Translations under genes and position numbers: made by a program
Notes under the pieces: generated by a model
What the model saw: the letters and a program-made list of their open reading frames with translations, nothing else
Database searches by the model: none
What the model was told of the DNA's origin: nothing
DNA from: Bacteroides sp.
Lineage (GTDB): Bacteria > Bacteroidota > Bacteroidia > Bacteroidales > Muribaculaceae
Direction: 5' to 3'
DNA length: 64,000 nucleotides
Assembly: GCA_014802325.1 (NCBI GenBank)
Contig: JAAVCK010000010.1
Coordinates: 1-64,000 of the forward strand
Shown here: positions 1-64,000 of the stretch, in pieces
How the letters are laid out: every line of letters begins with the position of its first letter
Numbering within the stretch: position 1 is the stretch's first letter

Positions 1-30
1 CGGTACGCTATGTTTGTTCCATGAAGATTG

Positions 31-102
<72 letters not shown>

Positions 103-111
103 AAGAATTGG

Positions 112-184
112 AGCGGAAGACGAGGCTCAAACTCGCGACCCTCAGCTTGGAAGGCTGATGCTCTATCAACTGAGCTACTTCCGC
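112..184 (-). tRNA. tRNA-Gly (TCC)
   Basis: Cloverleaf with a perfect acceptor stem GCGGAAG/CTTCCGC and anticodon stem TCAGC/GCTGA around CTTCCAA (anticodon TCC). The D-loop reads AGTTGATA instead of the usual AGTTGGTA, and the T-loop reads TTTGAGC instead of TTCGAxx. The normal G19-C56 tertiary pair is therefore replaced by A19-U56, a compensated change that suggests the gene is functional. Confidence 0.93.
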
Positions 185-205
185 ATTTCTGCGTAGAGTA
201 TTTTG

Positions 206-288
206 TGGGCGAAGATGGATTCGAACCACCGAAGGTAAAAACCAGCAGATTTACAGTCTGCCCCATTTGGCCACTCTGGTATTCGCCC
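206..288 (-). tRNA. tRNA-Tyr (GTA)
   Basis: Class II tRNA with a long variable arm: acceptor GGGCGAA/TTCGCCC with discriminator A, anticodon stem CAGA/TCTG around CTGTAAA (anticodon GTA), T-loop TTCGAAT. It lies between tRNA-Thr(TGT) and tRNA-Gly in one transcript. Confidence 0.95.
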
Positions 289-342
289 AAAATTTCAATT
301 TCTTTCTTCACGGCTCTCAAGCCGGAATTTTCAGTTAAGTCG

Positions 343-416
343 AGCCTCTTGTCGGATTCGAACCAACGACCCCGAGATTACAAATCACGTGCTCTGGCCA
401 ACTGAGCTAAAGAGGC
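343..416 (-). tRNA. tRNA-Thr (TGT)
   Basis: First tRNA of the cluster in transcription order. Perfect acceptor GCCTCTT/AAGAGGC, anticodon loop TTTGTAA (anticodon TGT), T-arm GTTGG/CCGAC with TTCGAAT. A well-formed Bacteroidota promoter lies about 55 bp upstream. Confidence 0.94.
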
Positions 417-470
417 AATAAGTCGATGTACTCTACTGCTTGTTAGGAGCGTTAGTTCCTTAAAGCGATG

Positions 471-502
471 CAAAGTTAGAGCATTTAATTTAATTGAGCA
501 AA
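471..502 (-). promoter_or_regulatory. Promoter of the tRNA cluster
   Basis: On the minus strand a TTTG (-33) is followed 20 bp later by TAACTTTG (-7), matching the Bacteroidota sigma-ABfr consensus. It is placed to transcribe the four tRNAs and probably the gene beyond the left edge. Confidence 0.8.
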
Positions 503-580
503 CATTTTAACGATTTTTTTGACTAAAAATCTCAACTTTTTATTCGCGTACTTGATAATCAGCACTTTAACTTTTGCGAA

Positions 581-1867
581 TTATTTATCATCATCCACCG
601 GCACACGCACGTGAATCAAGTCAAGGCGCGTAGCGGTGCGCTTTTTGATGGTAAACGAGATGCCGTCGATATCTATAGTGTCGTCCTGGGCAGGCAGCGA
701 ACCGGTCTTATAGAGTATATATCCGGCGAGGGTCTGATATTCGTCGTCCTCGGGAATATCTATACGGTAATCGTCGCGGAGGGTGCGCACTTCTATGCGG
801 CCCGAGAAGTCATACTCACCGGGAGCGGTCTCCACGGCAGTAAAGCTCGTCTTGTCGTGCTCATCCTGAATATCGCCGAAAATTTCCTCCACGAGGTCTT
901 CGAGCGTCACCATACCTGCCGTGCCTCCAAACTCGTCCACCACTATCGCCATAGATCGCTTCTCGGCCAGCAGTCGCTTCATCATGGTAGGGGCAAGAAG
1001 TGTCTCGGGCGCATAGAGCACTTCCTTGATACTCTCCTTCCAGTCATGAGAGGGGTCAAACAGTTCTGACACGTGGATATATCCGAGTATAGTGTCGATA
1101 TCGTCGCGATATATTATGATTTTACTGCGGCCGCTCTGCGTAAAGAGCTGCGATAGACTGGTACGGTCAGTATCGTCTATATCCACGGCCACGAGCTCAT
1201 TGCGGGGCACCATGCAGTCGCGCAGCGGTGTGCGCGAGAAGTCGAGTGCATTGTGAAATATCTTCACCTCGTTTTCCACCGGAGCCACCTTATCAGCCTC
1301 GACCTCGTCGATGGTCTTCTCAAGATAATTGTTGAGTTCGCTTATCGACAAGACACCCATATTCTGCCCCTCGGCTTTGACACCGGCCAGGTGCATCAGC
1401 ACTTTGGAAATCCATGCCGTGAACCACGACACCGGATAAAGTATGATATAGAATATATATACAGGCAGAGCAAACAGCTTGAGCGACGTATAGGGATTGA
1501 TACGAAACACCGACTTGGGTATAAATTCGCCCGTAAAGAGTATGACAAGCGTGGATATGAGCGACTGGAGCGTAAGCACCACGGCCTGATTGTGGCTGAT
1601 ATGAGCCTCAATCCATGGTTCGAGCAGCGCGGCGGCGCCCATACCGTAGATGACAAGCATGATATTGTTGCCCACAAGTATGGTGGAGATAAAGAAATCC
1701 TGCTTTGAATAGTATCGGCCGATGATGCCGTTGATAAGACCGCCGCGGCTCACGTCGAGCCCTATGCGGACGCGGTCAGAGGTAATGAACGCTATCTCCA
1801 TGCCCGAAAACAGGGCGGAGAACACGAGCGAAATCAGCGCTATGACGAGCCATGCGGTGAGGTCCAT
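581..1867 (-). CDS. CNNM/CorC (HlyC-type) transporter-associated membrane protein
   Basis: Predicted inner-membrane protein of 428 aa with the standard order: N-terminal DUF21/CNNM membrane domain (about residues 1-190, opening MDLTAWLVIALISLVF), a CBS pair (about 200-325, with RDCMVPR near its start) and a CorC/HlyC C-terminal domain. The signature VVDEFGGTAGMVTLEDLVEE is present. Relatives are implicated in Mg2+ or Co2+ homeostasis; the substrate cannot be read here. The listed ORF begins at 1939, but its first 24 residues overlap lptC; the internal ATG at 1867 puts DUF21 at the N-terminus and leaves a 22-bp gap. Last gene of the coaX-OMP-lptC operon. Confidence 0.9.
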   Translation of the reverse strand: MDLTAWLVIALISLVFSALFSGMEIAFITSDRVRIGLDVSRGGLINGIIGRYYSKQDFFISTILVGNNIMLVIYGMGAAALLEPWIEAHISHNQAVVLTLQSLISTLVILFTGEFIPKSVFRINPYTSLKLFALPVYIFYIILYPVSWFTAWISKVLMHLAGVKAEGQNMGVLSISELNNYLEKTIDEVEADKVAPVENEVKIFHNALDFSRTPLRDCMVPRNELVAVDIDDTDRTSLSQLFTQSGRSKIIIYRDDIDTILGYIHVSELFDPSHDWKESIKEVLYAPETLLAPTMMKRLLAEKRSMAIVVDEFGGTAGMVTLEDLVEEIFGDIQDEHDKTSFTAVETAPGEYDFSGRIEVRTLRDDYRIDIPEDDEYQTLAGYILYKTGSLPAQDDTIDIDGISFTIKKRTATRLDLIHVRVPVDDDK

Positions 1868-1889
1868 ATGCGAAAAAAATGATGATGCG

Positions 1890-2474
1890 TTATTTGACGG
1901 TATCGCGGCGCTCGGGCGTGCGGTCGGCCGGAGCGGCAAACGATGCCGCGGGGAATATACCCGACACGTCGCGGATGGTATAGCGGGTTAATTGTTCGTC
2001 GGATGTGAATCCGTGGCCTTCGAGGGTCTTGTCGATCCGCTCGATGTGGATAAAAGAGTCGGAATACACCTTGTGCTGCTTCTGATCCCAGAAAAGCTGA
2101 TTGGTGAGAAACTTCTCGCCGGCGGTGTTACTGATTCTTACGTGACCGTCAAGACGCCATAGCTGACGCTCCTTGAAATACGTGGCCGAGTCGGCTCTCA
2201 CGGTAGCCTCCACATCCATGTGGTCGCCGAAGCGCTCAAGCAGCAGCGACTCCGGAAAGCGCCACACGGGCGTAGCGGTCTCGTCGTAGATATACCACAC
2301 CGGGGCAGTGATGCGGAAGCGGGTGATTCCGGAGTCGGAGATAAGGGTCTCGACATTGCGCGTGAGCATGGTGGGCGTATGCTCGACGTCGATGTCGGCC
2401 ATACCCACGGGTTTGTCGTCGCTGCATGCGGCAGCGGCTATGGCTACGAGAAATATCAGCGGCAACCGTCTCAT
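1890..2474 (-). CDS. lptC: LPS export periplasmic/lipoprotein component LptC
   Basis: 194 aa. A short hydrophobic N-terminus ends in a lipobox-like AAAAC, followed by an LptC-type beta-jellyroll region with recognisable blocks such as PVWRFPE and LTNQLFWDQKQHKVYSD. LptC bridges LptB2FG to LptA in moving LPS or lipooligosaccharide to the outer membrane. It starts 10 bp after the outer-membrane protein gene and ends 22 bp before the CNNM gene, so the three are probably cotranscribed, an arrangement common in Bacteroidales. The low-complexity C-terminal tail (PADRTPERRD) is not part of the conserved fold. Confidence 0.85.
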   Translation of the reverse strand: MRRLPLIFLVAIAAAACSDDKPVGMADIDVEHTPTMLTRNVETLISDSGITRFRITAPVWYIYDETATPVWRFPESLLLERFGDHMDVEATVRADSATYFKERQLWRLDGHVRISNTAGEKFLTNQLFWDQKQHKVYSDSFIHIERIDKTLEGHGFTSDEQLTRYTIRDVSGIFPAASFAAPADRTPERRDTVK

Positions 2475-2484
2475 CTGTCAGGTG

Positions 2485-3717
2485 TCAGCGGATCTTGCTC
2501 TGGAAGAACCAGAGCTGGTTGAATGTGATACCGAGAGTGATATTGTAGTAATTTTCCTTAAGCAGAGCCTGAGGGTAAGCCTGACGGTGTATGTATTCAA
2601 ATCCGAGGTTAATCACCGTCTTGGAGCTGATGGCGGGAAAACCGAAACCGCACGACACGCCGAAATCGCGCACATGGTTATCGTTGACCATTATATAGTC
2701 GCGGTTATAATATCCGCCCAGACGGTAGGCTGTGCGCTTGAAGAAACCGCCTCGGGGATCGGGAGTGTATGATGCTCCGAGCGCCAGACGATAGCGGTCG
2801 TCAAATTTGGTGGAGGTGAAGCTGTCAAATCCCTTGAACTTAGCGTCGGCCCAGTTCTGATAGGTGAAGTCAGCCTCGACGGTGACGGAGTTTTTATAGT
2901 TCCACGCGATGCCGGCGCCATAGGTCGACGGGAGAGAATAGTTGCCCTTGAGCGAGTGTTCGTCCTGACGGGTAGTCTCCGTGTCGGCCGACGTATCGTA
3001 TTTCTGCACGAAAGTGTTGCCGAGCAGAGTCTTCTCGGGTGCGTATGTAAATCCGAGTGTGAGCGAATTATTGCGGTTGAACGGTATAGTATACTGTATA
3101 CCGGCGTCAAAATGGAAGTCCTGCACCTCCATCACCTGCTCGAAGAGCGATGTGCTGCCCTGAGTGGTGGTGGCGTATACATCATTGTAGACATTACCGA
3201 AGAGATACGAGAAGTTGAAACCGATGCGGAAGTTTTTGAACGGCGTGGCTCCAACTCCCAGATACAGCTGATTAAATCCGCCGTTGCCCTGATGTGATGA
3301 AGCGCCGTTGGAAATCTCGTTGCCGAACGAATATCCTACCGACGAGAACGGCACCATACCTATCGACATGCCCAGCCAGCGGGTGACGGGAAAAGCCATA
3401 GTGATATAATCGAGTCCGCCGCCGTAGTCGCTGCGTGAGCCATCGGCATCGTTCTGATTGATAATCGTGAAATCCAGACCCATATCGAAGAGAAATGTGA
3501 GCGAGTCAGTAGCGTCATAAGATGCTGGGTTCATCACATTGACCTGGCGGCCGGTGTGCATGGCGTAGCCCACCCCGCCCATCTGGCGCTGAGCCAGCGT
3601 GGAGTTGTCGCGCAACTGTCCGTAACCGAACATCGAGTAAGGGCTATTGATCTGAGCCGACACCGGCAGGATTACCGCGAGGAGGGCGGCGAATAAAGCA
3701 AGCTTAAATATTTTCAT
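2485..3717 (-). CDS. Predicted outer-membrane beta-barrel protein
   Basis: 410 aa with a signal peptide (MKIFKLALFAALLAVILPVSA, cut near SAQ). The mature protein begins NSPYSMFGYG, typical of a Bacteroidota family of barrels distantly resembling OmpP1/FadL. It has many alternating aromatic/hydrophobic strands and ends ...YYNITLGITFNQLWFF, a plausible final barrel strand. Its start overlaps the end of coaX by 14 bp and lptC follows 10 bp later. The neighbourhood suggests an envelope role, but the substrate is unknown. Confidence 0.75.
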   Translation of the reverse strand: MKIFKLALFAALLAVILPVSAQINSPYSMFGYGQLRDNSTLAQRQMGGVGYAMHTGRQVNVMNPASYDATDSLTFLFDMGLDFTIINQNDADGSRSDYGGGLDYITMAFPVTRWLGMSIGMVPFSSVGYSFGNEISNGASSHQGNGGFNQLYLGVGATPFKNFRIGFNFSYLFGNVYNDVYATTTQGSTSLFEQVMEVQDFHFDAGIQYTIPFNRNNSLTLGFTYAPEKTLLGNTFVQKYDTSADTETTRQDEHSLKGNYSLPSTYGAGIAWNYKNSVTVEADFTYQNWADAKFKGFDSFTSTKFDDRYRLALGASYTPDPRGGFFKRTAYRLGGYYNRDYIMVNDNHVRDFGVSCGFGFPAISSKTVINLGFEYIHRQAYPQALLKENYYNITLGITFNQLWFFQSKIR

Positions 3718-4456
3718 TATATCGTAGTATTCTATATAGACCGTTATCTACCAAGTGAGGCTCGGCCACTACATGGCAGTGACTGAGATATGGGGCGAGG
3801 AGGTGTCCGCGTCCGCCCGTGAGCACCACTGCCGCATCACTTCCGGCGGCCACATGGCTGCGGAAGTAGTCCACGGCTCCGGCCATCGACAGCAGACATC
3901 CTGTAAGTATGGCCGAGGGGGTATCGGTGCCGTAAATGGCGGGGGGTGTGACCGGCTCGGAGGGGGCGGTGACGAGCGGCAGGCGCGCCGTGAAGCGGTG
4001 GAGCGACTGAAGCTGCATGTCGAGTCCGGGGGCTATATTACCGCCGCGAAATGTGCCTCGGGAGTCGAGATAGTCGATGGTGATGGCCGTCCCGGCATCC
4101 ACTACCACCGCGTCGCGGTGGGGCAAGAGGTCTGCCGCCCCCACTGCGGCAGCTATACGATCCACTCCGAGGGTGGAGGGTGAAGCGTAGTCCACAGCGA
4201 TAGGCACAGGAGTGAAAGGAGTCATCTCTATCACCAGGTCGGCCAGCGGGCGCAGCGAGTCAGCCAGCGCGGTGTCATATCCGGCCACCGAAGCCATGAT
4301 GATGCCGGCCATACGGCGCCCTCCGGTAAAAGCGGACACCACTTCAGGCGTAACCGCAGGTGCGGTCTGAGTGGCTACGACCCGGCTATCGCCGTTGCGC
4401 AGCGACATTTTTGCTACCGAATTGCCGTGGTCGATGGTGAGATATAACTTTTTCAC
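3704..4456 (-). CDS. coaX: Type III pantothenate kinase
   Basis: 250 aa. Phosphorylates pantothenate, the first step of CoA synthesis. The ATP/phosphate motifs of the ASKHA fold are visible: DHGNSVAKMSL near the N-terminus, LGVDRIAAAVGA in the middle and DAGTAITIDYL for the second phosphate loop. The track ORF starts at a TTG (4477), but that TTG is the end of a TAACTTTG promoter box and so probably lies upstream of the transcript start. The GTG at 4456 gives (V/M)KKLYLTIDHG, the normal family N-terminus. First gene of the coaX-OMP-lptC-CNNM operon. Confidence 0.88.
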   Translation of the reverse strand: MKKLYLTIDHGNSVAKMSLRNGDSRVVATQTAPAVTPEVVSAFTGGRRMAGIIMASVAGYDTALADSLRPLADLVIEMTPFTPVPIAVDYASPSTLGVDRIAAAVGAADLLPHRDAVVVDAGTAITIDYLDSRGTFRGGNIAPGLDMQLQSLHRFTARLPLVTAPSEPVTPPAIYGTDTPSAILTGCLLSMAGAVDYFRSHVAAGSDAAVVLTGGRGHLLAPYLSHCHVVAEPHLVDNGLYRILRYNENI

Positions 4457-4474
4457 AACTTTATAATCAAGCGG

Positions 4475-4482
4475 CAAAGTTA
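4475..4482 (-). promoter_or_regulatory. -7 box of the coaX operon promoter
   Basis: TAACTTTG on the minus strand, about 18 bp before the GTG start of coaX. No good -33 TTTG is seen. The spacing implies a very short 5' leader. Confidence 0.5.
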
Positions 4483-4526
4483 CGAATTTGCAGCCGAGTA
4501 TGCGAACGGGCGAAAAGTTTTAACAT

Positions 4527-4901
4527 TTATTTCGACTCGCGGGAGCGCATTCGCGGTATCATCACCGATGTATATATCTGAAGTGCTCCTCCGGCAAGGG
4601 TAAACGCAAGCCAGTCAGTAGAGCTGCCTCCGCTGATGAACAGAAACACGGCGGCTGCGACGAAAAAGAGTCCGCAAAACACATCGAGGCGATACAGACG
4701 CTTCAGTCTGAGCGAGGCTCCCTCGGGCACCGGAGTGAACACTTTACCTACAAGCACCAGCGCGGCACCCACGGCATATACTATGCGCGACACCGACACG
4801 GCCGCATGCAGCAGCGGCATGGCAGCCGCCACCATTACAATAATAAGCCCGGCAGTGGCTACGGCCGGGGCAAGGGTGGATTTATTCAAAAATGTAGACA
4901 T
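4527..4901 (-). CDS. Small four-TM membrane protein
   Basis: 124 aa from the ATG at 4901 (MSTFLNKS). Four hydrophobic stretches are visible (around APAVATAGLIIVMV, SRIVYAVGAALVLVG, DVFCGLFFVAAAVFLFI and FTLAGGALQIYTSV), so it is probably an integral inner-membrane protein. No catalytic motif is recognised. The start overlaps the end of the DivIC-like gene by 20 bp, which suggests translational coupling. The longer track ORF (to 4934) would extend further into that gene. Confidence 0.65.
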   Translation of the reverse strand: MSTFLNKSTLAPAVATAGLIIVMVAAAMPLLHAAVSVSRIVYAVGAALVLVGKVFTPVPEGASLRLKRLYRLDVFCGLFFVAAAVFLFISGGSSTDWLAFTLAGGALQIYTSVMIPRMRSRESK

Positions 4902-5172
4902 CTTCGTTGGGGTGTTGCATATGATGCTGCTCACGCACTATCCGTTCCATAGTCTCGCGGTCAGTGTCGAGCGACGCATTGAGTCGGCGGTAATAATTGA
5001 GTGTATCGAGTTCGTGGCGTATCTCGGTAGTGAGGCGATCTATCTCCTTTTCAGCCTCGTAGGTTTCCACCACCGAGTTATCGTTGAAAAACATCACGAA
5101 GGCGGCCACGGCTATCGCTCCCAGTAATGTAAACGATATGTAGCGGTGGCACCAGGCCATAAATCTTTCCAT
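4882..5172 (-). CDS. Septum-formation initiator, FtsB/DivIC family
   Basis: 96 aa from the ATG at 5172 (MERFMAWCHRYISF). A single TM segment (about residues 12-30) is followed by a coiled-coil stretch rich in E, R and L (EAEKEIDRLTTEIRHELDTL), then the family-like tail ending EDVYIFE. In this family the protein bridges FtsL and FtsQ in the divisome. It lies 35 bp after wecB. The track ORF extends 23 codons upstream into non-family sequence, so the internal ATG is preferred. Confidence 0.8.
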   Translation of the reverse strand: MERFMAWCHRYISFTLLGAIAVAAFVMFFNDNSVVETYEAEKEIDRLTTEIRHELDTLNYYRRLNASLDTDRETMERIVREQHHMQHPNEDVYIFE

Positions 5173-5207
5173 AGCAGCGTGAGATGTGAGTGGATGTAAT
5201 AACAGGG

Positions 5208-6362
5208 TTAACGTGCAAGAGCGTCGGCTATACGGCCGCAAGCCTTACCATCGCCATAAGGATTGACAGCCTGAGCCATAGAGGTGTAAAGGGCATTGTC
5301 GTCAAGCAGGGCCTGAAGATTTTCCACTATGGCCTCGCGTGATGTACCTACAAGCTTCACCGTCCCTGCTTCGAGAGCCTCCGGACGCTCGGTCGTATCG
5401 CGCATCACGAGCACCGGCTTGCCAAGGCCGGGAGCTTCTTCCTGTATACCGCCGCTGTCGGTGAGTATTACGGAAGCCTTTTCCATCAGATAGACGAATT
5501 TCAGATATTCGAGCGGCTCGATGAAGAATATATTGGGATACGCTTTGAGATCGCTGCCAAACACTTCGGCTATCGGGCGGCGCACGTTGGGATTAAGGTG
5601 CATCGGATACACGAAGTCAACTTCGGGATTAGCCTCGGCCAACTGACGGATAGCGGTGCAGATATTGATAAATCCTTCGCCGAAGTTCTCACGGCGGTGA
5701 CCGGTGATGAGCACCAGACGGCGACCCGACGCGAGGCGGTCAGTATCATAGCCGTCGGCCACTATCTGCTCGTGGAGTGTGGCGCGGAGCTGCGGATCGG
5801 CCTTTATCTTGTCGACCACCATGTAGAGAGCGTCGATTACGGTGTTGCCTGTCACGGTGATAGACTCGGGCGCTACACGCTCCGACAGTAGATTTGATTC
5901 CGATAGCGGTGTAGGCGCGAAGTTATATGTGGCGATGCGCGAAGTGAGCTGACGATTGATTTCTTCAGGCCAGGGAGAGTATATATTATATGTACGGAGT
6001 CCGGCCTCCACATGTCCTACAGGTATCTGACGGTAAAATGCCGCCAGAGCGGCAGCCGTAGAGGTAGTGGTGTCGCCGTGTACGAGCACCACGTCGGGCT
6101 TCTCGGCATCGAGTACGTCGCGCATGCCGGTGAGCACTCGGGCGGTCACGTCATAAAGATCCTGACCGGGCTTCATGATATTGAGGTCGTGGTGGGGAGT
6201 GATATCAAATATCTCAAGCACCTGGTCGAGCATCTCGCGGTGCTGACCGGTCACGGTGACTATAGTCTCAAACTCGGTATCGCGGCTTTGCAGATGCTTC
6301 ACCAGAGGCGCCATCTTTATAGCCTCGGGGCGCGTACCGAACACGAGCATGATTTTTTTCAT
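5208..6362 (-). CDS. wecB: UDP-N-acetylglucosamine 2-epimerase (non-hydrolysing)
   Basis: 384 aa. Interconverts UDP-GlcNAc and UDP-ManNAc. Family blocks in order: FGTRPEAIKMAPLV at the N-terminus, TGQHREMLDQVLEIF, HVEAGLRT, GHRRENFGEGF, and LTDSGGIQEEAPGLGKPVLV followed by RDTTERPE near the C-terminus. The ATG at 6362 (MKKIMLVFGTRP) is preferred over the 24-residue upstream extension. It lies 40 bp after wecG and 35 bp before the DivIC-like gene. With wecC it would supply UDP-ManNAcA for a surface glycan. Confidence 0.93.
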   Translation of the reverse strand: MKKIMLVFGTRPEAIKMAPLVKHLQSRDTEFETIVTVTGQHREMLDQVLEIFDITPHHDLNIMKPGQDLYDVTARVLTGMRDVLDAEKPDVVLVHGDTTTSTAAALAAFYRQIPVGHVEAGLRTYNIYSPWPEEINRQLTSRIATYNFAPTPLSESNLLSERVAPESITVTGNTVIDALYMVVDKIKADPQLRATLHEQIVADGYDTDRLASGRRLVLITGHRRENFGEGFINICTAIRQLAEANPEVDFVYPMHLNPNVRRPIAEVFGSDLKAYPNIFFIEPLEYLKFVYLMEKASVILTDSGGIQEEAPGLGKPVLVMRDTTERPEALEAGTVKLVGTSREAIVENLQALLDDNALYTSMAQAVNPYGDGKACGRIADALAR

Positions 6363-6402
6363 TCTGTAGGATGTATGATGCTTGGTATGAGAGGATAATG
6401 AG

Positions 6403-7119
6403 TTAGAGCTGCCCTGTGTAGAGCTTAAACGCATAGAGCAGATACGACTTCAGGCGCGGCAGACGCATGGGCGTGGCATAAAACCGGTAGAGAAATTCCA
6501 GATTGTGATTTCGCCACCACCGGGGAGCACGCTGTTGCCGGCCGGTGAATACATCGAAGCTGCCTCCGAGTCCCTGATAGATAGCGGCCGGATGTCGGCG
6601 CTTCATGTCGGCCATCAGTATCTCCTGACGTGGTGAACCCATGGCCACAAAAACCACATCGGGAGCCGTAGCGGCCACGTCGTCGATCAGAGCCGTGCGC
6701 TCGGCATCGTCGGCGATAAATCCGTCGCGATAGCCTTTTACACTTATGTCGGGATACATGTCGCGCAGTTTTTCCACCACCTGGTCCACCACTCCGGGCT
6801 TTCCACCCACGAAATAGAACGACTTGCTGTCGTGGAATCGGTCGATAATCTTGAGCCACAGCTCGCAGCCGGGTATTCTGACTGCCTCGGCGTGGCCCTT
6901 GAGGTGCAGACCCTTGACAGCTCCGGCGCCGTCGCAATAGCCTATGTTGTCGTTGATAATCTCCACCAACTGCGGACCGGCATTGACCACCTTCTCGGCA
7001 TTTACAGCCACGAGTATGGCAGGATGGGCATCCACGTAGTCAATCAGCGCCTCGGGCGAGGTGAAGTTGAACACGTTGATACCTTTCAGTGCTACTGATG
7101 TGAGTGACGGTTCGGGCAT
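6403..7119 (-). CDS. wecG: WecG/TagA/CpsF family glycosyltransferase (GT26)
   Basis: 238 aa. GT26 enzymes transfer ManNAc or ManNAcA to a lipid-linked GlcNAc acceptor on the cytoplasmic face of the membrane. Visible blocks are YCDGAGAVKG near residue 60, FYFVGGKPGV, FVAMGSPRQEILM and GGSFDVFTGRQQRAPRWWR followed by NLEFLYR. The position between wecC and wecB suggests ManNAcA as donor sugar, but the sequence alone cannot separate the WecG and TagA specificities. Confidence 0.85.
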   Translation of the reverse strand: MPEPSLTSVALKGINVFNFTSPEALIDYVDAHPAILVAVNAEKVVNAGPQLVEIINDNIGYCDGAGAVKGLHLKGHAEAVRIPGCELWLKIIDRFHDSKSFYFVGGKPGVVDQVVEKLRDMYPDISVKGYRDGFIADDAERTALIDDVAATAPDVVFVAMGSPRQEILMADMKRRHPAAIYQGLGGSFDVFTGRQQRAPRWWRNHNLEFLYRFYATPMRLPRLKSYLLYAFKLYTGQL

Positions 7120-7130
7120 GCGGAAATATA

Positions 7131-7150
7131 GTTACTCTACAAGGAGTAAC
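7131..7150 (-). other. Short hairpin upstream of wecG
   Basis: GTTACTC and GAGTAAC are perfect complements separated by 6 nt, in the 69-bp wecC-wecG gap. It could modulate wecG translation or be a processing site; no U-tract follows. Confidence 0.4.
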
Positions 7151-7188
7151 GTCGGCTCGCCCGAAATATTGTAAAAAGGCGTTTATAT

Positions 7189-8406
7189 TTATGCTTTACC
7201 GTCGAAAAGGCCGCAGAAATCGAGTATCACCTTGCCGCTGCCGGCTGCGGACAGAGACTTGAACGGAGTGTGGCCGGTAAGAAACGCCACAATGTCGGCG
7301 CTCTCGAATGCCGAGGTCGCCTCGGCCAGTTCAAATTCGGGATGAGTGGGTATATTGGGTTCCACCACCAGAAATTCGGCGTCGGCTGCTGCACGGTTGA
7401 TCACATCGGCGGCTATCTCGGCCGCGGGCGACTCGCGCAGGTCGTCGATATCAGGCTTAAATGCCAGTCCCATCAGCGCCACGCGGGGATTGCGGCCGTG
7501 GTCGACACGGAAACGAAGTATGGCATTGACTATCTTCTCGGCGCTCCACTCGGCCTTGTAGTTGTTGATCGAACGGGCGTCGGCTATCAGGCGCGACTCT
7601 TCGGGATAAGCAGCCGTGATGAAGTAGGGATCGACTGCTATGCAGTGGCCACCCACTCCGCATCCGGGGCGGAGTATATTGACACGCGGATGCTTATTGG
7701 CCAGTGCTATAAGCTCCCACACATTTATACCGGCTCGGTCGCAGATAAGCGACAGCTCGTTGGCAAATGCGATCTGCACGTCGCGCGACGAGTTTTCAGT
7801 GAGTTTGCACATCTCGGCCGTGCGGGCGTTGGTGGCATGAAGGTCGCCCTTCACGAAGTGGCGGTAGAATTCTTTGGCCGCTTCGGTTGATTCGGCATCG
7901 ATACCGCCTATCACGCGGTCGTTATGCACAAGTTCATATATCACATTGCCGGGCAGCACGCGCTCGGGGCAGTAGGCTATCGAAATTTTACCTTTGAGCT
8001 CGGGGCGGAGCGAGAATATCAGCTCGGCCATCTGCTCGGTGGTGCCTACGGGCGAAGTGGACTCTATGACGAATAGATTGCCTTCGCGCAGGAAAGGTAT
8101 GACGCTGCGTGTGGCCGCTTCCACATACGAGATGTCGGGGAGATGGTCACCCTTGAACGGCGTGGGAACCACGATAAAAAATGCGTCGGCCTGAGCCGGA
8201 GTGGTATCCGCGCGGAAAGTGCCGGCTGCAAGCACCTCGCGCAGGAGGTCTTCCATACCGGGCTCTATGATGTGGAGATGACCCGCATTGGTCTGCTCGA
8301 CGACGGCAGGATTAATGTCAACGCCGAGAACGTTTACACCGTGGCGGGCGGCTATGATGGCGGTGGGCAGTCCGATATAGCCCAGTCCTATAAAGCAAGC
8401 GTTCAT
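7189..8406 (-). CDS. wecC: UDP-N-acetyl-D-mannosamine dehydrogenase
   Basis: 405 aa. Oxidises UDP-ManNAc to UDP-ManNAcA with two NAD+. An N-terminal Rossmann motif (IGLGYIGLPTAIIAARHG) is followed by the catalytic-cysteine block RPGCGVGGHCIAVDPYFI (about residue 255) and a C-terminal UDP-binding domain. First gene of wecC-wecG-wecB. A minus-strand TAACTTTG box about 20 bp upstream (8426-8433) marks the likely promoter. Confidence 0.92.
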   Translation of the reverse strand: MNACFIGLGYIGLPTAIIAARHGVNVLGVDINPAVVEQTNAGHLHIIEPGMEDLLREVLAAGTFRADTTPAQADAFFIVVPTPFKGDHLPDISYVEAATRSVIPFLREGNLFVIESTSPVGTTEQMAELIFSLRPELKGKISIAYCPERVLPGNVIYELVHNDRVIGGIDAESTEAAKEFYRHFVKGDLHATNARTAEMCKLTENSSRDVQIAFANELSLICDRAGINVWELIALANKHPRVNILRPGCGVGGHCIAVDPYFITAAYPEESRLIADARSINNYKAEWSAEKIVNAILRFRVDHGRNPRVALMGLAFKPDIDDLRESPAAEIAADVINRAAADAEFLVVEPNIPTHPEFELAEATSAFESADIVAFLTGHTPFKSLSAAGSGKVILDFCGLFDGKA

Positions 8407-8425
8407 TTTTTCAGATTAAGTTGCG

Positions 8426-8433
8426 CAAAGTTA
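8426..8433 (-). promoter_or_regulatory. -7 box of the wec operon
   Basis: TAACTTTG on the minus strand 20 bp before the wecC ATG. No convincing -33 element at standard spacing. Confidence 0.5.
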
Positions 8434-8483
8434 CGAAATAAATACCAAACTTTTATCCATCTGCGCCAATTTCTTGGATTTAT

Positions 8484-8521
8484 TTAAAAAATCGAGTCCG
8501 TCCCGGCAAGGACAGACTCGA
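8484..8521 (-). terminator. Rho-independent terminator after the lipoprotein gene
   Basis: On the minus strand GAGTC.GTCC pairs with GGAC.GACTC around a short loop, followed by ATTTTTTAAAT. It lies downstream of the 8561-9130 gene and just upstream of the wecC promoter, insulating the two. Confidence 0.8.
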
Positions 8522-8560
8522 CTTCATAATAAAATTTCGTGTAGCCGTGGCAGACTCGCT

Positions 8561-9130
8561 TTATTCTACGGGCAGAGTGTAGCTGAGAGTCTCGATGTAG
8601 TAGCCGAGTTTCACGATACTGTCGGCAGGGTCAGCAGCCATCTGCTCGTCAAGACGAGCCTTAATCTGGCCCACGGTGCCGTATGCTTTAGCTTCGGTGC
8701 CGCAGTGACCTTCCTCACCCTCCTGAGCGGCCTTGATCTTCTCGATAGCCGCATTGATTTCCGAAGCGGTGGCCGAATTGACGCGCACGATACCCGACAC
8801 GGTGATGTTGTGGCCGGGACATTCGGCATCGAAAGCTCCACCTATGGAGTCGGTGGCAAGACAGAGCACGAGGGGAGTCTGAACGGTGGTATCGGCGTCG
8901 GCAAGGAATGCCTTTGTGCCGCCGTGAGCGCAAAGATGACTGCACAAGCCATCGACCAACACGGTGTCACCGTCGTTAAATTCGGTTGCATTAAATGCGG
9001 CCACGCTATAGGCTTCGGGAGCGGCTACTGTCTCTGATTCTTCTTTCTGAGCTTTTGAGCCGCAGCTACCAAGCATTACACTTGCACCGAAGGCAAGTGC
9101 GAGAGCGATTATGCAATGTGTAAAACGCAT
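8561..9130 (-). CDS. Lipoprotein with a Cys/His cluster (function unknown)
   Basis: 189 aa. A signal sequence ends in the lipobox LGSC. Around residues 62-75 there is CSHLCAHGGTKAFL, a C-x3-C-x-HGG cluster followed by beta-rich sequence ending ITVSGIVRV; this resembles Bacteroidota OB-fold-like lipoproteins that carry a Cys/His pair, and metal or redox binding is an inference. The C-terminal part is helical and charged. It is monocistronic, divergent from pta, and ends at a clear terminator. No specific function is recognised. Confidence 0.7.
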   Translation of the reverse strand: MRFTHCIIALALAFGASVMLGSCGSKAQKEESETVAAPEAYSVAAFNATEFNDGDTVLVDGLCSHLCAHGGTKAFLADADTTVQTPLVLCLATDSIGGAFDAECPGHNITVSGIVRVNSATASEINAAIEKIKAAQEGEEGHCGTEAKAYGTVGQIKARLDEQMAADPADSIVKLGYYIETLSYTLPVE

Positions 9131-9210
9131 GATGAAAAGATGTTTATGAAAATATTAGGTAATTGATACAAGGTTGTCGCGCCGATGCAAAAATTCATCG
9201 TAAACGGCTG

Positions 9211-9218
9211 CAAAGTTA
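9211..9218 (-). promoter_or_regulatory. -7 box for the lipoprotein gene
   Basis: TAACTTTG on the minus strand, giving a leader of about 75 nt. A candidate -33 (TTTG at 9243-9246) is spaced 24 bp, longer than usual. Confidence 0.45.
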
Positions 9219-9290
9219 GTGATTTAATCCGTAATTTACAACCAAATTCGATTTTATCGTCACCACGCGGGCGCAGGTGTAAATTTTTAA

Positions 9291-9320
9291 TTGACAATAC
9301 GGGAATATTTTGTAACTTTG
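9291..9320 (+). promoter_or_regulatory. pta-ackA promoter
   Basis: TAACTTTG (-7) at 9313-9320, with a TTGA (-33-like) 18 bp before it. Transcription would begin at or just before the GC-rich hairpin described next. Confidence 0.65.
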
Positions 9321-9324
9321 TGGC

Positions 9325-9359
9325 ACGGGGGCGTCGCGCTGCGCGACGCTCTCCCCTGT
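9325..9359 (+). other. GC-rich stem-loop at the 5' end of the pta mRNA
   Basis: GCGTCGCG and CGCGACGC form a perfect 8-bp stem around CTG, extended by ACGGGG/CTCCCCTGT. It lies immediately after the pta -7 box and 46 bp before the ATG, with no U-tract, so it is more likely a 5'-UTR stability or regulatory element (or a REP-like repeat) than a terminator. Confidence 0.6.
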
Positions 9360-9405
9360 ACCATCGGATCAATCAATTCTTTTAACATACTAAATAACCT
9401 TAACT

Positions 9406-10416
9406 ATGGGTCTTTTTGAAAAATTAACCGTGAAAGCCAAGTCGATGCCCCAGCGCATCGTGCTTCCCGAAGGAACCGAACCTCGTACACTCACTGCCGC
9501 CGACCGCATCCTCAGTGAAGGCATCGCCGAAATCATACTCATAGGCGACCCCGAAGCCATCAAGGCCAAGGCTGCCGAACTTAACCTCGCCAATATTGAC
9601 AAGGCCACTATAGTAGATCCCGCCGACGAAAAAGTGATCGACAAATATGCTCCCGTCTACTACGAGCTCCGCAAGAAAAAAGGCATCTCTATGGAAGAAG
9701 CCCGCGCCACCGCAGCCAACCCCCTCTATCTGGGCTGCCTCATGGTGAAGGCCGGCGACGCTGACGGCCAGGTAGCCGGCGCCCTCAACACCACCGGCAA
9801 CGTGCTCCGCGCCGCATTCCAGGTGATCAAGACCAAACCCGGTATCGACGTGGTGTCGGGTGCATTCGTCATGGTACTTCCCGAAGGTTCGCCCTATGGC
9901 TCCGACGGTCTGCTCATCTTCGCCGACTGCGCCGTAGTGCCCGAGCCTGATGCCAAGCAGCTCGCCCAGATAGCCGTATCGGCTGCGCAGACCGCCCGCG
10001 ACATCGCCGGCATAGATCCCCGCGTGGCTATACTTTCGTTCTCTACCAAAGGCTCAGCCAAGAGCGAACGTGTCGACAAGGTGATCGAAGCCACCGCAAT
10101 AGCCCACGAAATGGATCCCGAACTCATGCTCGACGGCGAACTTCAGGCCGACGCCGCTCTCGTGCCCTCAGTAGCATCAAGCAAAGCTCCCGCCAGCCCC
10201 ATCAAGGGTCAGGCCAACGTACTGGTATTCCCCTCGCTTGAAGTGGGCAACATCGCCTACAAGCTCGTGCAGCGTCTCGGCGGCGTAGAAGCCGTAGGTC
10301 CCGTGCTTCAGGGTCTGGCCGCTCCCGTCAACGACCTCTCGCGCGGTTGCTATCCCGAAGACATCTACAAGACCATCATCATCACCTGCAACCAGGCTAT
10401 CGGTGCCAAGGCATAA
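9406..10416 (+). CDS. pta: Phosphate acetyltransferase
   Basis: 336 aa. Converts acetyl-CoA and phosphate to acetyl phosphate. This is the short form holding only the PTA_PTB catalytic domain, without the N-terminal DRTGG/AAA extension of E. coli Pta. Blocks seen are RIVLPEGTEPRTL, GCLMVKAGDADGQVAGA, PEGSPYGSDGLLIFADCAV and FPSLEVGNIAYKLVQRLGG. ackA follows 39 bp downstream, forming the ATP-yielding acetate pathway. Confidence 0.96.
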   Translation: MGLFEKLTVKAKSMPQRIVLPEGTEPRTLTAADRILSEGIAEIILIGDPEAIKAKAAELNLANIDKATIVDPADEKVIDKYAPVYYELRKKKGISMEEARATAANPLYLGCLMVKAGDADGQVAGALNTTGNVLRAAFQVIKTKPGIDVVSGAFVMVLPEGSPYGSDGLLIFADCAVVPEPDAKQLAQIAVSAAQTARDIAGIDPRVAILSFSTKGSAKSERVDKVIEATAIAHEMDPELMLDGELQADAALVPSVASSKAPASPIKGQANVLVFPSLEVGNIAYKLVQRLGGVEAVGPVLQGLAAPVNDLSRGCYPEDIYKTIIITCNQAIGAKA

Positions 10417-10455
10417 TTCCATATAATCATTCACTTACAAGTACGTATATAAATC

Positions 10456-11658
10456 ATGAAAATCCTCGTGCTTAACTGCGGCAGCAGTTCTGTAAAATAC
10501 AAACTCATCGACACCACCACCGACGCCGTACTCGCTGAAGGCGGCGTGGAAAAAATAGGTCTGCCCGACGGCTTCATCAAGTTCAAGAAAGCCGACGGCT
10601 CTAAGGAAATCATCGAGCTCGGCCACATAGACCACCTTGCAGCCGTCAAGGCAATTCTCGACCGCCTCACCGACAAGGTGGACGGTTGCATAGAATCGTT
10701 TGACGAAATCGACGCCGTAGGCCACCGCGTGGTACACGGAGGCGAGAAATTCAACGCTTCTGTGCTCATCGACGACAACGTAAAGGATATGATCAAGCAG
10801 TGCTACGACATAGCACCCCTCCACAACCCCGCAAACATGACCGGTATCGACGCTATCACCGAGCTCATGCCCGGCACTCCTCAGGTAGCAGTATTTGACA
10901 CCGCCTTCCACCAGACCATGCCCGCCAAGTCATTTATGTATGCCCTCCCGATAGAGTATTACAAAAACGACGGCGTGCGTCGCTACGGCTTCCACGGCAC
11001 AAGCCACCGCTACGTGTCGCAGCGCGTATGCGAGATTCTCGGCGTAAGCCCCGAGGGCAAGAAGATCATCACCTGCCACGTGGGCAACGGCGGCTCGATT
11101 ACCGCTGTGGTCGACGGCAAGTCGATCGACACCTCTATGGGTCTCACCCCCACCGAAGGCCTCATGATGGGTACACGTGTGGGCGACGTAGATCCCGGTG
11201 CGCTCGTATATCTCATGCTCAAGCACAATCTCTCGGCCAACGACATCCAGACCATCATCAACAAGAAGAGCGGTGTGCTGGGCGTAAGCCAGGTATCGAG
11301 CGACATGCGCGAGATCGACGACGCCATCGCCAAGGGCAACGAGCAGGCTATCCTGGCCTTTGACATGTATAAGCAGCGCATAGTGAAATATGTAGGCGCT
11401 TATGCTGCCGAAATGGGTGGCGTAGACATCATCGTATTCACCGGCGGCGTGGGCGAGAATCAGGCTGCGGTGCGCCAGGACGTATGCGACCACCTCGCAT
11501 TTATCGGCGTGGAAATAGACCGCGAACTCAACGAGAAGACCCGCGGCACCGAGACCGTGCTTTCGACTCCCGCTTCGAAAGTGCAGGTAGTGGTGGTACC
11601 CACCGACGAGGAACTCATGATAGCCCGTGACACTCAGGAAATCGTAAAAGCACTCTGA
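10456..11658 (+). CDS. ackA: Acetate kinase
   Basis: 400 aa, the normal length. Converts acetyl phosphate and ADP to acetate and ATP. ASKHA motifs in order: NCGSSSVKYKL, GHRVVHGGEKF, FDTAFHQTMP, GFHGTSHRYVS, CHVGNGGSITAV and VFTGGVGENQAAVR near the C-terminus. Its TGA shares one base with the ATG of ddh (TGATG), so the two are probably translationally coupled. Confidence 0.97.
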   Translation: MKILVLNCGSSSVKYKLIDTTTDAVLAEGGVEKIGLPDGFIKFKKADGSKEIIELGHIDHLAAVKAILDRLTDKVDGCIESFDEIDAVGHRVVHGGEKFNASVLIDDNVKDMIKQCYDIAPLHNPANMTGIDAITELMPGTPQVAVFDTAFHQTMPAKSFMYALPIEYYKNDGVRRYGFHGTSHRYVSQRVCEILGVSPEGKKIITCHVGNGGSITAVVDGKSIDTSMGLTPTEGLMMGTRVGDVDPGALVYLMLKHNLSANDIQTIINKKSGVLGVSQVSSDMREIDDAIAKGNEQAILAFDMYKQRIVKYVGAYAAEMGGVDIIVFTGGVGENQAAVRQDVCDHLAFIGVEIDRELNEKTRGTETVLSTPASKVQVVVVPTDEELMIARDTQEIVKAL

Positions 11659-12560
11659 TGAACAGCAAACCGATCCGTGCAGCCGTAGTGGGTTACGGCA
11701 ATATTGGCCGCTTCACTGTAGAAGCCCTCGAAGCTGCACCTGACTTTGAAATCGCAGGAATAGTGCGCCGCTCGGCGGCGCACATTCCTTCTGAAATAGC
11801 CCAATATCCCGTGGTGACCGACATCACCATGCTCAACGACGTAGACGTGGCTATCCTGGCCACTCCCACCCGTGAGGTGGAGACTCACGCTCTGCACTGC
11901 CTGGCCGCCGGCATCAATACTGTCGACAGCTTTGACATCCACACCTCTATCGTCGACCTCCGCCGCAGCCTCGACGCCGCAGCCAAGGCCGCCGGAAGAG
12001 TTTCGGTCATATCGGCCGGATGGGATCCGGGTAGCGACTCGATAGTGCGCACGCTGCTCGAAGCAGCCGCTCCCAAGGGATTGACCCACACCAACTTCGG
12101 ACCCGGCATGAGTATGGGCCACACCGTGTGTGTCAAGTCCAAGCCCGGTGTGAAGGACGCTCTGTCAATGACTATGCCCAAAGGCGACGGCATGCACCGC
12201 CGCATGGTGTATGTGGAGCTTGAGGACGGTGCATCGCTCACCGACGTGACTCGCGCCGTGAAGGAAGACCCCTATTTCGCATCCGACGAGACACATGTGA
12301 TGGCCGTAGAGTCGGTCGACGCAGTAAAGGATATGGGCCACGGAGTGCACATGGTGCGCAAGGGCGTATCCGGACGCACACAGAACCAGCGCTTTGAGTT
12401 CTCGATGTCGATCAACAACCCCGCCCTCACCGCACAGATACTCGTGGCTGTGGCTCGCGCCTCGATGCGTCTTCAACCCGGCGCTTACACCATGATAGAG
12501 ATACCCGTAATCGACCTCCTTCCGGGCGACCGCGAGAATATCATCGGCCATCTGGTGTGA
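11658..12560 (+). CDS. ddh: meso-Diaminopimelate D-dehydrogenase
   Basis: 300 aa. Reductively aminates tetrahydrodipicolinate to meso-DAP in one NADPH-dependent step, feeding lysine and peptidoglycan. The N-terminal nucleotide-binding motif is VVGYGNIGRFTVEAL. Substrate-domain blocks are VISAGWDPGSDSIVRTL, FGPGMSMGHTVCVKSKPGVK and GDGMHRRMVYVEL. It begins at the last base of the ackA stop codon. The coupling to acetate kinase has no obvious pathway logic. Confidence 0.93.
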   Translation: MNSKPIRAAVVGYGNIGRFTVEALEAAPDFEIAGIVRRSAAHIPSEIAQYPVVTDITMLNDVDVAILATPTREVETHALHCLAAGINTVDSFDIHTSIVDLRRSLDAAAKAAGRVSVISAGWDPGSDSIVRTLLEAAAPKGLTHTNFGPGMSMGHTVCVKSKPGVKDALSMTMPKGDGMHRRMVYVELEDGASLTDVTRAVKEDPYFASDETHVMAVESVDAVKDMGHGVHMVRKGVSGRTQNQRFEFSMSINNPALTAQILVAVARASMRLQPGAYTMIEIPVIDLLPGDRENIIGHLV

Positions 12561-12629
12561 AACCTTCCGGTGTCGGTAGACGTTATAGTCAGAGTAACGC
12601 ATCTGTATCACCACTTTACCTCTGATCTT

Positions 12630-13682
12630 ATGAAAATAGAAACATCGACCGCCTCCTGCCCCGCAGGAACCATCAAATTATTTACCATCACCAATGCAAG
12701 CGGTGCCTCGGTGACTCTGTCATCACTCGGTGCCGGCATTGTGTCGCTCACCGCACCCGACGCTGAGGGCAAGCTCGCCGACGTAGTGCTCGGATATAAA
12801 GACCCGGCCTCGTATCTCAACGACGGTCCTTGCGCCGGCAAGATACCGGGACGATATGCCAACCGCATAGGCCACGGCACGTTCTCGCTCCGTGGCAAGG
12901 AATATCATCTTGAAATCAACAATGGTCCTAATGCGCTCCACGGAGGCACCGATGGTTTCCAGAACCGATTGTGGGATGCCGCAGCTGTCTCCGACGACAC
13001 GGTGGAATTCACCCTCCACTCCCCCGACGGCGATGCCGGCTACCCCGGTAATCTTATGGTTAAGGCATCATATAAGTGGACTGACGACTGCACTCTTACG
13101 CTCAACATCACTGCTACCACCGATGCCCCCACAGTGGTAAACCTCACCAACCACGCCTATTTCAACCTCGACGGCGAGGATGCCGGCAGCGTGCTCGGCC
13201 ATGAGCTGAAGCTCAGCGCCCCCTCCTATCTCGTCGCCGACGTGAACCTACTTCCCACCGGCGAGCTCGACCCCGTTGAAGGCACTCCTATGGACTTCCT
13301 CGATTTCAACACACTTGGCAGCCGCATCAATGCCGACTTCCCGGCACTGAAATTCGGCAACGGCTACGACACTTGCTTCGCCGCCGAAGATTATGCCACT
13401 GAGCCGCATAAGATGCGCACCCTCGCGGTGCTCCGCTCTCCGCGGTCACGTCGCACACTCACCGTTGAGTCCACCCAGCCCGGCATTCAGGTATATACCG
13501 GCAACTGGCTGTCAGGCTGCCCCGAAAGTATTTCGGGTCACGCTTATGCCGACTATGACGGTGTGGCTCTTGAGTGTCAGCACTTCCCCGACTCGCCCAA
13601 CCATCCCGAATTTCCCACCACCGAGCTGCTGCCCGACGGGAAATATGACGAAACCATAATTTTCAAATTCGCCACATATTAA
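12630..13682 (+). CDS. galM: Aldose 1-epimerase (mutarotase)
   Basis: 350 aa from the ATG at 12630 (MKIETSTASC); the track start 20 codons earlier adds non-family residues. Blocks are GRYANRIGHGTF, NALHGGTDGFQNRLWDA, VVNLTNHAYFNLDGE (catalytic His) and DGVALECQHFPDSPNHPEFP near the C-terminus. No signal peptide, so cytosolic. First of galM / nucleotidyltransferase / galK, a galactose-type catabolic set. Confidence 0.93.
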   Translation: MKIETSTASCPAGTIKLFTITNASGASVTLSSLGAGIVSLTAPDAEGKLADVVLGYKDPASYLNDGPCAGKIPGRYANRIGHGTFSLRGKEYHLEINNGPNALHGGTDGFQNRLWDAAAVSDDTVEFTLHSPDGDAGYPGNLMVKASYKWTDDCTLTLNITATTDAPTVVNLTNHAYFNLDGEDAGSVLGHELKLSAPSYLVADVNLLPTGELDPVEGTPMDFLDFNTLGSRINADFPALKFGNGYDTCFAAEDYATEPHKMRTLAVLRSPRSRRTLTVESTQPGIQVYTGNWLSGCPESISGHAYADYDGVALECQHFPDSPNHPEFPTTELLPDGKYDETIIFKFATY

Positions 13683-13686
13683 TAAT

Positions 13687-14592
13687 ATGAAACCTACTCT
13701 TTACGTACTGGCAGCCGGAATGGGCAGCCGCTACGGTGGTCTGAAACAGCTTGATCCCCTCGGTCCGCAGGGACAGACCATTATGGACTACTCGATCTAC
13801 GATGCCATCCGCGCCGGCTTCGGCAAAGTGGTTTTCGTGATCCGCAAAGACTTCGAGCAGGACTTCCGCGACAAGATTCTATCGAAATACGAAGGCCATA
13901 TACCGGTGGAAGTTGTATTCCAGAGCACCGACAAGCTGCCCGAAGGATACACCTGCCCGCCCGACCGCACCAAGCCCTGGGGCACAAACCATGCGGTGAT
14001 GATGGCTTCCGACGTGATCAAGGAACCGTTTGCCGTAATCAACGCCGATGACTTCTATGGCCGCGACGCTTTCGAGGTAATGGCACGCGACCTGATGCGC
14101 CCCCGCGACCACAAGGGCGACTATTCGATGGTAGGATTTCGCGTGGGCAACACCATGACCGAAAACGGCTCTGTGTCGCGCGGAGTGTGCTCGACCGATG
14201 CCGACTCTAATCTCACCACCGTGGTAGAGCGCACCGCCATAGCCTACGACCCCGACGGCTCAATAGCGTTCACTGACGAAAACGGCGACAAACAGACCCT
14301 CGACCCTGCCACTCCCGTGTCAATGAATCTGTGGGGTTTCACGCCCGACTATTTCGACTTCAGCGACCGCGAGTTCCGCAAATTTCTCGACAAGGATCTC
14401 AATACGCCCAAGGCAGAATTCTTCATCCCTCTCGTTGTAGATACACTCATACACAGCGGCGAGGCCACGGTAAAAGTGCTCGACACTGATTCGCGCTGGT
14501 TTGGCGTGACCTACGCTGCCGACCGTCCCGGCGTGGTAGCTAAACTGGCCGAACTGCATGCGGCCGGCGTATATCCCGACAAGATGTTTTAA
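13687..14592 (+). CDS. Sugar-phosphate nucleotidyltransferase
   Basis: 301 aa. The N-terminal NTP-transferase motif is LAAGMGSRYGGLKQLDPLGP, followed by DYSIYDAIRAGFGKVVFVIR and the metal-binding VINADDFYG. It resembles proteins often linked to galactokinase in Bacteroidota and Firmicutes. Placed 4 bp after galM and just before galK, it may activate the hexose 1-phosphate made by GalK; no galT is visible. The nucleotide and sugar used cannot be read from the sequence. Confidence 0.85.
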   Translation: MKPTLYVLAAGMGSRYGGLKQLDPLGPQGQTIMDYSIYDAIRAGFGKVVFVIRKDFEQDFRDKILSKYEGHIPVEVVFQSTDKLPEGYTCPPDRTKPWGTNHAVMMASDVIKEPFAVINADDFYGRDAFEVMARDLMRPRDHKGDYSMVGFRVGNTMTENGSVSRGVCSTDADSNLTTVVERTAIAYDPDGSIAFTDENGDKQTLDPATPVSMNLWGFTPDYFDFSDREFRKFLDKDLNTPKAEFFIPLVVDTLIHSGEATVKVLDTDSRWFGVTYAADRPGVVAKLAELHAAGVYPDKMF

Positions 14593-14611
14593 CTCACCTC
14601 CATCAGATCAT

Positions 14612-15754
14612 ATGACACTCAAAGACAAAGTAACAGAGGCTTTTAAAAGCCACTTCACCGGCGAAGGCACTCTCTATACCTCGGCCGGACGCATCAATCT
14701 GATAGGTGAGCACACTGACTATAACGGCGGCTTCGTTTTCCCCGGAGCTATCGACAAGGTGATACTCGCCGACATCCGCCCCAATGGCACCGACCGGGTG
14801 AATATCTACTCGGTCGACATCGACGAGTCAGCCTCCTTCGGTCTCGAAGAAAACGACAAACCGGCTCAGCAGTGGGCACGCTACATCTTCGGAGTGTGCC
14901 GCGAGACTATCAAGCGCGGATTCAAGGTAGAAGGATTTGATGCTGCCTTCGCCGGCGACGTGCCTTTAGGCGCAGGTCTGTCTTCGTCAGCCGCTCTCGA
15001 ATCATGCTTTGCGTTCGCTCTCAACGATCTTTTCAACTCCAATGCCATTCCCAAATTTGAACTTGCCCGCATAGGTCAGTCTACCGAGCACAACTACTGC
15101 GGAGTAAACTGCGGCATAATGGATCAGTTTGCCTCGATTTTCGGAAAAAAAGACTGCCTGATGCGTCTTGACTGCCGCTCGCTTGAGCACGAATATTTCC
15201 CTATACATCTTGACGGCTACCGTCTGGTACTTGTTGACTCGGTGGTGAAACACGAGCTCGTGGACTCACCTTACAACCGTCGCCGCCAGTCGTGTGAAAA
15301 CGTCGCCGCCGCTCTGGGCGTAGACACTCTGCGCGATGCCACCCTCGAAATGCTCAATGCTGCCAAAGACAAAATCTCAGCCGAAGACTACAAGCGCGCC
15401 AAGTTTGTGATCGGTGAAAAAGACCGCGTGTTGGGTGTGTGTGAAGCTCTCGGTCGCGACGACATCGCCACCGTCGGTAAGCTCATGTACGAGACCCACG
15501 AAGGACTCTCGAAAGAATATGAAGTATCGTGTGAAGAACTCGACTACCTCGTGGAGATAGCCCGCGAGTGTGGCGTGACCGGTTCACGTATCATGGGCGG
15601 AGGTTTCGGAGGCTGCACCATCAATCTTGTGGCCGACAGCGTATACCCATCGTTTATCGACACCGTCACCAAGAAATTCGCTGCCCGCTACGGCCATGCT
15701 CCCCGCATCTACGACGTAGTGATTTCCGACGGCGCCCGCCGATATGAAGAATAA
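14612..15754 (+). CDS. galK: Galactokinase
   Basis: 380 aa, GHMP kinase family. Phosphorylates galactose at C1. The galactokinase signature GRINLIGEHTDYNGGFVFPG is near the N-terminus, the ATP-binding PLGAGLSSSAALE near residue 125, and the GHMP C-terminal SRIMGGGFGGC near residue 335. The ATG at 14612 (MTLKDKV) lies 19 bp after the nucleotidyltransferase stop; the longer track ORF overlaps that gene and is rejected. Confidence 0.95.
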   Translation: MTLKDKVTEAFKSHFTGEGTLYTSAGRINLIGEHTDYNGGFVFPGAIDKVILADIRPNGTDRVNIYSVDIDESASFGLEENDKPAQQWARYIFGVCRETIKRGFKVEGFDAAFAGDVPLGAGLSSSAALESCFAFALNDLFNSNAIPKFELARIGQSTEHNYCGVNCGIMDQFASIFGKKDCLMRLDCRSLEHEYFPIHLDGYRLVLVDSVVKHELVDSPYNRRRQSCENVAAALGVDTLRDATLEMLNAAKDKISAEDYKRAKFVIGEKDRVLGVCEALGRDDIATVGKLMYETHEGLSKEYEVSCEELDYLVEIARECGVTGSRIMGGGFGGCTINLVADSVYPSFIDTVTKKFAARYGHAPRIYDVVISDGARRYEE

Positions 15755-15785
15755 TAATCAATAATCACAATAAGTAAAATCAATC

Positions 15786-16106
15786 ATGACATTCACTGAC
15801 GAAAACGTAAAAGAAATCATCGCTTCAGGCAAGCCCGTAGTCATCGACTTCTGGGCTACATGGTGCGGTCCCTGCATGAAAATGGCTCCCCTCATCGACG
15901 AGCTGGCCAAAGAATACGAAGGCCGCGTGGTAATAGGCAAATACAACATCGAGGAAGAAGTGGAACTCCCCGGCGAATACGCCATCCGCTCCATCCCCAC
16001 CCTGCTTTATTTCAAAAACGGCGAGATGATCAAGGATCTCCGCATGGCCGGCTCTCAGTCGCGCGACGCGCTGGTGGCCAACATCGAGAAACTCCTCGCA
16101 CTCTAA
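15786..16106 (+). CDS. trxA: Thioredoxin
   Basis: 106 aa. Cytosolic thiol-disulfide oxidoreductase with the canonical active site DFWATWCGPCMKMAP and the cis-proline loop RSIPTLLYF. No signal peptide. It lies 31 bp after galK and is followed by an AT-rich inverted-repeat region. Length and motifs are standard. Confidence 0.96.
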   Translation: MTFTDENVKEIIASGKPVVIDFWATWCGPCMKMAPLIDELAKEYEGRVVIGKYNIEEEVELPGEYAIRSIPTLLYFKNGEMIKDLRMAGSQSRDALVANIEKLLAL

Positions 16107-16297
16107 TTGATTTATGATTCACGATTTATAATTCATGACTATTATTGCTGTAATCATGAGTTATAAATCATAAGCCATTGAGCATAAATCAAAAAAGAAT
16201 CATATATCCTGAAGCAATAAAGGATAATAAATTGTTATCTATTAATCATGAATCGTGAATCATGAATTATAAATCATAAATCAAAAATCGTAAAAAG
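16107..16297. repeat. AT-rich long imperfect inverted repeat
   Basis: The gap between trxA and the DUF805 gene is filled by iterations of ATTCATGATT, ATTTATGATT and ATTCACGATT. The left part (TGATTTATGATTCACGATTT...) is roughly the reverse complement of the right part (...ATTATAAATCATAAATCA). A very similar region lies at 45985-46151. No gene seen. Confidence 0.75.
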
Positions 16298-16693
16298 ATG
16301 TATCAGTATCAAGTATCATTCAGCGATGCAGTGCGCCGCGCACTCACCGTCAACTACTGCAACTTCCAAGGCCGCGCAAGCCGCTCGGAATTCTGGTGGT
16401 TTTTCCTGTTCAGCAATATTGTTGGATGCATTATCTCACCCCTCTACCTTTACAGCGGCTCGTCAACTTTAAGTCTGATATTTGGCATTTTATATTATGC
16501 TATATCTCTATACTTCCTCTTACCCTCATTGGGTCTTTTGGTACGCCGTCTCCATGACACAAGCCGGTCGGCCTGGAACCTCTTATGGTGGCTTCTTCCC
16601 GTAATCGGATGGATTGTATTAATCGTATATCTCGTGCAGGATTCCACTCCCGGCGACAACGAATACGGCCCCGCGCCCAACGTCACCGAGTGA
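16298..16693 (+). CDS. DUF805 membrane protein
   Basis: 131 aa. The N-terminal pattern NYCNFQGRASRSEFWWFFLF is the hallmark of DUF805, followed by four hydrophobic segments, the conserved LVRRLHDTSRSAWNLLWWLLP and a C-terminal GDNEYGP. Inner-membrane protein of unknown function. It is separated from trxA by the AT-rich repeat. Confidence 0.9.
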   Translation: MYQYQVSFSDAVRRALTVNYCNFQGRASRSEFWWFFLFSNIVGCIISPLYLYSGSSTLSLIFGILYYAISLYFLLPSLGLLVRRLHDTSRSAWNLLWWLLPVIGWIVLIVYLVQDSTPGDNEYGPAPNVTE

Positions 16694-16721
16694 CGCAGAC
16701 ATCACCCGCGATTTAAACCAT

Positions 16722-16765
16722 CAAGGACGATTAAGACTATCATAAGATGCCTTAATCGTCCTTAT
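16722..16765 (+). terminator. Hairpin terminator candidate after DUF805
   Basis: AAGGACGATTAAG pairs perfectly with CTTAATCGTCCTT around a 14-nt loop. The following ATCATATAAAA is AT-rich but not a U-tract, so termination may be weak or factor-assisted. Confidence 0.5.
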
Positions 16766-16797
16766 CATATAAAACGATAAAAATTTTTCCGTAAAGT

Positions 16798-16828
16798 TTT
16801 GAAATAAGCAAAATTATGCATAATTTTG
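16798..16828 (+). promoter_or_regulatory. rpsA promoter
   Basis: TTTG (16798-16801), 19 bp, then TAATTTTG (16821-16828): a full match to the Bacteroidota consensus. The leader is about 85 nt before the rpsA ATG. Confidence 0.8.
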
Positions 16829-16918
16829 CAGTCGCAATGGAAATTTGCGGGGCGCATTGTGTCCCGCCCCCATGCATCAAAGCTTTTTAATTAACCCTAT
16901 TTATTAACCCATTTTTTA

Positions 16919-18715
16919 ATGACTGAAGAAGTAAAAAACTCCCCTATCGAGGATTTCGATTGGGAAGCTTATGAAAAAGGCGAGACCAAGGGCGAGAAAT
17001 CGCGCGAAGAGCTCACCAAGACCTATGATGAATCGCTCAACACCGTGCGCGACAAGGACGTAATCGAAGGTACCATCATCTCGCTCAACAAGCGCGAAGC
17101 AGTGGTTAACATCGGCTACAAGAGCGACGGCATCATCCCCGTAAGCGAATTCCGCTACAACCCCGACATCAAGGTTGGCGACACTGTCGAAGTGTTCATC
17201 GAGAACCAGGAAGACAAGAAAGGCCAGCTCATCCTCTCTCACCGCAAAGCCCGCGCAGCCCGCTCATGGGATCGTATCAACGAGGCTCTGGAGAAGGACG
17301 AAATCATCAAGGGCTACATCAAGTGCCGCACCAAGGGCGGTATGATCGTAGACGTATTCGGTATCGAGGCATTCCTCCCCGGATCGCAGATCGATGTTAA
17401 GCCCATCCGCGACTACGATATGTTCGTGGGCAAGACCATGGAATTCAAGGTAGTCAAGATCAATCAGGAATTCAAGAACGTCGTTGTAAGCCACAAGGCT
17501 CTCATCGAAGCCGAACTTGAGCAGCAGAAGCGCGAGATCATCGCCAAGCTCGAAAAGGGTCAGGTACTCGAAGGTACTGTCAAGAACATCACCAGCTACG
17601 GTGTGTTTATCGACCTCGGTGGCGTAGACGGTCTCATCCACATCACCGACCTCTCTTGGGGCCGCGTGAATCACCCCGAAGAAGTTGTGGCTCTCGACCA
17701 GAAGCTCAACGTGGTTATCCTCAACTTCGACGACGAGAAGAAGCGTATCGCTCTCGGTCTGAAGCAGCTCCAGCCCCATCCCTGGGATGCCCTCGATGCT
17801 GACCTCAAGGTTGGTGACAAGGTTAAGGGCCGCGTAGTGGTTATGGCCGACTACGGTGCATTCGTTGAAATCGCCCCCGGCGTGGAAGGTCTTATCCACG
17901 TGAGCGAAATGTCATGGTCGCAGCACCTCCGCTCGGCTCAGGACTTCCTCAAGGTTGGCGACGAAGTTGAAGCCGTTATCCTCACCCTCGACCGCGAAGA
18001 CCGCAAGATGTCGCTCGGCATCAAGCAGCTCAAAAATGATCCCTGGGAAGACATCGAAACCAAATACCCCGTTGGCAGCAAGCACACCGCACGCGTGCGC
18101 AACTTCACCAACTTCGGCGTATTCGTTGAAATCGAAGAAGGCGTTGACGGTCTTATCCACATCAGCGACCTCTCTTGGACCAAGAAAGTTAAGCACCCCA
18201 GCGAATTCACTGAAATCGGTGCTGACATCGACGTTCAGGTACTCGAAATCGACAAGGAAAACCGTCGTCTCTCTCTCGGTCACAAGCAGCTCGAAGAAAA
18301 TCCCTGGGATGTATTCGAGACCATCTTCACTGTAGGCTCTGTTCACGAAGGTACTATCGTGGAAATGGTAGAGAAGGGTGCTGTAATCGCTCTCCCCTAC
18401 GGCGTGGAAGGATTCGCTACTCCCAAGCACCTCGTTAAGGAAGACGGCTCTAAGGCCGGCGTTGACGAGAAGCTCAGCTTCAAGGTGATCGAATTTAACA
18501 AAGACTCCAAGCGCATCATCCTCTCTCACAGCCGCATCTTCGAAGATGAAGCTAAGGGCGAACAGCGCACCGAAACCGCTCGCAAGCCCCGTCGCAACGG
18601 TGGTAACAACCGTCGCGCCGAAGAGCAGCCCATGCTCAACGCTCCCCTCGAAAAGACCACCCTCGGTGATCTCGAAGCACTTGCAGAGCTCAAGGAGAAA
18701 CTCTCTAAGAAGTAA
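16919..18715 (+). CDS. rpsA: 30S ribosomal protein S1
   Basis: 598 aa. Contains tandem S1 RNA-binding repeats from about residue 45, recognisable as repeated blocks such as GTVKNITSYGVFIDLGGVDG, VVMADYGAFVEIAPGVEGL and VRNFTNFGVFVEIEEGVDGL, separated by linkers of the P-W-D/E type (HPWDAL, DPWEDI, NPWDVF). It aids mRNA recruitment, which fits the scarcity of Shine-Dalgarno sites here. The C-terminus is basic and ends with a helical ALAELKEKLSKK. Monocistronic, between its own promoter and a strong terminator. Confidence 0.96.
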   Translation: MTEEVKNSPIEDFDWEAYEKGETKGEKSREELTKTYDESLNTVRDKDVIEGTIISLNKREAVVNIGYKSDGIIPVSEFRYNPDIKVGDTVEVFIENQEDKKGQLILSHRKARAARSWDRINEALEKDEIIKGYIKCRTKGGMIVDVFGIEAFLPGSQIDVKPIRDYDMFVGKTMEFKVVKINQEFKNVVVSHKALIEAELEQQKREIIAKLEKGQVLEGTVKNITSYGVFIDLGGVDGLIHITDLSWGRVNHPEEVVALDQKLNVVILNFDDEKKRIALGLKQLQPHPWDALDADLKVGDKVKGRVVVMADYGAFVEIAPGVEGLIHVSEMSWSQHLRSAQDFLKVGDEVEAVILTLDREDRKMSLGIKQLKNDPWEDIETKYPVGSKHTARVRNFTNFGVFVEIEEGVDGLIHISDLSWTKKVKHPSEFTEIGADIDVQVLEIDKENRRLSLGHKQLEENPWDVFETIFTVGSVHEGTIVEMVEKGAVIALPYGVEGFATPKHLVKEDGSKAGVDEKLSFKVIEFNKDSKRIILSHSRIFEDEAKGEQRTETARKPRRNGGNNRRAEEQPMLNAPLEKTTLGDLEALAELKEKLSKK

Positions 18716-18741
18716 TCAGCCCAACCACTGATATATTTCCA

Positions 18742-18778
18742 CGGCGGCCGGATATCACATCCGGCCGCCGATTTTTTG
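18742..18778 (+). terminator. rpsA terminator
   Basis: CGGCGGCCGGAT and ATCCGGCCGCCG form a perfect 12-bp stem around a 5-nt loop, followed by ATTTTTTG. Textbook intrinsic terminator. Confidence 0.95.
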
Positions 18779-19135
18779 CATCCGGCAAGCGGGCCATTCC
18801 GGAGGGTATGTGATTCTTGTAGGGACGCTCACTGGGGAGCGTCCGACGGTAGATGGTGCGCGACTACAGCGATAAAGAATGTATTCCTGCCGTGGGGCGA
18901 GAACCGGGTGGAGTCGGCCAGGTCAAGGCCACCGATAAGTCCGGCAAACTTTCTGTCTTGAAACAATAGCTGCCACGAATAGCTCGGATAAGCCACGTTG
19001 AGTATGAAACACCGGTCGCGGTCGCTAAGACACATTACTGCCGATTTCACCGCTCATGGGCGAAATTTATGGCAAGATACTATGAAAAAAATCCTAAAAT
19101 CAGGCCTGAAACGGCTTTAATCGGGGAAAATGTAG
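18779..19135. repeat. Gene-free spacer with REP-like hairpin and a dispersed repeat
   Basis: No credible gene. GTAGGGACGCTC and GGAGCGTCC form a hairpin near 18818-18843. The next stretch, GTAGATGGTGCGCGACTAC (about 18850), recurs in inverted orientation near 33640-33667 with one difference. The 73-aa minus ORF covering this region has no family features and is taken as fortuitous. Confidence 0.55.
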
Positions 19136-19143
19136 TAACTTTG
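19136..19143 (+). promoter_or_regulatory. -7 box of the M13 peptidase gene
   Basis: TAACTTTG 42 bp before the ATG. No good -33 at standard spacing. Confidence 0.55.
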
Positions 19144-19185
19144 CCGGACAATTACGCGAAATTATATCAAATTAACTTATAAAAA

Positions 19186-21240
19186 ATGAAATCGTTACAC
19201 ATTGCATTAGCTTTTGCAGCCACTGCCGTGGCCGCTGCCACCGGCTGCCAGGGCTCTCGCTCAGAACACATGAAAAGTCTTAATCAGGCCTACTTCGACT
19301 CTACAGTCACCGCCGGCGAGGACTTCTACACCTTCGTCAATTCCGGTTGGGAAAAGGCTCACCCCCTCACCGCAGAGCATGCCCGTTACGGCCAGTTCAA
19401 TATCCTCAACGACTCGTCTGAAGAGCGCGTGAAGCAGCTCATACTCCACCTTGGCGACCGCAATCCCCAGCCCGGTACCGTAGACCACAAGGTGTGGACC
19501 ATCTATAGCCAGGCCATGGACTCGGCTCGCCGCAATGCCGAAGGAGCTGCTCCTATTCAGGCTCATCTGCAGAAGATCGAAAATACTCCTCACGAGGAGA
19601 TGACCGACCTTTTCCTGTGGATGCACGGCAACTATGCAAGCCCCCTCTTCGGCGCTGGCCCGATGGAAAATCTTGCCAACTCCAATGAGTATGCCATGTA
19701 TGTATCGGGTGGTAGCCTCGGACTGGGCGACCGCGATTATTATCTCGAAAACGACGCCCGCAACACCGAAGTGCGCGAGGCTTACAAGAAACTCATCGTG
19801 ACCCAGATGATGAATGCCGGTCTTGCCGAGGCCGACGCTCGCCGCATCATGGACAATGTGATGAAGATCGAGACCTCGATAGCCGAATCGGCTCTTACCC
19901 GCGAGGAGTCGCGCAACATCGTGGCTATGAACAACCCCCGCTCGTTTGCTGAGCTCAAGGCTGAGTATCCCAACATCCCCTGGGATCGCTTCTTCATCGA
20001 GACGATGGGTATCGAGTCGCCCGACACCGTGATCATCACCGAGCTCAAGGGTCTTGATAAGTCCAACAAACTTTTCGCCCAGCTCAACGACCGCGAACTC
20101 AAGGACTACTATCTCTGGAAATATGTGGCTCAGGCAGCTCCCACTCTCTCCGACGCATTTACCGACGCATCGTTTGAATTCAACAAGGTGATGAGCGGAG
20201 TGCAGGAGCAGCGTCCCCGCTGGAAGCGCGCTCTCGGAGCCACCGAAAGCGCTCTCGGCGAAGCTGTAGGTCAGCTCTACGTGGAGAAATATTTCCCTGA
20301 ATCGTCCAAGCAATACATGCTCGGCCTGGTAGAGAATCTCCGCGAGGCTCTGGGCGAGCACATCAACAACCTCGAATGGATGACCGACTCCACAAAAGCT
20401 CAGGCGCTCAAGAAGCTCAACTCTTTCACCGTGAAGATCGGCTACCCCGACAAGAGGAAAGACTACTCAAGCATGGAGATCGACCCGGCCCTCAGCTATT
20501 ACGAGAATATGCACAATGTGTCGATGTGGCATCAGCGTGACCTCTACTCGAAGTGGGGCAAGCCCGTCGACAAGAGCGAATGGGGCATGACTCCGCAGAC
20601 CGTCAACGCTTACTACAACCCTATGGCCAACGAAATCGTGTTCCCCGCCGCCATCCTTCAGGCTCCCTTCTTTGATCCCGAAGCAAGCGACGCCGAAAAC
20701 TACGGTGGTATCGGCGTGGTGATCGGCCACGAGATGACCCACGGATTTGACGACCAGGGTCGCAACTTCGACGCTCAGGGCAACATGACCGACTGGTGGA
20801 CCGCCGAAGACGCCAAGGCATTTGAGGAAAAGACAAAAGGTCTGATAGCTCAGTTTGATGAGGTGGAAGTACTTCCCGGACTTCACGCCAACGGTCAGTA
20901 TACTCTCGGCGAAAATATCGCTGACCAGGGTGGTCTGCGCGTAGCAATGACCGCATTCCTCAACTCACAGAAAAAGAAAGGCGTAGACGTGAACTCCGAA
21001 GAAGCCAAAATCGACGGCTACACTCCCGCTCAGGTATTCTACATGAACTATGCCAACCTGTGGGCCAACAATATCCGCGAGGCTGAGATACGCTCGCTCA
21101 CCACGGGCGACGTTCACTCACTCGGCCGCAACCGCGTCAACGTTACCCTGCGTAACCTCGCTCCCTTCTTCGAGGCATTCTCCATCAAGGAAGGCGACCC
21201 CATGTATCGTCCCGAAGCAGAGCGCGTGGTGATCTGGTAA
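19186..21240 (+). CDS. M13 (neprilysin/PepO-type) zinc metallopeptidase, lipoprotein
   Basis: 684 aa. The N-terminal signal ends in a lipobox-like AATGC, so the enzyme is probably lipid-anchored in the envelope. Zinc-site motifs of M13 are present: VVIGHEMTHGFDDQGRNFD (HExxH) and ENIADQGGLRVA (third ligand Glu in ExxAD). The C-terminus has GRNRVNVTLRNLAPFFEAF and ends with the family-typical short tail. It would cleave oligopeptides outside the cytoplasm. Monocistronic with its own terminator. Confidence 0.93.
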   Translation: MKSLHIALAFAATAVAAATGCQGSRSEHMKSLNQAYFDSTVTAGEDFYTFVNSGWEKAHPLTAEHARYGQFNILNDSSEERVKQLILHLGDRNPQPGTVDHKVWTIYSQAMDSARRNAEGAAPIQAHLQKIENTPHEEMTDLFLWMHGNYASPLFGAGPMENLANSNEYAMYVSGGSLGLGDRDYYLENDARNTEVREAYKKLIVTQMMNAGLAEADARRIMDNVMKIETSIAESALTREESRNIVAMNNPRSFAELKAEYPNIPWDRFFIETMGIESPDTVIITELKGLDKSNKLFAQLNDRELKDYYLWKYVAQAAPTLSDAFTDASFEFNKVMSGVQEQRPRWKRALGATESALGEAVGQLYVEKYFPESSKQYMLGLVENLREALGEHINNLEWMTDSTKAQALKKLNSFTVKIGYPDKRKDYSSMEIDPALSYYENMHNVSMWHQRDLYSKWGKPVDKSEWGMTPQTVNAYYNPMANEIVFPAAILQAPFFDPEASDAENYGGIGVVIGHEMTHGFDDQGRNFDAQGNMTDWWTAEDAKAFEEKTKGLIAQFDEVEVLPGLHANGQYTLGENIADQGGLRVAMTAFLNSQKKKGVDVNSEEAKIDGYTPAQVFYMNYANLWANNIREAEIRSLTTGDVHSLGRNRVNVTLRNLAPFFEAFSIKEGDPMYRPEAERVVIW

Positions 21241-21263
21241 CCCATCTCCACCCCTACTCCATC

Positions 21264-21294
21264 ATCCCGGCCCCCAAAAGGCCGGGATTTTTTT
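21264..21294 (+). terminator. M13 gene terminator
   Basis: CCCGGCC and GGCCGGG around CCCAAAA, followed by ATTTTTTTATTT. Confidence 0.92.
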
Positions 21295-21341
21295 ATTTAT
21301 ATCTAAATTGCATTTAGCCCCTCACATATAACATTTTTTTG

Positions 21342-21349
21342 TATCTTTG
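21342..21349 (+). promoter_or_regulatory. -7 box upstream of the structured RNA
   Basis: TATCTTTG matches TAnnTTTG. No clear -33. It is the only such box between the M13 terminator and the TerB-like gene. Confidence 0.5.
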
Positions 21350-21398
21350 CACAGAATCACTAACATCATAGAGTTGATATACACGTGATTTCGTACAT

Positions 21399-21632
21399 AC
21401 AAAGGTGTTATTGAAATTTTATCTTCTAAAGTCAAACTTCGCAACTTTGATAATCAGCATGAAGATGAGATTGGCAATAGCACCTGCATCGGTAGCTTAT
21501 ATTCTGTCGAGATCGACAGTTACATAGCTATATCGGTGTGGGGCTATTGTTTTATCCATGCTGATAGGTAATGCGAAGACCTGACTTTAGGATAGAACAA
21601 GATACATTCCTCACACCTTTTATTTTTTTACC
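21399..21632 (+). ncRNA. Rod-shaped structured RNA candidate (6S-like or operon leader)
   Basis: Nested complementary segments span the region in strict order: AAAGGTGT/ACACCTTT, CTAAAGTC/GACTTTAG, CTTCGCA/TGCGAAG, ATCAGCATG/CATGCTGAT, CAATAGC/GCTATTG and an apical CTGTCG/CGACAG around AGAT. Each pair is perfect and the unpaired stretches between them form internal loops. The outermost stem is followed directly by TATTTTTTTACC, a U-tract, which sets the strand as plus. The long hairpin interrupted by bulges recalls 6S RNA, whose Bacteroidota forms are divergent. An alternative is a leader or attenuator of the TerB-like operon 54 bp downstream. Confidence 0.65.
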
Positions 21633-21685
21633 TTAATTATCATCGCGTCTTTTCAAAGGAGGATAAGAGAAGAGCAAAAAACACT

Positions 21686-22081
21686 ATGGATGCTTTAGTA
21701 AAATCTCAATTCCTCTGCCTTTATTGCATGGTGCTGGCCGACGGCATTATCGATGCCCTCGAGATGGAGAAACTTTACAAGATCGGAACGGAGCAATACG
21801 GCTTGACGCAGGCCGAAATAACTTCCGCGGTCAGAGATGCCGGTACTTCATTTATCTTTCCCGAATCTCTGCCTGACAAAATTCGTCTGCTGATGAATCT
21901 TGCTGAAATCGCTCTTGCCGACAATGACATCGACCCTACCGAAAAAGCCCTGATGAGAAAATATATCATCAAGATGGGTTTCCTCGAATCTAATGCCGAC
22001 GGAATTTCAGATTTCATTTTCTCGGCAGTACAAAATCACCTAACACTCGAACAAGTACTTAACTCCATTTCCAATAATTAA
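21686..22081 (+). CDS. TerB-like protein
   Basis: 131 aa, all-helical, no signal peptide. The pattern YCMVLADGIIDALEMEKLYKI near the N-terminus and LAEIALADNDIDPTEKALMRKYI in the second half match the paired acidic D-G/N-x-I-D motifs of TerB/DjlA-type domains, which bind metal in known members. First gene of an AT-rich three-gene operon; the next gene starts 2 bp after its stop. A strong AAAGGAGG lies 23 nt before the ATG, too far for a normal Shine-Dalgarno. Base use is clearly more AT-rich than rpsA or the M13 gene, suggesting acquisition by transfer. Confidence 0.7.
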   Translation: MDALVKSQFLCLYCMVLADGIIDALEMEKLYKIGTEQYGLTQAEITSAVRDAGTSFIFPESLPDKIRLLMNLAEIALADNDIDPTEKALMRKYIIKMGFLESNADGISDFIFSAVQNHLTLEQVLNSISNN

Positions 22082-22083
22082 TT

Positions 22084-23301
22084 ATGGCATTTACAAATCC
22101 ATTAGCACAACTTTTTGCTACAGCCCCATCATCCACTCCAAAACCGCAACAAAATCAAGATTCAATACTTGAAGGTGAAACCTATGTGTTTTACGGCACA
22201 CGCCTGTGCGGTAAAGTAACAGCAAGTCATCAGGCATTGAGCGCTTATCTCCCGAAGATATACAATCAAGAAAAACAGCGTCAATATGACAATGCCGATC
22301 TACAGGAGGAATTGAGCAACAAACGCAGACATGAAATTGAATCCTTCAAGCAAAAGAATGCCCGTGAAAACACTAATATCGAACAACTTGAAAATGGTAT
22401 TGATGAAGATAAACGCAAAATTCAGGAAGCACGTGAAGAACTTGAAAGCGCAAAAGCAAAAAACGGCGAGGTTAATAAAATGACAAAGGTTAAGATGGTA
22501 GTCGGCATAGCTATCCTCTCCATCCTTACCGTTTACCTCTTTATCTTTTACAGCTCAACTTTCTACTCTGCATTTTTCCGAACGTTCGACGATAATGTAA
22601 ATGTCGGGCAAGCAATGTTTTATGCAAATTCGATATATGCTTCTTATCAACAGGGCATTGGTCAATTGCTATTTATAATTTGCGCTCCAATTATTTTTAT
22701 GGGGCTCGGTTATACACTTCACTATTTCAGTGTGCAGGAATCTTGGACGAAATACCTGAAAATAACTTCAGTGATAGCGATTACCTTTGCTTTTGACTGT
22801 ATTCTTGCATACCTTATAGCGGAAAAAATTTACATTATAATTATAAGTTCAACACCCGGAGTTTTCCCTCCCTTTGGTCTGGATATTGCTATACATGATA
22901 TCAATGTATGGGCTGTAATTTTCTGCGGGTTCATCGTGTACGTTATATGGGGTATTGTTTTTGACATGACTATTACAGCTTACGGTGATTTAAGGTCTAA
23001 TGAAAAGGAAATAAAAATACTTAATTCAAGAATAGAATCACTCAACGGAGCTATTGCTGAGAAGAAAAATAATATCATCGACTGCAAAGGTCGGATTTCG
23101 GCTAATGATAATAAAATTGAGTCTTTGACGAAAGCATTAGCCTCTGCCAAGCTATTCAATCCTCATATAATCAAGATTGCGCTGAATGATTTCTTTGCAG
23201 GCTGGCTCACCATGATGAGCACATTGAATCGTACAAGTGAAGATCAAGAAGCAGCGAAAAAAGTATATAATGATGCGATTAATAACCTATTTACTGAATA
23301 A
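22084..23301 (+). CDS. Four-TM protein with two cytosolic coiled coils
   Basis: 405 aa. A low-complexity N-terminus (about 1-35) is followed by a long charged coiled coil (about 65-135, EKQRQYDNADLQEELSNKRR and onward), four hydrophobic segments between about 139 and 295 (e.g. MVVGIAILSILTVYLFIFY, LLFIICAPIIFMGLGYTL), and a second coiled coil (about 305-355) with a short helical tail. No known enzyme motif. It sits between a TerB-like protein and a vWA-like lipoprotein, so it may be the membrane scaffold joining the two. Family not recognised. Confidence 0.65.
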   Translation: MAFTNPLAQLFATAPSSTPKPQQNQDSILEGETYVFYGTRLCGKVTASHQALSAYLPKIYNQEKQRQYDNADLQEELSNKRRHEIESFKQKNARENTNIEQLENGIDEDKRKIQEAREELESAKAKNGEVNKMTKVKMVVGIAILSILTVYLFIFYSSTFYSAFFRTFDDNVNVGQAMFYANSIYASYQQGIGQLLFIICAPIIFMGLGYTLHYFSVQESWTKYLKITSVIAITFAFDCILAYLIAEKIYIIIISSTPGVFPPFGLDIAIHDINVWAVIFCGFIVYVIWGIVFDMTITAYGDLRSNEKEIKILNSRIESLNGAIAEKKNNIIDCKGRISANDNKIESLTKALASAKLFNPHIIKIALNDFFAGWLTMMSTLNRTSEDQEAAKKVYNDAINNLFTE

Positions 23302-23305
23302 AAAA

Positions 23306-24181
23306 ATGAAACAAAGAAATCTAATTATTGCTTTAGCAGTGTTTATAACTTTTTTAATTGTATGTGTCGTCAGTTGTAATGGTTCAGGCAGTCAGACCGA
23401 CGGGTCAGGAACGGATAGCGTCACTGCGACACCACATAAAATAAATAAGGACAACTTACCCATCAATCTTTCGGTATTTATCGACCTTTCCGATCGCATT
23501 GTGCGACCCAATCCGACTCAAGTTGAACTTGACACAGCCATTGTAAACCAACTTATCGACTTTTTTATTGAAAATTCATTTAAAGGTGGGAAACTCCTTT
23601 CATGCAAAAACAAATTTAATGTATTTTTTTATCCGGCACCAACAGATGCATCTGTAACAACTCTTGCCAAGGGTCTGAATATAGACCTGTCCATACTGCA
23701 AGGAGCGCAGAAGAAAGAGAGGCTCGCTGAGATGAAAGAAACATTTGACAATAATCTTGCCCAGATATATTCATTAGCCATAAAAAATAAGAAATTTATA
23801 GGATGTGATATATGGGGATTCTTTACTGACAAAAAAGTTGATAATCTATGTATGTCGCCCGGCTACCGTAACATTTTGGTGATACTGACTGACGGTTACT
23901 TATACCACATACATAATAAAAAGCAGGATGGCAATGCCTATTCTTACTTAAACCCGCAGAACCTTATGCTTCCCGGAACTTCCTTGATAGTAGGTCGTGA
24001 CGGGCTTGAGGATCTCGAGGTTTTAATGCTCGAAGTCAATCCCTCGCAAATCAGTCAGCTTCACACAATGGAAGATATAATTGAAACTTGGATGAAAGGC
24101 ATGGGTGTTGAGCACTATATGGTAGCAGGGACTGATCTTCCTTCTAACACCGCAAAGTATATCTCGAATTTCTTGAAATAG
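23306..24181 (+). CDS. vWA-like lipoprotein
   Basis: 291 aa from the ATG at 23306 (MKQRNLIIAL), 4 bp after the preceding stop; the track extension overlaps that gene. The signal ends in VVSC, a lipobox. The mature part has NLSVFIDLSDRIV (a D-x-S-type MIDAS start) and, about 130 residues later, NILVILTDGYLYHI, matching the T-D-G strand of vWA domains. A metal-dependent adhesion or scaffold role in the periplasm is inferred. Some MIDAS residues are non-standard (DLSDR rather than DxSxS). Confidence 0.65.
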   Translation: MKQRNLIIALAVFITFLIVCVVSCNGSGSQTDGSGTDSVTATPHKINKDNLPINLSVFIDLSDRIVRPNPTQVELDTAIVNQLIDFFIENSFKGGKLLSCKNKFNVFFYPAPTDASVTTLAKGLNIDLSILQGAQKKERLAEMKETFDNNLAQIYSLAIKNKKFIGCDIWGFFTDKKVDNLCMSPGYRNILVILTDGYLYHIHNKKQDGNAYSYLNPQNLMLPGTSLIVGRDGLEDLEVLMLEVNPSQISQLHTMEDIIETWMKGMGVEHYMVAGTDLPSNTAKYISNFLK

Positions 24182-24202
24182 CTTCGGACTCAACCCACGT
24201 CA

Positions 24203-24497
24203 AGAGGCCGTGTCAAAATTAATACGAATACCCCAGGGCATTGACTTCTTCGTAACTGGCGCCGCCGCAAAGCTACGGCGGCGCCGGCTATAGGCCTGTT
24301 AACTTTGGCGTCCGCAAGGGCGCCGATTGCATAACTTGTTGATTCGCTTTTTTATTCGGAGCCTATCGGGCGCCTATTGGATATCTAACTTTTACCCGGG
24401 GCGCCTCCGGATCGCTACGGCGACCTGGGCTTCAATTAAATCAGCGTCCTGTGGACGCTTGTACTGGTTATGAAATAGTCTATTTAGACGCAGCTTC
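24203..24497. mobile_element. MITE-like repeat, copy A (degenerate)
   Basis: About 295 bp, clearly related along its length to 28392-28706. Shared blocks include the GGGCATTGA near the left end, GGCGCCG hairpin arms, TGTTAACTTTGGCGTCCG, TCGGGCGCC and a right end TAGTCTATTTAGACGCAGC. The terminal repeats GAGGCCGTGTCAAAAT and the complement of the right end GAAGCTGCGTCTAAAT are diverged. No ORF inside. It closes the AT-rich TerB island. Confidence 0.75.
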
Positions 24498-24578
24498 CTG
24501 AATTTTAACCAACGGTTTTTTGTTAAAAGTCTGACGGATTTTTCGGCGATAGGGCGGGGAGATTGTGAATTTTTTGAT

Positions 24579-24586
24579 TATCTTTG
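24579..24586 (+). promoter_or_regulatory. -7 box of the GH31 gene
   Basis: TATCTTTG 37 bp before the ATG; no standard -33 seen. Confidence 0.5.
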
Positions 24587-24623
24587 CGGAAGCGTAAAAA
24601 GTTTTATCATTTTTTCTTCCGAT

Positions 24624-26987
24624 ATGAAAATCTCATACTCTATGATGGCTCTGGCGGCTCTGCTTTGGGGTGCCGGTCAAGCCGCGGCTTATACTGTGAC
24701 TACTCCTGCCGGTCAGACGGTGGACGTAACGTTTATGAACGATAACATACTGCGTGTGACTTCGCTGCATGCGGGTCAGGCAGCGGCTGCTCCGACTGCG
24801 GCCGTGATGAAGCCTGAAGCGGTGGACGTCACTGTGACCGATGGTCCGATAGTGACGCTGACCTCGCCGTCGGGGCTATCGGCTACGGTAGACAAATCGA
24901 GCGGTGCGGTAAATATATCAAGCGGCGGCGCGCGGATGGTCTACGACGCGGGAGTGCGCACCACCGATGCCGACGGCCATCAGTCGCTATCGCTGGCTTA
25001 TCTTGGCAAAGGCACATTCTACGGTGCCGGAGAGCGAGGCCACAGTGTGAACCTCGAAGGCGACACGCTCGTGATGTATAACAGGCAGAACTACGGCTAC
25101 ACCGCCGGCGATCCGCGCATCTCGCAGATGAACATCACCATGCCGCTGTTTGTGGCCAAGGCGGGATATGCCATAGTGTTTGACGACTACGCAGCCGCCA
25201 CCATGGTAATGGGTAATCCTATAGTCTATACCACCGAGTCAAGCGAACCGGTGACCTATTATTACATCGACGGCCACGGCAGTCTGCCCGAAGTGTCGCA
25301 TCTGCTCACCGAACTTGTGGGTCGCCAGGACCTCCCGCCGCTGTGGGCGCTGGGCTACATCACTTCAAAATACGGCTATCATGACCGCCGCGAGACCACG
25401 GGTGTGATCGACACCCTGCGCCGCGAGGGCTATCCGGTCGACGGTGTGGTGCTTGATCTCTATTGGTATGGCAAGGAGCAGGATATGGGTCGTCTTGACT
25501 GGGATCCGGTGCAGTGGCCCGACCATAGCCGCATGCTCGCCGACCTTAAGAAGCGTGGCGTGAATACCGTGGCGATATCGCAGCCCTACGTGCTTCGCAA
25601 CGGTCGCGGAGTGGATAATTACAATGAACTGCGCGATGGCGGCATGCTGCTCCGCGACACCACCGGCGCTCCGCAGGAGGTGAAGATATGGGTAGGCGAA
25701 GGCGGAATGCTCGACGTATCTAATCCCGACACACGAGCATGGCTACGCGACCGTTACCGCCGTCTGACCGACGAGGGTATCACCGGATGGTGGGGTGACC
25801 TGGGCGAGCCCGAGGTGCATCCCGAGACGGGCGTGCACCACAACGGTCTGCCCACACGGCTCTATCACAATCTCTACGGTAACGACTGGAGTGCGATCAT
25901 TTACGATCTTTTCGCCGAGGAATATCCTGACACCCGACTGATGACGATGATGCGCGGCGGCACTACGGGTCTGCAACGCTACAGCGTGTTCCCGTGGTCG
26001 ACCGACGTGAGCCGCTCATGGGGAGGTCTGCAACCGCAGATAACGATAATGCTCAATTCCGGTCTGAGCGGCCTGGGCTACATGGGCCACGACGTAGGCG
26101 GATTTGCCATCGATCCCGCGGCACCTTACGATCCCGAACTTTATGTGCGCTGGCTCCAGCTCGGCACATTCTCGCCCATACTCCGCACTCACGCTCAGGC
26201 CACGGCCGAGCCTTATCACTATCCTCAGCAGCGCGACATCATACGTCCGCTCATACTGGAGCGCTACCGCTGGCTACCCTACAACTACACGCTTGCCTAC
26301 CGTAACTCGCTCTTCGGCGAACCACTGGTGCAACCCATAGGCTACTACGACGATGAGTCGCTGCCGGCATCGCCCGACGTGACTGACCAATACCTCTGGG
26401 GCCGCGACGTGATGATAGCGCCCGTGCTCACTCAGGGGGCCACTTCGCGCGAGGTAGTCTTCCCGCAGGGCAAGTGGGTCGACATGCGCAGTCCCGCTGC
26501 TGTATATGCAGGAGGCACCACCGCCACTGTCGACGCGCCGCTCGAAGTGCTTCCGATGTTTGCCCGCGCCGGTGCTATAATCCCGATGGCCGACTACAAG
26601 ATGGACAACACCACGCAGTACCGCACCGACACATATACCCTCAACGTGTATCCTGTAGAAGGCGAGAGCGGCAGCTACACGCTCTATGAAGACGATCTGA
26701 CCTCGCGCTCAGCCATCGCCGCGGGCCGATATGCCGCAGTGGATATGACCGACTCCATGACCGACGGCAAAGTCACATTCACGGCAAAGTTCTCAGGCTC
26801 CTACCCCGGCCTTAAGCCGGTGAAAAAACTCACTGTGAAGTTTCACGGCATAGACACAGCTCCGGCAGCTGTGACTGTCGACGGCAAGACACTTCGCGGA
26901 AAAGCAGTGAAATACACCCCCGAAGATGGTATTCTTACCATTACTACCGACTGGAATATCTCAAATGGACTAAAAATTGAATTTTGA
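24624..26987 (+). CDS. Glycoside hydrolase family 31 (alpha-glucosidase/xylosidase type)
   Basis: 787 aa with a signal peptide (cut near AQAAA or AAAYT), so exported to the periplasm or surface. N-terminal beta-sandwich, then a TIM barrel from about residue 235 (LPPLWALGYITSKYGYHDR). The likely nucleophile is in GWWGDLGEPEV and the acid/base Asp in FPWSTDVSRSWGG. After the barrel come two beta domains (VFPQGKWVDM, then a DUF5110-like C-terminus). Substrate is not deducible: GH31 covers alpha-glucosides, xylosides and transglycosylation. It is not beside SusC/D genes. Confidence 0.92.
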   Translation: MKISYSMMALAALLWGAGQAAAYTVTTPAGQTVDVTFMNDNILRVTSLHAGQAAAAPTAAVMKPEAVDVTVTDGPIVTLTSPSGLSATVDKSSGAVNISSGGARMVYDAGVRTTDADGHQSLSLAYLGKGTFYGAGERGHSVNLEGDTLVMYNRQNYGYTAGDPRISQMNITMPLFVAKAGYAIVFDDYAAATMVMGNPIVYTTESSEPVTYYYIDGHGSLPEVSHLLTELVGRQDLPPLWALGYITSKYGYHDRRETTGVIDTLRREGYPVDGVVLDLYWYGKEQDMGRLDWDPVQWPDHSRMLADLKKRGVNTVAISQPYVLRNGRGVDNYNELRDGGMLLRDTTGAPQEVKIWVGEGGMLDVSNPDTRAWLRDRYRRLTDEGITGWWGDLGEPEVHPETGVHHNGLPTRLYHNLYGNDWSAIIYDLFAEEYPDTRLMTMMRGGTTGLQRYSVFPWSTDVSRSWGGLQPQITIMLNSGLSGLGYMGHDVGGFAIDPAAPYDPELYVRWLQLGTFSPILRTHAQATAEPYHYPQQRDIIRPLILERYRWLPYNYTLAYRNSLFGEPLVQPIGYYDDESLPASPDVTDQYLWGRDVMIAPVLTQGATSREVVFPQGKWVDMRSPAAVYAGGTTATVDAPLEVLPMFARAGAIIPMADYKMDNTTQYRTDTYTLNVYPVEGESGSYTLYEDDLTSRSAIAAGRYAAVDMTDSMTDGKVTFTAKFSGSYPGLKPVKKLTVKFHGIDTAPAAVTVDGKTLRGKAVKYTPEDGILTITTDWNISNGLKIEF

Positions 26988-27068
26988 GTGAACCATCGGG
27001 CCTTGTTACGGGTTATAAAGGTGAAAAGAAATAAAACAGTTATTACCCTTACATAACAAGACACAAAA

Positions 27069-27650
27069 ATGGCGACAAAATCAATCAAAGGAACTAAGAC
27101 CGAACAGAATCTTCTCGCAGCTTTCGCGGGTGAAAGCCAAGCACGCACACGCTACACTCTCTTTGCCAAAAAGGCCAAGGAAGAAGGCTACGAGCAGATA
27201 GCACATATATTCAAGATCACCGCCGAGCAGGAGCTCGCCCACGCCACCGCATTCTTCAGCCGTCTGGAGGGAGGAATGGTGGAAATCAAGGCAGCCTATC
27301 CCGCCGGAGTGGTGGCCGACACTCTCACCAACCTGCGCGAGGCCGCAGCCGGCGAGCGCGAGGAGTGGAGCGCTCTTTACTCTGACTTCGCCGGCGTGGC
27401 AGCTGAGGAAGGCTTCCCCGAAATCGCAGCCCTCTTCCGCAACGTAGCCAAGGTGGAAGTGGTACATGAAGACCGCTACAACCGTCTGGTAAAGCGCCTG
27501 GAGTCAGGCACCGAATTCTCGGTCGACGAAGATATAGAGTGGCAGTGCACCCACTGCGGATTTGTCTACACCGGCAAGACCGCGCCCAAGAAATGCCCCG
27601 TATGCGGCATGCCTCAGGGATTTTTCGAGCGCAAGGCCGAAAACTATTGA
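27069..27650 (+). CDS. Rubrerythrin
   Basis: 193 aa. N-terminal ferritin-like di-iron domain with the conserved TEQNLLAAFAGESQARTRY and EQELAHATAF, and a C-terminal rubredoxin-type zinc ribbon/iron site QCTHCGFVYTG...CPVCGMPQG. It acts as a peroxidase that removes H2O2 in anaerobes, which fits an anaerobic host. It lies 81 bp after GH31 and is followed by a strong hairpin. Confidence 0.96.
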   Translation: MATKSIKGTKTEQNLLAAFAGESQARTRYTLFAKKAKEEGYEQIAHIFKITAEQELAHATAFFSRLEGGMVEIKAAYPAGVVADTLTNLREAAAGEREEWSALYSDFAGVAAEEGFPEIAALFRNVAKVEVVHEDRYNRLVKRLESGTEFSVDEDIEWQCTHCGFVYTGKTAPKKCPVCGMPQGFFERKAENY

Positions 27651-27677
27651 TAAGCAGCGATTATCCTTATATTCCCG

Positions 27678-27722
27678 AGCAACCGGAGCAGGAGAGCAAA
27701 AGCTCCTGCACCGGTTGCTTAA
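27678..27722 (+). terminator. Strong hairpin after rubrerythrin
   Basis: GCAACCGG.AGCAGGAG pairs with CTCCTGC.CCGGTTGC around AGCAAAAG. It is followed by TTAACTT rather than a U-tract, so it may terminate weakly or only stabilise the rubrerythrin mRNA. Confidence 0.6.
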
Positions 27723-27745
27723 CTTATCCACGAATCCATCATCTT

Positions 27746-28360
27746 ATGCCCTCTATCAACTCACTACTCTTCAATATCAGCATGTCTTCCGGTATCACTC
27801 CCGAAGCCGGCTCGCTGCTCGTGGCCGAACCGTTTCTGGCCGAACCGTTTTTTCACCACGGTGTAGTGCTGCTGATCGACACTGACGAGGAGACTGACCA
27901 CACCGCCATGGGGGTGGTGCTGAATCTGCCTATCGGAGCCACACTCCACGATGCGCTGCCCGACTGCGGACGCGCCGCCCGCGATGTGCCTCTGTATTGC
28001 GGAGGCCCGTTGTCGCATGACCGTCTTTACTTCATCCATCGGCTCGGTCCGCTTATTCCCGACAGCCGTCTGCTAAGAGATGACCTCTACGTGGGAGGCG
28101 ACTTTGAAGCCGTGATGGAATACATAGAGCAGGGAGGCCGGGTAGACGGGATGATACGGTTTTTCGTAGGCTACAGCGGATGGAGCCGCGGCCAGCTCGA
28201 CGAAGAGATCAGCAGCGGAGTGTGGGCCGTGGCATCGTGGAAAGATCCGCGCGAAATTCTCACCGGCTCTGACAACGCTTTCTGGCATCGCTGCGTGCGT
28301 TCACTCGGTACCCATTACCGCGGCTGGCTCTACCATCCCCGCGACCTCCACTCCAACTGA
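27746..28360 (+). CDS. YqgE/AlgH family protein
   Basis: 204 aa from the ATG at 27746; MSSGITPE at 27782 is an alternative start. Family blocks are GSLLVAEPFLAEPFFHHGVVLL, TAMGVVLNLPIG, LYCGGPLSHDRLYFIHRLG and VGYSGWSRGQLDEEI. The fold is known in AlgH, but the biochemical role is uncertain. The track ORF starting at 27539 runs through the rubrerythrin gene and its hairpin and is rejected as the start. Confidence 0.92.
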   Translation: MPSINSLLFNISMSSGITPEAGSLLVAEPFLAEPFFHHGVVLLIDTDEETDHTAMGVVLNLPIGATLHDALPDCGRAARDVPLYCGGPLSHDRLYFIHRLGPLIPDSRLLRDDLYVGGDFEAVMEYIEQGGRVDGMIRFFVGYSGWSRGQLDEEISSGVWAVASWKDPREILTGSDNAFWHRCVRSLGTHYRGWLYHPRDLHSN

Positions 28361-28391
28361 CCATCGATCCGATCCACTCCCTTCGATCGGA

Positions 28392-28706
28392 ATAAACTCA
28401 TGAGGCTGTGTCAAAATAAAAAAAGAATGCCCGCAGGGCATTGAGTTAATCGTAACCGGCGCCGCCGTAGCTATGCGGAGGCGTCGCCGGTTATTGGGTT
28501 GTTAACTTTGGCGTCCGTCAGGCCGCCGATTATATAACTTATTGAGTTTTATTCGGCGGCCTATCGGACGCCTTTTTGGTTTCGGCATTTAACCCCGGGG
28601 CGCCTACGCAGAGCTTCGGCGACCCGGGTTACGATTAAGTCAGCGTCCGACGGACGCTTATAGCTGCTTTGAAAAAGTCTATTTCGACACAGCCTCACGA
28701 GTTTAT
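28392..28706. mobile_element. MITE-like repeat, copy B (most complete)
   Basis: 315 bp without an ORF. The ends are inverted repeats: GAGGCTGTGTCRAAATA at both ends with one mismatch, extending outward as ATAAACTCRT for 27 bp in total. Inside is a series of hairpins: AATGCCC/GGGCATT, AACCGGCG/CGCCGGTT, GGCGTCCG/CGGACGCC, CCCCGGG...CCCGGG and AGCGTCC/GGACGCT. Two further relatives lie at 24203 and 48032. Termini beginning with GGCTGTGTCAAAA resemble those of DDE-transposase IS elements, so a non-autonomous element is the simplest reading. Confidence 0.82.
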
Positions 28707-28755
28707 CAGGATACAACCGCGGAGGCGGTGGGTCACATAGCGCTACGGTCGGAAA

Positions 28756-28980
28756 TCACTTGGACTTATTGTAATTTTTTATAGCAGCTTCTACGCCCGC
28801 GGCAGTTGCTTCCAGGCCACGCTCGGCGATCTTACCGGCAGCTTTCACACCTTTTCCTACAGCATTTACTCCGGCATTTAGCGCGTCGTCAATAGTATTT
28901 CCTACCTTCTTACCAATCTCCGATTCGCCGATAGCTTCAGCTACTTTGTGAACTGCTGCATGAATCAATAAATGTAACAT
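28756..28980 (-). CDS. Small helical protein, function unknown
   Basis: 74 aa. Entirely helical and amphipathic with regular A/G spacing (VGNTIDDALNAGVNAVGKGVKAAGKIAERGL), reminiscent of apolipoprotein- or CsbD-like small stress proteins, though no family is recognised. The N-terminus MLHLLIHAAVHKVAEAIG is weakly hydrophobic. The gene lies between MITE copy B and the candidate structured RNA at 29055-29412. It is probably real given its composition, but start and function are uncertain. Confidence 0.5.
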   Translation of the reverse strand: MLHLLIHAAVHKVAEAIGESEIGKKVGNTIDDALNAGVNAVGKGVKAAGKIAERGLEATAAGVEAAIKNYNKSK

Positions 28981-29054
28981 TTCGATATATGTGTTGTTAT
29001 ATTTGCCTACGGCAAGTCTCTGACCTCGGCAGTAAAAATGATATTATAACTGCA

Positions 29055-29092
29055 CAAGAAAAGGCGTAAAGGAGACTTACTCGCTTTACACC
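29055..29092 (-). terminator. Terminator of the candidate RNA
   Basis: On the minus strand GGTGTAAAG pairs with CTTTACGCC around an 11-13-nt loop, followed by TTTTCTTG. Confidence 0.6.
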
Positions 29093-29412
29093 CGTTATCA
29101 GGTATCGCCAAACACCTTGCAGAAGGTGCAAAGCAGAAGAAAATACAACCGTTACGCCGTCTCGTATCTGAGGTAAGTCAGAATCCGTTACGGGTACTCT
29201 CCTATCTTTCACTATAATATAAAAAGCCTTTATGCAGTACACCCTGGTCGGGTATACAACATCTTGACTCTTTTCCATTTAGTGAAAAAGAGGAGCCTAG
29301 ATTGCAATATCCTTCTGCGAATTTTGGCGATTTCGATAACAGGACAAGCAACTTTAGCCTTATCTTGTGGATAATGTAGTCTGATTGACTTTGTTATCCG
29401 GAAACAAAACTA
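29055..29412 (-). ncRNA. Candidate structured RNA of about 340 nt
   Basis: A minus-strand TAGTTTTG box (29405-29412) is followed by serial local hairpins: GGATAA/TTATCC at the 5' end, CTCTTTT/AAAAGAG, ACCC/GGGT, CTGA/TCAG, CACCTT/AAGGTG with a 4-nt loop, and the terminator stem. The 93-aa ORF within (28997-29278) runs through these hairpins and the terminator and shows no family signature, so RNA is preferred over protein. It lacks recognisable tmRNA, RNase P or SRP core motifs. Confidence 0.4.
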
Positions 29413-29492
29413 CGAAATTTTTTGCAATCTTTGCTCTGTAAAGTTGTATTTTCTTCAAAAATATTGTTGATGAATGAGTAATAGTCCTCCTC

Positions 29493-30698
29493 TTACCCCT
29501 CAAGTAGGAAATCCCTGAGCGACATCATCTTTATTCCTTCGTAGGTATTCGGAGTGGAATTATGGAGTGTAACGATGATTTTTTCATAGTTATCCGATAT
29601 CTCCAGCAGGTTTCCGAATTCGCGCTCAGCCGTTGCTGTATTGTCTACGTTAACGGCCACTTGAATATATCGACGTTCACCGTCACGCTCTGCTACAAAA
29701 TCAATTTCACGACCTTTAGACATAACTCCCACCTTAACGTCAAAACCATCGCTCAATAGCTTGTTATATACTGCATTTTCAAGGATGCCCGAGATATCCG
29801 TCGGGCGATAACCTACGATGGAGTTGCGTATGCCCAGATCTTCAAAATAATACTTCTCGCCGATTTCAAAAAATTTTTTACCTTCTATATCCCATCTTTG
29901 AGCTTTGTTTACCAAATAGGCATCGCATATATAGTCAGCATACGTCTGTACACTGGCTACCGTTCCGCCTATCCGTTGCGATTTAAGATAGTCGGCTATA
30001 CGTTTAGCCGTGAACAGCTGCCCTATATTGTCAGCGAGATACATAAGCATACGTTGGAGGAAATCGGTATTGCGCAGCGAGTGGCGGCTCACGATATCGC
30101 GGTAGACGAGAGCATCAGTGATACCTGTGAGATATTCCCCCCAGGTTTCGCGTGATGGTAGATTTCTGAGAAACGGCATTCCTCCGTAGCGGAGGTAAGT
30201 GTTGACGGCATCATCGCTATCCTCTACACTGTGAAATTCAAGAAATTCAGTATATGATAGTGGATGTATTCTGAATTCAATGTTCCTGCCGGCCAGTCGG
30301 GATGCTATTTCCGACGATAGCATCGTCGAGTTACTTCCCGTGACATATATGTCATTATTGTTGTCGAGATTAATTGAGCGCAACACCCTTTCAAATCCCT
30401 CAACTTCCTGGACCTCGTCTATGAAGATAAAATTAGGCCGCGAAGCTGAAAGTCGGCAGGCTATCTCTTTGTTGAGGCTTTCGGCATCGGTGATATGCGA
30501 GAATGCATAGTCTTCAAGGTTTATTATGATAAAATTGCCGTCAATGCCTTTTTTTCGTATTTCCTCCTCAATAGCCCGTAATATGTAACTCTTTCCCACG
30601 CGGCGCTGGCCGGTGAGAACTTTTATAAGACCTTTGCCCACATAAGGCATTATCTTATCAAGATAGTGGTGTCGGGGAATTATTTCAGAAATTTTCAT
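29493..30698 (-). CDS. AAA ATPase with C-terminal DUF4143 nuclease-like domain (first copy)
   Basis: 401 aa from the ATG at 30698 (MKISEIIPRHHYL). Walker A GQRRVGKSYIL near residue 32, Walker B NFIFIDEVQEVEG near 90, and VTGSNSTMLSSEIASRLAGR as the sensor region. The C-terminal domain has GREIDFVAERDGERRYIQVAV, the PD-(D/E)XK-like site of DUF4143, but Q stands where a catalytic K is often found, so nuclease activity is doubtful. The start codon lies inside a palindrome that recurs twice upstream. More AT-rich than neighbouring rnhA. This family is often multicopy in Bacteroidota; its cellular role is unsettled. Confidence 0.85.
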   Translation of the reverse strand: MKISEIIPRHHYLDKIMPYVGKGLIKVLTGQRRVGKSYILRAIEEEIRKKGIDGNFIIINLEDYAFSHITDAESLNKEIACRLSASRPNFIFIDEVQEVEGFERVLRSINLDNNNDIYVTGSNSTMLSSEIASRLAGRNIEFRIHPLSYTEFLEFHSVEDSDDAVNTYLRYGGMPFLRNLPSRETWGEYLTGITDALVYRDIVSRHSLRNTDFLQRMLMYLADNIGQLFTAKRIADYLKSQRIGGTVASVQTYADYICDAYLVNKAQRWDIEGKKFFEIGEKYYFEDLGIRNSIVGYRPTDISGILENAVYNKLLSDGFDVKVGVMSKGREIDFVAERDGERRYIQVAVNVDNTATAEREFGNLLEISDNYEKIIVTLHNSTPNTYEGIKMMSLRDFLLEG

Positions 30699-30792
30699 TA
30701 TAATTGAAGCTTTCTGCAAAAATAGTAAAAGTTTCAATTATAATGAAAACTTTTATTGATATCTGCAAGAGTTTTCAGTATAATGAAAACTT
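30690..30792. promoter_or_regulatory. Three palindromes around the ATPase-1 promoter and start codon
   Basis: Palindromes centred near 30702, 30740 and 30781 share the core TTTCATTATAATTGAAA or its variant AGTTTTCA-TTATAC-TGAAAACT, spaced about 38-41 bp. A minus-strand TATTTTTG -7 box (30717-30724) lies between the first two. The palindrome nearest the gene contains its ATG, and the second covers the spacer/-33 region. This layout suits autoregulation by the encoded ATPase or a partner. Confidence 0.7.
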
Positions 30793-30797
30793 TCCTC

Positions 30798-31442
30798 TCA
30801 TTTCCTGCCGAAATCAGCGGGTATTTCGCCCCACTCGTCGGTATTCCATTTTATGATAGGATTCTGCACCGGGTGAGTATCCATCCACGCAATAGCGCGG
30901 GCGAGTATGGAGCGTATCGGTTCGTTTTCGGGCGTGGGAGTAAGTGTGGTCTTGACTTTGCGGTGGCGCAGCCACGACTGAGCCGTGACCGAATCGGAAT
31001 AAATCGGTATATCAGGGCGGCCTTTACGCGCACACAGAGCCAGCGCGTGGATCAGAGCGCAGAACTCGCCAATATTGTTTGTGCCCCCGGCAAGAGGCCC
31101 TACATGAAAAAGTTGCTGTCCGGTGCGCACCCACACACCGCGATACTCCACCGGCCCGGGATTACGCGAGCATGCGGCATCCACGGCTATGGCATCGAGT
31201 TTTATCTCCGGAATAGCGGCATAGTTCACTACGGGAGCCGAGTGAGTGGCAATATTACGTATCATATCGATCTGTGCAGCAGGATCGCCACGATAGGCAG
31301 CCACAGCCTCATCAGCAGAATTGAAACTCTTGAATTTGGCGCCGGGATAGCCGGTGACCTGAAGCTGACATTCCTCCCAGGAGTCAAACACCCCGGTGGC
31401 AAACCCTTCCCACACTACGTAGTACTTCTTTTTTGTAGCCAT
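30798..31442 (-). CDS. rnhA: Ribonuclease HI with N-terminal viroplasmin domain
   Basis: 214 aa. N-terminal caulimovirus-viroplasmin-type domain (YYVVWEGFATGVFDSWEECQ, residues 7-50) joined to an RNase H domain: VDAACSRNPGPVEYRGV, NNIGEFCALIHAL (Glu), IYSDSVTAQSW (Asp) and KWNTDEWGEIPADFGR at the C-terminus. It degrades RNA in RNA-DNA hybrids. It is 99 bp from the start of the ATPase gene and convergent with nothing; ald lies 19 bp upstream in the same direction. Confidence 0.93.
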   Translation of the reverse strand: MATKKKYYVVWEGFATGVFDSWEECQLQVTGYPGAKFKSFNSADEAVAAYRGDPAAQIDMIRNIATHSAPVVNYAAIPEIKLDAIAVDAACSRNPGPVEYRGVWVRTGQQLFHVGPLAGGTNNIGEFCALIHALALCARKGRPDIPIYSDSVTAQSWLRHRKVKTTLTPTPENEPIRSILARAIAWMDTHPVQNPIIKWNTDEWGEIPADFGRK

Positions 31443-31461
31443 ATGATGTAAGCAGTGTGCT

Positions 31462-32637
31462 TTATGACAATGTAAGGAATATCGAAATATCTACACCGGT
31501 CATGCCCGCCGCCCGAGCCACATCCTCGTTGACAGGCTTGCCGAGAAATGTGAGCACACTGCGGCGTATCTCAGGGCGCAACCTTATCACGGCATTCACG
31601 CCCTCGCTGGCATCTATGCGGTCGAGCAGCGTGAGCAGCGAGTTGCTCAAAGCCATAGCTGCGGTGCGCGCCACCGCACTTCCGGCGTTGACAAGACACA
31701 GGCGACCCTGCACACTGGTCGACGGATCACTTGCCGCCACGGCAGCAAGATCCACAGCTCTCATCGAGGGAAATGCTTTACCACCCGCCAGGTCAAACAC
31801 CACGACTCCACGCTTCATCAGGCGCACAAGGTCGTCAGACGCGTGAAAATCGGTGCATGTCACCACTACCACGTCAGCACTTCTCATGGCGCCGGCAAGC
31901 ACCTTAGGGTGAAGCACCGACGTGATCACGCCCCCACCCAGCTCCATCGAAGCGCGGCGCAGAGAGTACACGTCGTCATCAAACATTCTCACCATCGCCC
32001 CCAGTCCCAGAGCCGAACGGGCCGCTGCCACGGCCGCGATGCCCGAACCTATCACCGTGACTTCGCAGGGCACCACTCCGGCTATGCCACCGAGCAATAT
32101 ACCCTTGCCACGGCGCGGATCGGCAAGGAGCGACGAGGCAAGCGCTATCGAAGCGCGGCCATCGATTTCAGCAAGTATGTCGGCAAACGGAGTGTTGCCT
32201 TTGGCATCGGTCACCAGATCGAGAGCCAGCGAAAGCACCTTGCGGTGAAGCAATGCCTCGATTGACGCCGGACTTGACACCACGGGGTGAAGAAACGTGA
32301 GCAGCATGGCTCCGGGGCGCATCATGCCGGCATCGTGGCGCGACAGGCCCGAAGGGTATATCACCACTTCAGCCCCGAAAGCATCGCGGCGTGAACTGAT
32401 GACCGCACCGGCCTCGGCATACTGGGCGTCAGTGTAATTGATCGACGCGGCCGCACCGGCCTCCATCACCACTCTGAATCCACGCTCCACGAGCATAGCC
32501 ACAGCCTCGGGCGTCAGCGGAAATCTACGCTCCGAACCATCAAGGCATGCCGGCAGACCTATCTTCAGACGACGGCGCAGTATAGCCACCGCACACGGCT
32601 GTTCAAGCGTGACAGCCGAAAAATCCGACAGTTTCAT
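31462..32637 (-). CDS. ald: Alanine dehydrogenase / transhydrogenase-like protein
   Basis: 391 aa. The N-terminal AlaDh/PNT domain has RRFPLTPEAVAMLVERGF and the dinucleotide-binding domain has VTVIGSGIAAVAAARSALGLGAMV near residue 195. In Bacteroidota this family is annotated as alanine dehydrogenase (alanine to pyruvate and ammonia). The G-x-G-x-x-A loop is slightly unusual (GSGIAA rather than GxGxxG), so substrate assignment is moderately certain. It overlaps the end of aroK by 4 bp (ATGA), which implies coupling. Confidence 0.82.
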   Translation of the reverse strand: MKLSDFSAVTLEQPCAVAILRRRLKIGLPACLDGSERRFPLTPEAVAMLVERGFRVVMEAGAAASINYTDAQYAEAGAVISSRRDAFGAEVVIYPSGLSRHDAGMMRPGAMLLTFLHPVVSSPASIEALLHRKVLSLALDLVTDAKGNTPFADILAEIDGRASIALASSLLADPRRGKGILLGGIAGVVPCEVTVIGSGIAAVAAARSALGLGAMVRMFDDDVYSLRRASMELGGGVITSVLHPKVLAGAMRSADVVVVTCTDFHASDDLVRLMKRGVVVFDLAGGKAFPSMRAVDLAAVAASDPSTSVQGRLCLVNAGSAVARTAAMALSNSLLTLLDRIDASEGVNAVIRLRPEIRRSVLTFLGKPVNEDVARAAGMTGVDISIFLTLS

Positions 32638-33173
32638 ATCTTAGCGGGTATATTGAATTTCTTGATAAAAAGGTCGGCCGTAGCGGCCACTTCATCAGCA
32701 GTCTCAAGCAGAGAACTGTCAAACCGATTGCCGGCTTTCGCGTAGTGCTCGCGGCGGCGCTCAAGGTCGCGCTCCATCACTCGCTTCACCTCATCGTCGG
32801 GCAGCGAGGCTATGAGCGGCCGGCCGGCACGTCCTTCGAGCAGACGGCGCAGCAGGCGGTCGCGACTCGCCTCAAGCCACACTGTGACGCCCCGGCTGTT
32901 CATGAGTTCCATATTGGCAGACCGGCAGGCAGTACCGCCCCCGCATCCCACCACCACATTGTCAAGCAAAGCCACCCGCGCAAGAACTTCTGACTCAAGA
33001 CGGCGAAATTCCACCTCGCCCATCCTTGCAAAAATCTCACTCACGCTCATGCCCTGCTCCTCCACGATGAGATCGTCAAGATCTATATACGTCACACCGG
33101 CACGACTTTCGAGCGCCCGCCCTAAAGTAGTCTTGCCGCTGCACATATATCCAATGAGGAATATCGGTTTCAT
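32634..33173 (-). CDS. aroK: Shikimate kinase
   Basis: 179 aa. Phosphorylates shikimate at the 3-OH in aromatic amino-acid synthesis. P-loop GYMCSGKTTLGRALE at the N-terminus, shikimate-binding YIDLDDLIVEEQG and VVGCGGGTACRSANMELM, and lid/adenine residues LLEGRAGRPLI. Length is standard. Overlaps ald by 4 bp and starts about 110 bp from the divergent tRNA promoter. Confidence 0.95.
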   Translation of the reverse strand: MKPIFLIGYMCSGKTTLGRALESRAGVTYIDLDDLIVEEQGMSVSEIFARMGEVEFRRLESEVLARVALLDNVVVGCGGGTACRSANMELMNSRGVTVWLEASRDRLLRRLLEGRAGRPLIASLPDDEVKRVMERDLERRREHYAKAGNRFDSSLLETADEVAATADLFIKKFNIPAKI

Positions 33174-33257
33174 TTTGCAAAAATAAGCAAAAAAATCAAT
33201 AAATCAGCCCTTAAAAGCCCGCTTGGAAAAGAATCGATGCAAAAACACCTCAAAAAA

Positions 33258-33289
33258 TTTGTAGGAAACAAAATTCTTCACTACCTTTG
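33258..33289 (+). promoter_or_regulatory. tRNA-CAT promoter
   Basis: TTTG (33258-33261), 20 bp, TACCTTTG (33282-33289). Consensus match about 43 bp before the tRNA. Confidence 0.8.
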
Positions 33290-33331
33290 CATCACGAAAC
33301 CGAAGCGCGTCAATCCGACGCCGACGTTCGA

Positions 33332-33405
33332 GGTCCTATAGCTCAGTTGGTTAGAGCAACAGACTCATAATCTGTGGGTCCTAGGTTCAAGCCCTAGTGG
33401 GACCA
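33332..33405 (+). tRNA. tRNA with CAT anticodon (Met elongator or Ile2)
   Basis: Acceptor GGTCCTA/TGGGACC, D-arm GCTC/GAGC, anticodon stem CAGA/TCTG around CTCATAA, T-arm CTAGG/CCTAG with TTCAAGC. The CAT anticodon can be elongator Met or lysidine-modified Ile2; the elements separating them are not decisive by eye. No CCA is encoded. Confidence 0.92.
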
Positions 33406-33430
33406 CACAATGCGAAAGCAAATTCGCGGA

Positions 33431-33470
33431 AGAATCCTGAAAATCGTTGATTTTCAGGATTCTTTCTTTT
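33431..33470 (+). terminator. tRNA terminator
   Basis: GAATCCTGAAAATC and GATTTTCAGGATTC form a perfect stem around GTT, followed by TTTCTTTTTC. Confidence 0.93.
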
Positions 33471-33864
33471 TCTCCACCACCGCAGAATCCGGCACAAGCC
33501 ACATTCAGGGTCAGCGGATATTTATGGTGGATGCCGATAGAAAAATATGTGTCATCGGATTTTCGGGTTGAGGAGCTAAGATACCGCATAGCCTGTAGGG
33601 GTGCTTCGCAGGAGCACCCAGGCTGAGCAAATTGGTAATTTTATCGCCGTAGTCGCGCACCATCTACCTCCGGATATATCTACTGACCCCATACTCACTC
33701 ACATCTATGGGCGAATCAGCGATACCGCCGGTGATGCAGATGGGCTATTGGGGTGAATCAGTGGGAAGCTACAACGGATGACCGCAGCCTGACTTACAGG
33801 CCGATAATGTGGCCGATATTTCAGATTGTGGGTGGTTAACGCTGAATAATCCAAAAATTTTTCG
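33471..33864. repeat. Gene-free spacer with REP-like hairpin
   Basis: No gene supported. GTAGGGGTGCT and GGAGCACCC form a hairpin near 33596-33620. A stretch near 33640-33667 (TCGCCGTAGTCGCGCACC) is the inverted counterpart of sequence near 18850. The rest shows no ORF with family features. Confidence 0.5.
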
Positions 33865-33872
33865 TAACTTTG
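33865..33872 (+). promoter_or_regulatory. -7 box of the GT5-like gene
   Basis: TAACTTTG 24 bp before the chosen ATG. The TTG used as start by the track ORF is part of this box. Confidence 0.55.
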
Positions 33873-33896
33873 CGCTCTAAATTATACACTTACAAG

Positions 33897-34715
33897 ATGA
33901 CGAACAACAAAGTCCTTTATATTTCTCAGGAAATACATCCTTATCTTCCCGAATCAACTCTCTCACTGCTTGGACGCAATGTGCCGACGGGTCTTCAGGG
34001 CAAAGGATTTGAGGTGCGCACCTTCATGCCCAAATACGGTATGATCAACGAGCGCCGCAATCAGTTGCACGAAGTGATACGCCTGTCGGGCATCAATCTT
34101 GTAATCGACGATTCAGATCACCCCCTGATACTAAAGGTGGCTACCCTGCAGCCCTCGCGCATGCAGGTGTATTTCATCGACAACGACGATTATTTCCAGT
34201 CACGCGCCACAAAAGATCTTGAAATCAATCTTTCGCCCGAGGACAACGACGAGCGCATGATGTTTTTCATTCAGGGCGTGGTGGAGACCGCCAAAAAGCT
34301 CCGCTGGCAGCCGGCCATAATCCACTGCTCAGGCTGGATTTCGGCTCTCGCACCTCTGTATCTTCGCCGCAAATATGGCGATGACCCCGCATTTTCCGAC
34401 GTAAAAATCATATACTCGCTCTACGACGGAGGTTTTGACGGCACTCTCGACAAGCGATTTGTAGAGAAACTTGTCATGGCCGGCTTCACGGCCGACGATC
34501 TCGCTCTGCTCGGCGACGGTCCGGTAGATGCTGCCACCCTCAATAAAATTGCCATACAATATGCCGACGCCGTGATCGAATCTACTCCCGGCGTGCCGGC
34601 CGAACTGGTGGATTTTGCTGAAAATACAGGCAAGCCGTTTCTCCGCTTTCCCGGCGAAGAAGAGCGCATTGAATCTTACAATAAATTTTACCGCTCGCTC
34701 ATAGGCGAGGAATAA
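33897..34715 (+). CDS. Glycogen/starch synthase N-terminal domain protein (GT5-like)
   Basis: 272 aa from the ATG at 33897. The opening KVLYISQEIHPYLPESTLSLLGRNVP resembles the GT5 ADP-glucose-binding N-terminus (normally K-x-G-G-L), and IIHCSGWISALAPLYLRRKYG resembles the HxHDW region. The KTGGL lysine motif is missing and the second Rossmann domain is absent, since full GT5 enzymes are about 470-540 aa. Short proteins of this kind are typical in Bacteroidales next to DUF4270, as here. True synthase activity is doubtful. Confidence 0.8.
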   Translation: MTNNKVLYISQEIHPYLPESTLSLLGRNVPTGLQGKGFEVRTFMPKYGMINERRNQLHEVIRLSGINLVIDDSDHPLILKVATLQPSRMQVYFIDNDDYFQSRATKDLEINLSPEDNDERMMFFIQGVVETAKKLRWQPAIIHCSGWISALAPLYLRRKYGDDPAFSDVKIIYSLYDGGFDGTLDKRFVEKLVMAGFTADDLALLGDGPVDAATLNKIAIQYADAVIESTPGVPAELVDFAENTGKPFLRFPGEEERIESYNKFYRSLIGEE

Positions 34716-34742
34716 TTCCCACTCACCCCTCCTCCAGCCAAC

Positions 34743-36191
34743 ATGCATATACTCAACCATCCGTTGCGATTCGCAGCCGCTTTAGCTCTTACGGCAGCCG
34801 TAGTGACTATGTTAAGCGCCTGCGACGACTCCACATCCATGGCCGGCGGCTCGCTCGTGCAGGACAATGTGGATGTGATAATGGACTCCACATACACCGT
34901 CACCGGACATTCGAGCCCATACACCGAAGTTCCCTCCCGCACCACCATGCAACTCCTTGGTAGCCTTAAGGCCAAAGGCTTCGGCGAAATAAGCTCTGAT
35001 GTGGTGACTCAATACATGCCCTCGGCAAGCGTCGACACACAATACGTGACCGCCGACGACATCGACTCCGTGAAAATGATCATGGCTATCTACGCCGACG
35101 GCTTCACCGGCGACTCGGCCATGCCCATAGGCATCACCGTGTATCCGCTTACCCGCCAGCTCCCCTCGCCCATCTACTCATCGTTTGACCCCACGGGTTA
35201 TTACGATGCGTCAAATCCCTGGGGCTCCACCACTTTCTCCACTCTCATAAAGGGAGCGGAATACACCGGAGCTGACTCCAACGGTAAGATTTTCAAGAAT
35301 ATCGCCGTAGATCTCCCCGTGCAGCTTGGCCGCGATCTCTATAATCAGTACAAGGAAAGCCCCGAGACTTTCAGCACCCCTCAGAGCTTCGCCCAATGGT
35401 TTCCGGGACTTTACATCACGTCGACTTTCGGCTCGGGCCGCGTCACCCGCATTGACAACAATGTCATCACCGTATATTACCACCGCACTCTTCCCCCCGA
35501 AGTCACCGGGCAGGAGACCGACACCGTGGTAGGCGCCACCGCAAGCTACATGGGTGTGACTCCCGAGATTATAACCAACAACAATATCCGCCTCAGCCTC
35601 TCGGACGACATCACCCGACGCGTGGCCGACGGTGAGCAACTCGTAGTGGCTCCCCTGGGCTATGACGTGGAATTTACTTTCCCCGGACGCAAGATTGTAG
35701 ACGACTACAACGCTCAGGCAGGTCCTCTCGCCGTGATCAACTCGCTCTCATTCTCGCTCCCCGCCGAGCAGATAAGCAATGACTACGGTATCACACCTCC
35801 GCCCTATCTGCTTATGGTAAAGAAGTCGGAGCGCGATAATTTCTTCCTCAAAAATCAGGTCAACGACAATGTGACGTCATTCTACGCCACCTACAACTCC
35901 TCGACGCGCTCATATGAATTTTCATCGATGCGTGAGTATGTGCTCGACCTCCTCAGCAAAGATGAGGTGACCGATGAAGACTGTGAATTTGTGCTCACAC
36001 CCGTCTTGGTGGCGTTCTACGAAAACTCTTCATCGTCAAGCTACTACAGCTATTATTACTACACCAGCCCTTCAACTACACAGATTGTGGCTCAGATCTC
36101 ACCCTACGTCACAGAGCCTGTCATGGCGCGCCTGAACTTCGAGAAAGCAAAAATTAAATTCACATTTAGCCGTCAATCCATAAAAAATTAG
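34743..36191 (+). CDS. DUF4270 lipoprotein
   Basis: 482 aa. The signal ends in the lipobox MLSAC, so it is a lipid-anchored envelope protein. The early conserved block VDVIMDSTYTVTGHS and the beta-rich body match the Bacteroidota DUF4270 family, of unknown function. A Ser/Tyr-rich loop (SSSSSYYSYYYYTSPS) lies near the C-terminus. It begins 27 bp after the GT5-like gene, a frequent pairing in this order, and is followed by a tRNA. Confidence 0.85.
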   Translation: MHILNHPLRFAAALALTAAVVTMLSACDDSTSMAGGSLVQDNVDVIMDSTYTVTGHSSPYTEVPSRTTMQLLGSLKAKGFGEISSDVVTQYMPSASVDTQYVTADDIDSVKMIMAIYADGFTGDSAMPIGITVYPLTRQLPSPIYSSFDPTGYYDASNPWGSTTFSTLIKGAEYTGADSNGKIFKNIAVDLPVQLGRDLYNQYKESPETFSTPQSFAQWFPGLYITSTFGSGRVTRIDNNVITVYYHRTLPPEVTGQETDTVVGATASYMGVTPEIITNNNIRLSLSDDITRRVADGEQLVVAPLGYDVEFTFPGRKIVDDYNAQAGPLAVINSLSFSLPAEQISNDYGITPPPYLLMVKKSERDNFFLKNQVNDNVTSFYATYNSSTRSYEFSSMREYVLDLLSKDEVTDEDCEFVLTPVLVAFYENSSSSSYYSYYYYTSPSTTQIVAQISPYVTEPVMARLNFEKAKIKFTFSRQSIKN

Positions 36192-36199
36192 TATATTTG
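36192..36199 (+). promoter_or_regulatory. -7 box of tRNA-Thr(CGT)
   Basis: TATATTTG 44 bp before the tRNA, overlapping the end of DUF4270. No -33 at standard spacing. Confidence 0.5.
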
Positions 36200-36243
36200 C
36201 ACCGCCGTTGTGAAGTTAAGCCTTGACTACGGCTGCAAACCAA

Positions 36244-36316
36244 GCCGCAATAGCTCAGTCGGTAGAGCATTTCATTCGTAACGAAAAGGTCGTGGGTTCG
36301 AGTCCCACTCGCGGCT
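36244..36316 (+). tRNA. tRNA-Thr (CGT)
   Basis: Acceptor GCCGCAA/TCGCGGC with an A6-C67 mismatch, D-arm GCTC/GAGC, anticodon stem TTTCA/CGAAA with an A31-C39 mismatch around TTCGTAA, T-arm GTGGG/CCCAC with TTCGAGT. No genomic CCA in frame. Still scored as a functional tRNA because all invariant positions are kept. Confidence 0.9.
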
Positions 36317-36320
36317 CCGC

Positions 36321-36365
36321 AACAAGCCCCTCAACTTTCATCAGTCGAGGGGCTTGTTATATTTT
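36321..36365 (+). terminator. tRNA-Thr(CGT) terminator
   Basis: AACAAGCCCCTC and GAGGGGCTTGTT form a 12-bp stem, followed by ATATTTTC. Confidence 0.88.
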
Positions 36366-36372
36366 CGGGCGA

Positions 36373-36516
36373 TCAGCCCCCCATGGCACGTGAATAGACT
36401 TGCAGGCCACCCGCTTTCGGCTTATCTTGTGAGTCACTGCTGTTCGATCCGGAATTACAAGCTACCATCATCAAGGAGAGGATAGAAATTCCTAAAATAT
36501 GGACATAAGTTTTCAT
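36373..36516 (-). CDS. 47-aa lipoprotein (not in the ORF track)
   Basis: Read from the ATG at 36516 to the TGA at 36373. The protein starts MKTYVHILGISILSLMMVAC and continues NSGSNSSDSQDKPKAGG, ending YSRAMGG. A basic/hydrophobic signal ending in VAC is a good lipobox, and the mature 28 residues are hydrophilic and probably disordered. That a signal peptide, lipobox and Ser-rich linker occur in frame argues against chance. No promoter box was found close upstream. Family unknown. Confidence 0.55.
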   Translation of the reverse strand: MKTYVHILGISILSLMMVACNSGSNSSDSQDKPKAGGLQVYSRAMGG

Positions 36517-36762
36517 TTAGAGATTATTATCGTTAACAGTCAAACATCTATAACTATCCTGTTATCTACGGCATTACATTCAGCTATCAGTGTTTTACTG
36601 CATGACATCATAACAAAGCTCCATATTTTAATGATCAGAAACTGCAATCACTCGATGAACTATCTTCCCAAAAGCGTATGAATTAATGATTCAAGCCCTA
36701 TGAGCCTGACAATCTCACTGGACAGACAACATCGACTCAGGGCGACAGCGGCCGCCCTGAGG
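36517..36762. other. Spacer without supported genes
   Basis: AT-rich on the left. On the right CTCAGGGCG pairs with CGCCCTGAG (about 36735-36760) just after the stop of the NSS gene, a possible weak terminator without a U-tract. Nothing else recognised. Confidence 0.4.
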
Positions 36763-38118
36763 TCATATCAGTCCGATACTGTTGAGGAATATCAGAGTTA
36801 TGGCTACCGGACACACCCAGCGGAGCACAAACATCAGCAGTCCATACCATGCGAAAGGATAAGCACCTCCGTCGGTCATCTGGTCTTTGGTAAATTTCTT
36901 TGGCACTACCCAACCTACATATAGCGATATAGCAAGTCCGGCAAGGGGCAGGCAGATATTGGAGGTGACGAAATCAAGCGCGTCGAAGAGCGACAGACCG
37001 AATATCTCTATCCCGCCAAGAGGGCCGAAACTGAGCGCACATATGGTGGCTCCGGCCATCACTATAGCCGTGGATACGAGTGTGGCTTTGCGGCGCGACA
37101 TCTTAAGGTCTTCCGAGAAATATGATATGGAAATCTCGCTGAGCGACACTGTGGACGTGAGCGACGCCACTATGAGCAACAGAAAGAAGATCGACGACCA
37201 TATCATGCCACCGGGCATGCGGCCGAACACCACGGGAAGCACCTGAAATACGAGCGCAGGACCCTGCTCGGGCGAAAAACCGTAGGTAAACACGGCCGGA
37301 AATATTATCACTCCGGCCAGTATGGCAACCATAGTGTCGAGCAGAGCTGTCGACATGGCAGTGCGGCCCAGACGGCTGTCTTTGTTGAAATACGACGCAT
37401 AGACCGTCATACACCCCATACCTATCGAGAGCGAGAAAAAGGCCTGACCCATAGCGCCGAGAAGCACTTCTGACGTAATCTTGGAGAAGTCAGGCCGAAA
37501 CAGAAATGTCAAGCCGGCCTTGAGCCCGTCGAGCGAGAGCGAGTTGACACACAGCACGAGCAACAGCACAAATAGCAGTGGCATGAGCAGATTAGATGCA
37601 CGCTCTATACCCTTGGTGACTCCTCCGAGCAATACGGCTGCGTTAGCCGTCAGAAACACCAGCGTCAGCACCACATTGCGCCACCCCGAAGTCATTTCCG
37701 CGAAGTGCTCGCCTATATCGGCTGTATCCATGCCGGCTATCACTCCGGTCACCGAGTCGTAGCAGTAGCCCAGGGTCCATCCGGCCACCACCGAGTAAAA
37801 CCACAGTATCATCACCGAAGCTATTATCACCATATACCCTGTGCCCACCCAGTAGCGTCCGGAGGGCGAGGAATGGCGGAATGCGCCGAGAATATTGCTG
37901 CGTGTACCTCTGCCGAGCATAAACTCCGCACATAACAGAGGCACCCCTAATACCAGCACAAACACTATGTAGCAAGCTATAAACGCTCCGCCACCGTGCA
38001 CGCCTGTCTCGTAAGGAAAGCGCCATATATTACCGAGTCCTACCGCCGAGCCTACCGTGGCCGCTACGGCTCCTATCTTTGTGGCGAAAACCGCCCGCTG
38101 CGTGTTGTCTTTGCTCAT
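36763..38118 (-). CDS. Sodium-dependent (NSS/SNF family) transporter
   Basis: 451 aa, about 11-12 TM segments. The N-terminal NSS signature TVGSAVGLGNIWRFPYETGVHGGGAF carries the unwound TM1 region that binds Na+ and substrate, and GQAFFSLSIGMGCM marks TM6. LeuT-fold importer of an amino acid or related amine; the substrate is not readable. Single gene with its own promoter. Confidence 0.93.
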   Translation of the reverse strand: MSKDNTQRAVFATKIGAVAATVGSAVGLGNIWRFPYETGVHGGGAFIACYIVFVLVLGVPLLCAEFMLGRGTRSNILGAFRHSSPSGRYWVGTGYMVIIASVMILWFYSVVAGWTLGYCYDSVTGVIAGMDTADIGEHFAEMTSGWRNVVLTLVFLTANAAVLLGGVTKGIERASNLLMPLLFVLLLVLCVNSLSLDGLKAGLTFLFRPDFSKITSEVLLGAMGQAFFSLSIGMGCMTVYASYFNKDSRLGRTAMSTALLDTMVAILAGVIIFPAVFTYGFSPEQGPALVFQVLPVVFGRMPGGMIWSSIFFLLLIVASLTSTVSLSEISISYFSEDLKMSRRKATLVSTAIVMAGATICALSFGPLGGIEIFGLSLFDALDFVTSNICLPLAGLAISLYVGWVVPKKFTKDQMTDGGAYPFAWYGLLMFVLRWVCPVAITLIFLNSIGLI

Positions 38119-38168
38119 TTTATATCAATTAGCTATGTGTGATTTAAATCTATCGCATAAATCCACTG

Positions 38169-38199
38169 CAAAAGTAACGAATTTTAATCATTTTACAAA
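38169..38199 (-). promoter_or_regulatory. NSS transporter promoter
   Basis: On the minus strand TTTG (38196-38199), 19 bp, then TACTTTTG (38169-38176). Full consensus. Confidence 0.75.
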
Positions 38200-38230
38200 A
38201 TATCGTTACACTTTCCTCTCCGTTGCTACA

Positions 38231-38279
38231 TAAAAAAGACCGCGGGTACTGTGCACGCAAGCGGCACATCCCCGCGGTC
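38231..38279 (-). terminator. frr terminator
   Basis: On the minus strand GACCGCGGG pairs with CCCGCGGTC, followed by TTTTTTATG. Confidence 0.88.
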
Positions 38280-38318
38280 GAAGACTCACGCCAGTCTTTC
38301 TTTATTATCTGACAGTCA

Positions 38319-38876
38319 TCACACAGTGAGAATCTCTTTTTCCTTAGCGGCAAAGAGTTCGTCGATCTGCTTGAGATACTTGTCGTGGAGTTTCTGAGCC
38401 TGACCTTCGGCATCTTTCTCGGCGTCCTCGCTCAGACCCTGCTTTACGGCTTTTTTCAGACCGTCGATAGCGTCGCGGCGGGCGTTGCGCACCGACACCT
38501 TGGCCTGTTCGGCCTCGGCCTTCGACTGCTTTACCAGAGCCTTGCGACGCTCCTCGGTGAGCGGCGGAATAGTGAGGCGGATCACTTCACCGTTGTTTTC
38601 AGGCGTGATACCAAGCTCCGAGTTGATAATGGCTTTTTCGATTTCCTTAAACATGGCCTTCTCCCAGGGAGTGATCACGATGGTACGGGCATCGGGCACC
38701 GACACGTTTGCCACCTGGGCTATGGGCATAGCGCTTCCGTAATATTCCACACGAATGCCGTCGAGGATTTTGGGATTGGCTTTACCGGCGCGGATGTGGG
38801 CGAGAGATTCGTCGAGATACTCCACGGCCATCTGCATTTTTTCCTGAGCAGGATCAAGATAGTCTTTAACGTCCAT
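38319..38876 (-). CDS. frr: Ribosome recycling factor
   Basis: 185 aa. With EF-G it splits post-termination ribosomes. Family blocks are [58 protein letters not shown] and a C-terminal helix. It lies 20 bp after pyrH, an order common in bacteria (pyrH-frr), and ends at a strong terminator. Confidence 0.96.
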
Positions 38877-38896
38877 GATATATAGGGTATTATTGA

Positions 38897-39607
38897 TTAA
38901 TATACGAGTGTACCGATCTTCTCACCGGCTATCACTTTGGCGAGATTTCCGGGAGTGTCCATGTCAAACACGATAATGGGCATACCGTTCTGCTTGCAAA
39001 GGGCGGTGGCTGTAAGGTCCATCACCTTAAGATTGCGGTTGTAGACCTCGTCGTAGGTGATTTCGTCAAACTTTGTTGCCGTGGGGTCTTTCTCAGGATC
39101 GGCTGTATATACGCCATCCACACGTGTGCCCTTGAGCATCACGTCGGCCTGCACCTCGATAGCGCGGAGAGCCGAGCCGGTGTCGGTGGTAAAGAACGGA
39201 CATCCGGTACCTCCGGCAAGTATAGCCACCTCGTTACGGTCAAGAGCCTCGATAGCGGTACGGTGGGAGTAGTGCTGACCGATTGGGAACATATTTATGG
39301 CCGTGAACACACGAGCCGGCTGGCCTATGGCTTCGAGAGCCGAGCTTAGGGCGAGAGAGTTGATCACAGTGGCGAGCATACCCATCTGGTCGCCTTTCAC
39401 ACGGTCAAAACCCTTGGAAGCGCCCGTGAGTCCGCGGAATATATTGCCGCCGCCTATCACAATGGCCACCTGAACACCCTGAGCCACGATTTCGGCTATC
39501 TGACGGGCATATTCGTTTAGGCGCTCGGTGTCGATGCCGTAGCCCTGATGGCCCATCAGCGATTCGCCCGAGAGCTTGAGAAGAACTCTGCTGTATTTAG
39601 TGCGCAT
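38897..39607 (-). CDS. pyrH: UMP kinase
   Basis: 236 aa. Amino-acid-kinase fold enzyme that phosphorylates UMP to UDP. Blocks are [64 protein letters not shown] and [14 protein letters not shown] minus-strand TATCTTTG box lies about 36 bp upstream. Cotranscribed with frr. Confidence 0.97.
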
Positions 39608-39642
39608 ATATCGGTAGATTTGATTGATCTTTGTTAGGAAAA

Positions 39643-39650
39643 CAAAGATA
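39643..39650 (-). promoter_or_regulatory. -7 box of pyrH-frr
   Basis: TATCTTTG on the minus strand; no standard -33 seen. Confidence 0.5.
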
Positions 39651-39718
39651 GGGAATTATTCTGAATAATCCCCCAACGCGACACGGAAAAATTTCCCTAT
39701 TCCGTTAAGAATCTTAAT

Positions 39719-39756
39719 CAAGAAGCTGCATGAAAGAAAAATTCATCAGCTTCTGA
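39719..39756 (-). terminator. Hairpin at the end of the HEPN gene
   Basis: AGAAGCTG.ATGAA and TTCAT.CAGCTTCT are near-perfect complements. The stem starts within the HEPN stop codon. No strong U-tract after it. Confidence 0.45.
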
Positions 39757-40144
39757 TTATCGAAAGTAAAGTCGCAATAAAATTCTCCACAAGGGGGATT
39801 AGCGGCAACACATCTTCCGATTCCCAGTCAAATAAATCGTCGTAATCACCGGACTGACGCATCGTGAACAGACGTCTGTACAGACTGCCATCTTCCTTTG
39901 ATATCAATCCTGTAGAAATATACTTGCGACTAAAGATGGCAAACGCTCCATTATGCGTCTTGGCCTGATCGCCGTCTTTAATTATCAAAGCTAATATAAG
40001 ATAAAATGCTGAATAATACAGTCTGTTGGCCGTCAAGCTCCAATATCCTAAAGCAGCATTATCCTTAGCTTCCTTTAATGTCAGGAGCGATTTCTCAATC
40101 CGATATTCAATGACCGCATTTCTTTCTTCTATATTAAGTGTCAT
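39746..40144 (-). CDS. HEPN-domain protein (toxin partner of an MNT/HEPN pair)
   Basis: 132 aa, helical. Contains the HEPN pattern YWSLTANRLYYSAFYLI and, near the C-terminus, MRQSGDYDD, where R-x3-D-Y stands in place of the R-x4-6-H motif of RNase-active HEPN proteins; an HNGAF His also occurs. Only 7 bp separate it from the nucleotidyltransferase gene. In such pairs the HEPN protein is usually the toxin and MNT the antitoxin. AT-rich compared with pyrH and topA around it. Confidence 0.82.
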   Translation of the reverse strand: MTLNIEERNAVIEYRIEKSLLTLKEAKDNAALGYWSLTANRLYYSAFYLILALIIKDGDQAKTHNGAFAIFSRKYISTGLISKEDGSLYRRLFTMRQSGDYDDLFDWESEDVLPLIPLVENFIATLLSIIRS

Positions 40145-40151
40145 CTATATA

Positions 40152-40490
40152 TCAGCTTTGAAATATTATTATGGCATCATTCTCGACGTTTTTGTAAAAA
40201 GGTAGAAAACTACGCTTGAGCCAACCTGCTATTGAATAAAGGCGTGGATTAATAATTTCATCAAACATCAAGCCTACATCAGAAAACGGCCACGCATAAC
40301 GGTCATACATACTCCAGCCGAGTTTCTCCGGGCCAGGTATCATGACATGCAAATCCCAGTCAGAATCAGCATGGGCATCACCACGGGCTCGTGAACCGTA
40401 GAGCGCCAATCTGGATCCCTCAGGTAAAATCTCGGCAGCTTTCTCTTTCAAAGCTTGGATGAGTTTTTTGTATTTTACATCGTCAGACAT
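40152..40490 (-). CDS. MNT-type minimal nucleotidyltransferase (antitoxin)
   Basis: 112 aa. The Pol-beta-type motif LYGSRARGDAHADSDWDLHV (GSxxxG-x9-DxD) is intact near residue 31, and a third acidic residue is plausible at VGLMFDE. Related antitoxins inactivate the HEPN partner by nucleotide transfer. First of the pair in transcription order. It lies 31 bp downstream of the rlu gene's end, so read-through from that gene is possible. Confidence 0.87.
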   Translation of the reverse strand: MSDDVKYKKLIQALKEKAAEILPEGSRLALYGSRARGDAHADSDWDLHVMIPGPEKLGWSMYDRYAWPFSDVGLMFDEIINPRLYSIAGWLKRSFLPFYKNVENDAIIIFQS

Positions 40491-40521
40491 TATGATAATT
40501 TTCTTACTGTATAGCAGTATT

Positions 40522-41436
40522 TCACTTCATGGCTTTCTCGAAGGAGATGGGGACGGGAGTGGAAAATTCCATCAGCTTGCGGGCGACGGGATGAATGAAT
40601 TTCAGAGTCATGGCATGCAGACACATGCGATGGGCGGGTGATGGCTTGCCACCATAGCGGCGGTCGCCCGAGATAGGACAGCCGAGATCTTTCATGTGAA
40701 CACGTATCTGATTTTTACGACCGGTATCGAGCGAAAGCTCCACAAGCGAGTAGCCATGACCGGAGGCCAGTGTGCGATAGCGCGTTACGGCCAGTTTGCC
40801 TTCTTCGGGATTTTTGGTGGAATACACCTCGTAGCGTGAATTTTCAGCCAGATAGCTTCTGTAAGAACCTTCCTCGGGATCGGGACGACCGTCGACGAGC
40901 GCCACATACTTGCGTTCGCGTACCATATTTTTCCAGTTATACTGCATGGCCTCCTTAGCTTCCTCAGTCTTGGCAAACATCATGAGGCCGGAGGTATCGC
41001 GGTCGAGGCGATGCACTATAAAGAGCTTGTTGGCCGGATTCTGCCATTTCACCCAGTCGCGCAGCAGTTCGTAGGCCGTGCCGTCCTTGATCTTATCGGT
41101 ACCCATCGAGAGGAGTCCGTAGCCCTTGTTGACCACGATAATATCGTCGTCCTCATAGAGGATTTTCAGGCGACGGTTGTAAAACGAGCGAAACTCGCGT
41201 GTGAAATTGACTTTCACCACCGCGCCGGGATGCACCGGAGTGTCAAACTGCGTAGTCACTGCGCCATTGACCATCACTTGATTGTGGGCGAGTTTCTGCT
41301 TAACGGCAGTGCGTGACTGCTCCGGCATCGAGGCAATCAGGAAGTCGATAAGTCGACACTCTGTATCGGCGTGAAATGTCTTAATCACATCCGGACGGTA
41401 GGCCGGACCTCTGTCAGTATCGTTGCGGCGTGGCAT
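40522..41436 (-). CDS. RluA-family 23S rRNA/tRNA pseudouridine synthase
   Basis: 304 aa. An N-terminal S4-like RNA-binding segment (TAVKQKLAHNQVMVNGAV) is followed by the catalytic domain with VHRLDRDTSGLMMFAKTEEA (catalytic Asp) and later SLDTGRKNQIRVHM and CLHAMTLKFIHP. It isomerises uridines in RNA; the exact site is not readable. It lies 11 bp after the topA stop and is probably cotranscribed with it. Confidence 0.93.
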   Translation of the reverse strand: MPRRNDTDRGPAYRPDVIKTFHADTECRLIDFLIASMPEQSRTAVKQKLAHNQVMVNGAVTTQFDTPVHPGAVVKVNFTREFRSFYNRRLKILYEDDDIIVVNKGYGLLSMGTDKIKDGTAYELLRDWVKWQNPANKLFIVHRLDRDTSGLMMFAKTEEAKEAMQYNWKNMVRERKYVALVDGRPDPEEGSYRSYLAENSRYEVYSTKNPEEGKLAVTRYRTLASGHGYSLVELSLDTGRKNQIRVHMKDLGCPISGDRRYGGKPSPAHRMCLHAMTLKFIHPVARKLMEFSTPVPISFEKAMK

Positions 41437-41447
41437 AGGGATCAGTA

Positions 41448-43778
41448 TTATTTTTTGGCGGCTCGGCGCGCGGTGGTCTTTTTAGGTTTGGTATCCTGCT
41501 CGGCGATGATAGCCATCACGTCGTCGATAGTGAGGGCGGCGGCATCGCTTACAGTCTTGGGTATCTTGTAATTGGATTTCTTATATGAGATATAAGGGCC
41601 GAAGCGTCCGCGGAGTATGCTCAGGTCGTCGGCGCCCTCGAAAGTCTTGATCACTTTCTCGGCATCGGCCTTGCGCTTGGCATCGATGAGAGCTATAGCC
41701 TCGTCGATGGTTATGGACGTGGGGGCATAGTCGGCGGGAATAGATACGAATTTGCCGTCATGGCGCAGATACGGGCCGAACCGTCCTATGGCGGCTACCA
41801 CATCCTTACCTTCGTATTCGCCTACGGTACGCGGGAGATCAAACAGCTTGAGCGCCTGCTCAAGCGTCAGGTCAAATATCGACTGATCCTTGCGCAGCGA
41901 CGCGAAGCGGGGCTTTACTTCGCCCTCGCCGGTACCTATCTGCACCACAGGGCCGAAGCGGCCTATCTTTACGCTCACAGGCTCACCGGTAGCAGGATCA
42001 GTGCCAAGCATGCGCTCGCCCACCTTGTGCTCGGTGCGGGTCTCGGAGGCCTTGTCGACCTGCGGGTGAAACAGTTCGTAGAACCGCGCTATCTCCTTCT
42101 GCCACTCGGAGTTGCCCTCGGCTATATGGTCAAACTTCTCTTCCATCTCGGCCGTGAAGTCATAGTCGAGTATATCGGGGAAATTCTCGGTAAGATATTC
42201 GTTGACTATCACACCCGTATCGGTAGGTATCAGTTTACCTTTGTCGCCACCTGCTATCTCGGTGTGGATGTGCGACGATATGGTGCCTTTGTAGTCGAGT
42301 GTAAGCACCGTAAGATCTCGCGGAGTACCCTGCTTCTCACCTTTCTCCACATATTCGCGTGCCTGGATGGTGGATATGGTGGGAGCGTAGGTAGAAGGAC
42401 GGCCTATGCCGAGATCTTCCATCTTCTTCACCAGCGAGGCTTCGGTGTAACGAGGGGGTGCGAGTGTATAGCGCTCGGTGGCGGTGACATCGGCGGCTGT
42501 CAGACTTTCGCCTACGGTCATGGGCGGAAGCATCGACTCGGTCTCTGACTCGGTCTCGTCGTCGGTGCTCTCGAAATACACGCGCAGAAAACCGTCAAAC
42601 TTCACCACTTCGCCCGTAGCGACGAAATGCTCCGGACGGTTATCGGGCATGATTTCCACGGTGGTCTTTTCGATCTGCGCGTCGGCCATCTGCGAAGCGA
42701 GTGTGCGCTGACGTATGAGGCGATACAGGCGCTTCTCCTGCGACGTGCCGTCAATGGTTTCCTTGTCGACGTAGGTAGGACGGATAGCTTCGTGAGCCTC
42801 CTGAGCGCCTTTCGACGAAGTGTGATACTTACGTATGTGCAGATATTTCTCGCCCAGCTCTTCAGTGATAAGCGAGGCTATGGAGTTAAGTGCGAGTTGC
42901 GAAAGATTGAGCGAGTCGGTACGCATGTAGGTGATGTGTCCGGCCTCGTAGAGGCGCTGCGCCACCATCATGGTCTGCGATACGGTAAATCCGAGCTTAC
43001 GCGAAGCCTCCTGTTGCAGCGTGGAGGTGGTGAATGGAGGCGCGGGTGACTTCTTGAGCGGCTTGACGCTTATGTCGGTCACCTTATACGAACCCGTCGA
43101 GCAGTCCTTTAGAAATTCGCGGGCCGACTCTTCGTTGGGCAGTCGGCGCGAGAGCTCCGCACGGAGCACGGTGCCGTCAGGTAAAGTAAATCTGGCGGTG
43201 ACACGGTAGTAAGGTTCCGACTTGAAATTTTCCACTTCTTTCTCGCGGTCAACGATCAGTCGCACAGCAACTGACTGCACACGTCCGGCCGACAGCGACG
43301 GCTTGATCTTGCGCCACAACACGGGCGAGAGCTCGAAGCCCACTATGCGGTCGAGCACACGGCGCGCCTGCTGCGCATCCACAAGATCAATATCTATGTC
43401 GCGCGGATGCTCGATAGCATTGAGTATAGCGTTTTGGGTGATCTCATGAAACACGATGCGACGTGTCTTGGCCGGGTCGAGTCCGAGCACCTCGAAGAGA
43501 TGCCAGGCTATGGCCTCACCCTCGCGGTCCTCATCGGAAGCGAGCCATACGGTCTCGGCCTCCTTGGCTGCCTTCTTCAGGTCGGCCACGAGCTGCTTCT
43601 TATCGGCGGGGATTTCATATACAGGGGCAAAGTCATGATCTACGTCGATACTTATATCCTTCTTGCGCAGGTCGCGGATATGACCGTAGCTTGACATTAC
43701 CTTATAGTCCTTGCCGAGAAATTTTTCTATGGTCTTGGCCTTGGCCGGAGACTCTACTATGACGAGATTTTTCACCAT
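41448..43778 (-). CDS. topA: DNA topoisomerase I
   Basis: 776 aa, type IA. Toprim domain at the N-terminus (LVIVESPAKAKTIEKFLG, then WLASDEDREGEAIAWHL), the active-site region with ITYMRTDSLNLS, and GRPSTYAPTISTIQ. The C-terminus lacks Cys4 zinc ribbons and instead has Topo_C-type repeats (AAIGRFGPYLRHDGKFVSIP, then LRGRFGPYISYKKSNYKIP). It relaxes negative supercoils. Ends with a basic KPKKTTARRAAKK tail. Confidence 0.97.
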   Translation of the reverse strand: MVKNLVIVESPAKAKTIEKFLGKDYKVMSSYGHIRDLRKKDISIDVDHDFAPVYEIPADKKQLVADLKKAAKEAETVWLASDEDREGEAIAWHLFEVLGLDPAKTRRIVFHEITQNAILNAIEHPRDIDIDLVDAQQARRVLDRIVGFELSPVLWRKIKPSLSAGRVQSVAVRLIVDREKEVENFKSEPYYRVTARFTLPDGTVLRAELSRRLPNEESAREFLKDCSTGSYKVTDISVKPLKKSPAPPFTTSTLQQEASRKLGFTVSQTMMVAQRLYEAGHITYMRTDSLNLSQLALNSIASLITEELGEKYLHIRKYHTSSKGAQEAHEAIRPTYVDKETIDGTSQEKRLYRLIRQRTLASQMADAQIEKTTVEIMPDNRPEHFVATGEVVKFDGFLRVYFESTDDETESETESMLPPMTVGESLTAADVTATERYTLAPPRYTEASLVKKMEDLGIGRPSTYAPTISTIQAREYVEKGEKQGTPRDLTVLTLDYKGTISSHIHTEIAGGDKGKLIPTDTGVIVNEYLTENFPDILDYDFTAEMEEKFDHIAEGNSEWQKEIARFYELFHPQVDKASETRTEHKVGERMLGTDPATGEPVSVKIGRFGPVVQIGTGEGEVKPRFASLRKDQSIFDLTLEQALKLFDLPRTVGEYEGKDVVAAIGRFGPYLRHDGKFVSIPADYAPTSITIDEAIALIDAKRKADAEKVIKTFEGADDLSILRGRFGPYISYKKSNYKIPKTVSDAAALTIDDVMAIIAEQDTKPKKTTARRAAKK

Positions 43779-43816
43779 TTACACATTAATTATAAAGTGG
43801 AATCGATTTCAGCCCA

Positions 43817-43844
43817 CAAAGGTAGGAGAAATTTTTAAAACAAA
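43817..43844 (-). promoter_or_regulatory. topA promoter
   Basis: On the minus strand TTTG (43841-43844), 16 bp, TACCTTTG (43817-43824). The spacing is a little short. Confidence 0.55.
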
Positions 43845-43972
43845 ACGCCCCCGCAGTGAAAAAAGTTGTAAATCTGCATTATTCGCACCATTTGCTGTAA
43901 TCTGCCCCACTTGCCGAGGGCTATCAGGTCACAGGATTCGCACCCTGCCATATCAGTTTACGAAAAAAGGAT

Positions 43973-44087
43973 GTAAAAATAAGCCACAATTTTCACGCGA
44001 TTTCGCCTTATTTTGACATTTTTGTAAAAATAAGCATATTTCACATATACTTATTTTGACATTTTTGTTGTAATAAGCATATTTTTG
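43973..44087. repeat. Left palindromic array of ATPase cassette 2
   Basis: A half site GTAAAAATAAGCC, then AATTTTCACGCGATTTC, then two near-palindromes of the form GCTTATTTTGACA-TTTT-TGTAAAAATAAGC at 44005-44035 and 44050-44079 (45-bp period). The second overlaps the -33 region of the ATPase promoter. Almost the same block recurs directly after the gene. Confidence 0.85.
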
Positions 44088-44090
44088 ATG

Positions 44091-44098
44091 TATATTTG
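44091..44098 (+). promoter_or_regulatory. -7 box of ATPase 2
   Basis: TATATTTG 28 bp before the ATG at 44126. The repeat just upstream covers the -33 position, so a repeat-binding protein would block or shape initiation. The TTG start in the track lies in this box. Confidence 0.6.
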
Positions 44099-44125
44099 CG
44101 CTTAAAATATACAAACGCTCAATTC

Positions 44126-45550
44126 ATGGTAAATTTCCCCGAAGAACAGATATTGAAACGAATGGTGCTCGATAACCCCTGGTGGAGCAATGGCACAATC
44201 TTCAACGATTTTGATTCTATGAAGCCGCGACTGTTTCTGCGTCCTTTTGTGGAGCTGGTAACAACCTTACCTAGGGGCAGAAGTGTAATCCTACTCGGTC
44301 CCCGACGCGTGGGGAAGACCGTGATGATGTTCCATACTATCAAGAATCTGCTACAGTCAGGCGTGGATCCACGCAGAATATTGTATCTGACTATAGATGC
44401 TCCGCTCTACAGCGGGCTGTCGCTTGATGAGATGCTTCAGTATCTTATGAAAGCATCGAAGTCGGAAGCGACCGATGATCTCTTTTATGTGTTCTTTGAT
44501 GAAATTCAATATCTGAAAGATTGGGAGGTGCACCTGAAAGTATTGTGTGATACTTATCGTAATATCAGATTTGTTGCGTCCGGTTCAGCAGCTGCAGCAT
44601 TGAAAATGAAGTCGGTGGAAAGTGGTGCAGGTAGATTCACTCACTTTTCGCTACCACCGCTTTTATTCTGTGAATACCTCGCTATGGTGGGAGACGATTC
44701 GATAGTAGTGCCGGCCAATGTGGACTGGTTTGGCGACAGGGTGCGCGGATATGACGTAATGGATATGGCAAAGCTGAATGACCGGTTTATTGATTACATT
44801 AATTTCGGCGGATATCCTGAAGTGGTATCAAGCATGCAGCTGCGTAAAAACCCCGGACGGTATATAAAGGAAGACATTGTCGACAAGGTACTTATGAAAG
44901 ATCTTCCGGGATTATATGGCGTGAATGATACGAGAGACCTCTACCGACTGTTTGTTCATATAGTTTTCCGTTCGGGTGAAGAATTCTCATTTGAAGATCT
45001 GGCTAAGGAATCTGGTATAAAAAAAGAGATCATAAAGAAATATGTTGATTATCTCGAGTCAGCATTTCTTATCAAAGTGCTTCATAAGATTGACGAGAAC
45101 GCGCGCAGATTCCAGCGTGTCACTACATTTAAGATTTACATAACCAATCCGTCGATTTTCGCGGCAGTATTCTCTCCACTTGCACAGACTGACGCAGCCT
45201 TCAATCACCTTGTGGAAACAGCTGTATTCTGCCAACTTGCGTGGGATATACATGAGCTGTATTATGCCAACTGGAAAAAGGGTCGCACTCATGGAGAGGT
45301 GGATCTGGTGAGACTTGATATTCTTTCGCAGAAGCCTGACCGTATCGTTGAGATAAAGTGGAGTGACCGCTATTATGAGCATCCAGCCGAATTGAAATCG
45401 CTGCTTACTTTTATGGAAACCAATCATCTGAAGCAGGCTGTCGTTACATCAGTGTCTAATACCGGAGTGAAAAATATGGAATGTGGACAGCTGCACTTCG
45501 TACCTACTGCACTCTATACTTATGTGAAAGGAATGGACTGTGTAAAATAA
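44126..45550 (+). CDS. AAA ATPase with C-terminal DUF4143 nuclease-like domain (second copy)
   Basis: 474 aa from the ATG at 44126 (MVNFPEEQILKRM). Walker A VILLGPRRVGKTVMMF near residue 55, Walker B LFYVFFDEIQYLKDWE near 125, sensor RFVASGSAAAALKMKS. A winged-helix-like middle part (FSFEDLAKESGIKKEIIKKY) precedes a PD-(D/E)XK-like site with HGEVDLVRL and RIVEIKWSDR; here the catalytic-type K is kept, unlike copy 1. The TAA stop is itself part of the first repeat of the downstream array. Function unknown; candidates are mobile or selfish cassette, or chromosome-maintenance protein. Confidence 0.85.
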   Translation: MVNFPEEQILKRMVLDNPWWSNGTIFNDFDSMKPRLFLRPFVELVTTLPRGRSVILLGPRRVGKTVMMFHTIKNLLQSGVDPRRILYLTIDAPLYSGLSLDEMLQYLMKASKSEATDDLFYVFFDEIQYLKDWEVHLKVLCDTYRNIRFVASGSAAAALKMKSVESGAGRFTHFSLPPLLFCEYLAMVGDDSIVVPANVDWFGDRVRGYDVMDMAKLNDRFIDYINFGGYPEVVSSMQLRKNPGRYIKEDIVDKVLMKDLPGLYGVNDTRDLYRLFVHIVFRSGEEFSFEDLAKESGIKKEIIKKYVDYLESAFLIKVLHKIDENARRFQRVTTFKIYITNPSIFAAVFSPLAQTDAAFNHLVETAVFCQLAWDIHELYYANWKKGRTHGEVDLVRLDILSQKPDRIVEIKWSDRYYEHPAELKSLLTFMETNHLKQAVVTSVSNTGVKNMECGQLHFVPTALYTYVKGMDCVK

Positions 45551-45679
45551 GCCCCAATTTTTCACGCGATTTCGCCTTATTTTGACATTTTTGTAAAAAT
45601 AAGCATGTCTGACATGTGCTTATTTTGACATTTTTGTAAAAATAAGCATATTTCATGGATGAAAACATGCTTATTTTGC
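45542..45679. repeat. Right palindromic array of ATPase cassette 2
   Basis: Begins in the last codons of the ATPase gene with GTAAAATAAGCC, then TTTTTCACGCGATTTCG, two units at 45574-45604 and 45618-45647 (44-bp period), and a final half site GCTTATTTTGC at 45669-45679. It is a direct copy of the left array with a few changes. Confidence 0.85.
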
Positions 45680-45765
45680 ATCTGTACGTGTACCCGGTCA
45701 CGATCGCTACATATGCGGCTGGAGCGATAGTAATTTTGCAGTGTAATCATTAACTCTTCATATAT

Positions 45766-45984
45766 ATGACTGACACTGTAGAAACACAGGCCACTCCCGT
45801 CGATGACGTGACCACCCCCACCCCTGCCGAATCTCCTCCGCAGACCGACAATCCCGCACCTCTACTGGGCACATTTGAACTCCTGCGCACCCCCGGCGCT
45901 GCCGACGATCCCGTCACATCGCCCGACGATGATGTGACTGCCTTTGTGCTCTCGCGCACCCGCCGCAGCGTGTGGGACCTTTGA
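45766..45984 (+). CDS. 72-aa disordered protein preceding the capsid gene
   Basis: Starts at the ATG at 45766. Almost entirely T, P, D, S and A (ATPVDDVTTPTPAESPPQTD), acidic and without a signal or TM segment. The C-terminal part is less biased (VTAFVLSRTRRSVWDL). Codon choice resembles the following capsid gene. It could be a scaffold- or tail-peptide-like partner of the capsid protein, or a docking peptide; this is inference from position only. Confidence 0.55.
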   Translation: MTDTVETQATPVDDVTTPTPAESPPQTDNPAPLLGTFELLRTPGAADDPVTSPDDDVTAFVLSRTRRSVWDL

Positions 45985-46151
45985 TGATTCATAATTCACG
46001 ATTCATGATTCACGATTTTTCTGTTTAAGATTCGTGATTGATATGAGATTAAGTAATCATGAATCATGAATTGTAAATCATGAATTAAAAAGGTGAATTA
46101 TGAATTATGAATCAGACGGAATTATGAATTTTAAATCTTAAATCGAAAAAG
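45985..46151. repeat. AT-rich long imperfect inverted repeat (second copy)
   Basis: Iterations of GATTCATAATTCACGATTCA on the left and their complement ATCATGAATCATGAATTGT on the right. Same family as 16107-16297, again filling the space between a stop and the next start on the same strand. Confidence 0.75.
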
Positions 46152-47348
46152 ATGGCTTTTACTTCAGAAACACTCACCACTCAACTCGCCGGGCAGCTTT
46201 CGCCCGAACTGCTTGAAGACAGCGTAGAGTCGCGTATCGTCAAGATACGCCCGGCTGCAACTCCTCTCGATCAGATAACCCGTTGCATAGGCTCACGCCG
46301 CTGCGACTCAATGAAAGTATCGTACTACTCCGTCGATCTCAAACCCGGTTCAGCCACCGTGGCGGCTGCCGTGGCCGACGGCTTCTCTCCCCTCGACGAC
46401 ATAGAGATAACCGTCGACACCGAGGGTGTATTCGCTCCCACCGACACCATAATGCTCCCGGGGGTGAAACTCACCGCTGCCGGACGAGCCGAAGCTCTGC
46501 GCGGATATGTAAAGGAGGTCAACGGCACGAAACTCACCGTGCGTCTCACCGACATTCCCGGTGCCGAGAGCGAATTTCCGGCTATAAAGAAGGGCGAGAC
46601 CATAGTGAGGATGGGACGTGCGGCCTCCGAGCTCGACGTCATGACCGGCCTCTACAACTCGCTACCCGTCAAGGACTTCAATTACTGTCAGATATTCAAG
46701 ACCCAGATAGAATCCTCGGCCATGCACAATCTGGCCCGCAAGGAAGTGGGGTGGGGATTTCACGATCAGGAGGAAGTGGCTATAATGGACATGCGTCTCG
46801 GCATGGAAAAGTCGTTTCTCTTCGGTCTGCGCGAACAGTTTGACGACCTCGACGACAACCGCGAGGTGCTCCTCACCGGCGGCATATGGCATCAGGCCGG
46901 GCGTGACTATACGTTTGGCGGAAAAGTCAACACCACAAGTGTAGCCGCCCTGATGCGCAGCGCCTTCACTCTCAGCGGCGGATCTCGCGCCAAGGTGATG
47001 ATAGCCGGTTCGGGACTGATAGAGCGATTCTCGGCTCTCGACTATACACGCACCGTGCAGTCGACGGGCAAAAACGTCCACTGGGGCATTGACTTCGACA
47101 CCGTCGTGTCTAAATTCGGCACTCTCCACGTGATCCATTCCGAGATCTTCGACCTCTGCGGCCATGAGGACGATGCAATAGTGATAGACCCCGAATACGT
47201 GACCAAATACACCCACATACCTTTCAACGCCCAGAAGTTGCACCTCAAGCAGGCCGGTCTACGCAATACCGACGCTGTGGTGATGACCGAGGCCTCGTGT
47301 GTGGTGCTCCGCTACCCCGATGCCCACGTACGCGTGACATTTGCCTGA
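46152..47348 (+). CDS. SU10-type (HK97-fold) phage major capsid-like protein
   Basis: 398 aa, no signal peptide. The order of features fits the SU10_MCP (DUF5309) group: an N-terminal arm ending SRIVKIRPAATPLDQITR, a beta-rich insertion (GYVKEVNGTKLTVRLTD), NYCQIFKTQIESSAMHNLARKEVGWG and a helix with GMEKSFLFGLREQFDD, which is the spine-helix region, then a beta-rich A-domain with KVMIAGSGLIERFSAL and the C-terminal VVLRYPDAHVRVTF. No terminase, portal, protease or tail gene is in the window. It is therefore an orphan: a prophage remnant, a domesticated shell or a nanocompartment. Confidence 0.72.
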   Translation: MAFTSETLTTQLAGQLSPELLEDSVESRIVKIRPAATPLDQITRCIGSRRCDSMKVSYYSVDLKPGSATVAAAVADGFSPLDDIEITVDTEGVFAPTDTIMLPGVKLTAAGRAEALRGYVKEVNGTKLTVRLTDIPGAESEFPAIKKGETIVRMGRAASELDVMTGLYNSLPVKDFNYCQIFKTQIESSAMHNLARKEVGWGFHDQEEVAIMDMRLGMEKSFLFGLREQFDDLDDNREVLLTGGIWHQAGRDYTFGGKVNTTSVAALMRSAFTLSGGSRAKVMIAGSGLIERFSALDYTRTVQSTGKNVHWGIDFDTVVSKFGTLHVIHSEIFDLCGHEDDAIVIDPEYVTKYTHIPFNAQKLHLKQAGLRNTDAVVMTEASCVVLRYPDAHVRVTFA

Positions 47349-47370
47349 CGTCTCTGCCGCTTTCCACCCT

Positions 47371-47405
47371 ACGCCTCCCGCAACCATTCGGCTGCGGGAG
47401 GCGTT
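47371..47405 (+). terminator. Hairpin after the capsid-like gene
   Basis: ACGCCTCCCGCA and TGCGGGAGGCGT form a perfect 12-bp stem around a 10-nt loop. The following TATAGT is not a U-tract, so read-through into the next gene is likely. Confidence 0.55.
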
Positions 47406-47438
47406 ATAGTATGTAGAAAAAACTAACACCCTACTACA

Positions 47439-47993
47439 ATGGACAGCAAAGAACTTGTAAAGAAATTTGAAGAAAAAACCGGAGAGGATCTGCGCTCGTT
47501 TCTGCAGAAGAAAGAAGCACTCGACGCCCACGTGCCCGAATGTCCCGACGTGGAAGAGCGTTGGGGCGAGATAGCACGCGCATATATGCCCGACGGCGCA
47601 CGCGAGTTTGCACAATATCCCGTGGTGTCGCTCGGATGGATGATGCTCATTGGTATGACTATGGCTTATTACTGGGATACCGACTGGGAGCGATATTCCA
47701 AAGAAAAAGACCTGTATGAGAAGATTCGTGACATGCGCGGATATGACAATATGGACGAGGCCGTGGTACAAGACATTCTCGGCTATCGCGACGAAGCCGC
47801 CGAAAAGATCACCGAACTGGTGGCCGAATGTGCGTCGCGCGTCTACTCTCTTCTCAACCATGAGCACGTAGAGCCCGGCACTGAAGCGGCTCTGGGCTGC
47901 TACGTGGCCGCTCTACATCAACTCTATCTGGCCGGTATGGCCATGGAGCTCAATGCCCTCGGCTATCACATGACTCCGCTCAACAATGCCTGA
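47439..47993 (+). CDS. 184-aa helical protein downstream of the capsid-like gene
   Basis: All-helical and acidic, no signal peptide. Features are a charged N-terminus (ELVKKFEEKTGEDLRSFLQK), one moderately hydrophobic helix (VVSLGWMMLIGMTMAYYWD) and a second half ending LYLAGMAMELNALGYHM. No recognised family. It starts 90 bp after the capsid gene with only a hairpin between them, so the two are probably coexpressed. It could be an adaptor, cargo or regulator of the shell; nothing in the sequence decides. Confidence 0.6.
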   Translation: MDSKELVKKFEEKTGEDLRSFLQKKEALDAHVPECPDVEERWGEIARAYMPDGAREFAQYPVVSLGWMMLIGMTMAYYWDTDWERYSKEKDLYEKIRDMRGYDNMDEAVVQDILGYRDEAAEKITELVAECASRVYSLLNHEHVEPGTEAALGCYVAALHQLYLAGMAMELNALGYHMTPLNNA

Positions 47994-48031
47994 CGGTACG
48001 AGCGAGTACAATATAGATTTTTAAAATTTAA

Positions 48032-48238
48032 GAAGGCTGTGTCAAAATAAAAAAGAATGCCCGCAGGGCATTGAGTTATTCGTAACCGGCGCCGCCGTAG
48101 CTATGCTGAGGCGTCGCCGGCCATTGGCCTGTAAACTTTGACGTCCGTCAGGGCGCCGATTATATAACTTATTGAGTTTTAATCGGCGGCCTATCGGACG
48201 CCTTTTTGGTTTCTGCATCTAACCCCGGGCGACGAAGA
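48032..48238. mobile_element. MITE-like repeat, copy C (truncated)
   Basis: About 207 bp nearly identical to the first two thirds of copy B, starting AGGCTGTGTCAAAATAAA and including GAATGCCCGCAGGGCATTGA. It breaks off at CCCCGGGCGAC, where copy B continues with GCGCC, so the right third and right terminal repeat are lost. The junction is consistent with a deletion between the two CCCGGG stretches of the full element. Confidence 0.82.
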
Positions 48239-48245
48239 TATATAA

Positions 48246-48290
48246 AAAACCAAACGAGAAGATGTTTCACAACGTCTTCTCGCTTAGATA
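48246..48290 (-). terminator. Terminator of the membrane-tethered regulator gene
   Basis: On the minus strand GAGAAGA.GTTGTGAAAC.TCTTCTC forms a stem, followed by TTTGGTTTTTTATAT. Confidence 0.8.
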
Positions 48291-48408
48291 ATAAACCAAT
48301 CATTATCACATTTCTTGCAATGGAAAAAGTAATCTTGCTATGTATCTATAAAACACACACCGGGTGAAATGGTTTAACGCGCGGCGAATTTTTTTTTGAA
48401 AAAAAATA

Positions 48409-50610
48409 TTATTTGCCGGTGTGCTTGCGGTAGACGCGGGTGAAATAGTAGGGATCGGTGTAGCCGCACGCTTCGGCGACTTCGGCCGTAGAGCGTGACC
48501 CGTCGGCAAGCAGGGCTGAGGCGCGGTTCATGCGCGCTTCGAGAAGCAGTCGGGCGGCCGACACTCCCATCAGCGAGCGCAGGCGGCGGTTGAGCGTTGC
48601 TCGGCTCACGGCCGAAGCCTCGGCCATAGAGTCGATATTTGCTTGGGGATTAGCGATGTTTTCCTCGATGTAGGCTTGCACGCGCTTCAGGAAAGCGGCA
48701 TCCTCAGCCGATTCCACTACGGGAGTTTCCTCGGGGGCGGATGCTCCGGCCGACGCGGATGCATCGAGCAACGCCATATATTTGGCAAGGAGTTCGCGGC
48801 GCTGGCGGTTGACTCGGCGTATGTAGACCACGAGCCACACTCCGGCGGCTAAGGCGGCCGCGCCAAAGATGATAAACAATGTCATGGCCCACCATGTCTC
48901 ATACCACCACGGGGCTACGGTGACGGTGAGAGCAAGCGTATTGTCTACTCGGCGGCCATAGCGGTCGGTCGACTGAAGGTCAACGATGTGGGTGCCGGCG
49001 GTGAGATTAAAAAGTGTCAGCGTGCGTGCGGAGCGGTAGGCTGACCACGGCGAGCCGTCGACCCGGTAGCGGTAAAGGATATGGGTATTGTCCACATAGT
49101 CTATCGCCGCGAAACGCAGGGTAATGTTGCGGCTGCGGCTGTCGAGATCGAGATGGCCGTCGGGAAGAAAGGTGAGACGGTCAGGGCCGCCGTTGACCGA
49201 TACGGCCGTAACGACCACCGGAGGAATATACCCGCGCGAATAAAGCGAATGAGCCGACGCCGTGAGCACTCCGCGCGAAGTGGCGAAAGCCCATGTGCCA
49301 TCAGTCTGACGGGCCGGCGTGCCCTCGGCGAAAGTGACGTCGTCGCCCCAGAACGGCATACTGTAGCCGATGCTGATGCCGCTGACTGGATTGAGTATCA
49401 TCACCCTGTCAGGCCCGGTGATGATAAGCGTGGAGTCGTTTTCTATCGCCATGCCATAGATCTCATCGCGGTCGAGCGACGAGTTTCTTACATTATAGTG
49501 GGAGAACGAAGGCTTTTCGCTGAAAAGCGACTCTTCGGTCACCCGGCTTATGCCCGAGCTCTCGGTAGCCACGTAGATATTTCCCGCCGAGTCCTGCGCG
49601 AGGCTTATGGTGGAGTTAGAGCCGAGAGCCGCCGCATCGCCGGGACTGCGGCGCACTGCCGATACAGTCAGACTGTGGAGACTGACGGTAAGAAGGCCGT
49701 CGGAGGTCGCGGCCACGAGATTCCCTCCGCGTGTCACAAGCAGTTTCCTCACCTTGCGCCCTGCGCCAAGAGGAGTTACCACGGGATTGTCGCCCGAAGG
49801 ATCGGAAATATACTTTATACCCTCGCCCCACGTGGCGAGCCACAGCCGTCCGGCCGAATCCTCGACCATGTCATATACCACATCGACGCTTATCTTCATG
49901 CCGTCGGTCACCCTCACGAGACCGCCGGGTTTACCGCCGGCAAACACCAGTCCCGACGAAGTCTCATATATGCTGTAGGGTGTGAAGTCAAGCCGCATGG
50001 AGTCGATACGCCCGCCGCGGTCATACATCGAAAGCTGCGGATAAGCGCGGACACCGGTCCAAAGGCGTCCGGCGCGGTCGGTCATCACAGTGCGCGGCTC
50101 CACTCCGGCTGTCCCCTTCAGGAGCCGGGCCGGGTGATGGGACTCAAATTCCTTGCCGATGCCCTCGGTGGAGCCGGTCCAGAGAATATCGGTATCGCCC
50201 TGCCTGACGGTGGTGCCGTGCCACACGCGGCGAAGCCGGCTCATGAGCGAGTCGGCCTCGGGCGACGGAATGTCGCGAAACGACATCGTGGCGAGGTCAA
50301 ATTCATATACACCGTCGTCGGTGCGGCAAAGGATATTACCCGACGGCGCTTTGGCGATAGTGCGGATAAGATTGGTGTTGATCGACGCGCTGTCGCCGGG
50401 CGCGATGCTTACGCGGTAGAAATCATATCCGTCAAAGCAGTGCAGTCCGTTCCATGTGGCAAACCACATAAGCCCGTTGTCGCCCTGTATGCCGCCGCCT
50501 ACGATAGGACTTGACAATCCGTCGGCACGGTCATAGCGCACCGCCTCACCGCTCACCGAAAAAAGAGCGAGAAGCACCACTGCCAGCAGATATATACGGT
50601 ATCGATTCAC
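48409..50610 (-). CDS. Membrane-tethered AraC-type regulator with periplasmic propeller (kinase-less HTCS)
   Basis: 733 aa. Signal peptide, then repeated two-component-propeller blocks (GLMWFATWNGLHCFDGYDF, AGRLWLATWGEGIKYI), a Y_Y_Y domain (LYRYRVDGSPWSAYRSARTL), one TM helix (about 575-597, WAMTLFIIFGAAALAAGVWLV), a short linker, and a C-terminal AraC HTH (IDSMAEASAVSRATLNRRLR ... VAEACGYTDPYYFTRVYRKH). The histidine kinase and receiver domains of classical hybrid two-component systems are absent, so the sensor is joined straight to a DNA-binding domain held at the membrane. Divergent from GH95, its likely target. Confidence 0.92.
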   Translation of the reverse strand: MNRYRIYLLAVVLLALFSVSGEAVRYDRADGLSSPIVGGGIQGDNGLMWFATWNGLHCFDGYDFYRVSIAPGDSASINTNLIRTIAKAPSGNILCRTDDGVYEFDLATMSFRDIPSPEADSLMSRLRRVWHGTTVRQGDTDILWTGSTEGIGKEFESHHPARLLKGTAGVEPRTVMTDRAGRLWTGVRAYPQLSMYDRGGRIDSMRLDFTPYSIYETSSGLVFAGGKPGGLVRVTDGMKISVDVVYDMVEDSAGRLWLATWGEGIKYISDPSGDNPVVTPLGAGRKVRKLLVTRGGNLVAATSDGLLTVSLHSLTVSAVRRSPGDAAALGSNSTISLAQDSAGNIYVATESSGISRVTEESLFSEKPSFSHYNVRNSSLDRDEIYGMAIENDSTLIITGPDRVMILNPVSGISIGYSMPFWGDDVTFAEGTPARQTDGTWAFATSRGVLTASAHSLYSRGYIPPVVVTAVSVNGGPDRLTFLPDGHLDLDSRSRNITLRFAAIDYVDNTHILYRYRVDGSPWSAYRSARTLTLFNLTAGTHIVDLQSTDRYGRRVDNTLALTVTVAPWWYETWWAMTLFIIFGAAALAAGVWLVVYIRRVNRQRRELLAKYMALLDASASAGASAPEETPVVESAEDAAFLKRVQAYIEENIANPQANIDSMAEASAVSRATLNRRLRSLMGVSAARLLLEARMNRASALLADGSRSTAEVAEACGYTDPYYFTRVYRKHTGK

Positions 50611-50625
50611 AGGTTACTGATTTAC

Positions 50626-50637
50626 GGCTCAAAGATA
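50626..50637 (-). promoter_or_regulatory. -7 box of the regulator with an embedded TTGAGCCG
   Basis: TATCTTTG on the minus strand (50630-50637) runs directly into TTTGAGCCG, an inverted copy of the operator-like repeat found upstream of GH95. Confidence 0.55.
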
Positions 50638-50665
50638 ACACAAATTTCAGTCATTCCTATGCTAT

Positions 50666-50699
50666 TTGAGCCGATTTTCCGAATCATTGAGCCGATTTT
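50666..50699 (+). promoter_or_regulatory. Direct repeats, likely operator for the AraC-type regulator
   Basis: TTGAGCCGATTTT occurs at 50666-50678 and again at 50687-50699, exactly 21 bp apart (two helical turns). They end 26 bp before the GH95 -7 box, covering the -33 region. Tandem sites at this phase are typical of AraC-family activators. Confidence 0.7.
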
Positions 50700-50724
50700 T
50701 ACCTGATATACGCCTCTGTGCAGC

Positions 50725-50732
50725 TACTTTTG
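50725..50732 (+). promoter_or_regulatory. -7 box of the GH95 gene
   Basis: TACTTTTG 41 bp before the ATG. No good -33, consistent with an activator-dependent promoter. Confidence 0.55.
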
Positions 50733-50772
50733 CAAAAAAACATTCTTAACCTTAACTCCCCATTTTTCTCCA

Positions 50773-53700
50773 ATGAAAACTCTTCACACAGCCCTGCTGG
50801 CAGCCGCCGTCATCGCGGCAACAGCATCGCTCCGGGCAGCCGAACAGTCGGTAGTCGCCCACTGGGAATTCACCTCGGGTTACGACGAGGTGAAAGACGG
50901 AACCACCGCCATCTACACTCCCAACAATGCCGGATGGTCAGCCACCGCCAACGTAGCATGGAAAACCCTCCAGCCGCAACTCCGCCCCAATACCTGCGCG
51001 CTCGACCTCGACAAGTGCAGCGTATCGCTCAAGACATCCGACGGCAAGTGGCAGCTTACATCGAGCGGCTCCACTCCCAGCTATCTGTTCAGACTCAATA
51101 CCGCATCGACCGACAAATTCACCGCCAAGGCCGACTATACCGACGGGGCGAAACATGACCAGTATTTCGAGATCTCGATGCCCACCACCTCGCTCGCCAA
51201 CGTAAACATCAATTTCGCCATTGGCGACGGCTCCAGCTCATCGACAAAATTCGGCGTGGTCTACTCCACCGACGGCGGCGCTACTTGGACCGTGCTCCCC
51301 GACTACACCGCGGCATCCCACTGGAACACCTACACCGATAAGAGCTACAGCCTCAACGCCGACAATAAGGAGAGCCTCATAGTGCGCATGCTTATCCAGT
51401 CGGCCACAAAGACAAGCAACTATAACCTTAAATACGTCAACGTGCTTGCCGATGACCATCAGGCTCCCGCGCTGCTCAGCTCCACACCCGCCGATGGCGA
51501 CACCTCGGTATCGCCCACCGGCCGCGTATCGCTCGTGTTCAACGAGAGCGTGGTGCTCAACAAAGGTGTCACCGCCTCGCTCACCGGCAACAACGTCACC
51601 AAGTCAGCCACACCTGCCGTGAACAACAACAAGCTCGTGATGGAGTTCGGCGACCTTGACCTATCCACCGCCTATACCTTCACCCTCCCCGGCTCGTCGC
51701 TGACCGACCTCGCCGGAAACGTTTGCACCGAACCCGTGACCTTCACGTTCACTACCGGCGACAAGCGTCCGGTTCCCCCACCCGTGCTTGACAGCCACAA
51801 CCGCCTGTGGTACAACCGCCCCGCGGCCTACTGGGAAGAAGCCCTCCCCCTCGGCAACGGCCGCCTCGGAGCGATGGTGAGCGGCAGCGTCGCCTGCGAC
51901 ACACTTCAGCTCAACGAGGATACCTTCTGGGGACAGTCGCCCAACAGCAACCATAACCCCGACGCCAAAACCGCTCTGGCCCAGGTGCAGCAGCTCATCT
52001 TTGACAAGAAATATACCGAAGCCCAGAAACTCGCCATCCCCGCATGGCAGTCAAAGGCCTCGCACGGCGCCCAGTATCAGGCTGCCGGATGCGTGCTCGT
52101 AGGTTTCCCCGGCCACCGCTTCAATGACGAGGAACACGGAGCTGCCGAAAATGCAGCCGACGCCGAGGGATACGTGCGCGACCTCGACATGAACACAGCA
52201 GTCGCCACCACCACCTACGTGGTCGACGGCGTGACCTACACACGCCGAGTATTCACCTCAATGGCCGACAATGTGACCGTGATGCAGATCGAAGCGTCCG
52301 AACCCGGCAAGCTCAATTTCGACGTGTGCTTCGCGGCTCCCATCAAGACCAATATGGCCAAGGCCGGTGTAAACACCATGGCCGGCGAAGGTCTCATAAA
52401 GGCTTCGCTCGTACCTGCCAAGACCCAGACCGAAAATGTCGACAACAAGCTCAACTGCTTCACATTCATCAAAGTGATCAACGACGGCGGCACACTGTCA
52501 TCATCGACTAAAAACGTGGTGCACTACGGCATCGTGGCCGGGCAGAACAATGTGCCCGCCATCACCGTCAGCGACGCCAATGCGGCCACCATCATCATCT
52601 CCTCGGCCACCAATTTCGTGAACTATGCCGACGTGAGCGGCGATGCCGAAGCAAAAGCCCTCGGCTACCTCAACGACTATCTCGACAAGAACATCGACGC
52701 CGAAACCGCCATGGCGGCACACTCGGCACGCTACAGCGAGCAGTTTGACCGCGTGAGTATCGACCTCGGCCACAATCCCGCGCAGGAGGTCAAGAATACC
52801 GAGCTGCGCATCAAGGAATACTACACCTATGCCGACGATCCCCAGCTCATAGCCAATTACTTCCAGTTTGGCCGCTATCTTCTCATCAGCTCCTCGCAGC
52901 CCGGCAGCCAGCCCGCCAACCTGCAGGGTCTCTGGAACCCCAACGCACGCCAGTATCCGGCATGGGATTCCAAATACACCACCAACATCAACGTGGAGAT
53001 GAACTACTGGCCCGCCGAGGTCACGAATCTCGCCGAGTGTCACGATCCGTTTATCGAGATGGTGAAGGATGTAGCAGTGACCGGTGCAGTCACGGCAAGC
53101 GAGATGTATGGTGCCCGCGGCTGGACTCTCCACCACAACACCGATATATGGCGCACGACTGGTGCCGTAGACAACGGCTCGGTAGGTGTATGGCCCACCT
53201 GCAACGCATGGTTCGCCTCTCACCTCTGGGAAAAATACCTCTTCTCGGGCGACAAGGAATATCTCGCCTCGATCTACCCCGTGCTTAAAGGCTGCGCAGA
53301 GTTCTATCAGGATTTCCTCGTCACCGACCCCAACACCGGTTATAAAGTCGCAGCGCCTTCCAACTCCCCCGAGAATCACCCCGGCCTCTGGTCATATACC
53401 AACGATGAGGGCAAGAGCATGAACGTGGCTCTCTTCGGCGGCGTGGCTATGGACAACCAGATGATTTATGACGTATTGAAAAATACCGCCGAAGCAGCGC
53501 GGATACTCAACACCGATCCCCAGTTTGCCCACGAGCTCGATGAACTGAAAGCCAAGCTCGTACCCTACAAGATAGGCAAATACGGTCAGGTACAGGAATG
53601 GCAGGAAGACTGGGACCGCGAGTCGTCGTCACACCGTCACCTCTCCCACCTGTGGGGTGCCTATCCCGGCAATCAGGTATCGCCTTATGTCAACACCACC

Positions 53701-54477
53701 ATATTCCAAGGAGTGCACAAGTCACTCGTAGGCCGCGGTGACGCAGCCCGCGGATGGTCGATGGGCTGGAAGGTATGCGAATGGGCCCGAATGCTCGACG
53801 GCGACCACGCCCTCAACATCATAAAAAATCAGATGCGTCTCGTGTCGCCCAACATCACCTCATCCGACCCCAACGGCGGAACATATGCCAATATGTTTGA
53901 CTCCCACGCTCCGTTCCAGATCGACGGCAACTTCGGCTGCACCGCCGGTATAGCCGAGATGCTCCTCCAGTCACATGCCGGCTTCATCCACCTGCTCCCC
54001 GCCCTCCCCTCGAAATGGGCCGACGGCAATGTCAACGGTCTCCGCGCCCGCGGCGGCTTTGAAATCAAGGAAATGAGCTGGAAAAACGGCAAGATCGAGC
54101 GCGTAGTAATCAAGTCGACCCTCGGCGGCAACCTTCGTCTGCGCTCGCTCACTCCCCTGCAGAATGCCGACGGCTCCGCTCTCACCTCCGCATCGGGCGA
54201 GAACGCCAACGAACTCACCCGTCCCTATGTGATGCCCGATCCTATCGTGGCCGACATGAAGAAAATCCCCGAGACCAAGCTTCCCGAAACATGGCTCTAC
54301 GACATAGCCACCGTGCCCGGTCAGGAAATCGAGCTTACCGCAGGCTCATCGTCGATAGCCGAAGTGGCTGCCGACGCTGTGGCTGCCGGTCAGGGTTTCG
54401 ACATACTCGGGCGCCCCGTATCAGCCGACGCCAAAGGCCTCGTGGTCACGCGCAATCACAAGTACATCAACAGATAA
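50773..54477 (+). CDS. GH95 alpha-L-fucosidase, multidomain, exported
   Basis: 1234 aa. Signal peptide; an N-terminal beta-sandwich (about 25-230), an Ig-like Big_5 domain (about 232-330, [20 protein letters not shown]), then the GH95 module from about 345: [59 protein letters not shown] and [19 protein letters not shown], matching the catalytic core of fucosidases acting on alpha-1,2-fucose. The short C-terminal tail ([18 protein letters not shown]...KYINR) resembles sorting-type tails. Likely acts on host mucin or milk glycans, or plant xyloglucan; GH95 also holds galactosidases. Confidence 0.92.
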
Positions 54478-54503
54478 CGAACTTTTTATGTAAGTAATAC
54501 AGG

Positions 54504-54545
54504 CCGGGGGCGGATTCGTGAGAACCCGCCCCCGGTGCTTTTGTA
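54504..54545 (+). terminator. GH95 terminator
   Basis: CCGGGGGCGG and CGCCCCCGG form a stem around a 12-13-nt loop, followed by TGCTTTTG. Confidence 0.8.
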
Positions 54546-54577
54546 TATATGCAACTGCGTTGCACTGATATTTTTCG

Positions 54578-54585
54578 TACCTTTG
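54578..54585 (+). promoter_or_regulatory. -7 box of the RND operon
   Basis: TACCTTTG 19 bp before the ATG. No clear -33; very short leader. Confidence 0.55.
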
Positions 54586-54604
54586 TGGAAAATTCAGTAA
54601 GAGT

Positions 54605-57600
54605 ATGTTTCGACGCCTCATCAGATATTCAATCGATCACAAGACCGTGATCTTCGCCCTGACTCTTTTGCTCATAGCGTGGGGCGGATATTCGCTTTAT
54701 ACTCTGCCGTTTGACTCCACCCCCGACATCACCACAAATCAGGTGCAGGTGATCACCACAGCGCCGTCGATGGGAGCGCAGGAGGTGGAACAGTATATCA
54801 CCACTCCCGTAGAGATGGCCATGGCCAATATCCCGCGTGTCGAAGAGCGCCGCAGCATAAGCCGCAGCGGTCTGTCGGTGGTGACGCTGGTGTTTGACGA
54901 CCGCGCCGACATATACTGGGCGCGCGAGCAGGTGGCTCAGGCCCTGCGCGAGGCTGAGGAAGCGATGCCCAAGTCCGACGTATCGGTAGGCATGGCTCCT
55001 ATCACCACCGGTCTGGGTGAGATTTACCACTACACTATCCGCGCCGCCGAGGGATATGAAGACCGCTATTCGCTCGATCAGTTGCGCTCTATGCAGGACT
55101 GGGTGGTGCGCAAGCAACTGTCGGGCACCGAGGGTGTGGCCGAAGTGAGCGGCTGGGGCGGATATGTGAAGCAATATGAAGTGGCGGTGGACAATCAGCG
55201 TCTCTACGCTGCCGGGGTGACTCTGCCGGAGGTTTTCGATGCTATCGAAGCCAACAACTCCAATACAGGCGGCAGCTATATAGAGAAAAACTCCCGCCAG
55301 TATTTCATCCGAGGCATAGGAAGCGTGACCTCGCTCGACGACATAGCCCGTATTCCCGTAAAGGTGGTAAACGGCACTCCGGTGACCGTAGGCGACGTGG
55401 CCGACGTAAGGCAGGGAAGTGCCACACGCTACGGCGCTGTGACCCGCAACGGCGAGGGTGAAGTGGTGGCCGGTATAGCGCTTATGCTTAAGGGCGAGAA
55501 TTTTCAGGAAGTGAGCCGAAATGTCAAGGAGCGTATCGAACGTATCCGCCACACTCTTCCCGAAGGTGTGGTGATAGAGCCGTTCATTGACCGCACCGAA
55601 CTTGTCAACCGCGTGAGCGGCACTATCACACGCAATCTCATCGAGGGCGGACTGATCGTGATATTCATTCTGGTGCTGTTTCTGGGCAATTTCCGAGCCG
55701 GACTGGTTGTGGCATCGGTGATTCCGCTGGCCATGCTTTTTGCGTTCGGCATGATGAAAGCCACAGGTATATCAGGCAACCTCATGAGCCTCGGCGCCAT
55801 AGACTTCGGTCTGATAGTGGATGGAGCCGTGATAATAGTGGAGGCGGTGGTGGCCCACGTGGCCGCGCGCACTTCGCGGCAGCCGCTGTCGCGTCAGGAG
55901 ATGGATGAGGAGGTGTATCGCTCGGCGTCGACCATTCGCAGCAGCGCCGCCTTCGGCGAGATCATCATAATGATAGTCTACCTCCCGCTCATGACCCTCG
56001 GCGGCATCGAGGGTAAGATGTTTCGCCCGATGGCTCTTACGATATTCTTCGCCATACTTGGCGCCTTCATACTCTCACTCACCTACGTCCCGGCAGCCTC
56101 GGCGGCATTTCTCAGCCGCAAGCCCGGCGGACACAAGGGCTTTTTCAGCGACATATCGGCGCGTATCATGGACTGTCTGCAACGCCTCTACCGGCCGGTG
56201 CTCACATTCTGTCTTGACAAGGCCCGTGCTGTCATAGCCTTTATGGTGGTGCTTCTGGCCGGAGCCGTGTGGCTCTTCACCACTCTCGGGGGCGAGTTTA
56301 TCCCCAGTCTTGAAGAGGGCGACTTCGCAGTGGAGATGTCGATGGCTCAGGGTACGTCGCTTTCACAGATGGTGGAGTCAGCATCGCTTGCCGAAAAGAT
56401 ATTGCGCGACAGTTTTCCCGAGGTGCGCCAGGTGGTGACACGCATAGGCAGCGCCGAGATTCCTACCGACCCTATGCCGGTGGAGCGCGCCGACATGCTC
56501 ATCTCGCTCATACCCAAGAAGCAGTGGACATCGGCACACACTAAGGACGAGCTGATGGAGCGTATGGAGCACGCTCTGTCCATGATACCCGGTATGGAAG
56601 CTGAGATGACTCAGCCCATACAGATGCGAAACAACGAACTTATCACGGGCATCAAGCAGGATGTGGCCGTGCTGATCTATGGCAACGACCTCGACGTGCT
56701 CCAGCAGCAGGCGCGCCGCGTGGCTTCGCTCATCCACGATGTCGACGGAGTGATGGAGCCGAAAGTCGAGAAAGTGGCCGGACTGCCGCAGATACAGGTG
56801 GAATATGACCGCGAACGCATGGCTCGTTACGGCATATCTGTTGCCGCGGCCAACGATGTGCTCGCCACGGCTTTCGCCGGTAAAAAAGCCGGCGACGTGT
56901 ACGAGGGCGACCGCCGCTATGACCTGACCGTGCGTCTTGACAAAGACGTGAGCACCGATATCGACGCCGTGCGCGAGCTGCTCGTACCCATCCCCTCGGG
57001 AGGCTCGGTGACTCTCGAAAATATTGCCGACGTGGCCTACCGCGACGCACCCGCCCAGATAGCCCACGACGACGGCGAACGACGGATATATGTGGGCTTC
57101 AACGTAAGAGGCCGCGACGTGCAGTCAACCGTGAGCGAGATCCGCGGCATACTCGAAAGCAATCTTCATCTGCCTCCGGGCTACCGCTATGACTACGGCG
57201 GTGAATTCCTCCATCTTCAGCAGGCTATGAGCCGACTGGCCGTGGCCGTGCCCGCAGCGCTAATACTCATCCTTGCACTGCTCTACGCCACCCTCCGAAG
57301 CATCCGCGAGACACTTCTGGTATTCTCGGCCATACCGCTTGCCCTGATAGGCGGCGTATGCTCGCTGTGGCTGCGCGGCATGCCGTTCAGCATCTCGGCC
57401 GGCGTGGGATTCATAGCGCTTTTCGGCGTGGCCGTACTCAACGGTCTTGTGCTCGTGGGCCAATTCAACAATCTCGAACGAGCGGGAGTGGCCGATGTGC
57501 GACGCCGTGTCACCGAAGGTTGCCGCGAGCGCCTGCGACCCGTGATAATGACCGCCCTCGTGGCCTCGCTCGGCTTCCTGCCTATGGCGCTGAGCAACGG

Positions 57601-57727
57601 CGACGGAGCCGAGGTGCAGCGTCCGCTCGCCACTGTGGTAATAGGCGGCCTCATCACTTCGACCATCCTCACTCTGATGGTACTTCCAGCAATCTACGAA
57701 ACAGTATATAAGAGCTATAAAAAATGA
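54605..57727 (+). CDS. Heavy-metal RND efflux permease (CzcA/CusA family)
   Basis: 1040 aa, twelve TM topology with two large periplasmic loops. TM4 carries the HME-RND motif SLGAIDFGLIVDGAVIIVE, which uses acidic residues for proton-coupled metal export. Periplasmic cues are TPDITTNQVQVIT near the N-terminus and the late TM region RETLLVFSAIPLALIGGVCSL. It overlaps the TolC-family gene by 4 bp (ATGA). The metal is not readable (Cu/Ag, Co/Zn/Cd possible). Confidence 0.93.
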   Translation: MFRRLIRYSIDHKTVIFALTLLLIAWGGYSLYTLPFDSTPDITTNQVQVITTAPSMGAQEVEQYITTPVEMAMANIPRVEERRSISRSGLSVVTLVFDDRADIYWAREQVAQALREAEEAMPKSDVSVGMAPITTGLGEIYHYTIRAAEGYEDRYSLDQLRSMQDWVVRKQLSGTEGVAEVSGWGGYVKQYEVAVDNQRLYAAGVTLPEVFDAIEANNSNTGGSYIEKNSRQYFIRGIGSVTSLDDIARIPVKVVNGTPVTVGDVADVRQGSATRYGAVTRNGEGEVVAGIALMLKGENFQEVSRNVKERIERIRHTLPEGVVIEPFIDRTELVNRVSGTITRNLIEGGLIVIFILVLFLGNFRAGLVVASVIPLAMLFAFGMMKATGISGNLMSLGAIDFGLIVDGAVIIVEAVVAHVAARTSRQPLSRQEMDEEVYRSASTIRSSAAFGEIIIMIVYLPLMTLGGIEGKMFRPMALTIFFAILGAFILSLTYVPAASAAFLSRKPGGHKGFFSDISARIMDCLQRLYRPVLTFCLDKARAVIAFMVVLLAGAVWLFTTLGGEFIPSLEEGDFAVEMSMAQGTSLSQMVESASLAEKILRDSFPEVRQVVTRIGSAEIPTDPMPVERADMLISLIPKKQWTSAHTKDELMERMEHALSMIPGMEAEMTQPIQMRNNELITGIKQDVAVLIYGNDLDVLQQQARRVASLIHDVDGVMEPKVEKVAGLPQIQVEYDRERMARYGISVAAANDVLATAFAGKKAGDVYEGDRRYDLTVRLDKDVSTDIDAVRELLVPIPSGGSVTLENIADVAYRDAPAQIAHDDGERRIYVGFNVRGRDVQSTVSEIRGILESNLHLPPGYRYDYGGEFLHLQQAMSRLAVAVPAALILILALLYATLRSIRETLLVFSAIPLALIGGVCSLWLRGMPFSISAGVGFIALFGVAVLNGLVLVGQFNNLERAGVADVRRRVTEGCRERLRPVIMTALVASLGFLPMALSNGDGAEVQRPLATVVIGGLITSTILTLMVLPAIYETVYKSYKK

Positions 57728-58950
57728 ACCGATACATCACCCTTACAGTTCTCGTATTAGCTGCCTCGGCTGCAGCTCAGCAACCCGCCAACCTGACGCT
57801 TGACGAGTGTCTGCACCGCGCCGGGACTTTCTCGCCCGTCGTGCGCGCCGGTTCGGTAGCCGTGGAAAAAGCCCGTATCATGCAGGGCACGGCGTTTGAC
57901 CCCGATATGACCGAAGTGTCGCTCACGCAGGAGACCACCACCGGCGACAGCCCCGACAACGGTGTGAACTTCACCCAGGCCTTTGACTTCCCTACCCTCT
58001 ATGTGGCACGCCACAAAGCTCTGAAGGCCGAGACCGCTCTGGCCGGACGCACACTCGACAGTCAGAAAGCTCAGGTGGAACGCGAGGTGACGTCGCTCTA
58101 CTACACGATGCTTCACGCACGCAATCGAGTGAAACTCCTTGCCCTGACCGACAGTACTTTCACGTCGCTCCTCAATCTCACCTCCTCACGCTATACCAAC
58201 GGCGAGGTGAGCCGTCTTGATGTAATCAACGCTCGTCAACTCGCAGCTGCATGCAGAGCCGACTATCACGATGCCGTCGACTCTTACTATCTCCTGACAC
58301 TCAAGATGCAAAATCTGCTCGGTGCGGAGTGTCCGGTCGAACCCGCTGCCGCCGATACCCTCAGCGCCCTACCCCTTCCTGCGGCCGGCGAATACTCCTT
58401 CGCCACCACAGTGCGCGGCCGTGAGGCCGACGCAGGTGTGGAGCTGAGCCGACGCAACCTGTCGGTGGCACGCAACGAGTTTGCCCCCTCCATATCACTT
58501 TCGGCCACCACACGCTGCCTGATCAAGAGTTTCAATCCTTACGACGTGGAGCGCGAGGCATTCAAAGGACATTTCATGAAATTTGAGGTCGGAGTGGGTG
58601 TACCGCTGTTTTTCGGCGCACGACGTGCCCGCGCCCGCGCTGCTGCACGCGATCTGACCATGGCACGCCTTGACCGCGAGTCGGCCGAGACAGAAGCCGT
58701 CAACGAGTATCTGGCTGCGCGCTCCGAGATGCTCACCGCCGCCCATAATCTGGAATATCACACCACCACCGGTGCATCGGAGGCCGACGAACTTGAGCGA
58801 CTCGCCACCGTCTCTTACACTCTGGGCGAAATCAACGAGATAGAACTAATCCAATATCTGCAATCGGTATCCGACATGCGCTCGCGCCACGCCGATGCCA
58901 TCGAGCGATACAATCAGTCAGTTATCAACCTCAAATATCTATCGAAATGA
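57724..58950 (+). CDS. TolC-family outer-membrane factor
   Basis: 408 aa with a signal peptide (cut near AAAQQ). Two repeats of an outer-membrane efflux fold: VSLTQETTTGDSPDNGVNFTQAF then long alpha-helical hairpins with SSRYTNGEVSRLDVINARQL and VSYTLGEINEIELIQYLQS, the duplicated tunnel-helix motif. Middle gene of the operon, overlapping both neighbours by 4 bp, so produced together with permease and adaptor. Confidence 0.9.
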   Translation: MNRYITLTVLVLAASAAAQQPANLTLDECLHRAGTFSPVVRAGSVAVEKARIMQGTAFDPDMTEVSLTQETTTGDSPDNGVNFTQAFDFPTLYVARHKALKAETALAGRTLDSQKAQVEREVTSLYYTMLHARNRVKLLALTDSTFTSLLNLTSSRYTNGEVSRLDVINARQLAAACRADYHDAVDSYYLLTLKMQNLLGAECPVEPAAADTLSALPLPAAGEYSFATTVRGREADAGVELSRRNLSVARNEFAPSISLSATTRCLIKSFNPYDVEREAFKGHFMKFEVGVGVPLFFGARRARARAAARDLTMARLDRESAETEAVNEYLAARSEMLTAAHNLEYHTTTGASEADELERLATVSYTLGEINEIELIQYLQSVSDMRSRHADAIERYNQSVINLKYLSK

Positions 58951-60149
58951 CACGCCATATACTCCGTACGATCATATCAGCGTCTGCCACGGCTTTATTG
59001 CTCGCAGGATGCTCCGGACGTACTTCCCAAGCCGGAGAGGCCTCCGATGAGCACGGCCACAGCCATGAGGCTCAAGATGAAGTCCACATCACCCGCGCCC
59101 AGACCGATATAGTAGGCATACGGTTCGGCTCACCTGTTTACACCGAGATAGCCACCACGCTGAAGTGCTCGGGACGTCTGGCAGTGAATCCTGCTGCCGA
59201 CGCAGCTGTTACGCCGCTCATGCCGGGTGTAGTGACACGCATACTTGTCAAGGCCGGTCAGCACGTCAGCGCCGGTCAGCCCGTAGCCGAAATCGAAAAC
59301 ACCGAGGCCGTTGCCCTGCAGCAGCAGTATATCCAGGCCGTTGAACGCCTTGAACTGGCCAAGAAAGAACTCGTGCGTCAGCAGACTCTCGCCGACCAGG
59401 GAGCAGGCATAGCACGCAATCTCCACGCCGCTACAACGGACTGCTCAGTTGCCTCTACCGAGGTCTACGGTCTGGGCGTGAGGTTGCGCATGGCCGGAAT
59501 TGATCCGGCAAGCATTTCGGCCACATCTCTCTCCCGCACCATGACGGTGCACTCCCCTATCACCGGCACGGTAAGTTCGATCGACGTGACCACAGGCGCG
59601 TATGCCGACGGCACATCGCCCATTATGACAATACTTGACGCCTCGGGTGTGTATTGCATCGCCACCGTGTTTGAAAAAGACATTCCCCTCATAGCCACCG
59701 GCGAGACTGCCACGGTGACACTTCTCAATAATCCTGACACGGTAATTCCGGGCACAATAGCGGCGGTCAGCCCTATGATCGACCCGTCGACCAAGGCCGT
59801 GGAAGTGCGTATTGATCTTCATGACCTGCCTGCCGATACACGACTGCTCCCGGGCATGGGGGTCACGGCGCGCCTCAACACCGGCACTCAGTCACAACTC
59901 ACTCTCCCCACAGAGGCTTTCACTTCCGAAGGTGGCAAACACTATGTATTTGTAATCGAACACGAGGATGATGACGAACTGCACCTCGTAAAGACTGCCG
60001 TGACAACCGGCATAAGCGCCGACGGCCTTACCACTATCCTCCCCTCGCCCGACGGCTCGATGCCGGTAACTACTGACTCTAAAGTGGCCGTTGACGGTGC
60101 GTTTTACATCTCGTCGATGGCATCAGACCACGGCGAGCACAGTCACTGA
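58947..60149 (+). CDS. RND periplasmic adaptor (membrane-fusion protein), His-rich ends
   Basis: 400 aa. Lipobox LLAGC at the N-terminus, so lipid-anchored. The mature N-terminus is His-rich (DEHGHSHEAQDEVHI) and the C-terminus ends SDHGEHSH, features of metal-binding adaptors. Lipoyl/biotinyl half-motifs VLVKAGQHVSAGQPVAEIENTEA and HSPITGTVSSIDVTTGAYADG flank a helical hairpin. It links permease to TolC-like channel. The metal type remains open. Confidence 0.92.
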   Translation: MTRHILRTIISASATALLLAGCSGRTSQAGEASDEHGHSHEAQDEVHITRAQTDIVGIRFGSPVYTEIATTLKCSGRLAVNPAADAAVTPLMPGVVTRILVKAGQHVSAGQPVAEIENTEAVALQQQYIQAVERLELAKKELVRQQTLADQGAGIARNLHAATTDCSVASTEVYGLGVRLRMAGIDPASISATSLSRTMTVHSPITGTVSSIDVTTGAYADGTSPIMTILDASGVYCIATVFEKDIPLIATGETATVTLLNNPDTVIPGTIAAVSPMIDPSTKAVEVRIDLHDLPADTRLLPGMGVTARLNTGTQSQLTLPTEAFTSEGGKHYVFVIEHEDDDELHLVKTAVTTGISADGLTTILPSPDGSMPVTTDSKVAVDGAFYISSMASDHGEHSH

Positions 60150-60176
60150 CGCCCCTGCTTTTTCAGAATTGAAAAT

Positions 60177-60237
60177 TTAGGATGGAGAATTTAAAATCAT
60201 TCGGCACACCGGCCCGATTTTAAATTCTCCATCCTAA
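60177..60237. terminator. Bidirectional hairpin between convergent genes
   Basis: TTAGGATGGAGAATTT and its continuation AAAATC pair perfectly (22 bp) with the segment at 60216-60237 around a 17-nt loop. Tails are AAATTTTC on the minus side and AATTATTC on the plus side. Probably terminates the RND operon and the Lrp gene. Confidence 0.65.
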
Positions 60238-60238
60238 T

Positions 60239-60308
60239 TATTCATCCCTCACGGGCATGAATGAAAAAATTCTAAATTCTAAATGTTATTCATACCTCAC
60301 GGGCATGT
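60239..60308. repeat. Partial duplication of the 3' end of the Lrp gene
   Basis: ATTCATNCCTCACGGGCATG occurs at about 60240-60260 and again at about 60289-60308. The second is the actual end of the Lrp coding region (DMPVRYE stop); the first is outside it, separated by AT-rich ATTCTAAATTCTAAATG. Confidence 0.65.
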
Positions 60309-60747
60309 CGCGGTGTATCGACTCTTCGAGCGATATGAGGGTCTCGGTGCCCGTGACTCCGGGGATATTCTGGATATGAGAGTTGAGCAGCTCCATCAGG
60401 TGCTCATTGTCACGCGCATACACCTTTATCAGCATGGTGTAAGGGCCGGTGGTGAAATGACACTCCACCACTTCGGGTATCTTCTCAAATTCGGGTACGA
60501 CCTGACGGTACATACCGCCGCGCTCAAGATTCACGCCTATGTAAGTGCAAGTGCGATAGCCGAGCACCTTGGGATCGACAGTGTAGCCCGAACCCGTGAT
60601 AACGTCCACATCTATCATGCGCTGGATGCGCTGGTGAATGGCCGCACGCGATACACCGCACTCCTGCGCCACATCCTTTGAAGGGATGCGAGCATTGCGC
60701 ATGATTATCTCAAGTATTCTGCGGTCAAGATTATCTATTTTTTCCAT
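60286..60747 (-). CDS. Lrp/AsnC-family transcriptional regulator
   Basis: 153 aa from the ATG at 60747 (MEKIDNLDRRILEIIMRNAR). N-terminal HTH (DVAQECGVSRAAIHQRIQRM) followed by a RAM/AsnC ligand-binding domain (YTMLIKVYARDNEHLMELLN and GVTGTETLISLEESI). Such proteins sense amino acids as octamers. The track start 19 codons upstream gives a non-family extension. Convergent with the RND operon; target unknown. Confidence 0.92.
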   Translation of the reverse strand: MEKIDNLDRRILEIIMRNARIPSKDVAQECGVSRAAIHQRIQRMIDVDVITGSGYTVDPKVLGYRTCTYIGVNLERGGMYRQVVPEFEKIPEVVECHFTTGPYTMLIKVYARDNEHLMELLNSHIQNIPGVTGTETLISLEESIHRDMPVRYE

Positions 60748-60932
60748 TCTTGTTAGATTTTTCTGTATTTCCCTGCAAAAATACGTATTTTTTTGCATAT
60801 TCATAACAATTTGCCATAAAAATCAACCATTTTAACATTTCAAGCTATTTTCAGGTAATCTCACACCACCTGCGCGTGCTGACTCGAATTATTTTTTGAC
60901 TGATGCGTGGGAGATAAATGAGTATTTTGTTG

Positions 60933-60940
60933 TATCTTTG
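60933..60940 (+). promoter_or_regulatory. -7 box of pheT
   Basis: TATCTTTG 29 bp before the ATG; no standard -33. Confidence 0.5.
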
Positions 60941-60969
60941 TACTTTGAAATAAACTAATCTCCCATCCT

Positions 60970-63438
60970 ATGAATATTTCATATAAATGGCTTAAACAAT
61001 ACGTCAATCTTCCGCTGTCGGCCCACGAAGTGGCCGACGCTCTGACTTCGATCGGTCTGGAGACCGGCTCGGTAGAAGAGGTGGAGTCGATCCGCGGCGG
61101 ACTGAAAGGCATTGTAATAGGTAAGGTGCTCACCTGCGTGGAACATCCCAACAGCGATCACCTCCACATCACCACCGTAGATTTAGGCGACGGTCAGGCT
61201 ACACAGATAGTGTGCGGCGCTCCCAATGTGGCTGCCGGCCAGACAGTAGTAGTAGCCACCGTGGGCTGCACGCTCTACGATGGCGACAAGGAATTCAATA
61301 TCAAGAAATCCAAGATCCGCGGCGTGGAATCGTCGGGCATGATATGCGCCGAGGATGAAATAGGCATCGGCACGTCACACGACGGTATAATGGTGCTCCC
61401 CGACGGCGCCGCTGCTCCGGGCACTCCGGCCGCAGAATATTTCGGCATAGAGTCAGACTATGTGCTTGAAGTAGACCTCACACCCAACCGTATTGACGCC
61501 GCATCACACTACGGTGTGGCGCGCGACCTGGCTGCTTGGATGACCCGCCACGGATACACTCCCGACCTTCATCGCCCCGGTGTAGACGACTTCAAGGTGG
61601 AGAAACCCGAAGGCGGTATACCCGTAGAGGTGCGCAATTCCGAGGCCTGCATACGCTACTGCGGCGTAACGATCGAAGGCGTGAAAGTAGCCGAGTCGCC
61701 CGACTGGCTCAAAAACCGCCTGCTCACCATCGGCCTGCGTCCCATCAACAATATTGTCGATATCACCAACTATCTCCTGCACGCCACAGGTCAGCCCCTC
61801 CACTGCTTCGATACCACCAAAATCAAGGGTGGCAAGGTAGTGGTGGACACCGCGCACGCAGGCTCCAAATTCGTGACCCTCGACGGTGTGGAACGCACCC
61901 TCACCGATGCCGACCTGATGATATGCAATGCCGACGAACCTATGTGTATCGCCGGTGTGTTCGGTGGTCTTGACTCGGGTGTCACCGAGAGTGCCACCTC
62001 GGTATTCCTCGAAAGCGCATGCTTCCATCCTACGTGGGTGCGCAAGACAGCCCGCCGTCAGGGACTCAATACCGACGCATCGTTCCGCTTCGAGCGCGGA
62101 GTTGACCCCAACGGTTGCATGTATGTGCTCAAACTCGCCGCTCTGATGGTGAAAGAGCTTGCCGGAGGCACTGTCACCGGCCCTGTGACCGACTACTACC
62201 CCACTGTGGTCGAACCCGTGAAGGTAGAACTGACCTACGATTACATCAACGGCCTTATCGGCAAAGCCATCGAGCCTGACACCGTGGTGAAAATACTCGA
62301 AAGTCTTGAAATGGCGGTAATAGACCGCACCGACACCGGACTGACCGTGGCCGTGCCCACGTATCGCGTGGATGTCACCCGACCCTGTGACGTAGTGGAA
62401 GACCTGCTCCGCATCTATGGCTACAACAATGTGGAGATTTCCACCACACTCCACTCCTCGCTCTCGTTCAAGAGCCGTGAGGACGAAGACAATACGCTCC
62501 GCAACCTCGTGTCGGAACAGATGACCGCACGCGGATTCAACGAAATACTCAACAACTCGCTTACCGCCGAAGCCTACTATACCGAACTCAAGCAATATCC
62601 CGCCGATCACTGCGTGAAACTGCTCAACCCGCTGAGCAACGATCTCAACGTGATGCGTCAGACCCTCCTTTTCGGTGGTCTTGAATCCATAGCTCACAAC
62701 GTCAACCGCAAGGCCCCTGACCTGATGATGTATGAGTTTGGCAACGTGTATTTCTTCAATCCCGCCGCCGAATCCACCGCCGAGCGTCCGCTGACACCCT
62801 ACAGCGAGTCAGCTCGTCTGGCAGTGTGGATGACGGGGTCGATGAGTGCCGCCAACTGGGCACGCCCGGCATTGGAAGCAACATTCTTTGACCTCAAAGC
62901 CGTGGTGGCCAATATTTTCTCACGTCTCGGCATATCCGCTCAGAGCCTCAAATTCACCCGAGGCGAAAGCGACATTTACTCGGCTTCGCTCGACATAGCC
63001 ACCCGTTCGGGCAAACATCTCGGCTCGATGGGCATCGTATCGCCCTCGCTGCTGCGACGCATGGACATCAAGGTGCCCGTGGTCTACGCCGAACTCAACT
63101 GGCACGAACTCGTAACGCTGGCTCTCAAACACACCGTCAGCTTCACCGCACTCCCCAAGACCATGCCCGTGAAGCGCGACCTGGCTCTGCTGGTCGACAA
63201 TGCCGTGACATTTGAGCAGATTCAGACCATCGTGGCCGAAAGCGAGCGCAAACTGCTGCGCGACGTGGTGCTTTTCGACGTATACGAGGGTAAAAATCTC
63301 CCTGTCGGCAAGAAGTCTTACGCCATATCCATGACGCTTCAGGACTACGAAAAGACTCTCAACGACAAGGCCATCGACGCCGTGATGAACAAGATAATCA
63401 AGAATCTCACCACCCGTCTGGGTGTCGAACTACGATAA
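60970..63438 (+). CDS. pheT: Phenylalanine-tRNA ligase beta subunit
   Basis: 822 aa, standard length. Domain order is as expected: N-terminal tRNA-binding EMAP-like fold (VLTCVEHPNSDHLHITTVDLGDGQATQIVCGAPNVAAGQ), B3/B4 editing region with RYCGVTIEGVKVAESPDWL, B5 with YINGLIGK, catalytic-like core, and the C-terminal anticodon-binding FDX-ACB domain (LPKTMPVKRDLALLVD). pheS is not in the window. The next gene starts 39 bp downstream. Confidence 0.96.
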   Translation: MNISYKWLKQYVNLPLSAHEVADALTSIGLETGSVEEVESIRGGLKGIVIGKVLTCVEHPNSDHLHITTVDLGDGQATQIVCGAPNVAAGQTVVVATVGCTLYDGDKEFNIKKSKIRGVESSGMICAEDEIGIGTSHDGIMVLPDGAAAPGTPAAEYFGIESDYVLEVDLTPNRIDAASHYGVARDLAAWMTRHGYTPDLHRPGVDDFKVEKPEGGIPVEVRNSEACIRYCGVTIEGVKVAESPDWLKNRLLTIGLRPINNIVDITNYLLHATGQPLHCFDTTKIKGGKVVVDTAHAGSKFVTLDGVERTLTDADLMICNADEPMCIAGVFGGLDSGVTESATSVFLESACFHPTWVRKTARRQGLNTDASFRFERGVDPNGCMYVLKLAALMVKELAGGTVTGPVTDYYPTVVEPVKVELTYDYINGLIGKAIEPDTVVKILESLEMAVIDRTDTGLTVAVPTYRVDVTRPCDVVEDLLRIYGYNNVEISTTLHSSLSFKSREDEDNTLRNLVSEQMTARGFNEILNNSLTAEAYYTELKQYPADHCVKLLNPLSNDLNVMRQTLLFGGLESIAHNVNRKAPDLMMYEFGNVYFFNPAAESTAERPLTPYSESARLAVWMTGSMSAANWARPALEATFFDLKAVVANIFSRLGISAQSLKFTRGESDIYSASLDIATRSGKHLGSMGIVSPSLLRRMDIKVPVVYAELNWHELVTLALKHTVSFTALPKTMPVKRDLALLVDNAVTFEQIQTIVAESERKLLRDVVLFDVYEGKNLPVGKKSYAISMTLQDYEKTLNDKAIDAVMNKIIKNLTTRLGVELR

Positions 63439-63477
63439 CCGCCTACAAGAAAAATATCATACAATTAATACTTCACT

Positions 63478-64000
63478 ATGGGAAGAGCATTTGAATACCG
63501 TAAAGCCCGCAAGCTCAAACGCTGGGGCAACATGTCACGAACATTCACCCGCATCGGTAAGGAAATCACCATCGCCGCCAAGGCCGGCGGTCCGGATCCT
63601 TCTACCAACCCCCGTCTGCGCGCTCTCATGCAGAACGCCAAGGCTGCCAACATGCCCAAGGACACCGTGGAACGCGCCATCAAAAAGGCTACCGACAAGG
63701 ACGCCGGCGACTACAAGGAAATCGTATATGAAGGATACGGCCCCTTCGGCATCGCGATATTCGTAGAGGCTGCCACCGACAATAACACCCGCACCGTGGC
63801 CAACGTCCGCTCGTATTTCAACAAACACGGCGGCTCGCTCGGCACTCAGGGCTCACTCACTTTCCTCTTTGACCACAAGTCCGTATTCAAGATCAAACCC
63901 AAAGACGGCGTGAGCCTCGATGATCTCGAACTCGAACTCATTGACTACGGCGTAGACGAACTCGGCCACGATGAAGACGAGGAAGGCAACGAGCAGATCG
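63478..64000 (+). CDS. YebC/PmpR/TACO1 family protein, cut by the window end
   Basis: 174 codons visible, no stop before the edge, so absent from the ORF track. Begins MGRAFEYRKARKLKRWGNMS and contains FTRIGKEITIAAKAGGPDPSTNPRLR, NMPKDTVERAIKK and YEGYGPFGIAIFVEAATDNNTRT, the family's core. Described as a transcriptional regulator or a factor easing ribosome stalling. The start is the ATG at 63478 (the track ORF 63422-63766 is another frame). Confidence 0.95.
   Translation, partial: MGRAFEYRKARKLKRWGNMSRTFTRIGKEITIAAKAGGPDPSTNPRLRALMQNAKAANMPKDTVERAIKKATDKDAGDYKEIVYEGYGPFGIAIFVEAATDNNTRTVANVRSYFNKHGGSLGTQGSLTFLFDHKSVFKIKPKDGVSLDDLELELIDYGVDELGHDEDEEGNEQI

What the first reader, a model, noticed from the sequence alone, without database searches (positions are those of the whole stretch)
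21399..21632. Rod-shaped RNA built of six nested perfect stems
Six complementary segments occur in exact mirrored order over about 220 nt, with internal loops between them and a U-tract at the end. That pattern is very unlikely by chance and marks a structured RNA. It could be a divergent 6S RNA or, because no other promoter precedes the TerB-like operon, a leader that controls it by termination.
Basis: partly seen in the sequence, partly recalled or inferred. Interest (0 to 1): 0.7.

Follow-up and report, generated by a model that had tools for sequence, protein, structure and literature searches.

The report
Shared structured leader RNA of Bacteroidales
The folded RNA is real: it is one copy of an apparently undescribed, elaborately structured leader that sits at a fixed distance in front of more than 90 unrelated kinds of accessory genes in gut Bacteroidales, so it probably controls how those genes are switched on.

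Summary
Window 21401-21621 folds into a rod (MFE -88.8 kcal/mol, z -10), and homologues show strong compensatory change. The interpretation needs revision. It is not 6S-like: it is multicopy, absent from most genomes of its family, and sits in 5' leaders. At least 209 distinct copies were retrieved, from 168 of 397 genomes of the window's family and scattered other Bacteroidales, but none were found beyond the order. Each copy typically has its own TAnnTTTG promoter, a 5' hairpin with an AGNG-type loop, the core, a T-tract, a second hairpin (H2) and a start codon a median 59 nt after the core. The 173 downstream proteins fall into 91 clusters. Covariation supports two hairpins whose large loops pair with each other; the outer segments can pair two ways, nested as in the rod or hairpin by hairpin. 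H2's loop pairs with the core's 3' strand, with compensatory changes. Rfam has no match. Most likely it is a cis-acting switch controlling accessory genes by attenuation at the T-tract and/or translation through H2. Location and structure are shown; transcription, ligand and mechanism are inferred.

The parts
21315..21349 (+). promoter: upstream box TAGCCCC (21315-21321) and -7 element TATCTTTG (21342-21349)
   Evidence: sequence; TAnn-TT[T/C]G found upstream in 104 of 112 copies, consensus; the GCYCC box is mainly in this family (53/97 against 1/65 elsewhere); transcription start not tested
21355..21390 (+). 5' hairpin P0 (AATCAC/GTGATT outer, ATCA/TGAT inner stem, loop TAGAGT)
   Evidence: hairpin with an AGNG-type loop in 119 of 188 copies that have a promoter match, with 89 different inner stems
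21404..21413 (+). segment a, GGTGTTATTG: pairs with b (10 bp) or with d
   Evidence: almost invariant; a:b 98.9% paired, 5 both-side changes against at most 2 in 200 shuffles
21420..21426 (+). helix B 5' strand TATCTTC (partner 21461-21467)
   Evidence: 98.5% paired, 14 both-side changes against at most 5 in shuffles
21427..21461 (+). loop 1 (5' sides of the inter-hairpin helices M1, M2, M3)
   Evidence: partners in 21557-21589; M1 267, M2 99, M3 264 both-side changes against at most 101, 37, 114 in shuffles; confirmed outside the family
21461..21467 (+). helix B 3' strand GAAGATG
21475..21484 (+). segment b, CAATAGCACC: pairs with a or with c
21504..21519 (+). apical hairpin, variable in sequence
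   Evidence: 72 both-side changes against at most 50 in shuffles
21535..21543 (+). segment c, GGTGTGGGG: pairs with d (terminator-like stem) or with b
   Evidence: c:d 99% paired; 5 both-side changes against at most 2 in shuffles in other families
21547..21556 (+). helix D 5' strand TTGTTTTATC (partner 21591-21600)
   Evidence: 58 both-side changes against at most 25 in shuffles; 9 against at most 6 outside the family
21557..21589 (+). loop 2 (3' sides of M3, M2, M1)
21591..21600 (+). helix D 3' strand GATAGAACAA
21605..21617 (+). segment d, CATTCCTCACACC: CATTCCTC pairs with the H2 loop; CCTCACACC pairs with c or a
   Evidence: pseudoknot with H2: mean score 15.2 against at most 13.3 in 200 permutations
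21618..21629 (+). T-tract TTTTATTTTTTT directly after the core
   Evidence: longest T run in the 14 nt after the core is 4 or more in 140 of 145 copies
21649..21672 (+). hairpin H2 (CTTTTC/GAGAAG, loop AAAGGAGGATAA)
   Evidence: stem changes with compensation (helix 10); its loop GAGGA pairs with TCCTC 21608-21612
21686..22081 (+). TerB-domain protein, 131 aa, first gene behind the leader
   Evidence: Pfam TerB E 7.8e-8; in the largest sample the start codon lies a median 59 nt after the core
22084..23301 (+). 405-aa protein with coiled coil and membrane segments, second gene of the operon
   Evidence: ORF; only coiled-coil matches below the Pfam cut-off
23237..24181 (+). 314-aa lipoprotein-like ORF, third gene; its start overlaps the second gene, the true start is probably further in
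   Evidence: ORF; no Pfam match

Best explanation
A cis-acting structured leader RNA, one copy of a class shared by many accessory operons of Bacteroidales. Shown: nearly every copy has its own promoter and lies on the coding strand a fixed distance before a start codon. Its core is two hairpins (helices B and D) whose loops pair with each other (M1-M3), with outer segments a, b, c and d that can pair a:d and b:c or a:b and c:d. A third hairpin (H2) just before the ribosome-binding region pairs with segment d. Inferred: the core is a switch. While it is being transcribed the 5' half folds first (a:b). Formation of c:d, followed directly by the T-tract, favours transcription termination. Re-pairing of the junction, or capture of d by H2 once transcription has passed, favours an expressed mRNA or sets translation. 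An unknown signal (protein, small molecule or physical condition) chooses between the states, so that one input can control many unrelated accessory genes.
For: Copies sit before a start codon a median 59 nt after the core, 118 of 131 within 48-71 nt. Same-strand ORFs of 80 aa or more start 42-85 nt after the core in 56 of 68 copies, against 17 of 68 divergent ORFs in a wider window on the other side. The promoter lies mostly 39-84 nt before the core. Covariation: and partly in families not used to derive the structure. H2-core pseudoknot. T-tract. The isolated 5' half folds as a:b in 128 of 129 copies. Downstream proteins form 91 clusters from 173, with Pfam matches from TerB, BspA-type LRR and trypsin to LytTR.
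Against: No transcript, probing or reporter data. Segments a-d are nearly invariant, so the two outer pairings are told apart only weakly (each has a little covariation). The terminator scan did not flag the T-tract, because the stem encloses a long loop. No common function of the controlled genes points to a signal.
Confidence: 0.72

Rival explanations
1. Constitutive expression module: the leader is not a switch but a stabilising or insulating 5' structure (or a processive antitermination or ribosome-recruiting RNA) that lets freshly acquired genes be expressed wherever they land.
For: Very diverse accessory genes share it; promoter, leader and start-codon spacing travel together; the leader phylogeny follows downstream genes only weakly and genus partly; copies occur on a plasmid and beside recombinase genes; H2 ends near the ribosome-binding region.
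Against: A T-tract conserved right after the core and two mutually exclusive outer pairings are more natural for a switch.
Confidence: 0.17
2. The core is mainly a terminated trans-acting small RNA of about 270 nt, with the downstream gene served by readthrough.
For: Own promoter and a terminator-like 3' end.
Against: The paired H2 lies beyond the T-tract and covaries with the core; fixed distance to start codons; many divergent copies in one genome.
Confidence: 0.07
3. Divergent 6S RNA that binds RNA polymerase.
For: Rod-shaped minimum-energy fold of about 200 nt.
Against: Multicopy, patchy, leader position, pseudoknot; Bacteroides has its own 6S RNA with product RNAs (PMC7366714); no RF00013 match in this genome.
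Confidence: 0.01
4. A MITE-like inverted-repeat mobile element.
For: Palindromic, several copies per genome, various neighbours.
Against: Conserved orientation and distance relative to promoter and start codon; copies in a genome are strongly diverged; compensatory changes act at RNA level.
Confidence: 0.02

Closest known systems
Riboswitch or attenuator-type leader RNAs with wide regulons (for example c-di-GMP riboswitches; from own knowledge)
   Same: structured 5' leader, own promoter, conserved core, pseudoknots, terminator-like 3' end, several copies per genome in front of unrelated surface and accessory genes
   Different: no sequence or structure match to any Rfam family; a two-hairpin loop-loop core of about 215 nt plus a separate pairing to a hairpin behind the T-tract; no known ligand
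JUMPstart/ops, LoaP and EAR type antitermination leaders (own knowledge)
   Same: one leader shared by diverse, horizontally acquired operons
   Different: these are short or unrelated in structure; no NusG paralogue link was tested here
6S RNA (RF00013) and 6S-Flavo (RF01685)
   Same: rod-like minimum-energy fold of similar length
   Different: multicopy leader fixed to start codons; loop-loop and H2 pairings; no match
Candidate structured RNAs of human microbiomes (PMC8040213) and earlier Bacteroidetes motifs (Bacteroidales-1, Bacteroides-1; PMC2864571)
   Same: comparative predictions in Bacteroidetes
   Different: nothing in the passages found in the main texts corresponds to this element; their supplementary lists could not be read, so a partial overlap cannot be excluded

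Membership tests
6S RNA | matches the 6S covariance model | tested here: not met
   no RF00013 or RF01685 match to the element in the Rfam scans of the window, even at E 10; other copies also without match. The RF01685 whole-genome search is uninformative (no control rang)
6S RNA | stand-alone gene, typically one or two copies, near-universal within a lineage | tested here: not met
   up to about 9 places in one genome, absent in 229 of 397 genomes, fixed before start codons
6S RNA | binds RNA polymerase and templates product RNAs | not testable with these tools
   needs pull-down or small-RNA sequencing
cis-regulatory leader RNA | lies in the 5' region of the gene, same strand, conserved spacing | tested here: met
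cis-regulatory leader RNA | conserved secondary structure with compensatory changes | tested here: met
cis-regulatory leader RNA | changes expression of the downstream gene | not testable with these tools
   needs reporters
riboswitch | binds a small molecule | not testable with these tools
   no ligand hint from downstream genes
transcription attenuator | terminator stem followed by a U-tract, with a mutually exclusive alternative pairing | tested here: inconclusive
   T-tract conserved, c:d stem 99% paired and b:c and a:b alternatives each with some covariation; termination itself not tested
MITE | many near-identical copies with target-site duplications | tested here: not met
   one copy in this genome, diverged copies elsewhere; target-site duplications not looked for

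The most novel reading that the evidence does not exclude
A new class of large regulatory RNA: a bistable junction with interlocked loops plus a pseudoknot across a terminator to a hairpin next to the start codon. It serves as a transferable expression switch, placed in front of almost any kind of accessory gene in gut Bacteroidales and answering one common signal.
Probability: 0.45. Interest if true: 0.85.

Novelty: new variant of a known kind. Interest (0 to 1): 0.72.

Why it matters
Few cis-regulatory RNA classes are known in Bacteroidales, a dominant order of the mammalian gut. This one has hundreds of copies, occurs in cultured species (for example Bacteroides cellulosilyticus DSM 14838, Phocaeicola sartorii, Parabacteroides gordonii), has a structure testable by base-pair swaps, and would define a regulon of surface, lipoprotein and accessory genes whose common signal is unknown. 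It also gives a way to ask how newly acquired genes come under host control.

Tried and rejected
6S RNA: Rfam scans of the window and copies without match, no RF00013 in the genome; RF01685 genome search uninformative. Conserved small ORF inside the core (MRLAIAPASVAY... in some copies): rejected, because indels of one or two bases break the frame (alignment). MITE or transposon: rejected on copy number, orientation and spacing. Empty-site comparison behind the M13 peptidase gene: only the window and G005 have the operon there; other relatives have unrelated DNA, so no clean empty site could be read. A first alignment mixed strands and was redone. Phage records had no match. The literature searches found no description; two searches failed on a formatting error and one look-up likewise.

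Full report
What is there. The 234-nt stretch folds into a long rod (MFE -88.8 kcal/mol; 200 shuffles mean -47.4, sd 4.1, z -10, none as good). The reverse strand also folds well, as a palindrome must, but less so (z -8.9). The arms are listed. No Rfam family matches the element (up to E 10, only chance hits below the gathering score).

Homologues. A DNA search of 61 relatives found matches in 20 genomes, all in the same family, 1-4 matches each (a few of these are short or partial). The conserved part is window 21401-21621, but aligned flanks show that the unit is larger: promoter, 5' hairpin, core, T-tract, 3' hairpin, start codon. A sequence-only model (R1) from 24 copies (alignment A1) found it in 168 of 397 genomes of the family, 25 of 30 genera (at most four candidates scored per genome, so copy numbers there are lower bounds). 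In 295 genomes drawn across the order, 33 matched at E 0.001, many of them weakly or over only part of the model, the strong full-length ones lying in several other families. In the class and phylum samples nothing outside the order matched at E 1e-6. Scoring ten genomes more deeply gave 3 to about 9 places per genome (one place in G135 is counted on both strands).

Position. In 131 copies with a recognisable core end and an ATG ORF of at least 45 aa, the ATG lies a median 59 nt after the core, 118 of them at 48-71 nt. In copies with enough flank, a same-strand ORF of 80 aa or more begins 42-85 nt behind the core in 56 of 68, against 17 of 68 for divergent ORFs in a wider window upstream. A TAnn-TT[T/C]G -7 element is found upstream in 104 of 112 copies, mostly ending 39-84 nt before the core. 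The window's own copy has TATCTTTG at 21342-21349, after the terminator of the M13 peptidase gene, so the leader starts its own transcription unit.

Genes behind it. 173 downstream proteins form 91 clusters at E 1e-6, 74 of them singletons; the largest (35) is BspA-type leucine-rich proteins, then lipoproteins (19) and TerB-domain proteins (8). Pfam names TerB, LRR, trypsin, LytTR, DUF2971, DUF6642 and others; PADLOC and NCBIfam add scattered matches. By a rough N-terminal rule, 44 look like lipoproteins, 64 have another signal or membrane segment and 65 have none. On a tree of 113 leaders, genus labels cluster (61 changes, shuffled minimum 73), genome labels cluster (31 against 34) and downstream gene clusters only slightly (28 against 30): leaders have been exchanged between gene contexts and between genera.

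Structure. RNAalifold on A1 gives the rod with 27 of 60 pairs covarying. On 113 non-redundant copies, the three middle helices are overwhelmingly supported (M1 267 both-side changes against at most 101 in 200 shuffles, M2 99 against 37, M3 264 against 114). But the rod's pairing of TATCTT with AAGATA has no support (1 against at most 4; 39 C-A mismatches at one pair). Instead TATCTTC pairs with GAAGAT (helix B: 14 against 5, 98.5% paired) and TTGTTTTATC with GATAAAACAA (helix D: 58 against 25). So each half of the core is a hairpin, and the middle helices join the two loops. The invariant segments a, b, c and d fit both a:d with b:c (as in the rod) and a:b with c:d. Weak covariation exists for a:b (5 against 2) and b:c (14 against 10 and 14 against 6) in this family and for c:d (5 against 2) and b:c (15 against 9) in others. 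That is what a junction able to swap partners would leave. The combined structure passes all five measures on A1 (0 of 500 shuffles, and far above the slid controls). In 59 copies from other families, M1-M3 and D are confirmed; a, B and their partners were partly fixed by the search pattern there and say nothing. Energies: free fold -96.0 for core plus H2, two-hairpin fold without the loop-loop helices -80.7; the loop-loop helices cannot be added by that program, so the two states cannot be ranked by energy here. The isolated 5' half folds as a:b in 128 of 129 copies.

The 3' hairpin. The loop of H2 (GGGGATTG-like) is complementary to CAATCCTC just before ACACC. Over 109 copies the mean pairing score is 15.2, against 12.7 (at most 13.3) when partners are permuted; individual swaps are clear, for example GACCGCC with GGCGGTT, CAACCTCC with GGAGGTTG, TGTTCTCC with GGAGAACG. 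The pairing is not evident in the out-of-family alignment, which is poor there. The pairing partner lies a median 31 nt after the core and 29 nt before the ATG. Since H2 is behind the T-tract, the transcript that reads through has a function for this structure.

Reading. Shown by sequence comparison: RNA-level structure, leader position, fixed spacing, own promoter, wide and unrelated gene set, restriction to Bacteroidales in the samples searched. Inferred: that the T-tract terminates, that the junction switches, that H2 links the switch to translation, and that a common signal exists. The 6S idea fails on copy number, distribution and position, and Bacteroides already has a validated 6S RNA (PMC7366714).

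Limits. ORF starts were taken as ATG only; shuffles do not correct for relatedness; supplementary motif lists of earlier surveys were not readable here, so 'not described' means no Rfam match and nothing found in the main texts searched.

Noticed in passing
window 21315-21330 and 21531-21546: The DNA upstream of the -7 element (TAGCCCCTCACATATA) is 81% complementary to segment c of the core; in this family the promoter box consensus (ATAGCCCCACCAATAACA by eye) shares ATAGCCCCAC with the reverse complement of c. Could be a shared protein site or an element that misfolds readthrough RNA; unexplained.
   Followed up: partly
window 21240-24624: The site behind the M13 peptidase gene is hypervariable in the genus: of 27 genomes only the window and G005 carry the leader and TerB operon there; G018, 96% identical in the peptidase, has other genes.
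   Followed up: partly
L316:10517-12060: A copy in a viral-collection contig lies just behind a tyrosine-recombinase-like ORF and a RadC-like ORF, in front of a J-domain-like ORF; suggests carriage by an integrative element.
   Followed up: partly
L317:6001-6212: A copy on a 77-kb plasmid record of Phocaeicola massiliensis (OY725995.1), unannotated.
   Followed up: no
window 21655-21666: The H2 loop carries a Shine-Dalgarno-like GGAGG about 24 nt before the ATG, in a phylum that seldom uses such sites (the latter from own knowledge); in many copies GGATGAG also offers an ATG inside the loop.
   Followed up: no
L253: A MAG labelled Lachnospiraceae carries a copy; probably a mislabelled or mixed bin, as all other hits are Bacteroidales.
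   Followed up: no
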